Below are positions 1 through 37,852 of a stretch of DNA of 37,852 bases, piece by piece; positions within the stretch are counted from its first letter, which is position 1, and each line of letters begins with the position of its first letter. A program made the position numbers and the translations under genes. The notes under the pieces were generated by a model. It worked only from the letters and a program-made list of their open reading frames with translations, did no database searches and was not told the origin of the DNA. The DNA is taken from contig SVSZ01000008.1 of assembly GCA_015064025.1 (NCBI GenBank), forward strand, positions 1 through 37,852. The letters run 5' to 3'. Source of the DNA: Oscillospiraceae bacterium. GTDB lineage: Bacteria > Bacillota > Clostridia > Oscillospirales > CAG-272.

Positions 1-160
1 TACGGATACAGCTCAGCTCCACCGCCTCGGCAATGCGCTTGATCTGCATGGGTGTCATACGAGCCGCTTCCTCAACCGCCTCGTTTGCCTTGGTGATCGC
101 GGTGATAATTTTGCTGATGTCGAAATTTACTTCCGAGCTGTTTCTCTTAATGACTTTCAT
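1..160 (-). CDS. nrdD: Anaerobic ribonucleoside-triphosphate reductase, N-terminal ATP-cone (partial)
   Basis: This is the first 53 codons of a gene that runs off the left edge; it is not in the ORF track. Translating leftward from the ATG at 160 gives MKVIKRNSSEVNFDISKI, then ITAITKANEAVEEAARM, which is the start of an ATP-cone domain, the allosteric dATP/ATP-binding module of ribonucleotide reductases. NrdD reduces ribonucleoside triphosphates to deoxyribonucleotides with a glycyl radical under anaerobic conditions. The start is fixed by a GGAGGAAG ribosome binding site directly upstream. The tandem NrdR-like boxes in its promoter support a ribonucleotide reductase identity. The catalytic domain is outside the window, so another ATP-cone reductase (NrdA or NrdJ type) cannot be excluded. 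Confidence 0.75.
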   Translation of the reverse strand, partial: MKVIKRNSSEVNFDISKIITAITKANEAVEEAARMTPMQIKRIAEAVELSCIR

Positions 161-253
161 TTCTTCCTCCTTTTATGAATACTGTACAAATATGATCGTC
201 GAATTTCATCGTTTTTTACAATGAAATCGTAGTTCTGGAAAATGCGCACCTTT

Positions 254-281
254 ATTATACCATATTTTGTGTTTTTGTCAA
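254..281 (-). promoter_or_regulatory. Sigma-A promoter of nrdD
   Basis: Read on the minus strand there is a perfect -35 TTGACA (276-281) and a perfect -10 TATAAT (254-259) separated by 16 bp. It points toward the ATP-cone gene starting at 160. The implied untranslated leader is roughly 85 bases. Confidence 0.8.
257..272 (-). promoter_or_regulatory. NrdR-like box, promoter-proximal
   Basis: ATACCATATTTTGTGT (plus-strand reading) matches 13 of 16 positions of the NrdR box consensus acaCwAtATaTwGtgt as I recall it. It lies in the spacer and -10 element of the nrdD promoter, where binding would block RNA polymerase. NrdR is the ATP-cone repressor of ribonucleotide reductase genes. Confidence 0.65.
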
Positions 282-288
282 TAGCAAA

Positions 289-304
289 TCACAATATTTT
301 GTGT
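289..304 (-). promoter_or_regulatory. NrdR-like box, distal
   Basis: TCACAATATTTTGTGT (plus-strand reading) matches 14 of 16 consensus positions. It lies just upstream of the -35 element. Its start is exactly 32 bp from that of the proximal box, about three helical turns, which is the usual spacing of paired NrdR sites. Confidence 0.7.
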
Positions 305-327
305 TCTGAGGCGAAATATTTTTCAAT

Positions 328-378
328 TTAAAAGAGGAGAAACAGCGCATAACGGACGCCGTTTCTCCTCTTTTTTCG
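328..378 (-). terminator. Terminator at the end of the aro-met operon
   Basis: A long inverted repeat, AAAGAGGAGAAAC paired with GTTTCTCCTCTTT, lies 17 bases beyond the metA stop codon. It is flanked by A/T runs on both sides, so it could work in either direction. In context it separates metA from the nrdD promoter. Confidence 0.85.
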
Positions 379-394
379 TTTTTTCCTTACAGTA

Positions 395-1324
395 TCAAGC
401 ATTTTCCGCTTTGATCTTTTTCAGGTCAAAGGGTGTTGTCTGATAGACGAAATAATTGAGCCAGTTGGAATACAAAAGATTCGCGCTTGATCGCCACGAG
501 GAAACGGGCGCCTTTTCGGGATCGTCCCCCGGGAAGTAGTTTTTCGGAATCTCAATGGGCTTTCCCGCCGTCACATCCCTGATGTATTCCTTATTCAAGG
601 TCCCCGCATCGTACTCGGGATGCCCCGTGATGAAGATCTGTCTTCCCTTCTTCGTCGAGACGGCAAACACCCCCGCCTCGGGAGAGGATGCAAGGATCTT
701 GAGCTCCTCAACAGCCTCAATCTCCGCGCGATCCACCGTGGTGTGCCTTGAATGCGGCACCATGAAAACGTCGTCAAAGCCACGGAATAAAATAGAACGC
801 TTATAGTCTGCCACGTGCGGAAAAACACCGAAAAGCTTCTTTTCAAGCGGTCTTTTCTTCACACCGAAGTGGTAATAAAGCCCCGCCTGTGCGCCCCAGC
901 ATATATGGAAGGTGCTGTGAACGTGGGAAAGGCTCCATTCCATGATCTCGCATAACTCATCCCAGTATTCGACTTCCTCGAACTCCATCTGCTCGACAGG
1001 AGCGCCCGTGATGATCATACCGTCGTAATTGTTATCCCGGATCTGATCAAAGGTCTTGTAAAACGCGAGAAGATGCTCCTCGGAGGTGTTTTTTGAACGG
1101 TGCGAGCGGGTGTGCATCAGCGTCAGCTCCACCTGAAGCGGTGTATTTCCCAAGAGTCTTGAAAGCTGTGTTTCTGTATCGATCTTTGTGGGCATCAGAT
1201 TCAGAAGAAGAATCTGCAAAGGGCGTATATCCTGTGTGACCGCCCGCTCGTCGGTCATGACAAAGATGTTTTCCTCTGTCAGCGTTTTGGTTGCGGGCAA
1301 TTCGTTTGGGATTTTAATCGGCAT
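395..1324 (-). CDS. metA: Homoserine O-acetyltransferase (MetA family)
   Basis: The 309-residue protein has the full length and motifs of the MetA family, which activates homoserine by acylation in the first committed step of methionine synthesis. The catalytic Cys142 sits in [15 protein letters not shown], and the other triad residues are in ITGHPEYD. Residue 111, in [10 protein letters not shown], is glutamate. In this family Glu111 is associated with acetyl-CoA use and Gly111 with succinyl-CoA, so the enzyme is predicted to make O-acetyl-homoserine despite the family name 'succinyltransferase'. This fits the upstream metY, which uses the acetyl ester. It lies 68 bases after metY and is probably the last gene of the large leftward operon. 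The ATG at 1324 has purine-rich GAGGAG and AAAGG stretches upstream. The acyl preference is inferred from this one residue and the gene context. Confidence 0.92.
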
Positions 1325-1392
1325 ATCCTTTTACTTACTCCTCTATACTTACTTTATTCTTCGGCAGGAGCAACAGCCCCCTGCCCTTCGGA

Positions 1393-2676
1393 TCAAACCT
1401 GCTCCAATGCCTGCGCAAGATCCGCAATAAGGTCCTCAGCGTTTTCAATTCCGCAGGAATAGCGGACAAGATCCCCCGATACGCCTGCCGCCAGCAGCTC
1501 CTCGTCGTTCATCTGACGGTGTGTGGCACTTGCGGGATGCAGACAGCACGTGCGTGCGTCGGCAACGTGTGTTTCGATCGCGGCAATCTTCAGATGCTTC
1601 ATAAACTTCTCCGCAGCTGCCCTTCCGCCCTTGACACCGAAGCTGACAACGCCGCAGGTACCGTTGGGCATATACTTTTTGGCAAGCTCGTAGTACTTGT
1701 CTCCTTCAAGATCCGCGTAGGTGACCCAGGAGACCTTCTCATGCGACTTGAGGAACTTCGCTACCGCCAGTGCATTGGCACAGTGACGCTCCATACGGAC
1801 ATGAAGACTTTCAAGTCCGAGATTGAGAAGGAACGCACTCTGCGGTGCGGGAGTAGAGCCGAAGTCACGCATAAGCTGTGCAGTCGCCTTGGTAATAAAG
1901 GCACCGCCCATTCCGAACTTCTCGGCATACACGATCCCGTGATAGCTGTCGTCGGGCGTGCAGAGTCCGGGGAATTTTTCCTTGTTTGCCATCCAGTCAA
2001 ACTTACCCGAGTCAACGATACAGCCGCCTACGGCACCGCCGTGACCGTCCATGTACTTCGTGGTAGAGTGCGTAACAATGTCCGCGCCCCACTCAAAGGG
2101 ACGGCAGTTGACAGGGGTTGCGAAGGTGTTGTCAATAATCAGAGGTACTCCGTGCGCATGTGCCGCTTTTGCAAACTTCTCGATGTCGAGCACGGTAAGC
2201 GCGGGATTCGCGATCGTCTCACCGAACACCGCCTTGGTATTGGGCTTGAACGCCGCCATCAGCTCCTCCTCCGTACAATCGGGAGACAGGAAGGTGAATT
2301 CCACGCCCATCTTTTTCATCGTCACGGCAAACAGATTAAAGGTGCCACCGTAAATGGTGGAGGAGGAGATGACGTGGTCTCCGCAGGTTGCGATGTTGAA
2401 GATGGCATAGAAATTTGCAGCCTGACCCGAGGAGGTCAGCATAGCGGCGCTTCCGCCCTCCATCTCACAGATCTTTGCGGCGACCGTGTCGCAGGTGGGA
2501 TTCTGCAAGCGGGAGTAGAAGTAGCCCGACGCCTCAAGGTCGAACAGCTTCGCCATATCCTCACTGCTGTCGTAGTGGAAGGTCGTGCTCTGGATGATCG
2601 GAACCTGGCGGGGCTCGCCGTTTCCGGGCGTATAGCCGCCCTGTACGCATTTCGTTTCAATCTTGTAGTTGCTCAT
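1393..2676 (-). CDS. metY: O-acetylhomoserine sulfhydrylase (aminocarboxypropyltransferase)
   Basis: A 427-residue Cys/Met-metabolism PLP enzyme of the MetY type. It converts O-acetylhomoserine and sulfide (or methanethiol) to homocysteine (or methionine). The N-terminal YSRLQNPTCDTVAAKICEME is characteristic. The PLP-binding aspartate is in LIIDNTFATP and the Schiff-base Lys207 is in THSTTKYMDGHG. At about 430 residues it is longer than cystathionine gamma-synthases or beta-lyases (about 380-390), which favours MetY. An AAAAGGAG site precedes the ATG. It follows aroF by 32 bases, too little for an independent promoter, so it is probably co-transcribed with the aromatic genes and supplies metA's partner step. 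Confidence 0.93.
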   Translation of the reverse strand: MSNYKIETKCVQGGYTPGNGEPRQVPIIQSTTFHYDSSEDMAKLFDLEASGYFYSRLQNPTCDTVAAKICEMEGGSAAMLTSSGQAANFYAIFNIATCGDHVISSSTIYGGTFNLFAVTMKKMGVEFTFLSPDCTEEELMAAFKPNTKAVFGETIANPALTVLDIEKFAKAAHAHGVPLIIDNTFATPVNCRPFEWGADIVTHSTTKYMDGHGGAVGGCIVDSGKFDWMANKEKFPGLCTPDDSYHGIVYAEKFGMGGAFITKATAQLMRDFGSTPAPQSAFLLNLGLESLHVRMERHCANALAVAKFLKSHEKVSWVTYADLEGDKYYELAKKYMPNGTCGVVSFGVKGGRAAAEKFMKHLKIAAIETHVADARTCCLHPASATHRQMNDEELLAAGVSGDLVRYSCGIENAEDLIADLAQALEQV

Positions 2677-2708
2677 ATTTGTACTCCTTTAAAAGCTTCA
2701 ATTATTCA

Positions 2709-3740
2709 TTAGAGAACGTCTGCGATATCGTAAATGAGGCGCTCGGTCTTTTCCCATCCGAGGCAGGGATCGGTGATAGACTTTCCGTACACTTCATCGG
2801 CACCGATCTTCTGTGCGCCGTCCTCGATGTAGCTCTCAATCATAAGTCCCTTGACAAGGCGCTTGACGTCGTCGGAGTGACGGCATGCGTGGAGCACCTC
2901 CTTGGCGATACGCACCTGCTCCAGACACTGCTTGCCCGAGTTTGCATGGTTGGTATCCACGATCACGGCAGGATTTTTGAGTCCGCACTTGTCATATGCC
3001 TCGCAAAGATGCATCAGATCCTCGTAGTGATAGTTGGGAGCACTTCTTCCCTTTGTATCCACGTATCCGCGAAGGATCGCATGCGCGTGGGGGTTTCCCT
3101 CACTCTTGACCTCCCAGCCGCGGTAGAGGAACATATGAGAGTGCTGTGCCGCAGTGATGGAGTTCATCATAACGGTGAGATCTCCGCAGGTGGGATTCTT
3201 CATCCCCACGGGAATATCCAAGCCACTTGCAGTCAGTCTGTGCTGCTGGTTCTCCACAGAGCGCGCACCAACGGCAACGTATGCCAGAAGGTCCGAAAGA
3301 TAACGGTGGTTCTCGGGGTACAGCATCTCGTCCGCACATCCAAAGCCTGTTTCCTCAAGCGCGCGGAGGTGCAAACGGCGGATCGAAATGATACCGCCCA
3401 AAAGATCGGGCTCTGCGTTGGGGTCGGGCTGATGGAGCATTCCCTTGTAGCCATCCCCCGTCGTGCGGGGCTTGTTGGTGTAGATGCGGGGCACGATCAA
3501 AATCTTGTCTGCGACCTTATCCTGTACGGTGCGAAGTCTGTGAATATAATCAAGGACAGATTCCTCATGGTCAGCGGAGCAAGGACCGATGACGAGGATA
3601 AATTTGTCGCTCTTGCCTTCAAAAACAGCCTTGAGGTCTGCAACACAAGCATCGCGTCTTGCGCGCAGCTTATCGGACACGGGGTACTGCTCCTTGATCT
3701 CCTGAGGGATCGGGAGCTTACGGTAGAAATTCATATTCAT
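2709..3740 (-). CDS. aroF: 3-deoxy-7-phosphoheptulonate (DAHP) synthase, class I
   Basis: This enzyme condenses phosphoenolpyruvate with erythrose-4-phosphate, the entry step of the shikimate pathway. The 343-residue protein is a class I AroF/G/H-type enzyme. It has LVIGPCSADHEES near residue 50, the KPRTTGDGYKGMLHQPDP substrate loop, VGMKNPTCGD, and the metal/PEP-site motif VDTNHANSGK. There is no fused chorismate mutase or ACT domain, so any feedback control would act through the class I N-terminal region; which amino acid inhibits it cannot be told from sequence. The ATG at 3740 follows an AAGGAAG site; a second in-frame ATG two codons later is possible. The gene lies 46 bases after tyrA and 32 before metY. 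Confidence 0.95.
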   Translation of the reverse strand: MNMNFYRKLPIPQEIKEQYPVSDKLRARRDACVADLKAVFEGKSDKFILVIGPCSADHEESVLDYIHRLRTVQDKVADKILIVPRIYTNKPRTTGDGYKGMLHQPDPNAEPDLLGGIISIRRLHLRALEETGFGCADEMLYPENHRYLSDLLAYVAVGARSVENQQHRLTASGLDIPVGMKNPTCGDLTVMMNSITAAQHSHMFLYRGWEVKSEGNPHAHAILRGYVDTKGRSAPNYHYEDLMHLCEAYDKCGLKNPAVIVDTNHANSGKQCLEQVRIAKEVLHACRHSDDVKRLVKGLMIESYIEDGAQKIGADEVYGKSITDPCLGWEKTERLIYDIADVL

Positions 3741-3786
3741 GATATTGGCTTCCTTTCTTTGGGAAAATATAAAGCGAACGAAAGAA

Positions 3787-4653
3787 TCATGTCTTCGGCT
3801 TATCGAAGAGCGTTCTGCGTACGGTAGCTCGACGCATCACGGCACGCATACCGTCGGAGTCTCCCGTACGGAGCAGTTCGCGGAAATCCGCGAACTCCTT
3901 TGCAAACGCATCCATTTGTGAAAGCAAGGCATCCTTGTTGAGCAAAAACAGCTCTGCCCACATCACATCGTTGATCTTGGCAATACGTGTCAGGTCTCTG
4001 AAGGAGTCACCGGTGTACTGCTCCATCATGGGAGCTTCGTTACAGGTCATCAGTGTAACGGCGATGCAATGCGTCAGCTGAGACAGGAAGGCGATCATTT
4101 CGTCGTGCTCCTCGGGTGTCAGCTCTGAAATGCGGGCAAAGCCCAGCGCCTCTCCGAGCGCACGGCAGAACGCCACCGCCTCGGGAGTGTTTTTCTCGGT
4201 TGGGGTAATGATGAAGTTGGCACCGAGAAAGACGCGGTCGTCACTGTATTCCACACCGCTGCTTTCGCGTCCCGCCATCGGGTGCGCGGCAATGAATTCC
4301 ACGCCATCGGGAAGCATAGCCTGTACCTCGCCAACGATCTGTCCTTTGACACCCGTCACGTCGGTGAGCAGAGTTCCCTTCCGCAAGAGATGCCCATGCT
4401 CGCGGATCCAGTCGACAAAGATGTGTGGATAGAGCGCGAAGACGATCAGATCTGCGTCCTGTATAAGCTCCCCGGATATTTCCGTAGATCCGGATTCAAT
4501 GATACCGAGCTCCAGCGCGTAATCGATATCCTTTTGTTCTTTGGTAATACAACGGACACGGTATCCTTTTTTGGAAAGCGCCTTGGCATAGCTTCCGCCG
4601 ATGACGCCAAGTCCGATGATCAGAATGCTTGTGTCCTTGGAAAAAGTGTTCAT
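3787..4653 (-). CDS. tyrA: Prephenate dehydrogenase
   Basis: A 288-residue NAD(P)-dependent dehydrogenase that oxidatively decarboxylates prephenate to 4-hydroxyphenylpyruvate on the tyrosine branch. The Rossmann dinucleotide motif GLGVIGGS is at residues 14-21. The catalytic histidine is H124 in IAAHPMAGRESSG, and SQLTHCIAVTL marks the helical dimerization domain. It is a stand-alone enzyme without a chorismate mutase or C-terminal ACT domain, unlike its co-operonic PheA. An AAAGGAACCC ribosome site precedes the ATG. It sits 27 bases after aroA. Arogenate specificity is an alternative that sequence alone does not settle. Confidence 0.93.
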   Translation of the reverse strand: MNTFSKDTSILIIGLGVIGGSYAKALSKKGYRVRCITKEQKDIDYALELGIIESGSTEISGELIQDADLIVFALYPHIFVDWIREHGHLLRKGTLLTDVTGVKGQIVGEVQAMLPDGVEFIAAHPMAGRESSGVEYSDDRVFLGANFIITPTEKNTPEAVAFCRALGEALGFARISELTPEEHDEMIAFLSQLTHCIAVTLMTCNEAPMMEQYTGDSFRDLTRIAKINDVMWAELFLLNKDALLSQMDAFAKEFADFRELLRTGDSDGMRAVMRRATVRRTLFDKPKT

Positions 4654-4680
4654 GGTTTTGGGTTCCTTTTGGGTTTTGCG

Positions 4681-5886
4681 TTAGATTTTCTCCACCCTCA
4701 CACCGAGAGCAGAGATCTTGTCAAAGAAATCGGGAAAACTCTTGGCGACCGCCTCGGCGCCCTCGATCTCCCCACCGAATACGGAAAGAAGGACGGAAAG
4801 CGACATGACGATGCGATGATCGTTATGACCGCAAATGGGCTCCTTCGGCGCGTAAAGCTCGCTCTTTTCAACCTCCACGGCGTTGTCGTACACCCTAACG
4901 GTCGCACCGAGCTTGGAAAGCTCCTCCGCCATCACAGCGGCGCGGTCGCTCTCCTTGATCTTCAACCTCGCAGTGTCCTCAAAGCGCGCGCCGTGCATTG
5001 CCGCCGCAACAGAGAACAGAATGGGGGCGAGATCGGGACAGTTCTCAAGAGAAATACAGGCATATCCCTTTGCAAGGCGTGCAAAGCAATCGCGATAGAC
5101 ACGGTCGCCCTGCCCCGATGCGGGGTCAAGTCCTTCGACCCTTACGTTACCGCCAAAAAGATTGAATGCTTCTAAAAACGCGGCGTTCGAATAATCCCCC
5201 TCCACTGTCGCGTCTCTTGCCGTCATTGCGGCAGAGCCGTTGATGCGGAGCGTTGTCTGATCCAGCCACACAACGTCGGCACCAAAGCTGCGAAGCGCCG
5301 ACACGGTCAGATCGATATAGGAGCGGCTTTCCACGGGAGGGAGGATGCAGAGCCTGCTCTCACCCTCTGTCTGTGAAAGGGCAAACAGCATCCCGCTGAT
5401 AAACTGACTGCTGATATTTCCCGGCAACGAATACACCCCGCTTTGCAAGGGTCCCCTTACGGTGATTCCCTGCTCTCCAGCGGCATAATACAAGCCGTGC
5501 TCACGGCAAAGAGCTTCATAAACTCTCATCGGTCGCCGCATCAGCGACGGCGCACCCGTGAGTGTGCATTTATGAGAGGAAAGGAGTGCGATGGGGAGGA
5601 AAAAGCGAATGGTGCTCCCACTCTCACGGCAGGCAAGCGTCGCGCTCGGGAAGTCCTTTACAAGGCCTCCCGTCACCGTGACGGTATCCCCTGCCCGCTC
5701 GCATCCGATTCCAAGGGCAGAGAGACAATCGAGCGTCGCCAGCACGTCCTCGCAAAGTGAGACGCCCAAGAGAACGCTTTTTCCTTTTGCCAATGCCGCA
5801 GAGATCAGAAGCCTGTGCGCCATGCTCTTGGAGGGCGGCGCCGTGACGCACCCTTCGGCGCGCGAGGGAGTGATGCGGATCCTCAT
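4681..5886 (-). CDS. aroA: 3-phosphoshikimate 1-carboxyvinyltransferase (EPSP synthase)
   Basis: EPSP synthase transfers the enolpyruvyl group of PEP to shikimate-3-phosphate, the sixth step of the pathway. The 401-residue protein has the N-terminal PPSKSMAHRLLI motif with Lys20, the CRESGSTIRFFLPI loop, ALSQTEGESRL, and HNDHRIVMSL near the C-terminus, in the order expected for the two-domain fold. It is slightly shorter than the usual 420-430 residues, with no motif missing. Its start overlaps the aroQ stop by four bases (ATGA), indicating translational coupling. Confidence 0.95.
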   Translation of the reverse strand: MRIRITPSRAEGCVTAPPSKSMAHRLLISAALAKGKSVLLGVSLCEDVLATLDCLSALGIGCERAGDTVTVTGGLVKDFPSATLACRESGSTIRFFLPIALLSSHKCTLTGAPSLMRRPMRVYEALCREHGLYYAAGEQGITVRGPLQSGVYSLPGNISSQFISGMLFALSQTEGESRLCILPPVESRSYIDLTVSALRSFGADVVWLDQTTLRINGSAAMTARDATVEGDYSNAAFLEAFNLFGGNVRVEGLDPASGQGDRVYRDCFARLAKGYACISLENCPDLAPILFSVAAAMHGARFEDTARLKIKESDRAAVMAEELSKLGATVRVYDNAVEVEKSELYAPKEPICGHNDHRIVMSLSVLLSVFGGEIEGAEAVAKSFPDFFDKISALGVRVEKI

Positions 5887-6326
5887 ACCTTCCCCGCTCC
5901 TCTCTCAAGCAAGAGATCGATCGCTTCAAGATAGCCCTTGACCCCGTGTCCCGTGATCGTTGCGACACAGGCGGTGCGGATATAGCTCACCTGTCGGAAG
6001 TCCTCACGCTCCTCCACCTTGGAAATATGCACCTCCACGGTGGGAAGCATCACAGACTTGACCGCGTCAAGGAGCGCAATACTCGTATGTGTATAGGCGC
6101 CGGGATTGATGACGATCCCATCAGCCCCCTCCTTGTATGCCTCCTGGATCCAGTCCACAAGGTCTCCCTCGTGATTGGACTGACGGCATACCGCCTCGAT
6201 ATTTCTTTCCCTACAGTGGGAAGCGATCATTTCAAGCAGCTGTGCGTAGGTCACAGAACCGTAATGCGCAGGCTCTCGGATCCCCAAAAAATTCAAATTC
6301 GGTCCGTTGAGTATATAAAGCTTCAT
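5883..6326 (-). CDS. aroQ: 3-dehydroquinate dehydratase, type II
   Basis: A 147-residue type II dehydroquinase, converting 3-dehydroquinate to 3-dehydroshikimate. The family signature LNGPNLNFLGIREPAHYG is at residues 4-21, including the catalytic tyrosine. NPGAYTHTS supplies the substrate-binding Asn and His, and VEVHIS the catalytic His-Ser pair. The usual Asn after HIS is Lys here. Type II enzymes normally form dodecamers. Both ends overlap neighbours by the four bases ATGA: aroE-aroK upstream and aroA downstream. Confidence 0.94.
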   Translation of the reverse strand: MKLYILNGPNLNFLGIREPAHYGSVTYAQLLEMIASHCRERNIEAVCRQSNHEGDLVDWIQEAYKEGADGIVINPGAYTHTSIALLDAVKSVMLPTVEVHISKVEEREDFRQVSYIRTACVATITGHGVKGYLEAIDLLLERGAGKV

Positions 6327-7567
6327 GCCTGTTCAAAATCCTTTCCGATCAAGCTTGCAACCTCCTCTACCGTTCCCGCGCCGTCAATACGGCAATCGGA
6401 GGTAGAGACGTATCGGCCATAACGCTCCTCATATCGCTTCCTGATCGCATCCACAGTGGAAGAAAGCGGTCTGTCCTCGGTGGGCAGCAGCATGGAAAGC
6501 GGACGGTCAAGAAAATAAATTCTTCCGTTTCGGCGCAATAGGTCTACGTTTTCGTCCCTCAGGATCGCGCCGCCGCCCGTTGAGAGAACGATTCCGTTTT
6601 TCTGTGAAAGCCGCTCCCGAAGAACGCGTGTTTCAATCTCGCGGAAGCCCTTCTCTCCTACGCGCTCAAAGATCTCGGGGATCGTAATCCCCTCACATTT
6701 TACGATCTCCTCGTCAAGATCGAAAAGCTCTCTTCCAAGCATCGTCGCAAGCGCCCGTCCCACGGTACTCTTTCCTGAGGAAGGCATACCGGTGAGGACG
6801 ACGTTTTCCTTCTGTCTGAGTATTTTTTTATAAACCGCTTCCGTGATCTCCTCGGTATAGGTACGGTCCAGGAAGATCTCGGAGGCTCTCACCGCTTGTG
6901 CAACAAGCATAAAGAGCCCCCCCGATGCGGAAATCCCGCGCCGCTGTGCCTCAAGGATCAATTGCGGACGCAATGGATTGTAGATGGCGTCGATCACGCC
7001 CTCAAGGCGGGGAAACAGAGAAACGTCGGTGACGACCGCTCCCGCATTCGGATACATTCCACATGGGGTCGTGTTGATCAGAATCTCGGTATCGGAATGC
7101 TCTGAGGTCAGCATCTCATAGGAAATGGCACCGTCGCGCGCCGTTCTACTGACGCGAAGCACCTCCCGGGCTCCCATGGCATGCGCAACAGCGACCGCCG
7201 TGCGCGAGGTCCCGCCGGTTCCGAGAACCGCAACCTTTTTTCCGTTTGGCTCCACGCCTGTGCGGCGAATGAGAGCACGCATTCCGAAAAAGTCTGTGTT
7301 ATATCCGTAAAGCACCCCTTCACGGTTGACGATCGTATTCACGGCACCGATGCTTCGAGCCTGCTCACTCATGTAAAACAGGTGCGGTATGACGTCCTCC
7401 TTGTAAGGGATCGTCACGTTGATGCCGCAAAAATCTCTTTCCGTCATAAACGCGTCCAGCTCCTCTCTCGGAACCTCGCGGATAAGATACGGGTGCTCCG
7501 AGAGTGCGTGATGGATCTCTGCCGAAAAGCTATGTCCGAGATGCTCTCCGATACAGCCGAATTCCAT
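6323..7567 (-). CDS. aroE/aroK: Fused shikimate dehydrogenase - shikimate kinase
   Basis: One reading frame of 414 residues encodes two consecutive pathway enzymes. Residues 1-250 are shikimate dehydrogenase: GEHLGHSFSAEIH, catalytic Lys56 in NVTIPYK, Asp92 in GYNTDFFG, the NADP loop LGTGGTSRTA, and INTTPCGMYPN. Residues 255-414 are shikimate kinase: Walker A GMPSSGKST at 260-268, then LFDLDEEI, EKGFREIE, STGGG and the lid-region segment DRPLS. The listed ORF starts 34 codons earlier, but that extension overlaps the end of aroC. The ATG at 7567 has a GGGGGTGA site and matches family N-termini, so it is taken as the start. The product would reduce 3-dehydroshikimate and then phosphorylate the shikimate formed. 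No stop or frameshift lies between the domains. Confidence 0.93.
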   Translation of the reverse strand: MEFGCIGEHLGHSFSAEIHHALSEHPYLIREVPREELDAFMTERDFCGINVTIPYKEDVIPHLFYMSEQARSIGAVNTIVNREGVLYGYNTDFFGMRALIRRTGVEPNGKKVAVLGTGGTSRTAVAVAHAMGAREVLRVSRTARDGAISYEMLTSEHSDTEILINTTPCGMYPNAGAVVTDVSLFPRLEGVIDAIYNPLRPQLILEAQRRGISASGGLFMLVAQAVRASEIFLDRTYTEEITEAVYKKILRQKENVVLTGMPSSGKSTVGRALATMLGRELFDLDEEIVKCEGITIPEIFERVGEKGFREIETRVLRERLSQKNGIVLSTGGGAILRDENVDLLRRNGRIYFLDRPLSMLLPTEDRPLSSTVDAIRKRYEERYGRYVSTSDCRIDGAGTVEEVASLIGKDFEQA

Positions 7568-7610
7568 ATGTATCACCCCCGTAAAAAACAAAAAAGTAAA
7601 AATGAAAAAA

Positions 7611-8699
7611 TCAGTGAGTATCGGCAAAATCAGTGCCGAAGCGCAGTGCCAGAAGATCGCAGAGCACAAGCGCCGTCACGCTGTCCACCACCACGCGTGC
7701 GCGGTGAATGATGGCAGGATCGTGCCTGCCCTCCAGTGTCAGAAGTGCGTTCTTTCCCGTTTCCAGATCGACGCTTTCCTGCTGACGGAAGATCGACGGT
7801 GTGGGCTTGACCGCGGTGCGGAAGACCACGGGCATTCCGTTGGTAATACCGCCGTTGATGCCTCCGTTATGATTCGTCGTTGTTACGATCCGTCCGTCTA
7901 CCGCACGGAAACCGTCGTTCGCCTCGCTTCCCTTCATATCGGCAAGCGCGAAGCCGTCACCGAATTCCACGCCCTTGATTCCCGGAATGCTGAAAAGCGC
8001 ATGAGAAAGGACGCCCTCGACGGTATCAAACCACGGCTCCCCAATCCCTGCGGGAAGACCGATGACCGCCGTTTCCAAGACGCCTCCGACGCTGTCGCCC
8101 TCGCTTGCGGCACTCTCGATCCGCTCGCGCATCCGATCTCCCGCCATGGGGTCAAGCACGGGAAACGCAAGATCTCCAAGCGTCTCAAGATCCGCCTCAT
8201 AATGCCCGAAGGCACGGTCGGAAACGGAAGCAAGACGGCTGATGTGCGTGCCAAGCAGGATCCCGTTTTGGCGAAGTGCCGAGATCGCAATCGCCCCCAC
8301 GGCAACCAGTGCCGCGGTCACGCGCCCCGAAAAATGTCCCCCGCCGCGATAGTCCTGAAAGCCGTGATATTTACACTGTGCCGTGTAATCGGCGTGTCCG
8401 GGACGCGGAAGTCCGCGCTCGTAATCCCCGCTTCTCGTATTGGTATTCGGGATCAGAATACAAAGAGGAGTCCCCGTTGTCCTGCCCTCGAAAAGTCCGC
8501 TGACAATGCGGAATTCATCTGCCTCCACGCGAGATGTGGAGATCTTACCGCGCGGACGGCGCAAGGAAAGCTGATGACGGATAAAATCCTCATCCACAAA
8601 AAGCCCCGGTGCCATTCCGTCAAGCACCGCACCGATCTGTGCGCCGTGGCTTTCGCCGAACAGCGTTACGGTAACGCTTTGTCCAAACGTATTTTTCAT
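7611..8699 (-). CDS. aroC: Chorismate synthase
   Basis: Converts EPSP to chorismate using reduced FMN, the last step of the common pathway. From the ATG at 8699 the protein is 362 residues. It begins MKNTFGQSVTVTLFGESHG (family signature), with GLPRPGHADYT, the FMN-site RGGGHFSGR and TTTNHNGGINGGI in the expected order. The ORF track start 14 codons upstream is rejected: the ATG at 8699 overlaps the aroB stop as ATGA and matches the usual N-terminus. It is followed after 43 bases by the aroE-aroK fusion. Confidence 0.95.
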   Translation of the reverse strand: MKNTFGQSVTVTLFGESHGAQIGAVLDGMAPGLFVDEDFIRHQLSLRRPRGKISTSRVEADEFRIVSGLFEGRTTGTPLCILIPNTNTRSGDYERGLPRPGHADYTAQCKYHGFQDYRGGGHFSGRVTAALVAVGAIAISALRQNGILLGTHISRLASVSDRAFGHYEADLETLGDLAFPVLDPMAGDRMRERIESAASEGDSVGGVLETAVIGLPAGIGEPWFDTVEGVLSHALFSIPGIKGVEFGDGFALADMKGSEANDGFRAVDGRIVTTTNHNGGINGGITNGMPVVFRTAVKPTPSIFRQQESVDLETGKNALLTLEGRHDPAIIHRARVVVDSVTALVLCDLLALRFGTDFADTH

Positions 8700-9727
8700 G
8701 CAAGACCTCCCGCAAGAGACGCGCGCACGCGCGCCTTCCATCCGTCTGTCGGCATTTTCAACAGCTCAAAGCTTCCCACCTCGTTAACGTAAACCACCGA
8801 AATGGAGCTGCCCTCGCATTTTTTATCGTGTGAAGCGATCCGAAGCATTTCTTCAAGATCTCCCTCGATCTCGGTCGGAAGAGAGAGGGAGCGTAGCACG
8901 GGAAGAAGTCTGGCTCGCACCGCGGGAGAGCACATCGGAAGCATACCGAGTGCTACGCATTCGCCGTGGTAAAGACCGTGTAGCTCCTCCGCACCCTCGA
9001 TCCCGTGTCCCAACGTATGCCCGAAGTTGAGGATGCGGCGCAAACCCGATTCGCGCTCGTCTTCCTCCACAACAGCCTTTTTGATCTTAAGCGAGCGCTC
9101 GATGACCGTATCGATCAAGGAAAATGCCTCGCCGCGCTCAAAGATCGCAAAGAGGTCGGCATCCGAGGTCAGAGACATCTTCACCGCCTCGCAAAGTCCG
9201 TTTGAGATCTGCCGCGCGGGAAGCGTTGCAAGCACCTCGGGGTCGATCAGCACCGCCTTCGGCTGATAAAACGCGCCGATAATATTTTTGACACCGTCAA
9301 GATTGATCGCGACCTTGCCGCCGATGGAGGAGTCCACCTGCGAGAGGACCGTTGTGGGCACGTTATAAAAATCAATGCCGCGCATATAGGATGCCGCCGC
9401 AAAGCCCGTCAGATCTCCCACAACGCCGCCGCCTACGGCAACGGCACAGTCACTGCGGGTAAAGCCCTTCTCCAGAAGCGTACGACAGAGTCTTTCAAAA
9501 ACCTCAAAGCTCTTGCTTCCCTCTCCCTCGGGCACGGTCACAATATGTGCCTCGCGACATTGCGAAGCCACGCGTGTGGCATACTGCACGGGAACGCCCG
9601 CATCGGTGACGATCAACACCTTGCGATCCAGAGAAAACAACTCCCCCGCGCGGGAGAGTGCCCCCCGTTCTACGGTGATATCATAGCCTCCGCTTGGGAG
9701 ATTCAAATGCAATACCGACATCGGCAT
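8696..9727 (-). CDS. aroB: 3-dehydroquinate synthase
   Basis: Cyclizes DAHP to 3-dehydroquinate, using NAD and a divalent metal. The 343-residue protein carries the NAD-binding GGGVVGDLTGFAAA, PTTVLSQVDSSIGGK, NGLCEAVKMSL with the metal-ligand Glu, and the histidine motifs NFGHTLGHGIE and HGECVALGM. An AGGAAAGG site lies four bases before the ATG at 9727; a second ATG two codons in is an equally plausible start. It lies 27 bases after pheA and is coupled to aroC by an ATGA overlap. Confidence 0.95.
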   Translation of the reverse strand: MPMSVLHLNLPSGGYDITVERGALSRAGELFSLDRKVLIVTDAGVPVQYATRVASQCREAHIVTVPEGEGSKSFEVFERLCRTLLEKGFTRSDCAVAVGGGVVGDLTGFAAASYMRGIDFYNVPTTVLSQVDSSIGGKVAINLDGVKNIIGAFYQPKAVLIDPEVLATLPARQISNGLCEAVKMSLTSDADLFAIFERGEAFSLIDTVIERSLKIKKAVVEEDERESGLRRILNFGHTLGHGIEGAEELHGLYHGECVALGMLPMCSPAVRARLLPVLRSLSLPTEIEGDLEEMLRIASHDKKCEGSSISVVYVNEVGSFELLKMPTDGWKARVRASLAGGLA

Positions 9728-9754
9728 TCGTCCTTTCCTGTGTTTTTTTGAAGA

Positions 9755-10882
9755 TCAGTTGCCCCCTGCGAAGTAGGTGCCTACCAGCTTGAGCCTGTCG
9801 CAGAAGAAGCCAAGCTCACGCATCATCCACTCTCCTGCCTCGGTATAAACGTCCCCCTCTGCCTCTACGTAGAAGTAGTACTGCCAAAGAAGCTCCTTCA
9901 TCGGACGGCTGCGCAGGGTGCGCATATTGAAGCCGAAGCGACCGATGACGTCCATTGCCTTTGCAAGTGCACCCGCCTCGTTTTTAACGGTGAAGAGAAG
10001 AATAAAGTGCTCGCCCATACGCCCCGAATGACGCTTGCTCTCAACACGGGAGAACGCCGCAAAGCGTGTGGTGTTGGAGCGGCTTGCATTGATATTTCTC
10101 TCCAGGACTTCAAGACCGAAGATCTCCGCAGCCTCCTCGCTGGCAATGGCTGCAAGACTTCGATCCCCCTTATCCGCGACGTAGCGTGCGGCAAGCGCCG
10201 TATTGGAGTACTCACCCGTAAGCCACGCATGAGAGCGGATGTATTCAGCACACTGACCGAGTGCCTGCGGATGACTGATGACCTCGCGGATATCCTCTTT
10301 TTTCGTACCCGGCACGACCAGAAGATCGTGCGAGACGGCAAGCTCCGTCATTTCGCTGACGTAAAGCGAGCCGGAGAACATCAGATCAGTCACCTGCCCG
10401 ACCTCACCGTTGTAGCTGTTCTCAACGGGAAGCACGGCAGCATCGCACTCCCCCTTCTCCACTGCTCGGTACGCCGACTTGAAGTCGTTGAAGGCGACCC
10501 GCTCGGTGCCGGGAAACATCTTCCCTGCGGCGATGTGGGCAAACGCGCCCTCCGTGCCGCAATATGCCACGCGCATCCCGCCCATCAGCCTCTGCTGATA
10601 CGCACGGGAGAGCGCCATGTTTTCTCTGATAAAATTGACGTAGTATGAGCGAAGCTCCTCATCCTCCACAAGCTTGGCGTTTTTGGCAATCACTGCCTCC
10701 TCACGCGAGGGGTCAAGGATCGGCAACGCATGTCTTCGCTTGTACTCTGCCACCTTTTCCGCCGCGCGCATACGGCGAACAAAAAGCGCCGCCATTTCTG
10801 CATCCACCGCATTGATCTCCTGCCTTGCCTCGTCAAGAAGGGTATCCTCTGCGGTATTGAAAACCTTCTTTTCTATGCTCAT
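9755..10882 (-). CDS. pheA: Bifunctional chorismate mutase / prephenate dehydratase (P-protein)
   Basis: A 375-residue fusion catalysing chorismate to prephenate to phenylpyruvate. Residues 10-100 are an AroQ-class chorismate mutase (EARQEINAVDAEMAALFVRR, then KRRHALPILDPSREE). Residues 104-285 are prephenate dehydratase (VAYCGTEGAFAHIAA, LPVENSYNGEVG, SHPQALGQC, and SNTTRFAAF with the catalytic Thr). Residues 290-375 are an ACT regulatory domain (NEAGALAKAMDVIGRFGFNM, RSRPMKE), so feedback inhibition by phenylalanine is likely. The same mutase activity would feed prephenate to TyrA, which lacks its own. The start overlaps the aminotransferase stop by four bases. Confidence 0.95.
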   Translation of the reverse strand: MSIEKKVFNTAEDTLLDEARQEINAVDAEMAALFVRRMRAAEKVAEYKRRHALPILDPSREEAVIAKNAKLVEDEELRSYYVNFIRENMALSRAYQQRLMGGMRVAYCGTEGAFAHIAAGKMFPGTERVAFNDFKSAYRAVEKGECDAAVLPVENSYNGEVGQVTDLMFSGSLYVSEMTELAVSHDLLVVPGTKKEDIREVISHPQALGQCAEYIRSHAWLTGEYSNTALAARYVADKGDRSLAAIASEEAAEIFGLEVLERNINASRSNTTRFAAFSRVESKRHSGRMGEHFILLFTVKNEAGALAKAMDVIGRFGFNMRTLRSRPMKELLWQYYFYVEAEGDVYTEAGEWMMRELGFFCDRLKLVGTYFAGGN

Positions 10883-12072
10883 TTGTTTACCCCGTATGTT
10901 TTTGCAAGTCTTTCAAACGCGGGAAGCGAGCGTTCGATCTGCTCGGTCGTCACACAATAGGAAATGCGGACGTATCCGGGACAGCCGAAGCTGTCGGAGG
11001 CAACGAGTAAAAGCTCTTCCTTCTTTGCCGCCTCGCAAAATGCGTTTGCGTCGGGCTCCAGTGCCTTGACGAAAAGATAGAACGCTCCGTCGGGCTTCAC
11101 CACCTCATAGCCATAGGAGGTGAGTGCGTCGTAGAGCAGCTTGCGGTTGGTGTCGTAAACCGTCAGATCCGAGGTGAGCCCCAAAACGTAAGGAATCATA
11201 TACTGGAAAAGCGCGGGCGCACACACGAAGCCAAGCGCGCGTCCCGCACCGCAGACCGCCTGGTAGAGAGACACAGCCTCGGACGCGGTGGGAGAAACCA
11301 GAATGTATCCGATGCGCTCTCCCGGAAGGGATACCGACTTGCTGAAGGAATAGCAGACCAGCGTATTCGGATAGAAGCTTGGCAGATACGGAACCTCAAC
11401 GTCTCCGTAGACCAATTCACGGTAGGGCTCGTCCGCGATCAGATAGATGGGATTTCCGTACGTCTCCGACTTTCTTGTAAGAAGTGCCGCAAGGCACTCG
11501 ATGCTTTCTCTTGTCAGCACCGCTCCTGTGGGATTGTTCGGAGAGTTGACGATGATTGCACGCGTTTTCTCGGTGATCGCCGCCTCAAGAGCCTCAAAAT
11601 CGGGCTGGAAGCTCTTCGTGTCGCAAAGCACGGGAACCGCATGAGCCCCCGTACGCTCGACAAATACGCGATATTCCGGGAAGAAGGGCGCTAACAGGAT
11701 CACTTCGTCTCCCGCCTCAAGGATCGCCGTCAAAGAAACGGTCAGAGAAGCGGCGGCGCCCACCGTCAGATAGATCAGATCGGGATCTGCCTTCTCGCCG
11801 TGCGTCGTTTCAATATAGTCCGCGATCGCGCGTCTGACCCCCGCATCCCCCTGCGCACTGGTATACCCGTGAAGGGCAACGGGATCCTTCTCCCGAATGA
11901 GCGCAAGAAGCGACTCGTTGACCGCGTCGGGTGCGGGAACACTGGGGTTACCGATGCTGAAATCAAACACGTTTTCCGCGCCGATCTCCGCCTTTCTCTT
12001 TTTTCCGTACTCAAACAGCTCACGGATCACCGAGCGGCGAGCACCCAGATCTCTCATTTTTTCGTTTACCAT
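10879..12072 (-). CDS. PLP-dependent aminotransferase, class I (aspartate/aromatic type)
   Basis: A 397-residue fold-type I aminotransferase. It shows NSPNNPTG at residues 176-183, the cofactor aspartate in LIADEPYREL (Asp214, Tyr217), Schiff-base Lys245 in YSFSKSVSLPGERIGY, and a C-terminal RISYC arginine motif. As first gene of an operon making phenylpyruvate and 4-hydroxyphenylpyruvate, it is a good candidate for the final transamination to phenylalanine and tyrosine. Family membership alone would also allow aspartate or another amino acid as substrate. It has a GAGGTG site and a consensus promoter directly upstream. It overlaps pheA by four bases. Confidence 0.88.
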   Translation of the reverse strand: MVNEKMRDLGARRSVIRELFEYGKKRKAEIGAENVFDFSIGNPSVPAPDAVNESLLALIREKDPVALHGYTSAQGDAGVRRAIADYIETTHGEKADPDLIYLTVGAAASLTVSLTAILEAGDEVILLAPFFPEYRVFVERTGAHAVPVLCDTKSFQPDFEALEAAITEKTRAIIVNSPNNPTGAVLTRESIECLAALLTRKSETYGNPIYLIADEPYRELVYGDVEVPYLPSFYPNTLVCYSFSKSVSLPGERIGYILVSPTASEAVSLYQAVCGAGRALGFVCAPALFQYMIPYVLGLTSDLTVYDTNRKLLYDALTSYGYEVVKPDGAFYLFVKALEPDANAFCEAAKKEELLLVASDSFGCPGYVRISYCVTTEQIERSLPAFERLAKTYGVNK

Positions 12073-12101
12073 ACCACACCTCGAAATAAAAAATATAAAT
12101 A

Positions 12102-12130
12102 ATTATACACCTGTTACATATGTGTGTCAA
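12102..12130 (-). promoter_or_regulatory. Promoter of the aromatic amino acid operon
   Basis: On the minus strand a perfect TTGACA (12125-12130) and a perfect TATAAT (12102-12107) are separated by 17 bp. Transcription would start near 12095, leaving a leader of only about two dozen bases before the aminotransferase ATG. That is too short for a T-box, riboswitch or peptide attenuator. Confidence 0.88.
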
Positions 12131-12169
12131 GTATTTCGACCGAAAAAATCCGTTTTTTTGCCCTGCAAA

Positions 12170-12232
12170 AAGCAAAAAACAGCGATACCGATCCAATGCT
12201 TTCCTGCACCGGATCGGTACCGTTATTTTTTT
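12170..12232 (-). terminator. Terminator of the amino acid ABC transporter operon
   Basis: TACCGATCC (12186-12194) pairs with GGATCGGTA (12211-12219) around a 16-base loop. T-runs follow in the minus direction (GTTTTTTGC) and also in the plus direction. It lies between the ATPase gene end and the aro promoter and insulates the two units. Confidence 0.8.
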
Positions 12233-12274
12233 ATTTTCCGTCCGCCGCAATGCAGTAACCGGATCGGCTTTTGA

Positions 12275-13048
12275 TCAACTCTCGTGACCTCCCGATAAGA
12301 AGAGCTTGGTCTTTTCCCTTTTGGGATTTACGAAAAGCTCCTCGGGTGTTCCCTCCTCCTCGATCTGCCCATCCGCGATAAAGATCACGCGGTCGGACAC
12401 GTTGCGAGCAAACTCCATTTCGTGCGTCACAATGATCATAGTCCGCTCGGAATCCTTAAGAGAGCGGATCACGCGAAGTACCTCTCCCGTCAATTCGGGA
12501 TCGAGTGCCGAGGTAGGCTCGTCAAAGCAAAGGATGTCGGGGGAAAGCATCAGTGCGCGTGCAATGGCAACGCGCTGCTGCTGACCGCCTGAAAGCTGAC
12601 ACGGATAGGCATCCGCCTTTTCGGAAAGTCCGACCGTAAAAAGCAATTGCTCTGCCCTTTTACGGATCTCCTCCGCCGTCTCCCTTTTCCCGACCGTAGA
12701 TTTTCTCTTTGCCCTGAGTGTGGGCGCCAGCATCAGATTTTCAATAACACTGTATTGAGGGAACAGATTGAACTGTTGGAACACAAGACCGAAGGAAAGC
12801 TGCGCCTCGGGCGTGACCTTTGGCTTTTCTCCCTCCTTTGCGGAAAACACACTTTTCCCACCTACCATGATCTCGCCGCTGTTTGCGGTTTCAAGAAAAT
12901 TAAGGCAACGCAAAAGGGTCGTTTTCCCGCCACCGGAGGAGCCGATGATAGAAAGCACCTCGCCCTTTTTCAGTGTGAGATCGATGCCCTTGAGGACCTC
13001 GTTATCTCCAAAGCTTTTGCGGAGGCTCCTGACTTCAAGCATATTCAT
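12275..13048 (-). CDS. Polar amino acid ABC transporter, ATP-binding protein
   Basis: The 257-residue ATPase energizes an amino acid importer. It has Walker [11 protein letters not shown]-loop FQQFNLFPQ, signature [15 protein letters not shown], Walker [15 protein letters not shown] and H-loop VTHEMEFA. It resembles the GlnQ/HisP/ArtP subfamily. An insert of about 20 charged residues ([14 protein letters not shown]) lies between the Q-loop and the signature helix. The ATG follows AAGGAGGGG. It is the third gene of a three-gene operon, 12 bases after the permease. The transported amino acid cannot be read from the sequence. Confidence 0.92.
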
Positions 13049-13060
13049 GTCTTCCCCTCC

Positions 13061-13753
13061 TTACGCCTTGAAATAATCGAGCTTTTTCTCGATTTTTCCA
13101 AAAACAATGGTCAGAATTCCAACGAAGATCAAATAGAAGCCGCCTGCCACGAACAAAGGCCAGATCAAGCCCTTGACGACCATAAACTCCTTTGCCTCAT
13201 AGATCAGCTCGTAGACGGCAATGGTATTGGCAAGTGAGGTATCCTTGATCAGAGTGATGATCTCGTTCGACATGGGAGGGATGATGCGCTTGACGACCTG
13301 CAAAAGCACGACCTTGAAGAAGACCTCGCGCTTTGTCAGTCCCAAAACCTGTCCCGCTTCATACTGCCCCTTGGAAATCGATTCGATACCACCGCGGTAT
13401 ATTTCCGAAAAATACGCCGCATAGTTGATCACAAACGCAACAAGCGCCGCGATAAAGCGTGTGGTAAAGGTAGTGTCAAACCAAGCCCAGCCGGTATTCA
13501 TCTGCGGCCAGACAAACAGGTTCAACAGTCCCGGTAAATAGAAAATTGCAAAGATCTGCAACATCAGCGGTGTTCCGCGAAGGATCCAGACAATGAGCTT
13601 CATGGGAATACGGACGGCGGAAAATTTGGACATTGTACAAAACGCCATCAACAGTCCCAGAGGTAATGCAAAGATCAGTGTCAGAGCGAACAGAAAGAAT
13701 GCGGTGATAAATCCGTCCGCGAGCTTGGAACACACCTCTAAGAAAAGTTCCAT
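13061..13753 (-). CDS. Polar amino acid ABC transporter, permease
   Basis: A 230-residue inner-membrane permease of the His/Glu/Gln/Arg/opine family. Several hydrophobic segments are visible, starting near residues 15-38. The family loop contacting the ATPase is EIYRGGIESISKGQYEAGQ followed by LGLTKREVFFKVVLLQ. Only one permease gene is present, so the channel is probably a homodimer. No good Shine-Dalgarno sequence precedes the ATG (the nearest is CAGGGT, well upstream), so its translation may be weak or coupled to the binding-protein gene 32 bases upstream. Confidence 0.9.
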   Translation of the reverse strand: MELFLEVCSKLADGFITAFFLFALTLIFALPLGLLMAFCTMSKFSAVRIPMKLIVWILRGTPLMLQIFAIFYLPGLLNLFVWPQMNTGWAWFDTTFTTRFIAALVAFVINYAAYFSEIYRGGIESISKGQYEAGQVLGLTKREVFFKVVLLQVVKRIIPPMSNEIITLIKDTSLANTIAVYELIYEAKEFMVVKGLIWPLFVAGGFYLIFVGILTIVFGKIEKKLDYFKA

Positions 13754-13785
13754 AAGTAGTTTTTCAGTGTACCCTGCAAAAGCAA

Positions 13786-14583
13786 TTACTTGAGTGCATC
13801 GGTGTTAAGACCAACCTTATATTCCTCTGCCAGCTCGGTAAGCGTTCCTGCTGCATACTTGTCCTTGAGGAATTTGTCCAAGGACTCCTTCAGATCGCTT
13901 CCCTTGCGGAGACCGACCGCGAAGATCTCATCACCGTAGCTTGCACCCTCAAGGATCTCAAGCTCTGCATAAGTGCCCTTCCCGATCACGCTCTGTGCCA
14001 TGGTGATATCAATGATCGCGACCTCGCTCGTGCCACCCTTTACTTCGTTGAGGGCATCCACCATTGCTGTGACCTTGTTGATCTTGGAAGCCTTGATATC
14101 TTTTTCGGCAACGGCAGCGCCTGCGGAGCCGTTCTCAACGGCAATCGTCGCATCCTTCACACCATCGGCGGTAAGAGTGCTGCCCTTCTTCACAACAGCG
14201 ACCTGTGCATTCTTTGCATAGGAAACGGAGAAGTCGATCTGTTCACCGAGTTCGTCGGAAGCGGTCATACCGTTCCATACAAGGTCGATCTGCTTGGAAT
14301 TCAGTTCGGCTACCTTGTTGTTCCAGTTGATGATGACCAGCTGGCAGGAAACACCGAGGGATTCCGCATACATCTGTGCAAGCTCTGCATCAAAGCCTGT
14401 CCATTCGTTGTTTTCATCGAGGTAATCCATAGGCTCATAAACGGTAACGCCCACAACAAGCTTACCCGCATCCTTAACAGTCTGAAGGTCACCCTTGGGC
14501 TCTACCTCAGTGGGCTGCGTGCAGGATGTCATGCACGCAAGGAGCATCATGGCTGCCATGATGATAGCAATTATTTTCTTCAT
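13786..14583 (-). CDS. Amino acid ABC transporter substrate-binding lipoprotein
   Basis: A 265-residue family 3 extracellular solute-binding protein. The N-terminus is a lipoprotein signal: two lysines, a hydrophobic run, then LLAC (Cys17), with a second possible Cys21 in MTSC. The mature part has LVVGVTVYEPMDYLDENN, WTGFDAELAQMYAESLGV and DLVWNGMTASDE, the expected lobe-I ligand pocket of polar amino acid binders. It would be anchored on the outer face of the membrane and deliver its ligand to the permease. As first gene after the promoter it is probably the most highly expressed of the three. Confidence 0.92.
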   Translation of the reverse strand: MKKIIAIIMAAMMLLACMTSCTQPTEVEPKGDLQTVKDAGKLVVGVTVYEPMDYLDENNEWTGFDAELAQMYAESLGVSCQLVIINWNNKVAELNSKQIDLVWNGMTASDELGEQIDFSVSYAKNAQVAVVKKGSTLTADGVKDATIAVENGSAGAAVAEKDIKASKINKVTAMVDALNEVKGGTSEVAIIDITMAQSVIGKGTYAELEILEGASYGDEIFAVGLRKGSDLKESLDKFLKDKYAAGTLTELAEEYKVGLNTDALK

Positions 14584-14632
14584 AGTCTTATTTTTCCTTT
14601 CGTTTTCGGGGATTCCCCTTTAATACTTTAGT

Positions 14633-14661
14633 ATTTTATCACGCTAAAGTGCGCTTGTCAA
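14633..14661 (-). promoter_or_regulatory. Promoter of the amino acid transporter operon
   Basis: TTGACA (14656-14661) and TAAAAT (14633-14638) on the minus strand, 17 bp apart, upstream of the binding lipoprotein gene. A small inverted repeat, AATAC-TTTA-GTATT (14622-14635), touches the -10 and start-site region and could be an operator. Confidence 0.8.
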
Positions 14662-14705
14662 GTTATAAAAGCATTTTTGTATGCTTTCACAAATAACAAG
14701 CGCAC
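14649..14705. repeat. 10-bp inverted repeat enclosing a hairpin between uvrA and the transporter
   Basis: GTGCGCTTGT (14649-14658) and ACAAGCGCAC (14696-14705) are perfect inverted copies. Between them lies a second stem, AAAGCAT (14668-14674) with ATGCTTT (14681-14687). The inner stem followed by TTTTAT on the minus strand could act as a weak uvrA terminator. The outer arm overlaps the -35 of the transporter promoter. Confidence 0.6.
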
Positions 14706-14712
14706 CGTTTGT

Positions 14713-17538
14713 TTATTTTGACAAAATCCGTTTCAAGTAAGCTCCCGTGTAAGAGTCGGGATTCTTTGCAACCTCCTCGGGTGTTCCCGTCGCCACCACC
14801 GTGCCGCCGCCATCACCGCCCTCGGGGCCGAGATCGATGATATAGTCGGCACATTTGATCACGTCCAGATTGTGCTCGATGACCAGCACGGAGTTGCCCG
14901 CGTCACACAGTCGCTGAAGCACCTCCAAAAGCTTTGCCACGTCCGCACTGTGAAGTCCTGTCGTCGGCTCGTCCAAAATATAGAAGGTTCGTCCCGTTGC
15001 CCGCTTGGAAAGCTCGGTGGAGAGCTTGACGCGCTGTGCCTCACCTCCCGAAATCGTGGTGGCGGGCTGACCGATCTTGATATAGCCAAGCCCCACGTCG
15101 TAAAGAGTCTGTAGCTTTCTCGAGATCGAAGGAATACCGTCGAAAAAGTGAAGCCCCTCCTCCACGGTCATTTCAAGCACCTCGTAAATATTCTTTCCCT
15201 TGTACTGAACGTCCAGAGTATCGCGGTTGTATCGTTTCCCCTTGCAGACGTCACAGGTCACGTACACGTCGGGCAGGAAATGCATTTCGATCTTTTTGAC
15301 GCCGTCTCCCTCGCACGCCTCGCACCGTCCGCCCTTGACGTTAAAGGAAAACCGCCCGGGACCGAAGCCCTTCGCCTTGGCATCCTTCGTCTGCGCAAAC
15401 AGCGAGCGAATGTCCGTAAAGAGGCCCGTATAGGTTGCGGGGTTGGAGCTCGGCATTCGTCCGATGGGACTCTGATCGATGGCAATGACCTTGTCCAATT
15501 GCTCGATCCCCTCCACGGCGGTATGCTTTCCCGCATAGGTAACGGCGCGGTTGAGCTTCTCGGCAAGAACGGGATGCAGAATGCCGTTGACCAGGGAGGA
15601 TTTTCCCGAGCCCGACACACCCGTCACGCAGACAAAGCAACCGAGCGGAATGGAAACGTCTATATTTTTTAGGTTGTTTTGCCGTGCCCCCAGCACGCGC
15701 AAAAAGCTGCCGTTGCCCGTTCTTCTCTTCTCGGGAAGCGCGATGCGCATTCTGCCCGAAAGATACGCTCCCGTGATGGACGCGGGGTTTGCCATGACCT
15801 CTTCCGGAGTTCCCGCCGCAACCACGCGTCCCCCGTGAATGCCCGCTCCCGGTCCGATATCAAGGATATAGTCGGCATTCTCCATGGTTTCCTCGTCGTG
15901 CTCGACCACAATGACGGTATTTCCGAGATCGCGCAATCTTTTCAGCGTCGCGATCAGCTTGGAGTTGTCCCTTTGATGAAGTCCTATGCTCGGCTCGTCC
16001 AGAATATACAGGACACCGACCAAAGACGACCCGATCTGTGTGGCAAGTCGGATGCGCTGTGCTTCGCCTCCCGAGAGCGTTCCCGCCTTTCTGGAAAGCG
16101 TCAGATAATTCAGTCCCACGCTGACAAGGAAGCCAAGGCGCACACGGATCTCCTTGAGGATCTCCGCGGCGATCTTCTCCTCGGTCTCAGTCAAGGTCAA
16201 CGCGTTGACGAAATCCAGCGCCGCCACCACCGACATTGAGCAAAACTCATGAATGTTGATCCCGCCGACCGTAACGGAAAGCGACGTAGCAAGCAATCTC
16301 TGTCCGTGGCATTCGGGACAGGGCGTTTCCTCGATGAACTGATTGTAATATTCATTCCCGTACATCTGCATACGGTTTTCGATCATGGGAACAAGACCCT
16401 CGAATTTGACAAGCTGATGGTGATCCTGCTTTCCAAACCAACGGTGTACCTCGTATTTTTCCTCACCCGTGCCGTAAAGGAGAAGCTTGTACTGCTCCTC
16501 CGTCAGTTCCTCAATCGGAGTCTCCATAGTAAAGCCGTACTTCTTTCCGACCGCCGCGAAGAGAGGTCCGTTCCAGCTCTCCTCCTCCAACGTCTTGAAG
16601 CCGTTGACGGCGATCGCGCCTTCGGAGAGAGAAAGCTTTTTGTTGGGGATCAGACGCTCGACCGCAATACTTTGAATATCGCCAAGACCCGCACAATGCG
16701 GACACGCACCGCTCGGATTATTGAAGGAAAACATGCGCGGCTCAAGCTCTCCGAAGGAAATACCGTGCTCCTCGCAGGCATAGGTCTGAGAAAATTCATA
16801 TTCCTTCCCCTCACCCTCGCGCGGAACGGTGACGACCGTCAGGTGTCCCTCTGCGGCGCCAAGCGCGTTTTCCACGGAATCGGCAAGACGGGATTCGATC
16901 CCCTCGCGCATCACAAGACGGTCGACCACGATATCGATGCTGTGTTTCTTGTTTTTATCAAGCTTTACCTCCTCGGAAAGATCGTACATATTTCCGTCCA
17001 CCCGCACGCGCACGTAGCCGCGCTTGCGCGCATCGGAAAGCACCTTTTCGTGCATACCCTTTTGTGCACGTACCACGGGAGCGAGGATCATAAAGCGCTC
17101 TCCCTCGGGGAACGCCATGATACGGTCAATGATCTGATCGGTCGTTTGCTGTCTGATCTCCTTGCCGCACACGGGACAGTGCGGGATCCCGATCCGCGCG
17201 TAAAGCAGACGCAGATAGTCGTAGATCTCGGTCACGGTGCCCACTGTGGATCTCGGATTCTTGGAGGTCGTTTTCTGATCGATGGAGATCGACGGAGACA
17301 GTCCCTCGATGGAATCGATGTCGGGCTTATCCAGCTGTCCGAGAAACATACGGGCATAAGAGGAAAGCGATTCCACGAAGCGGCGATGCCCCTCGGCATA
17401 GATCGTGTCGAATGCCAGAGAGGATTTTCCCGACCCCGAAAGGCCTGTCAGAATAACGAGCTTGTCCCGTGGGATCTCCACGTCAATATTTTTGAGATTG
17501 TGCACCCGAACACCGCGGATGCTGATCTGATTCGGCAT
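14713..17538 (-). CDS. uvrA: Excinuclease ABC subunit A
   Basis: UvrA is the damage-recognition ATPase of nucleotide excision repair; it forms a dimer and loads UvrB at lesions. The 941-residue length is typical. It carries two ABC ATPase units: Walker [16 protein letters not shown] near the N-terminus and [14 protein letters not shown] in the second half. Their signatures are [17 protein letters not shown] and [16 protein letters not shown]. Zinc-binding cysteines appear as CPHC and in the insertion [11 protein letters not shown] ... CDVCKG. Walker B motifs are [14 protein letters not shown] and [19 protein letters not shown] lies five bases before the ATG. It is 49 bases downstream of uvrB and probably co-transcribed. 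Confidence 0.97.
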
Positions 17539-17587
17539 AAAAACTCCTGTTCTTTATTGCATGCGGACCGTTTGTCCGATCAATGCC

Positions 17588-19594
<2,007 letters not shown>

Positions 19595-19635
19595 GACACC
19601 GTTCCCCCTTTCGACCGTTTTTTCATTCTCTTATC

Positions 19636-19664
19636 AGTATAACACAAAAATCAGTTCAAGTAAA
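19636..19664 (-). promoter_or_regulatory. Probable uvrB promoter
   Basis: On the minus strand TTTACT (19659-19664) and TATACT (19636-19641) are 17 bp apart, about 40 bases upstream of the uvrB ATG. The -35 is only 4/6. Confidence 0.55.
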
Positions 19665-19756
19665 GTGGGAAAGCTTCTTTTTTTCGCTTTTTTCTTCCTC
19701 CGTGCATCGGACACAAAAAAAGATTTTTAAAAGAAGGACTTTTTTTCAAAAAGGTA

Positions 19757-19785
19757 TGGAAATTCGCGAAACTTTATGCTATAAT
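19757..19785 (+). promoter_or_regulatory. Probable lon operon promoter
   Basis: TGGAAA (19757-19762) and a perfect TATAAT (19780-19785) with 17 bp spacing, divergent from the uvrB promoter. It leaves a leader of about 70 bases. No CIRCE or CtsR heptad repeat was recognised. Confidence 0.6.
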
Positions 19786-19820
19786 AAAATGAATTATAGT
19801 ATTTTTTGAAAAAGCAGACC

Positions 19821-19841
19821 TGCGGGAGCGTTTTTCCCGCA
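19821..19841 (+). promoter_or_regulatory. Hairpin in the lon leader
   Basis: TGCGGGA and TCCCGCA form a perfect 7-bp stem with a 7-base loop, ending about eight bases before the AAAGGAA ribosome site of lon. It does not cover the site itself. It may stabilise the transcript or tune initiation. Confidence 0.5.
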
Positions 19842-19860
19842 CAATTGAAAGGAACCCATA

Positions 19861-22299
19861 ATGCCCTCATACATCGAAAAAGCAGAATCCGTAACGCTTC
19901 CCGTGATCCCCTTGCGGGGAACCGTTGCGTTTCCGTTGATCACAGTCAATTTTGAAGCGGGAGAGGATGCCGCCGCAGCTGCGGCAAAGGCAGCCGCACA
20001 AGGCTCCTCCTTCCTGTTTTTGACCTCATATAAAGAATTCGACGACGGCGCCGAGGAGGAGGAATACCCCTTCTACACCTTCGGAACCGTTGTCCGCATC
20101 AAGCAGATGCTCCGCACCCCCGAGGGATCCACCCGCATCATCGCGGAGGGTCTTGTCCGTGCGACCGTTGTCAGATACAAGCACACGGGCGCTTACGTGG
20201 AGGCGGATCTGATCTGTAAGCACATCTCGCTTCCCGATCACGGAGGCGTGCGCGGAGAAGCCGCCGTTCATGAAATGCTTTCAACGGTGGAAAACAATCT
20301 CCGCCTGCTTCCCGCTAACACCGAGGATCTGATGAACGCCCTGCGTCACATCAGCGACCCCGGTGCTCTTGCCGACTTTATCGCGGCAAACGTGCTTACC
20401 CGTCCCGTAGACAAGCAAGCGATCCTTGAGTGTCTTGACCCCCTCAAGCGCGCGGAGCTTCTTCTGGAAATTCTCGAAGAGGAGGCTGTCGTCATGGAGG
20501 AGGAGGCACATATCCGTCGCCGTGTCTCCGCGCGTATGAACCGCAATCAGCGCGAGTATTACCTGCGTGAGCAGATCAAGGTGATCCAGGAGGAGCTTGG
20601 CGAGGGTGACGAGGTCGCCGAATTTGCCGAGCGCATCAAAGCCGCAAAGCTCCCCGCCGACGTTGAAGCAAAGCTGAAAAAGGAAAACGACCGTCTTGCA
20701 AAAACGCCCTTCGGCTCTGCGGAATCCACGGTGCTTGCCAACTATCTCGACGTTTGCCTCTCCATCCCGTGGGGAAAAACGACGCACGACCGCGTCAGCT
20801 TCTCTGCGGTGCAAAGGATCCTTGACAGAGACCACAACGGACTGACCGACGTCAAGGAGCGCATCGTCGAATACATCGCGGCAAAGCAGTTAAATCCCAA
20901 CCTCAACAATCAGATTCTGTGTCTTGTCGGCCCTCCCGGCGTGGGCAAGACCTCAATTGCCTCCTCTATTGCAGAGGCAATGAACCGCAAGTACGTGCGC
21001 ATTTCTCTGGGCGGTGTACGGGATGAAGCAGACATCCGCGGACACAGAAAGACCTATATCGGTGCCATGCCCGGACGTATCATCAACGCGATCACGCAGG
21101 CGGGCGTGTGCAATCCGCTCATTCTGCTCGACGAGATCGACAAGCTTTCAAGAGATTCGCACGGCGACCCCACCTCGGCACTTCTCGAGGTATTGGACGG
21201 AGAACAGAACAAGAGCTTCCGCGATCACTTCGTGGAGCTTCCCTTCGACCTTTCGGACTGCATGTTCATCGCCACCGCAAACTCCCTTGACACGGTCCCG
21301 CGTCCCCTGCTTGACAGAATGGAGATCATCGAGCTTTCCATCTATACCAAGCGCGAGAAGCTTGAGATCGCCAAGGATCACCTCATACCGAAGCAATTGA
21401 AGCGTCACGGCATGAACAAGCGCATGCTGAGGATCACCGACGCCGCGCTTTCGGAGATCATTGACTTTTACACACGCGAGGCGGGTGTAAGAAATCTGGA
21501 AAGATCCATCGCATCCCTTTGCCGCAAGGCAGGAAAAAAGATGCTTGCGGAGGAATTAAAATCCGTCAGCATCGGCAAAAATGATGTTAAGACCTATCTC
21601 GGAGAGCGCAAGCTTCTTCCCGAGGTCATCGATCCGGAGGACGAGGTCGGCTGTGTCAACGGTCTTGCCTACACAGAGCTTGGCGGAAGCCTGCTCAAGG
21701 TGGAGGTCGCGGTCCTTGACGGCAGCGGAAAGATCGAAACGACAGGGTCGCTCGGCGACGTCATGAAGGAATCCGCAAGCCTTGCCGTCAGCTTTGTCCG
21801 CTCGGTGGCAAGCCTTTACGGCATTCCCGCGGACTTTTACAAAACGAAGGATCTTCACATTCACTTCCCCGAGGGCGCGGTCCCCAAGGACGGTCCCTCT
21901 GCCGGGGTAACGATGGTCACAGCCCTCATCAGTGCGCTTTCGGGCATTCCCGTACGCCGCGACGTTGCCATGACGGGTGAGATCAGCCTGCGCGGAAACG
22001 TTCTCCCCATCGGAGGACTCAAGGAAAAAACAATGGCGGCATATAATGCGGGTGTAAAGACCGTTCTCATCCCCGCCGACAATCTGCGCGATCTCGAAAA
22101 GATCGATCCCCTGGCACGGGAAAACCTTGAATTCATCCCCTGCAAAAAGCTTTCGGAGGTACTCTCACGCGCTCTTCTCACCGCAAAAGCGCCACAAGGC
22201 GTCAAGGAAGTCGAGGATACGCGTGCCGCCTCCAAGTTTATCCCCTTGGGAACGGGACATTCCAATCAGATCCGTTTCTCGGACACGGAAAATCATTGA
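19861..22299 (+). CDS. lon: ATP-dependent protease Lon
   Basis: Lon is a cytoplasmic hexameric AAA+ protease that degrades damaged and regulatory proteins. The 812-residue protein has the N-terminal LON substrate-binding domain (residues 10-210), Walker A GPPGVGKT at 357-364, Walker B ILLDEIDK at about 421-428, and a C-terminal protease domain. The catalytic Ser680 is in PKDGPSAG and Lys721 in IGGLKEK. The last 40 residues after the conserved protease end are polar and variable. The start is supported by AAAGGAA eight bases upstream and by the family N-terminus LPVIPLRG. It is the first gene of a rightward operon and is 14 bases from engB, a common lon neighbour. Confidence 0.97.
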   Translation: MPSYIEKAESVTLPVIPLRGTVAFPLITVNFEAGEDAAAAAAKAAAQGSSFLFLTSYKEFDDGAEEEEYPFYTFGTVVRIKQMLRTPEGSTRIIAEGLVRATVVRYKHTGAYVEADLICKHISLPDHGGVRGEAAVHEMLSTVENNLRLLPANTEDLMNALRHISDPGALADFIAANVLTRPVDKQAILECLDPLKRAELLLEILEEEAVVMEEEAHIRRRVSARMNRNQREYYLREQIKVIQEELGEGDEVAEFAERIKAAKLPADVEAKLKKENDRLAKTPFGSAESTVLANYLDVCLSIPWGKTTHDRVSFSAVQRILDRDHNGLTDVKERIVEYIAAKQLNPNLNNQILCLVGPPGVGKTSIASSIAEAMNRKYVRISLGGVRDEADIRGHRKTYIGAMPGRIINAITQAGVCNPLILLDEIDKLSRDSHGDPTSALLEVLDGEQNKSFRDHFVELPFDLSDCMFIATANSLDTVPRPLLDRMEIIELSIYTKREKLEIAKDHLIPKQLKRHGMNKRMLRITDAALSEIIDFYTREAGVRNLERSIASLCRKAGKKMLAEELKSVSIGKNDVKTYLGERKLLPEVIDPEDEVGCVNGLAYTELGGSLLKVEVAVLDGSGKIETTGSLGDVMKESASLAVSFVRSVASLYGIPADFYKTKDLHIHFPEGAVPKDGPSAGVTMVTALISALSGIPVRRDVAMTGEISLRGNVLPIGGLKEKTMAAYNAGVKTVLIPADNLRDLEKIDPLARENLEFIPCKKLSEVLSRALLTAKAPQGVKEVEDTRAASKFIPLGTGHSNQIRFSDTENH

Positions 22300-22313
22300 A
22301 AGGAGCCGCTTCG

Positions 22314-22919
22314 ATGGCACTCAACCTGAATGCGGTCAGTCTGCGGATCAGCGCGGGACTGCCAAAACAATTCCCCACAGACCCCATGGTGCAGATCGCG
22401 TTTTCGGGGCGCTCGAACGTCGGTAAAAGCTCCTTGATCAACTCGCTTCTGGGGCGCAAGTCACTGGCACGCGTCAGCGCCTCTCCCGGAAAGACCATCA
22501 CCATCAATTTCTATGACGTAGACAAAAAGCTGTTTCTCGTCGATCTTCCGGGCTACGGCTTTGCGAAGCGCCCACCCGCGGACAAGGAGCAGTGGTCGGC
22601 GCTGACAGACGGATATTTTACAAAAAATCCAAACCTTGATCTTCTCAAGCTGGTTATTCAGCTCGTGGACAGCCGCATCGGTCCCACCGCAGACGACGAA
22701 ATGATGCTCGCCTTTCTGCGAGAAGCCCAAATTCCCTTTTTGGTCGTCGCCACAAAGGCGGATAAGCTCAACGCGACCGAACGCAAGAAATCCGAGGCAC
22801 TTCTGAGAAATCACCCCGACATTCCCGCAGACACTCCGATCATTTTCTATTCCGCTCTCAAAGCAGAGGGCAAAACAGAGCTCTGGAATCAGATCCATCG
22901 CTTCACGGGGCTCAATTGA
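22314..22919 (+). CDS. engB: Ribosome biogenesis GTPase EngB (YsxC/YihA)
   Basis: A 201-residue TRAFAC GTPase needed for 50S subunit assembly. Motifs: G1 GRSNVGKSS, G2-region SPGKTITINFY, G3 DLPGYGFAK and G4 TKADK, followed by a short C-terminal helix. The ORF track begins at a TTG that overlaps the lon stop. The ATG at 22314 is chosen because AAAGGAG lies eight bases before it and the family N-terminus begins there. It follows lon directly. Confidence 0.95.
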   Translation: MALNLNAVSLRISAGLPKQFPTDPMVQIAFSGRSNVGKSSLINSLLGRKSLARVSASPGKTITINFYDVDKKLFLVDLPGYGFAKRPPADKEQWSALTDGYFTKNPNLDLLKLVIQLVDSRIGPTADDEMMLAFLREAQIPFLVVATKADKLNATERKKSEALLRNHPDIPADTPIIFYSALKAEGKTELWNQIHRFTGLN

Positions 22920-22947
22920 ACCGTTTGAAAGTGAGTGTAAAGTATAC

Positions 22948-23664
22948 ATGCTGTTTTCAATTTTGCAGGGCGGCGACCTTCGGGACATCCTGATCGAGCT
23001 TTTGCTCTCGCTCCCCGTTATCATTCTGGCGCTCACCGTGCACGAGACCGCGCACGGCTACGTCGCCTACAAATGCGGTGACCCGACCGCCTATAACCTC
23101 GGGCGTCTGACCCTCAACCCCGTCAAGCACCTTGATCCCGTGGGATTTCTCTTCATGCTGCTTGTCGGCTACGGCTGGGCAAAGCCCGTGCCGATCAACA
23201 CACGCAATTTCCGTAATCCGAAGCGCGGCATGGCGCTCACCGCAGCCGCAGGTCCCGCCTCCAACCTTCTTTTGGGGCTCTTCGGTGCCGCAGGCTACGG
23301 CTTACTGCAGGCATGGTACGTCTACCTCGTGTACACGTCGAACAACGACTTTGCGATCAACTGCGTGCAGATCACGATGACGCTCTTCTTTCTTTTAGCG
23401 GTCTACAATTTCCTTTTTATGGCGTTCAACCTCATTCCCGTACCGCCGTTTGACGGCTCGCGCATCGCCTTTGTCTTTCTCCCGCCCCGTGCGTATTTTG
23501 CCGTGATGCGCTATGAGAGACAGATCATGTTCGGACTTCTGATCTCTCTGTTTCTTCTCTCAAGATTTTTCTCATTTTCTCCCTTTTCCTGGATCGCATA
23601 CGAGCTGACCGAGCTGATCTCCACCCCCATAGCAAACGCCTTCTGGTCGGTTCTCGCAGCTTAA
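22948..23664 (+). CDS. Site-2-type membrane metalloprotease (M50 family)
   Basis: A 238-residue, strongly hydrophobic protein. The zinc motif HETAH is at residues 32-36 inside the first transmembrane segment, and the third ligand motif NLIPVPPFDGSR is near residues 161-172. Several membrane segments are visible (about 15-35, 95-125, 140-165, 190-208). This is the compact S2P-like peptidase found across Firmicutes, which lacks a PDZ domain. Its substrate is unknown; related proteins act in regulated intramembrane proteolysis. The ribosome site is weak (GAAAGTGAG). It lies between engB (28 bases) and scpA (42 bases). Confidence 0.88.
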   Translation: MLFSILQGGDLRDILIELLLSLPVIILALTVHETAHGYVAYKCGDPTAYNLGRLTLNPVKHLDPVGFLFMLLVGYGWAKPVPINTRNFRNPKRGMALTAAAGPASNLLLGLFGAAGYGLLQAWYVYLVYTSNNDFAINCVQITMTLFFLLAVYNFLFMAFNLIPVPPFDGSRIAFVFLPPRAYFAVMRYERQIMFGLLISLFLLSRFFSFSPFSWIAYELTELISTPIANAFWSVLAA

Positions 23665-23706
23665 CAGGCAACAAAAACGACGATATCAGAAAGGATATCT
23701 CTCTTA

Positions 23707-24831
23707 ATGGAAGCAGTCACTTACCGTTTGGATCAGTTTGAAGGTCCTCTTGACCTTCTTCTCACTCTGATCCAAAAAAACAAAGTGAATATTTTGGACA
23801 TTCCCATCTCGCTCATCTGTGACCAATACCTTGCCTATATCAATGCGGCAAAGGACATGGACATGGAGATCGCCGGCGAATTCATCGTCATGGCGAGCGA
23901 ATTGATGCTGATCAAGAGCAAGCTTCTCCTTCCCAAGGAGGAGGACGGTGAAAAGGACCCGAGAGCGGACCTTGCCGAAGCGCTTCTGCGTTATCAGCAG
24001 GCAAAGCAGGCGGTAGCGAAAATGGCTCCGCTCTACACGCTCTACAGCGGACGCATGGTCAAGGATACGGACGAGATCTCGGTTGACACGACCTACGTTG
24101 CGGATCAGCAGGTCACCTCCCTTTGTCTTGCGGTACGCCGTATCATCGCGGCAAACGAAAGCAGACCGCGCGCCGAGCGTCAGGTATTCGCACCTTTGGT
24201 GGCAAAGCCCATCGTCCCCGTTGACGTCAAGATCGTCGGGATCCTTCAGCACATGGAATCCCGTGCAAATCCCTCCATGGAGGAGCTTTTGCGGGATGCG
24301 GTCTCTCTTCCCGACATGATCGCGATCTTCCTCGGAATTCTTGAATTGATCAAGGTCAGAAGGATCCTCATTTCGGAGGCCCCCGATTCCTATACCGTTA
24401 TTCACGGCGTCGGAACGCGCTTCGTTGTCAACGACGAGCCCCCCGCGGAGGGCGACGAGCAAAAGGAGCGTCCCAATTACGACGGAGAGATCATTCCCCT
24501 TTCCTCCAAGGCGGAGATGCACAGGGAACAGCGTCGCATCATCCGCGAACAGAAGCTTGCCGAGAAGAAGAGGCTTCGCGAGGAGGCGCGCGCCCGTCGC
24601 GCCGAGGAGAGACGGCTTGCCAGAGAGGCGGCGGAAAAGGATCAGCTGATCCTTGAAGACATCATCCCCGAGGACGACAGCGACCTTGAAGCCGAGGAGA
24701 AGCTTGCCGCCATGCTTGACGATCAGCTCTCTCTTGAGGACGAGGACATTCTTGACGACATCGGTCTTGACATGAACGAGATCATCCGTTCTATGGCAGA
24801 GCACGCAAAAACACTTCCCGACGAAACCTGA
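23707..24831 (+). CDS. scpA: Segregation and condensation protein A, with long C-terminal extension
   Basis: ScpA is the kleisin that bridges SMC heads and binds ScpB in chromosome condensation and segregation. Residues 1-240 hold the family: YRLDQFEGPLDLLLTLI at the N-terminus, AGEFIVMASELMLIKSKLLL, and a C-terminal winged-helix segment around 195-235 (FLGILELIKVRRI). Typical ScpA ends near residue 250. Here about 130 more residues follow: first a highly charged Arg/Lys/Glu-rich helix (EKKRLREEARARRAEERR), then an acidic tail (EDIIPEDDSDLEAEEK). An AAAGGA site lies 12 bases before the ATG, in the loop of a 6-bp GATATC hairpin. Confidence 0.92.
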   Translation: MEAVTYRLDQFEGPLDLLLTLIQKNKVNILDIPISLICDQYLAYINAAKDMDMEIAGEFIVMASELMLIKSKLLLPKEEDGEKDPRADLAEALLRYQQAKQAVAKMAPLYTLYSGRMVKDTDEISVDTTYVADQQVTSLCLAVRRIIAANESRPRAERQVFAPLVAKPIVPVDVKIVGILQHMESRANPSMEELLRDAVSLPDMIAIFLGILELIKVRRILISEAPDSYTVIHGVGTRFVVNDEPPAEGDEQKERPNYDGEIIPLSSKAEMHREQRRIIREQKLAEKKRLREEARARRAEERRLAREAAEKDQLILEDIIPEDDSDLEAEEKLAAMLDDQLSLEDEDILDDIGLDMNEIIRSMAEHAKTLPDET

Positions 24832-24867
24832 TTCACAGATCCTTACAGAAAGGAACCGTTATCCGAT

Positions 24868-25617
24868 ATGGAAGAAAAGAAAGATACCAAGACTCCCTAT
24901 CTCGAGCCCCTGACAAGCGCCGAGGAGATCTCACAGGCAATCGAGGCGATCCTCTATGCCGCGGGATACCCGATGCGCTATGAAAAGCTTGCCGAGGTGC
25001 TGGGACTTACCGTCAAGGATATCAAAACCATGGTGCGTGATATGGCGGCGCACTTCTCGGAGGAGGGCACACATCACGGCATTCAGCTCCTTCTCTACCC
25101 TACCACCTGCCAGCTCACCACAAAGGAGCGCTACGCCCCCTACGTGCGCGAGGCACTGGGCATTCGCCGCGGCGGAAACCTATCCGCATCCTCCATGGAG
25201 GTGCTTGCGGTGGTCGCATACAGCAGTCAGCCCGTCACGCGCTCTTACATCGATCTTGTCAGAGGCGTTGATAGCTCCTACGCCGTCAACTCCCTGCTTG
25301 ATAAGGGGCTGATCGAGGCGGCAGGACGTCTGGACGCACCGGGGCGACCGATGCAGTACGTCACGACCGATAAATTTCTGCGCGTATTCGGTCTTAACAG
25401 CCTTGAGGAGCTTCCAGAAACGGAAGCACTCAGCGTAGCTGCGGCACAGACGGAGCCCTCTCCCGAGGCAGAACAGCTGGAAGCTGAGATCCCCGAGGAC
25501 GTCGAGCCCCGTGAATACACAGAGCCCGTGGACACCGAGGAGACGAACGTCATCCTCGAAGCGGGCGTTGAATCGGCAACCGATACAGACGGCGAAAAGG
25601 AGGGAGATACGAATTGA
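24868..25617 (+). CDS. scpB: Segregation and condensation protein B
   Basis: ScpB dimerizes through winged helices and completes the SMC-ScpAB condensin with the upstream gene product. The 249-residue protein shows ISQAIEAILYAAGYPMRYEKLAEVL at the start and the characteristic LSASSMEVLAVVAYSSQPVTR near residues 110-130, then GRPMQYVTTDKFLRVFGLNSLEELP. Beyond residue 188 an acidic, Glu/Thr-rich, probably disordered tail of about 60 residues is added, similar in character to the ScpA tail. AAAGGAA precedes the ATG. The stop overlaps the next gene's TTG start. Confidence 0.93.
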   Translation: MEEKKDTKTPYLEPLTSAEEISQAIEAILYAAGYPMRYEKLAEVLGLTVKDIKTMVRDMAAHFSEEGTHHGIQLLLYPTTCQLTTKERYAPYVREALGIRRGGNLSASSMEVLAVVAYSSQPVTRSYIDLVRGVDSSYAVNSLLDKGLIEAAGRLDAPGRPMQYVTTDKFLRVFGLNSLEELPETEALSVAAAQTEPSPEAEQLEAEIPEDVEPREYTEPVDTEETNVILEAGVESATDTDGEKEGDTN

Positions 25618-26402
25618 TCGTGCTTTGGATCATCCTTGCCATCATCGCGCTCCCGATCCTCGTGATCCTTTTAGGCTCTGTCAGAGTCCGCATCGTCTAC
25701 CGCGAAAAGGTAAAGGTACAGGTGGGCACCTGCGGTATCAACGTCACCGTGGTCTCCGACAAGGAGAAAAAGGAAAAGAAGCCACGGCGTCTTGAAAAAT
25801 GCAGAAACCCGGAAAAGGTACTCGCAAGAGAGCTGAAAAAGCAGGAAAAGGCAGCGGAGAAGGCTGCCAGGAAGGCGGAGCAAAAGCGCCTGAAGGCAAA
25901 AAAGAAAAAGGCTTTGAAGGCCTTGAAAAAGCAACAGAAAGCTGAGGAGGCACAAAAGCCGAAGGGACCCAAGCCCAACGTCAAGGAAAACCTTGACATG
26001 ATCCTTGCTCTTCTGAAAAAGCTTTACAGAGTCACCAAGGGAAACGTCAAGCTTCATTTTCGCCGAATGCACATTGCGATCGGCACGGGCGATGCCGCGA
26101 AAACGGCACTTACGTACGGTATTGTCGTACAAAGTGCATCCTACCTTCTCAATTTCATCGAATCTAAGTTCACCCATCTCAAAAGAAGCTACGGGGATAT
26201 GACCGTTTATCCCGATTACACCGCCTCCAAAACGACGGTGGACGTTGACATCGTTTGCAAGATCAAGATCAGAAAGCTGATCTCCATCGGTGTCAGCATG
26301 GCACTCGCCTTCCTTCGCGAGAGAAGCAAGGCACAGAAAAAAGCGGTTCTGCGTGAGCGCAAAAAAGCCGAAGAAGCCGCACTGAATCCGAAAACAAATT
26401 AA
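25614..26402 (+). CDS. DUF2953 (YtfI-like) membrane-anchored protein
   Basis: 262 residues. An N-terminal hydrophobic helix (residues 2-21) is followed by a short beta region, then about 65 residues almost entirely Lys/Ala/Glu (55-120), a likely coiled coil. A C-terminal part with IGTGDAAKTALTYGIV and YPDYTASKTTVDVDI is typical of DUF2953. The family usually sits next to ytfJ, as here; its function is unknown but a sporulation link is suspected from that pairing. The TTG start at 25614 overlaps the scpB stop (TTGA) and has AAGGAGGG at a good distance; GTG at 25620 is the alternative. Confidence 0.78.
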   Translation: MIVLWIILAIIALPILVILLGSVRVRIVYREKVKVQVGTCGINVTVVSDKEKKEKKPRRLEKCRNPEKVLARELKKQEKAAEKAARKAEQKRLKAKKKKALKALKKQQKAEEAQKPKGPKPNVKENLDMILALLKKLYRVTKGNVKLHFRRMHIAIGTGDAAKTALTYGIVVQSASYLLNFIESKFTHLKRSYGDMTVYPDYTASKTTVDVDIVCKIKIRKLISIGVSMALAFLRERSKAQKKAVLRERKKAEEAALNPKTN

Positions 26403-26429
26403 CACACATACATGAAAGGAATCAAAATT

Positions 26430-26894
26430 ATGGAAAACGAATCTTCTATCAAGGAGTTAATCCGCAATTCTTTAGAGCAGGTACGTACGATCATTGATGC
26501 CGACACGATCGTCGGAAAGCAGATCATCACCCCCTCCGGCGTTGTTATCATCCCGATCTCCAAGGTCTCCATGGGCTTTGCGTCGGGAGGTCTTGACCTT
26601 CCCTCCAAATCCCCCGACAGAGCAAAGAGCTTTGGCGGTGGCGGTGGAACAGGCATTACTGTCTCCCCCATCGGATTTCTGACCGTGTCCCCCACGGGTG
26701 AGGTCGATCTGATCCCTATGGTCTCCGAGGGTCCCGGTCCTTTGGATAAGCTTGCAGATCTGATCAGCAGCGCTCCCTCCATGATCAATCGCGTGAAGGA
26801 CTTCTTCGCAAAGGATGAGGAGGAGGAATCCGTAGATCTTACCGAGGAAGCAGAGCGCCTTGCAAAGGACGCTGAAAAGGAAATCGCAAAATAA
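26430..26894 (+). CDS. ytfJ: Sporulation protein YtfJ (GerW family)
   Basis: 154 residues with the GerW/YtfJ signature: DTIVGKQIITPSGVVIIPISKVSMGF, a glycine-rich stretch FGGGGGTG, then PIGFLTVSPTGEVDLIPM. In Bacillus, GerW proteins are forespore products needed for normal germination; here that role is inferred by family. The C-terminal 40 residues are acidic and helical. The ORF track start at 26412 is replaced by ATG 26430, which has AAAGGA nine bases upstream. It follows the DUF2953 gene by 27 bases. Confidence 0.88.
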   Translation: MENESSIKELIRNSLEQVRTIIDADTIVGKQIITPSGVVIIPISKVSMGFASGGLDLPSKSPDRAKSFGGGGGTGITVSPIGFLTVSPTGEVDLIPMVSEGPGPLDKLADLISSAPSMINRVKDFFAKDEEEESVDLTEEAERLAKDAEKEIAK

Positions 26895-26926
26895 TTCTCC
26901 CTTTGTCGAAAACGGCATAAACCCCA

Positions 26927-26969
26927 CTCCGGGAAAATATACATTTGTAAGAATGTGCTTTTCCCGGAG
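26927..26969 (+). promoter_or_regulatory. Hairpin covering the dacF ribosome binding site
   Basis: CTCCGGGAAAA (26927-26937) and TTTTCCCGGAG (26959-26969) are perfect 11-bp inverted repeats, with an inner 5-bp stem ACATT/AATGT. The 3' arm contains GGAG of the GGAGGG Shine-Dalgarno sequence (26966-26971) of dacF. No U-run follows, so it is not a usual terminator. It starts 33 bases after the ytfJ stop. Confidence 0.75.
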
Positions 26970-26978
26970 GGTATTATT

Positions 26979-28139
26979 ATGTCAAAAATCAAAAAGTCGA
27001 TCCTCTTTCTTCTCTGTCTTTGCCTACTGCTTCCGTCCCTGTGCCCTACAACGCATGCAACAGACGCCACCTCTTCCCTTTCCGTATCTGCGCAAAGCGC
27101 GATCCTGATCGAGGCGGAGAGTGGGAAGGTCATATATGAAAAGGAAGCAAATCGCGCACTCCCCATGGCAAGCACGACAAAGATCATGACGGCACTGGTC
27201 GCGCTTGAGGAGATGTCCCCCGACACTCTCGTTACAGTGGACGGTGCGGCAGTGGGCACGGAGGGATCCTCCGTGTACCTCATCGAGGGCGAGCAGCTCA
27301 CCCTCGCGCAATTGCTCTATGCTCTGCTTCTGGAATCCGCCAATGATGCCGCCGTCGCGATCGCCATCGCGGTTGCGGGAAGCGTGGAGGAATTCGCAGC
27401 CTTGATGAACGAGCGTGCAAAAGCACTGGGACTGACCGACACCCATTTTACAAACCCACACGGGCTTGACCACGAGGAGCACTATACCACCGCACACGAG
27501 CTTGCGATCATCGCCCGCGAGGCACTCTCGAACGAGCTTTTTTGCACCATCGTTTCCACAAGGAAAACGACGATTCCACACGCAGGCGAGGAGGGCGTGC
27601 GCCTTCTTGTCAACCATAACAAGCTCCTTCGCCTCTACGAGGGCTGCATCGGTGTGAAAACAGGCTATACACAGCGCAGCGGAAGATGTCTTGTCTCTGC
27701 CGCCGAGCGGGACGGTGTGCGTCTGATCGCGGTAACGATCAACGCGTCAAGCGATTGGGACGATCACACCCGCATGCTGGATCACGGCTTTTCCCTTTTT
27801 CGATCCGTAACGCTTTGCAAGTCAGATGAGCTTCTCTACCCGCTCCCCGTTGTCGGAGGCACAGATGCTTACGTCATGCTCGGAAACCGCGAGACCGTGA
27901 CCGCAACACTGCCGAAGAGTGCCACAGAGATCGAAACCCGTATTGAGTGCCGACGCTTTGAATACGCGCAGATCTCGGAGGGAGAAACGTACGGAAAAGC
28001 GGTCTTTCTTTCCGACACAGACGGAGACGGACGAAAGGAAACGGTTGGGGAATGTCCCCTTACGGCACTTTATACCGTATCCAAAAAAGCACACAAAAAC
28101 AAATTTTGGGCATGGCTCACAGGTCTTTTTTCCAACTGA
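26979..28139 (+). CDS. dacF: D-alanyl-D-alanine carboxypeptidase (S11 family, DacF-like)
   Basis: A penicillin-binding protein that trims the terminal D-Ala from peptidoglycan stem peptides outside the membrane. From ATG 26979 it has 386 residues. It has a signal peptide of about 27 residues ending THA, SxxK as MASTTKIM (Ser65, Lys68), SAN in LLESANDAAVAI (120-122) and KTG in IGVKTGYT (227-229). A beta-rich C-terminal domain follows, ending in KNKFWAWLTGLF, which could be an amphipathic membrane anchor. The GTG at 26955 given in the track is rejected because GGAGGG lies seven bases before ATG 26979. The position after ytfJ suggests a role in spore cortex or forespore wall, but a vegetative role is possible. 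Confidence 0.93.
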   Translation: MSKIKKSILFLLCLCLLLPSLCPTTHATDATSSLSVSAQSAILIEAESGKVIYEKEANRALPMASTTKIMTALVALEEMSPDTLVTVDGAAVGTEGSSVYLIEGEQLTLAQLLYALLLESANDAAVAIAIAVAGSVEEFAALMNERAKALGLTDTHFTNPHGLDHEEHYTTAHELAIIAREALSNELFCTIVSTRKTTIPHAGEEGVRLLVNHNKLLRLYEGCIGVKTGYTQRSGRCLVSAAERDGVRLIAVTINASSDWDDHTRMLDHGFSLFRSVTLCKSDELLYPLPVVGGTDAYVMLGNRETVTATLPKSATEIETRIECRRFEYAQISEGETYGKAVFLSDTDGDGRKETVGECPLTALYTVSKKAHKNKFWAWLTGLFSN

Positions 28140-28167
28140 GTGCCCTTCAAAAAGCTAAGGAGACGCT

Positions 28168-28878
28168 ATGCGCCTGCAAAAATTCTTCTCGGATTGCGGT
28201 GTTCTCTCCCGCAGAGCGGCAGAGGATGAGATCGCCAAGGGAAACGTCAGAGTCAACGGCGAGGTTGCCCGTGTCGGTGACTCCGTAGACCCCGAAACAG
28301 ACGTTGTGGAATACAAAGGAAAGCGCATTCTGCCACGTGCACAAGCCCCTCATCGCTATATCCTGCTCAACAAACCGCGCGGATACGTCACCACCGTCAA
28401 GGATGAAAAAGGACGGCGGACGGTAATCGATCTTGTACGCGGCGTGGGTACACGCATCTATCCCGTGGGGCGCCTTGACATGGATTCGGAGGGGATGCTC
28501 CTTCTGACCGATGACGGAGAACTGACCAATCTTCTGACGCATCCGCGCCATGAGATCCCGAAAATATATCACGTAACACTATCCTCGCTCCCGACGGATT
28601 TGCAGCTTGCGGCGCTTGCCTCCCCCATGACGCTTGACGGCTACGTGCTTCAACCCGTAACGGTAAGACAGCTCTCGCCCGACACGCTCGAGATGCATCT
28701 TTACGAGGGGAGAAACCGCCAGATACGCCGCATGTGTGAGGCTGTCGGGCTTCGCGTAAAGCTCTTACGCCGCGTTGCCATCGGAGACTTGACGCTCGGC
28801 GAGCTTCCCACGGGAAAATGGCGGGAGTTGACCGAGACTGAGGTGGAATATCTGAAAAATCCCACAAGGAAAGGATGA
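28168..28878 (+). CDS. rluB: Pseudouridine synthase, RluB/RsuA family
   Basis: A 236-residue enzyme isomerizing a uridine in rRNA, probably 23S. An S4 RNA-binding domain covers residues 1-60 (MRLQKFFSDCGVLSRRAAED). The catalytic domain has YILLNKPRGYVTT, the catalytic Asp in YPVGRLDMDSEG, LTHPRHEIPKIYHV, and LYEGRNRQIRRMCEAVG. Pairing with dacF/scpAB resembles the Bacillus scpAB-dacB-spm-rluB neighbourhood, which favours RluB over RsuA. AAGGAG precedes the ATG. Confidence 0.9.
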   Translation: MRLQKFFSDCGVLSRRAAEDEIAKGNVRVNGEVARVGDSVDPETDVVEYKGKRILPRAQAPHRYILLNKPRGYVTTVKDEKGRRTVIDLVRGVGTRIYPVGRLDMDSEGMLLLTDDGELTNLLTHPRHEIPKIYHVTLSSLPTDLQLAALASPMTLDGYVLQPVTVRQLSPDTLEMHLYEGRNRQIRRMCEAVGLRVKLLRRVAIGDLTLGELPTGKWRELTETEVEYLKNPTRKG

Positions 28879-28884
28879 ATCATT

Positions 28885-29274
28885 ATGCTGGAAGTATTAC
28901 CGATTCAAAGTAAGGAAGAGCAGGAAGCGCTCTGCGCACGCTGCGGGATCACGTATCACAAGGAGCTCCTTGCTTACCGCGCAACGGTTGACGGTGAATT
29001 ACGGGGCATTTGCCAGTTTACAATGGACTCGGAGGGAGGACGTATCGTTGACTATGCACACGCTCCCGATGCGTATGAATTTGAGCCGATGTTCGTCATG
29101 GGACGCGCCGCGCTTAACTTCATCGATCTTTGCGGCGTGCACCGTGCTTTCTTTGACGCAAGCTATGACAACGAGACTCTGATCCGCGCGATCGGATTTT
29201 CTAAAAATGCGTCGGGCAGGTACGAGGTCGATCTGACAAACTTCTTCAACGAGCCCTGCAAGCACTCCCATTAA
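28885..29274 (+). CDS. Small GNAT-like protein of unknown function
   Basis: 129 residues. LAYRATVDGELRGICQF and a following segment FEPMFVMGRAALNFIDLCG resemble the central strands and helix of a GCN5-related acetyltransferase. The C-terminal ETLIRAIGFSKNASGRYEVD resembles the GF-containing last strands. The acetyl-CoA loop (Q/RxxGxG/A) is not evident, so it may be a degenerate or unusually short member. AAAGGATG lies before the ATG. It is six bases after rluB and ends the operon. Confidence 0.6.
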   Translation: MLEVLPIQSKEEQEALCARCGITYHKELLAYRATVDGELRGICQFTMDSEGGRIVDYAHAPDAYEFEPMFVMGRAALNFIDLCGVHRAFFDASYDNETLIRAIGFSKNASGRYEVDLTNFFNEPCKHSH

Positions 29275-29320
29275 ACGCTTTCATGCGTCAAAAAAAGCCT
29301 TTTCATGTATAGAAAAAATC

Positions 29321-29366
29321 AGATCCCGACGAGCCCTGTCGCACGTTGGGATCTTTTGTTTTTATC
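29321..29366 (+). terminator. Terminator of the lon-rluB operon
   Basis: AGATCCCGACG pairs with CGTTGGGATCT (one G-U pair), followed by TTTGTTTTTAT. It lies 46 bases after the GNAT-like gene stop. Confidence 0.85.
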
Positions 29367-29477
29367 TTCGCGACACAGCCCTTGAAATGATTCCCAATCT
29401 CCTTAAATTTCACCAATTTGGCAATTTTTACCAGTTTTTATTCCAAAACTTTGGGGATTATTTCTTCCTCATTAGAC

Positions 29478-29506
29478 TTGCAAAAACTTCCAAAATATGG
29501 TAAAAT
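29478..29506 (+). promoter_or_regulatory. spo0A promoter
   Basis: TTGCAA (29478-29483) and TAAAAT (29501-29506) with a 17-bp spacer. An imperfect inverted repeat, CCAAAATATGGTA (29490-29502) with TACCATATTGG (29527-29537), brackets the expected start site and reaches into the ribosome site. No clear 0A box (TGTCGAA) was seen. Confidence 0.7.
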
Positions 29507-29551
29507 ATTCCTGCAAAGAAAAATGCTACCATATTGGAGGATATGTGCTTT

Positions 29552-30334
29552 ATGGAATACACAACCAAAATACTCATTGCAGACGAAAGCTCCGCCAGCC
29601 GTTTACAGATCCGCGAAGGGTTGCTCCACGCAGGCTTTCACAGTGTAGAGGAGGCGTCAAACGGCGAAGAGGCGCTTATGAAAATGTCTGCCTCGCATCC
29701 CGACATCGTGATCCTTGACGTATGGCTCTCAAAGCTCGACGGGATCGGTGTTTTGCGACAGGCGAAAAACACCGATTGGGGTCATGATAAAATGCCCTCT
29801 TTCATTATCGTTTCCGGCGTTTCAAATCAGAGCATCTTCATTCAAGCGAGCGAGGCGGGCGCTGAATTGTGCTTACCCAAGCCGGTGAATATCACAAGCC
29901 TTGCCGAACACATTCAAAGCATCGCGACGCATCGCCGCAGCGCGATTCCCGCCACCGCCATGCAAGACGTGGAAAAAGGTCCCGATATCGAATCTCAGGT
30001 CACGCAGATCATTCACCAGATCGGTGTTCCCGCGCACATCAAGGGGTATCAGTATCTGCGCACGGCGATCCTTCTGACCATCAAGGATTCCGACATCATC
30101 AATTCTGTCACCAAGGTCCTCTACCCCTCCGTCGCAAAGAAATACGCGACGACCACCAGCCGCGTTGAGCGTGCCATCCGCCACGCGATCGAGGTGGCAT
30201 GGGACAGAGGCGACGTGGATACGCTCAACTCCTATTTCGGCTACACCATTCAAAACAACAGAGGCAAGCCGACCAATAGCGAGTTTATCGCGATGATCGC
30301 AGATAATTTGAGACTCAAGTATAAGCTATATTAA
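29552..30334 (+). CDS. spo0A: Sporulation master regulator Spo0A
   Basis: A 260-residue response regulator that, when phosphorylated, commits the cell to sporulation. Residues 5-125 are a receiver domain: acidic pocket ADES (Asp11, Glu12), phospho-acceptor Asp56 in [13 protein letters not shown], Ser88 and Lys110 in CLPKPVN. Residues 147-258 are the Spo0A DNA-binding domain, strongly conserved: [27 protein letters not shown] and [14 protein letters not shown]. The receiver is more divergent; the usual MP after the Asp is replaced (WLSKL). Start: GGAGG is only two bases from ATG 29543 but 11 from ATG 29552, so the latter is chosen. The gene stands alone, not beside spoIVB as is often seen. Confidence 0.95.
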
Positions 30335-30347
30335 GTGCCCCATTTTG

Positions 30348-30376
30348 TTTTGTTCAAAAAGAACAAAAACTTTTTA
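30348..30376 (+). terminator. Probable spo0A terminator
   Basis: TTTTGTTC and GAACAAAA form an 8-bp, AT-rich stem with an AAAAA loop, followed by ACTTTTTATT. It lies 13 bases after the spo0A stop. The stem is weak. Confidence 0.55.
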
Positions 30377-30407
30377 TTATTTAATGATAAAAAAGTCAAA
30401 AAAGGAC

Positions 30408-30436
30408 TTTACAAATAAAATAAAATGTGGTATAAT
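30408..30436 (+). promoter_or_regulatory. rpsO promoter
   Basis: TTTACA (30408-30413) and a perfect TATAAT (30431-30436) with 17-bp spacing. It gives a leader of about 100 bases. Confidence 0.82.
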
Positions 30437-30444
30437 ATCGTTGT

Positions 30445-30540
30445 ATGACGTGAACTCGGTTTTCGGACATAAGGCTGCTCTGTCAGCTATTCACCCACCG
30501 ATTGCTGAGTGAAACGCCAAATAAAAAGAAAGGTGAAAAA
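30445..30540 (+). ncRNA. Structured rpsO leader, probable S15 autoregulatory element
   Basis: The leader has several exact complementary segments: TCGGT (30456-30460) with ACCGA (30497-30501), GACA/TGTC closing an inner loop, and TTCAC (30490-30494), which can pair with GTGAA either at 30450-30454 or at 30509-30513. rpsO leaders in several bacteria fold into junctions bound by S15. The assignment to that class is inference; no covariance search was possible. Confidence 0.55.
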
Positions 30541-30544
30541 AACC

Positions 30545-30808
30545 ATGCAGAAAGACGAAAAGCTCGCTCTTATTGAGCAGTACGCAACTCACGAGGGAGA
30601 CACGGGTTCTCCCGAGGTTCAGATCGCGATCCTTTCCAACCGCATCAACAACCTGACCGAGCACCTCAAGTCCAACAAGAAGGACTTCCACAGCCGCCGC
30701 GGTCTTCAGAAGATGATCGGTCACAGAAGAAACCTTCTGAACTATCTGCAGAAGACTGATATCGAGCGTTACCGCGCGATCGTCAGCAAGCTCGGATTGA
30801 GAAAGTAA
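30545..30808 (+). CDS. rpsO: 30S ribosomal protein S15
   Basis: 87 residues from ATG 30545, starting [20 protein letters not shown]. The family core is [44 protein letters not shown] and [16 protein letters not shown]15 binds the central domain of 16S rRNA early in 30S assembly. The 12 extra residues in the track version come from an upstream alternative start and are rejected: AAAGGTG precedes ATG 30545 and the family begins here. It is followed by a terminator and then pnp, the common rpsO-pnp order. Confidence 0.97.
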
Positions 30809-30817
30809 AACAATCAT

Positions 30818-30872
30818 GGGAGTGAAGAGCAGCGGCAAATTGTCACTGCCCTCACTCCCTGTTTGTTTTCTT
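30818..30872 (+). terminator. Terminator between rpsO and pnp
   Basis: GGGAGTGA (30818-30825) pairs with TCACTCCC (30852-30859), with further inner pairing (GCAG/CTGC), followed by TGTTTGTTTTCTT. Because no clear promoter follows before pnp, some readthrough is likely. Confidence 0.8.
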
Positions 30873-30907
30873 CTCTCACAAGCATCAAAACTCATCTTAC
30901 GGGCGGA

Positions 30908-30998
30908 TTAGCAATTAACCATGCACCGGAGATCGGAGGTTTCCGATCCGTGGTTAAGTGCTAAACCTCCGTAGGAAAAAATAAAAAAATTACGGAGG
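30908..30998 (+). promoter_or_regulatory. pnp leader: long hairpin plus alternative ribosome-site pairing
   Basis: A long interrupted hairpin spans 30908-30964 (TTAGCA/TGCTAA, TTAACCA/TGGTTAA, ATCGGA/TCCGAT with a GGTT loop). Downstream, CCTCCGTA (30966-30973) is a perfect complement of TACGGAGG (30991-30998), which contains the pnp Shine-Dalgarno sequence. The same segment, AAACCTCCG (30963-30971), is also a perfect 9-base complement of CGGAGGTTT (30934-30942) in the tip of the long hairpin. The pairings exclude each other, so the leader can be drawn as an on/off switch. Confidence 0.7.
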
Positions 30999-31007
30999 AA
31001 CAAAAAA

Positions 31008-33128
31008 ATGAACATCACCAAAAGTGAACCGATGAACTTCAAGAACTACAAGGTGTTCAAGTACACCTATGCAGGCAGACCTTTGGTCATCGAAACAGGT
31101 AAGATGGCAGGACTGGCAAACGGCTCTGTTCTCTGCCGCTACGGCGACACTGCAGTGCTCTGCTGCGCAACCGCATCCGAAAAGCCCCGTGACGGAATCG
31201 ACTTCCTTCCCCTCTCCGTTGACTTTGACGAGAGAATGTATGCGGCAGGTAAGATCCCCGGCGGATATCTCAAGCGCGAAGGAAAGCCGAGTGAGAAGGC
31301 AGTGCTCACCTCCCGTGTCATCGACCGCCCCATCCGTCCCCTTTTCCCGAAGGATCTGAGAAACGACGTGGCGCTCACGCTCGTTGTTATGTCCGTTGAT
31401 CCCGACTGTTCTCCCGAGATCACCGCAATGATCGGTGCTTCCACTGCTCTTGCAATCTCCGACATTCCGTGGAACGGCCCCATCGGCGGCGCTTTCATGG
31501 GCTTGGTCGACGGCAAGATCGTCCTCAACCCCACCGCTGAGGAGCAGAAGAAGAGCGATCTCCAGCTCACCGTTGCAGCTTCCATGAAGAAGGTCGTTAT
31601 GATCGAGGCGGGAGCTAACGAGGTTGACGACGATACCATGTATGAGGCGATCATGAAGGCACATGAGGAGATCAAGGATCTTCTCGGCTTCATTAACGGC
31701 ATTGTTGACGAAATCGGTAAGAAGAAGTTCGACTACCCCTCCTGCGAGCTGGATCACGACATGTTTGACGAGATCTTCGCATTCTGCGAAAAGGACGTTA
31801 TGGAGGCACTTGACACCGACGATAAGAACGTAAGAGACGCAAAGATGGTTCCGATCAAGGACGCCGTTCTTGAGAAGTTCACCGAAAAGTATCCCGATCT
31901 CCCCACACAGATGGAGGAATTGATCTACAAGATCCAGAAGAAGATCGTACGCCGTTGGCTCCTTGTTGACAAGAAGCGCGTTGACGGACGTAGCATGGAC
32001 CAGATCAGACCCTTGGGCAGCGAGGTTGGCGTTCTTCCCCGCACCCACGGCTCCGGACTCTTTACCAGAGGTCAGACTCAGGTTCTTACCGTTGCAACTC
32101 TCGGCACTCTTTCCGAGGCGCAGATGCTGGACGGTATCGACAGCGAGACCTCCAAGAGATATATGCACCACTATAACATGCCCGGCTTCTCCACGGGTGA
32201 AGCAAAGCCTGTCAGAAGCCCCGGACGCCGCGAGATCGGTCACGGCGCGCTTGCAGAGCGTTCTCTCATCCCCGTGCTTCCCTCCGAGGAGGAATTCCCC
32301 TACGCGATCCGTCTGGTTTCCGACGTTGTTTCCTCCAACGGTTCTACCTCTCAGGGCTCCGTTTGCGGTTCAACGCTGGCGCTCATGGATGCAGGTGTTC
32401 CGATCAAGGCTCCCGTTGCGGGTATCTCCTGCGGTCTGATCACCGCTGAGGACGGCTCTTGGGATACCATGATCGACATTCAGGGTCTTGAGGACTTCTA
32501 CGGCGACATGGACTTCAAGGTTGCGGGTACTCACAAGGGTATCACCTCCATTCAGATGGACCTTAAGATCGACGGTCTGACCCCCGAGATCATCAAGAAG
32601 GCATTCGAAATGACGCATGCCGGCCGTGATTATATCATCGACGAGGTCATTCTCAAGGCAATTCCCGCGCCTCGTGCCGAGGTTTCCAAGTATGCTCCCA
32701 AGATGACCACCATGAAGATCGATCCCGACAAGATCCGCGAGGTCATCGGTAAGGGCGGCTCCGTCATTCAGAAGATCGTTGCCGATACGGGTGCTAAGGT
32801 CGATATCGAAGACGACGGCACCATTCGCATTGCTGCGATCAACGCAGAGCAGGCAGATGCCGCAAAGGCTTGCATCGACGCGATCGTATTCGAGCCCGAG
32901 GTTGGCGCTGTATACACGGGCACCGTTACGGGCATCAAGGAATTCGGTTGCTTCGTGGAATATGCTCCCGGTAAGGAAGGCATGGTTCACATTTCCAAGA
33001 TCGCGCCCCGCAGAATCGACAAGGTTGAGGACGTTCTCAAGCTTGGCGACGTTGTAAAGGTAAAATATATCGGACTTGATAAGAAGGGCCGTATGGACTT
33101 CTCCATCAAGGATGCGATCGAAGGCTGA
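31008..33128 (+). CDS. pnp: Polyribonucleotide nucleotidyltransferase (PNPase)
   Basis: A trimeric phosphorolytic 3'-5' exoribonuclease. The 706-residue protein has two RNase PH-like domains (first YAGRPLVIETGKMAGLANGS; second DGRSMDQIRPLGSEVGVLPRTHGSGLFTRGQTQ, with the catalytic-site SDVVSSNGSTSQGSVCG). These are followed by a KH domain (IREVIGKGGSVIQKI, about residues 570-620) and an S1 domain (GAVYTGTVTGIKEFGCFVEY, about 635-705). The family core starts around residue 9 (MNFKNYKVF). ATG 31008 is chosen because GGAGG lies nine bases upstream. Autogenous control through the leader is plausible, as known for PNPase in other bacteria. Confidence 0.97.
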   Translation: MNITKSEPMNFKNYKVFKYTYAGRPLVIETGKMAGLANGSVLCRYGDTAVLCCATASEKPRDGIDFLPLSVDFDERMYAAGKIPGGYLKREGKPSEKAVLTSRVIDRPIRPLFPKDLRNDVALTLVVMSVDPDCSPEITAMIGASTALAISDIPWNGPIGGAFMGLVDGKIVLNPTAEEQKKSDLQLTVAASMKKVVMIEAGANEVDDDTMYEAIMKAHEEIKDLLGFINGIVDEIGKKKFDYPSCELDHDMFDEIFAFCEKDVMEALDTDDKNVRDAKMVPIKDAVLEKFTEKYPDLPTQMEELIYKIQKKIVRRWLLVDKKRVDGRSMDQIRPLGSEVGVLPRTHGSGLFTRGQTQVLTVATLGTLSEAQMLDGIDSETSKRYMHHYNMPGFSTGEAKPVRSPGRREIGHGALAERSLIPVLPSEEEFPYAIRLVSDVVSSNGSTSQGSVCGSTLALMDAGVPIKAPVAGISCGLITAEDGSWDTMIDIQGLEDFYGDMDFKVAGTHKGITSIQMDLKIDGLTPEIIKKAFEMTHAGRDYIIDEVILKAIPAPRAEVSKYAPKMTTMKIDPDKIREVIGKGGSVIQKIVADTGAKVDIEDDGTIRIAAINAEQADAAKACIDAIVFEPEVGAVYTGTVTGIKEFGCFVEYAPGKEGMVHISKIAPRRIDKVEDVLKLGDVVKVKYIGLDKKGRMDFSIKDAIEG

Positions 33129-33161
33129 TCGGTCTTCACTATATGAAAGGAGACACGCAGC

Positions 33162-34136
33162 ATGGGAAAAAAGGCAACTCCTCCGCGCAGCTTTAATACG
33201 ATTCGGCAGAGTCAGTGCGAAAAGCGCACAAAGCGTGAACAGAAAAGACGCTTTGTCTTGCTCGCCATCTGCGCGGCTATCACTCTGATCGTCCTCACCT
33301 CCCTCATCCTTTTGGTCTGCTCTATCGTAGACGCGGTCGCCTCAAACGGTCCCGGAAGCCACAATCCTTCCGACGTGACCTATCAGGCATTCACCCAAGA
33401 GGAGGACGGGCTTGAACGCGGTCCCTTGATGTTGATCAATAAGGACAACAAATACTCCTTCCCTTCCAATGCAACCTCTGTATTGGTAGATATGAGGGAC
33501 GAGCTGGAATCCTCCGATGCGGACATCTACGGCTTCTCCTCTGCAACCAAGGATTATCTCTTCAACGAAACGGCATTGGAAGCCTTTAACAGCATGATGG
33601 AAAAGTACTATGAGGTGACTGAGGACGATACGCTTCTTGTAGACACCGCATACCGCTCGAAGAGCGACAGCAATCCGGGCTATTCGGATCACAACTCCGG
33701 CTATTGCATTGCCTTCACAGAGGCATTTACAAACAATGACGCCGCATCCTGGATCACCAAGAATTGTCACAAGTACGGCTTCATCGTCCGCTATCCCTCC
33801 GAAAAGGCAACCCTTACGGGAGTCGGCAAGCCCGAAACAACGTATGATTACGAGGAATGCTTCCGCTACGTAGGCATCGCTCACGCAACCTATATCAAGG
33901 AGAATGATCTTTGCCTCGAGGAGTACGTGGAAATGCTCGCCGAGGATCACGAATTCGACGGCGACCATCTCCAATTGACGGGAGCTGACGGGAACGATTA
34001 TTCTATCTATTACGTTCCCCTTTCCGATGATCCTGTCACGACGCTCAACGTTCCGAGCAACTTCTCCTACACGGTTTCGGGAGATAACCGCGAGGGCTTC
34101 ATCGTAACCGTTAACCTGAGTGACCCCATTGAATAA
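33162..34136 (+). CDS. Membrane-anchored VanY-like M15 protein with degenerate active site
   Basis: 324 residues: a basic N-terminus, one transmembrane helix (31-54), then an extracellular domain resembling D-Ala-D-Ala carboxypeptidases of family M15B. Recognisable parts are VDTAYRS near 160-166, SDHNSG at 175-180 and FRYVGIAHATYI at 234-245. In active enzymes the motif SxHxxGxAxD supplies a zinc His and Asp; here His177 is kept but the Asp position is Ala184. The EPWH motif before FRYVG, which supplies the catalytic Glu and zinc His, reads YEEC (Tyr230-Cys233). It is therefore probably not a normal zinc peptidase. A C-terminal beta-rich segment follows. AAAGGAG precedes the ATG, 33 bases after pnp. 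Confidence 0.72.
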   Translation: MGKKATPPRSFNTIRQSQCEKRTKREQKRRFVLLAICAAITLIVLTSLILLVCSIVDAVASNGPGSHNPSDVTYQAFTQEEDGLERGPLMLINKDNKYSFPSNATSVLVDMRDELESSDADIYGFSSATKDYLFNETALEAFNSMMEKYYEVTEDDTLLVDTAYRSKSDSNPGYSDHNSGYCIAFTEAFTNNDAASWITKNCHKYGFIVRYPSEKATLTGVGKPETTYDYEECFRYVGIAHATYIKENDLCLEEYVEMLAEDHEFDGDHLQLTGADGNDYSIYYVPLSDDPVTTLNVPSNFSYTVSGDNREGFIVTVNLSDPIE

Positions 34137-34186
34137 AGCTCCCCTGTTTGGCATATTCTATCTATAATGAAACGGAGGAAACAAAC

Positions 34187-34597
34187 ATGGAAAACGAAAT
34201 TCTGAACGCTTCCGAAGAGCTTTGTGAAGATATTTGCGAAGAGTCTTCCGAACCCTCTTGCGAGTGCTGTGAGGCTGAGAGCTGTGACGCCGAGGCTTCC
34301 ACCGAAACGAAGAAGGAAAAAATGCTTCGTAAGTGTAACGAAGTCAAGGCACGCTGCTGCGGAACTGCAGGGCGCATCATCGGAGACTTGAAGGATTGCG
34401 ACTATAATCCTCACTTCAAGCAGATCCGTTCCTACCGCCTTGAGGTATACCGCAAGGCAGACGATGAAGAACCGATCGACGAATTCGAGCTCTCCGACGT
34501 AAAAAGCTTCTCCGCGCGCTCTCTCGCGATCGCTTGCGGCTTGACCGTCGCCTTGACCGCAGTCACGGGACTGATCGTCAACAAGCTTTTTGATTGA
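34187..34597 (+). CDS. Cysteine-rich acidic protein with C-terminal membrane helix
   Basis: 136 residues from ATG 34187 (GGAGG nine bases upstream; the TTG start in the track is rejected). I do not recognise a family. The first 45 residues are very acidic and dense in cysteine (LCEDICEESSEPSCECCEAE and onward); more cysteines appear at KCNEVKARCCGTAG. A middle basic/polar segment follows, then a hydrophobic helix of about 20 residues (IACGLTVALTAVTGLIV) and a Lys at the C-terminus. This suggests a tail-anchored topology with the cysteine cluster in the cytoplasm, possibly binding metal. It follows the M15-like gene by 50 bases and ends at a strong terminator. Confidence 0.7.
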   Translation: MENEILNASEELCEDICEESSEPSCECCEAESCDAEASTETKKEKMLRKCNEVKARCCGTAGRIIGDLKDCDYNPHFKQIRSYRLEVYRKADDEEPIDEFELSDVKSFSARSLAIACGLTVALTAVTGLIVNKLFD

Positions 34598-34612
34598 AAG
34601 CAATAGGTACAC

Positions 34613-34648
34613 AAAAAGGATGCAACTCATCTGGGTTGCATCCTTTTT
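34613..34648. terminator. Bidirectional terminator
   Basis: AAAAAGGATGCAAC and GTTGCATCCTTTTT are perfect 14-bp inverted repeats with an 8-base loop, so T-runs exist in both directions. It closes the rightward pnp group and the leftward surface protein gene. Confidence 0.9.
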
Positions 34649-34662
34649 GTATCTTCTCTTCG

Positions 34663-34694
34663 GAGAGGCGACCGACAAATGTCAGTAGCCTCTC
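34663..34694 (-). repeat. Stem-loop just after the surface protein stop codon
   Basis: GAGAGGC and GCCTCTC enclose a second stem (CTGACA/TGTCGG on the minus strand). No T-run follows it directly; it may protect the transcript 3' end ahead of the main terminator. Confidence 0.5.
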
Positions 34695-34702
34695 GATTAT
34701 GA

Positions 34703-37700
34703 TTATTTAGGTCTGTAGCATACCCACTCTTGAACGTTCGAAATATCATTTCCGGACGGATAGCTTGTTGTTTCAAGATTTTCCGTTCTGTAGAAATAGT
34801 AGGTATAGATTAAATAACGATCGCAATAACGATATTCAGTATATCCTTCGCTTACCAAAACTTGTTCAGATTGTTCGTTCCACCAATAGTTTTTATAGTA
34901 CGTTCCATATTCCCCTACATATGGACCATATCTTAAGTGTCCGCTATTGGAACCCGTAACCTCTAACTGATAATCCAAGGTAATATATTGATTATTCTTT
35001 TCACCATAATATCCTAATGAGTATGTAGAACTGCCTCCCGTAGTTGCACTAATACAACGCGAATAGTGCCAAACTGTTTTATATACGGGTTCTATATACC
35101 TAGTCTCTACCAATCTTGAATCACTACCATACGCGGGCGAAGCAGACCATCCGCTCCATGCACCGTAATCACTCCACACAGATGTGGTATTATAGTGCGT
35201 CCATCCATCCAACCATGAAGAAGCGGAAGTTGTGTAGTAGGTTTGCGTATACGTATACTTTCTGTCTACGATCTGTGCATCCGTAGGAACATCGGACGCA
35301 CTTGCCCAATATACGATGTCCTTATCTACCCAATATGCATAAATCGTAAGATCGGTTGCGGAACTTGGGACAGTAGAATCATATACGGGATTCCCGTTTG
35401 CATCATGCCAACCCGCGAAGTTGCAGTAATCTTTTGTAGGAGTAGGAAGTGACCCCAAACTGTCTCCAAAAGTCAATGTTTTACTGGATGTAGATACCCA
35501 CCCTCCATTGGCATTGTAGTATAAAGTAAAGGTGTTCGGCGTCCAGTATGCATATACGGTAAAGTTTGTAGCGGAGCCGGGAACGGTAGAATCATATACA
35601 CAATTGCCGTTTGCATCATGCCATCCTGTAAAGGTATAGTTTGCTCTTGTAGGTGTTGGCAATGATCCAAGACTATTACCAAAAGTTAGTGCTTTAGAAG
35701 AGGGCGAAACGCTACCACCATTTGCATCAAAGTAAACAGTAAACGTATTGGGAGTCCAGTGCGCATACAAGGTCTGATTTACAAGTGCGGTTACAATCGA
35801 ATCCGCATTAAGCTGTGTTCCTCCCTCAGCTTCTGTATACCATCCTGCGAAGGTATAGTTTGCGCGGGTAGGAATAGGCAAAGCACCATAATACTGTCCG
35901 TAATATACAGTCTTGGAGGAGTCCGACACGCTTCCGCCGTTCGCATTGAAAGTAACTGTGCTTGATGTCAGCATACTGTTAAAGGTATCTTCATCAATAT
36001 ATTCAATGCCGTTTGAAGTCGTCAACATTCCTTCATTAGTGATTGTACCGCAAACCAAATACTTTCCTGTAACGTTCATATAACCCGCTACACCGGAATC
36101 CGCTTTGCTTAATGTTACATTTTTGCTAATGACAGCATTTGTACTCTTAGAGGTCAAATTGATATTACCCAAAAGCCTTACTTCGGCATTTGCAGACTCT
36201 ATAATAAGTGCAAAGCCGGGAGCGTTTTCCACAGTTACGCGACCAAGCGTAATTGCGTTAGAACTCAGTTTGATGGGGGTATCGGTATTTCCCACAAATG
36301 TAATATTGCTGATAAATGTTTCTGTTGCATTGGATTCAATCTGAAGATTGGTGAACGTCTTTCCACCACCGAACAATGCAAGATATTCAGTAGAATCGGA
36401 AACTGTGATTTTGCGGTTATCAAAAGACTCCGAGAGTTTTGTAAGATCAAGTGTAATCTTCTTTGCACCGGAGTTCAGAACCGCATTTGCAACGTCTGCT
36501 TTTGCCGCCATCGCACGAATTTCGGGACAGCCCTCAAATGCGTTTGTGCCCAAATCAGTAATATATTCGTCAACTACAAAGGTGGTAAGGCTTTCGCATC
36601 CCTTGAATGCATTTGCTCCAATCGTTTTAATTCCATAACCTATAACGGTCTTCAAATTTGTACATCCCTCAAACGCATTATCGGGGATTTCGGAAATATA
36701 TTTGGGAAGGACTATACCTGTAATATCGCAATTCCCGCTAAATACATCGGCTGCTATACCACGAACTCTAACAGCAGAATATGTGCCATCACCATTATCA
36801 ATCGACACATATTCTGGAATCACAACATTGGCACGAGTGTCAGACTCGGGAATAAAAGTAAACGGACAATTATATTCGGTAATATATCCTGTAGTTGTAT
36901 CAACAACCAAGCCTTCGGATCTTGCAGTGATTTCGGAGACAAATTCGTGAACATAATAAGGAATTTCAAAGGGAATAATTCCATTTTCACAATCCTTGAA
37001 CGTAGGGTCATCTTTAGAATAATCCATATATGTATATGTGCCTTTATCTAAAACACTATAAGAGTATGTAAAATATGAACTTGTCGCAATATCATACCCC
37101 ACGATAGCAAACACATGTACCGTGCCAGCAAGCACCAATCTATAATACCCATTTTCGGCATATGTACGTTCTACGCCTCGCGTTATTGTGGAAATAGATT
37201 CCACGGAATACTCTACTGTGGCCTCATATTCATCCGTGAGAACTTGTTCTCCGCCTTTTGTAACAGTAGAACTACTATTTTCACTGCGAGATTCAGTACT
37301 TGTGTATCCATATTTTTGAGATATTAATTCAGAAATCAAATTGGAAACTGAGGAATCATTGCTGGCTTCCCAGCTTGCTTCATATCCATCTGTGGTATTC
37401 CAATTTGCATTCGAACTACTCGATGTATCCCAATATGCAGAAGAATTGCTACTTTGCTCTGTACCAAAACTTTGAGTACGAGAACCTGCAATTTGAGCAG
37501 CTTCCCTATCATTTGATTCATATTTTAAGTTAGTATCGGTCGAAGTTCCAATGTCTATAGATCCGGAATTTTCCGTTGATCCACCAAGTGATCCACCAAG
37601 TGATCCACCAATACCTCCTGTTGCTTGCGGTGGTGTTACATTGATTTCTGGATTTATTTCGGCACTAAACGAGTCTGTATAACCAAAATTTACATTCTCA

Positions 37701-37852
37701 GAAGTTCCCACATTCAAACCAACACTCGCATTCTTCGTACTTTCGGTAGCATACGATCCATTAATTCCAACTGAATTTCCTGTCGTAATTTTAGAAGATG
37801 ATGAATTTGAGCCTCCTGCACTTGATGAAGTATTTGTGGATCGTATGCTACC
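34703..37852 (-). CDS. Large multi-domain surface/secreted protein, N-terminus cut by window edge
   Basis: The frame is open to the window end; the track's start at 37717 is a TTG and not the real one, so at least 1049 residues are visible. Using the track numbering: residues 1-150 are Ser/Asn/Thr/Gly-rich with GGSLGG repeats. About 150-300 is an unassigned beta-rich region (YYRLVLAGTVHVFAIVGYDI). 322-402 are BspA-like leucine-rich repeats (IPDNAFEGCTNLKTV, IGANAFKGCESLTTF). 586-796 are three InlB-type B repeats. 815-1004 is a Trp/Tyr-rich end with WSDYGAWSGWSAS. No LPXTG anchor, transmembrane helix or SLH repeat is seen at the C-terminus, so it may be released or held non-covalently. Such proteins are often adhesins; function here is unknown. 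The DNA is clearly AT-richer than the rest of the window. Confidence 0.8.
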   Translation of the reverse strand, partial: GSIRSTNTSSSAGGSNSSSSKITTGNSVGINGSYATESTKNASVGLNVGTSENVNFGYTDSFSAEINPEINVTPPQATGGIGGSLGGSLGGSTENSGSIDIGTSTDTNLKYESNDREAAQIAGSRTQSFGTEQSSNSSAYWDTSSSSNANWNTTDGYEASWEASNDSSVSNLISELISQKYGYTSTESRSENSSSTVTKGGEQVLTDEYEATVEYSVESISTITRGVERTYAENGYYRLVLAGTVHVFAIVGYDIATSSYFTYSYSVLDKGTYTYMDYSKDDPTFKDCENGIIPFEIPYYVHEFVSEITARSEGLVVDTTTGYITEYNCPFTFIPESDTRANVVIPEYVSIDNGDGTYSAVRVRGIAADVFSGNCDITGIVLPKYISEIPDNAFEGCTNLKTVIGYGIKTIGANAFKGCESLTTFVVDEYITDLGTNAFEGCPEIRAMAAKADVANAVLNSGAKKITLDLTKLSESFDNRKITVSDSTEYLALFGGGKTFTNLQIESNATETFISNITFVGNTDTPIKLSSNAITLGRVTVENAPGFALIIESANAEVRLLGNINLTSKSTNAVISKNVTLSKADSGVAGYMNVTGKYLVCGTITNEGMLTTSNGIEYIDEDTFNSMLTSSTVTFNANGGSVSDSSKTVYYGQYYGALPIPTRANYTFAGWYTEAEGGTQLNADSIVTALVNQTLYAHWTPNTFTVYFDANGGSVSPSSKALTFGNSLGSLPTPTRANYTFTGWHDANGNCVYDSTVPGSATNFTVYAYWTPNTFTLYYNANGGWVSTSSKTLTFGDSLGSLPTPTKDYCNFAGWHDANGNPVYDSTVPSSATDLTIYAYWVDKDIVYWASASDVPTDAQIVDRKYTYTQTYYTTSASSWLDGWTHYNTTSVWSDYGAWSGWSASPAYGSDSRLVETRYIEPVYKTVWHYSRCISATTGGSSTYSLGYYGEKNNQYITLDYQLEVTGSNSGHLRYGPYVGEYGTYYKNYWWNEQSEQVLVSEGYTEYRYCDRYLIYTYYFYRTENLETTSYPSGNDISNVQEWVCYRPK
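35330..35962 (-). repeat. Three InlB-type (Listeria-Bacteroides) B repeats
   Basis: Three units of about 67 residues each, with NANGG/DANGG starts, a LPTPTRANYTFxGW core and YAxW ends, linked by TPNTFT. The second and third units are closest, also at DNA level (shared CCGTTTGCATCATGCCA), suggesting duplication within the gene. Confidence 0.88.
37578..37610 (-). repeat. 12-bp tandem repeat encoding GGSL
   Basis: GATCCACCAAGT occurs twice in tandem, followed by a partial third unit (GATCCACCA). In frame it encodes GGSLGGSLGGS. Unit length is a multiple of three, so copy changes would keep the frame. Confidence 0.75.
37745..37852. repeat. 16-bp perfect inverted repeat ending at the window edge
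   Basis: GGTAGCATACGATCCA (37745-37760) and TGGATCGTATGCTACC (37837-37852) are exact reverse complements separated by 76 bp inside the surface protein gene. The outer side may extend past the window. Confidence 0.85.

What the first reader, a model, noticed from the sequence alone, without database searches (positions are those of the whole stretch)
30908..31007. pnp leader looks like a three-segment translational switch
Segment 1 CGGAGGTTT (30934-30942), segment 2 AAACCTCCGTA (30963-30973) and segment 3 TACGGAGG (30991-30998, the Shine-Dalgarno sequence) are exactly complementary as 1:2 (9 bp) or 2:3 (8 bp). When the long hairpin traps segment 1, segment 2 can close the ribosome site. If the hairpin is opened or cut, segment 1 can capture segment 2 and free it. 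PNPase autoregulation through a hairpin and RNase III is known in E. coli, but a ribosome-site-masking form like this is one I do not recognise.
Basis: partly seen in the sequence, partly recalled or inferred. Interest (0 to 1): 0.7.

Follow-up and report, generated by a model that had tools for sequence, protein, structure and literature searches.

The report
Clostridial pnp-leader RNA with anti-SD switch
In front of the gene for the RNA-degrading enzyme PNPase, many gut Clostridia carry a conserved RNA hairpin that is absent from Rfam; the lower part of one strand can either hold the hairpin shut or cover the ribosome-binding site, which suggests how the enzyme could switch off its own production.

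Summary
The three segments are at the stated coordinates, and half of the switch idea holds. Segment 2 (30966-30973) pairing with the pnp Shine-Dalgarno (SD) is supported: in 92 disjoint sister pairs from 184 related leaders, segment 2 fits its own SD better than the sister's (sign p 5e-4; wider anti-SD region 1e-4), and this repeats in 103 leaders outside the first set. Segment 1 is wrong: 1:2 pairing shows no evolutionary signal (p 0.54) and costs about 20 kcal/mol.

That hairpin is a conserved RNA element (UAGCA-G-UUAA / UUAA-G-UGCUA) with strong covariation. It lies before pnp in 111 of 112 model-found loci, occurs in 189 of 394 genomes sampled from the order, and has no Rfam match.

Folding predicts that losing the 5' strand masks the SD (unpaired 0.61 to 0.21; shuffled 0.50). 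Best model: E. coli-like PNPase autocontrol (RNase III cut, PNPase removes the 5' strand) plus an SD-masking step. The nuclease steps are inferred. New variant of a known kind.

The parts
30545..30808 (+). rpsO (ribosomal protein S15), the gene directly upstream
   Evidence: ORF; rpsO is directly upstream of the element in 81 of 81 relatives whose locus was checked
30818..30859 (+). hairpin GGGAGTGA...TCACTCCC followed by a T-rich stretch, probably the rpsO terminator with readthrough into pnp
   Evidence: sequence; similar hairpins at this place in genus relatives; the tool's terminator scan did not list it and no sigma-70-like promoter was found in 30480-31060
30893..30979 (+). whole conserved pnp-leader hairpin element (covariance model R1 match, 71.2 bits, E 7e-16; only copy in the genome)
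30895..30906 (+). 'segment 0': 5' strand of the basal helix, UCUUACGGG.GG, the real competitor for segment 2
   Evidence: MFE; swap test seg0:seg2 sign p 2e-11
30909..30918 (+). conserved core, 5' arm (UAGCAAUUAA here; UAGCAGUUAA in most relatives)
   Evidence: alignment A1 and counts over 184 leaders
30954..30963 (+). conserved core, 3' arm UUAAGUGCUA; its G30958 faces A30914 (G.G in 125 of 184 leaders)
30965..30975 (+). segment 2: 3' strand of the basal helix, and anti-SD (CCUCCGUA at 30966-30973)
30976..30990 (+). A-rich unstructured spacer, the loop of the SD-masking hairpin
30991..30998 (+). segment 3: extended Shine-Dalgarno UACGGAGG of pnp
31008..33128 (+). pnp (polynucleotide phosphorylase, 706 aa)
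   Evidence: full-length relatives 62-97% identical

Best explanation
The pnp leader carries a conserved cis-regulatory RNA: a long imperfect hairpin whose 3' basal strand is also an anti-Shine-Dalgarno. While the 5' strand is present it holds the anti-SD in the hairpin base and pnp can be translated (ON). When the 5' strand is lost, the anti-SD snaps onto the SD and translation stops (OFF). The most likely trigger is autogenous, as in E. coli: RNase III nicks the hairpin and PNPase, when abundant, degrades the 5' fragment, so excess PNPase silences its own mRNA. SHOWN by computation: the hairpin, its covariation, its link to pnp, the co-evolution of anti-SD with SD, and overlap of the two pairings. 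INFERRED: translation effect, RNase III cleavage, PNPase trimming, and the role of the conserved core as a protein or nuclease recognition site.
For: Covariation: 25 of 29 pairs have double-sided changes, score 0.485 vs 0.180 shuffled and at most 0.19 slid, 0/500 shuffles; RNAalifold agrees. Location: one copy in the window's genome; 111 of 112 model-found loci have pnp alongside; rpsO upstream in 81/81. Co-evolution in 92 sister pairs: basal helix p 2e-11; segment 2:SD p 5e-4; wider anti-SD region:SD p 1e-4 (Wilcoxon 1e-6), with controls apical:SD and 5' arm:SD at p>0.4; replicated on 103 leaders outside the first set (p 0.001). Compensatory helices: CCUCCGUA:UACGGAGG (window), CCUUCG:CGAAGG (L156, same genus), CCUUUCG:CGAAAGG (L158, L166, L211), UCCUUCUU:AAGAAGGA (L178), CUCCUGU:ACAGGAG (L068). 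Exclusivity: the anti-SD overlaps the basal 3' strand by at least 3 nt in 169 of 180 leaders; hairpin state more stable in 182 of 184; SD unpaired 0.61 intact, 0.21 with the 5' strand removed, 0.50 for shuffled spacers, p 5e-26. RNase III gene present in the genome. RNase III repression of PNPase is reported in several phyla (PMC8708148), and E. coli PNPase acts by digesting a short RNA that protects its mRNA (PMC10362022).
Against: No expression, cleavage or probing data exist for these uncultured bacteria. Helices of at least 5 contiguous bp over the SD are found in only 51% of leaders, so the anti-SD is clear in the window's genus and several families but not universal. Within the genus alone the swap test for segment 2:SD is not significant (mean rank 0.395, n 18). 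In the window the two states differ by only about 1-4 kcal/mol and in one sequence context the masked state wins, so an equilibrium switch without nucleases is possible. Predicted SD openness in the intact genus leaders is modest (0.44).
Confidence: 0.6

Rival explanations
1. The hairpin is a ligand- or protein-gated equilibrium switch with no nuclease step: a protein (PNPase itself, S15, S1 or another) binds the conserved core with its central mismatch and shifts the balance between the basal helix and the SD hairpin.
For: The core sequence is far more conserved than the stem around it (184/184, 178/184 identical bases at some positions) and is kept in both states (178 of 180 leaders), which fits a binding site. 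In the window the two states are nearly isoenergetic (-47.5 vs -46.5).
Against: Across 184 leaders the hairpin state is on average 11 kcal/mol more stable, a large gap for binding alone to overcome. No binding data.
Confidence: 0.22
2. The hairpin is only an RNase III processing site separating rpsO from pnp and setting mRNA stability, as in E. coli and Streptomyces; the anti-SD is incidental.
For: Same position in the rpsO-pnp operon; long double-stranded stem (median 35 bp); the E. coli leader has no comparable anti-SD.
Against: Segment 2 and the SD co-vary between sister species while control pairings do not, and masking after 5'-strand loss is far above shuffles.
Confidence: 0.12
3. One reading: segment 1 in the apical stem-loop captures segment 2 when the hairpin is opened.
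For: Exact 9-bp complement in the window.
Against: -26.4 vs -47.5 kcal/mol; no co-evolution (p 0.54); GGAGG in the apical part of only 6 of 184 leaders.
Confidence: 0.01
4. A DNA operator (CIRCE/HrcA-like inverted repeat TTAGCA...AGTGCTAA) rather than an RNA element.
For: The outer half-sites resemble CIRCE (TTAGCACTC-N9-GAGTGCTAA).
Against: Perfect CIRCE sites exist elsewhere in the same genome (two) with the canonical 9-base spacer; here the arms are TTAGCAGTTAA/TTAAGTGCTAA, 23-52 bases apart, and the DNA between them forms a covarying stem.
Confidence: 0.02
5. A transcription attenuator or terminator in the pnp leader.
For: Mutually exclusive hairpins are typical of attenuators.
Against: The second hairpin ends at the SD and is followed by an A-rich stretch and the start codon, with no T run; a terminator-like hairpin is already present after rpsO.
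Confidence: 0.03

Closest known systems
E. coli rpsO-pnp leader: RNase III processing and PNPase autocontrol (reviewed in PMC8708148, PMC10362022)
   Same: rpsO-pnp order, long hairpin between them, RNase III gene present; the 5' strand of the hairpin is the predicted control point
   Different: No sequence resemblance recognised; the E. coli leader has no anti-SD released by 5'-strand loss, and control there is described as mRNA destabilisation plus probable translational repression by PNPase binding
Actino-pnp RNA motif (Rfam RF01688; listed in PMC2864571)
   Same: Curated structured RNA in pnp leaders of another phylum, classed as cis-regulatory
   Different: RF01688 does not match the window or 18 other leaders even at E up to 10, nor any of 40 related genomes (no positive control rang there)
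Streptomyces rpsO-pnp intergenic hairpin cleaved by RNase III (PMC5872136)
   Same: Hairpin just upstream of pnp, after the rpsO terminator, with readthrough
   Different: No SD-masking alternative is mentioned in the passages read; the sequence was not compared here
Anti-SD sequester / anti-sequester switches in general
   Same: One strand chooses between a distal helix (ON) and the SD (OFF)
   Different: Here the choice is tied to a hairpin that looks like a dsRNase substrate and precedes the gene of the exonuclease that could remove the competing strand

Membership tests
E. coli-type PNPase-autocontrolled pnp leader | rpsO-pnp gene order with a long hairpin between the genes | tested here: met
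   81/81 relatives; hairpin median 35 bp
E. coli-type PNPase-autocontrolled pnp leader | RNase III gene present in the genome | tested here: met
   TIGR02191 hit over cut-off in G000:C52; 28 of 30 relatives have a match
E. coli-type PNPase-autocontrolled pnp leader | RNase III cleaves the leader hairpin in vivo | not testable with these tools
   needs RNA from cells or purified enzyme
E. coli-type PNPase-autocontrolled pnp leader | PNPase removes the 5' fragment and thereby lowers pnp expression | not testable with these tools
   needs a reporter with and without PNPase
E. coli-type PNPase-autocontrolled pnp leader | homologous leader RNA sequence/structure | not tested
   Model R1 was not run on the E. 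coli locus; only its fold and the effect of 5' truncation were compared, and no common core was noticed by eye
Actino-pnp RNA (RF01688) | match to the Rfam covariance model | tested here: not met
   no match at E up to 5 in the window leader or up to 10 in 18 other leaders; the second search did find SraG and the S15 leader in E. coli; none in 40 genomes
CIRCE (HrcA operator) | TTAGCACTC-N9-GAGTGCTAA | tested here: not met
   canonical sites lie elsewhere in the genome; the pnp element has other arms and a spacer of 23-52 nt
Any Rfam 15 family | score at or above gathering threshold | tested here: not met
   whole window; leader, lax threshold
SD-sequestering riboregulator (functional class) | anti-SD pairing maintained by compensatory change | tested here: met
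SD-sequestering riboregulator (functional class) | anti-SD and its competitor strand are mutually exclusive | tested here: met
   overlap of at least 3 nt in 169 of 180 leaders
SD-sequestering riboregulator (functional class) | translation changes with the switch state | not testable with these tools
   needs reporters

The most novel reading that the evidence does not exclude
A previously undescribed clostridial family of pnp-leader RNAs in which a nuclease-removable strand acts as the switch input: PNPase senses its own excess by eating the 5' strand of its leader hairpin, which releases an anti-SD that shuts off translation. RNA degradation itself is the signal.
Probability: 0.45. Interest if true: 0.8.

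Novelty: new variant of a known kind. Interest (0 to 1): 0.62.

Why it matters
PNPase autocontrol in E. coli is a classic case, yet how removal of a short RNA leads to repression is described mainly as a stability effect. Here evolution appears to have wired strand removal directly to the ribosome-binding site, across many gut Clostridia families. It would add a new RNA family absent from Rfam, explain how a core RNA-decay enzyme may be set in a major gut lineage, and give a simple, testable design in which RNA degradation acts as the input of a translational switch.

Tried and rejected
CIRCE/HrcA operator: rejected. Rfam families incl. Actino-pnp and S15 leader: no match in the window or relatives; the 40-genome Actino-pnp search had no positive control, so the locus scans carry the weight. 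Attenuator: no T run after the second hairpin. E. coli leader as the same switch: 5' truncation in silico does not change SD openness, though no mutational scan was done. A first rpsO search used a wrong reading frame and was redone. A first SD-accessibility run with 30 nt of coding sequence was confounded by pairing into the gene and was replaced. The choice of a 30-nt anti-SD region was made after seeing some of the new leaders; the 14-nt segment 2 test was fixed beforehand and is also significant. The model-found loci fetched were top-scoring hits, not a random sample. Model hit L144 (G202:C37) is not near pnp; it looks like a palindrome between divergent genes near a recombinase.

Full report
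WHAT WAS CHECKED. The window is G000:C48 of a draft clostridial genome. rpsO (30545-30808) is followed by a hairpin with a T-rich tail, then a leader and pnp (ATG 31008). All three segments of the finding are at the stated coordinates and are exact complements. The leader folds with -47.5 kcal/mol against -28.2 for shuffles (z -5.2). No Rfam family matches.

WHAT THE FOLD SHOWS. The minimum-energy structure is a single long hairpin whose base is formed by UCUUACGGG.GG (30895-30906, 'segment 0') with segment 2. Two states compete in the window: A, segment 0 with segment 2 and the SD not held by segment 2 (-47.5); B, segment 2 with the SD, upper hairpin kept (-46.5). If the 5' strand is absent, segment 2:SD pairing has probability 1.00.

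A CONSERVED RNA ELEMENT. Leaders of about 100 pnp relatives share the core UAGCA-G-UUAA ... UUAA-G-UGCUA. In an alignment of 47 leaders made without structure and without the window, 25 of 29 proposed pairs show changes on both sides with pairing kept; covariation score 0.485 vs 0.180 in shuffles and at most 0.19 when slid. RNAalifold recovers the same stem. In the middle of the core the two strands face each other with an unpaired G.G in 125 of 184 leaders, and other mismatches or G.U in most of the rest.

SPREAD. A covariance model (R1) finds one copy in the window's genome, at this place (the weaker minus-strand match is the same palindrome). It matches 58 of 391 genomes sampled from the class, 189 of 394 from the order and, in a phylum sample, only genomes of the same order (stricter filters, so lower bounds). 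Of 112 model-found loci fetched, 111 hold pnp next to the element; the exception is a weak hit. rpsO is directly upstream in 81 of 81 checked. Taxon names are mostly uncultured Clostridia and Oscillospiraceae from herbivore guts.

WHICH PAIRINGS ARE SELECTED. The key test swaps partners between sister species: if two strands co-evolve, own pairs beat swapped pairs. On 103 leaders outside the first set, segment 2:SD gives p 0.001. Apical:segment 2 reached sign p 0.012 in one of six subset runs there, with Wilcoxon 0.07, and is otherwise flat; I read that as noise. Within the genus alone the segment 2:SD swap test is not significant, because its leaders nearly all share CCUCC:GGAGG; there the evidence is that 18 of 18 keep strong pairing against shuffles.

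COMPENSATORY EXAMPLES. CCUCCGUA:UACGGAGG (window); CCUUCG:CGAAGG in L156 of the same genus; CCUUUCG:CGAAAGG in L158, L166 and L211; UCCUUCUU:AAGAAGGA in L178; CUCCUGU:ACAGGAG in L068; ACUCCGU:ACGGAGU in L060. Contiguous anti-SD helices of at least 6 bp over the SD occur in 42% of leaders vs 6.3% after shuffling, with 49 distinct helix sequences.

MUTUAL EXCLUSION AND LOGIC. In 169 of 180 leaders the anti-SD overlaps the basal 3' strand by at least 3 nt; the core hairpin is kept in both states in 178. The hairpin state is more stable in 182 of 184. Mean probability that the SD is unpaired: 0.61 intact, 0.21 with the 5' strand removed, 0.79 with nothing upstream; with the spacer shuffled the removed form gives 0.50 (p 5e-26). 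So the sequence is built for ON when the 5' strand is there and OFF when it is lost.

HOW IT MOST LIKELY WORKS. The stem is long (median 35 bp) and RNase III is encoded. Published work describes RNase III processing between rpsO and pnp in E. coli and Streptomyces and RNase III repression of PNPase in several phyla (PMC8708148, PMC5872136); E. coli PNPase promotes decay of its own mRNA by digesting a short RNA that protects it (PMC10362022). Putting these together: RNase III cuts the hairpin, PNPase removes the 5' fragment, and in these Clostridia the freed 3' strand masks the SD. Only the RNA architecture is shown; the nuclease steps are inferred by analogy. A binding-only switch is the main rival, since in the window the two states are close in energy.

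E. COLI COMPARISON. The K-12 leader was fetched and folded; trimming its 5' part in steps leaves SD openness at about 0.5-0.7. So the SD-masking step is not seen there with this simple test.

NOVELTY. Conserved pnp-leader RNAs are a known kind (E. coli hairpin, Actino-pnp). This family is not in Rfam, does not match RF01688, and adds an anti-SD switch. I found no description of it in the papers searched, but large unnamed motif sets from microbiomes (e.g. PMC8040213) could contain it; their supplements could not be read.

Noticed in passing
30914/30958 (window); arms in 184 leaders: A central mismatch, usually G.G (A.G in the window), sits inside the otherwise nearly invariant core helix; its role is unknown, possibly a recognition or cleavage determinant.
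   Followed up: partly
30818-30859: The hairpin after rpsO is followed by a broken T run, and no sigma-70-like promoter is seen before pnp, suggesting pnp depends on readthrough from rpsO.
   Followed up: partly
L144 (G202:C37) about 1501-1585: A palindrome TATAGCACTTAACTTTGTGC...AGCACAAAGTTAAGTGCTAAA between divergent genes near a recombinase scores weakly with the model; probably a repressor operator.
   Followed up: partly
G000:C1:1109-1135 and G000:C126:9195-9221: Perfect CIRCE elements in the window's genome, unrelated to pnp.
   Followed up: no
34703-37717, minus strand: A 1004-aa open frame with repeats resembling surface proteins (GWYT/GWHD-type modules).
   Followed up: no
L045, L052, L064, L080, L086, L087, L108: Some relatives' pnp leaders show no clear element with the motif finder used; they may be divergent forms or losses.
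   Followed up: no
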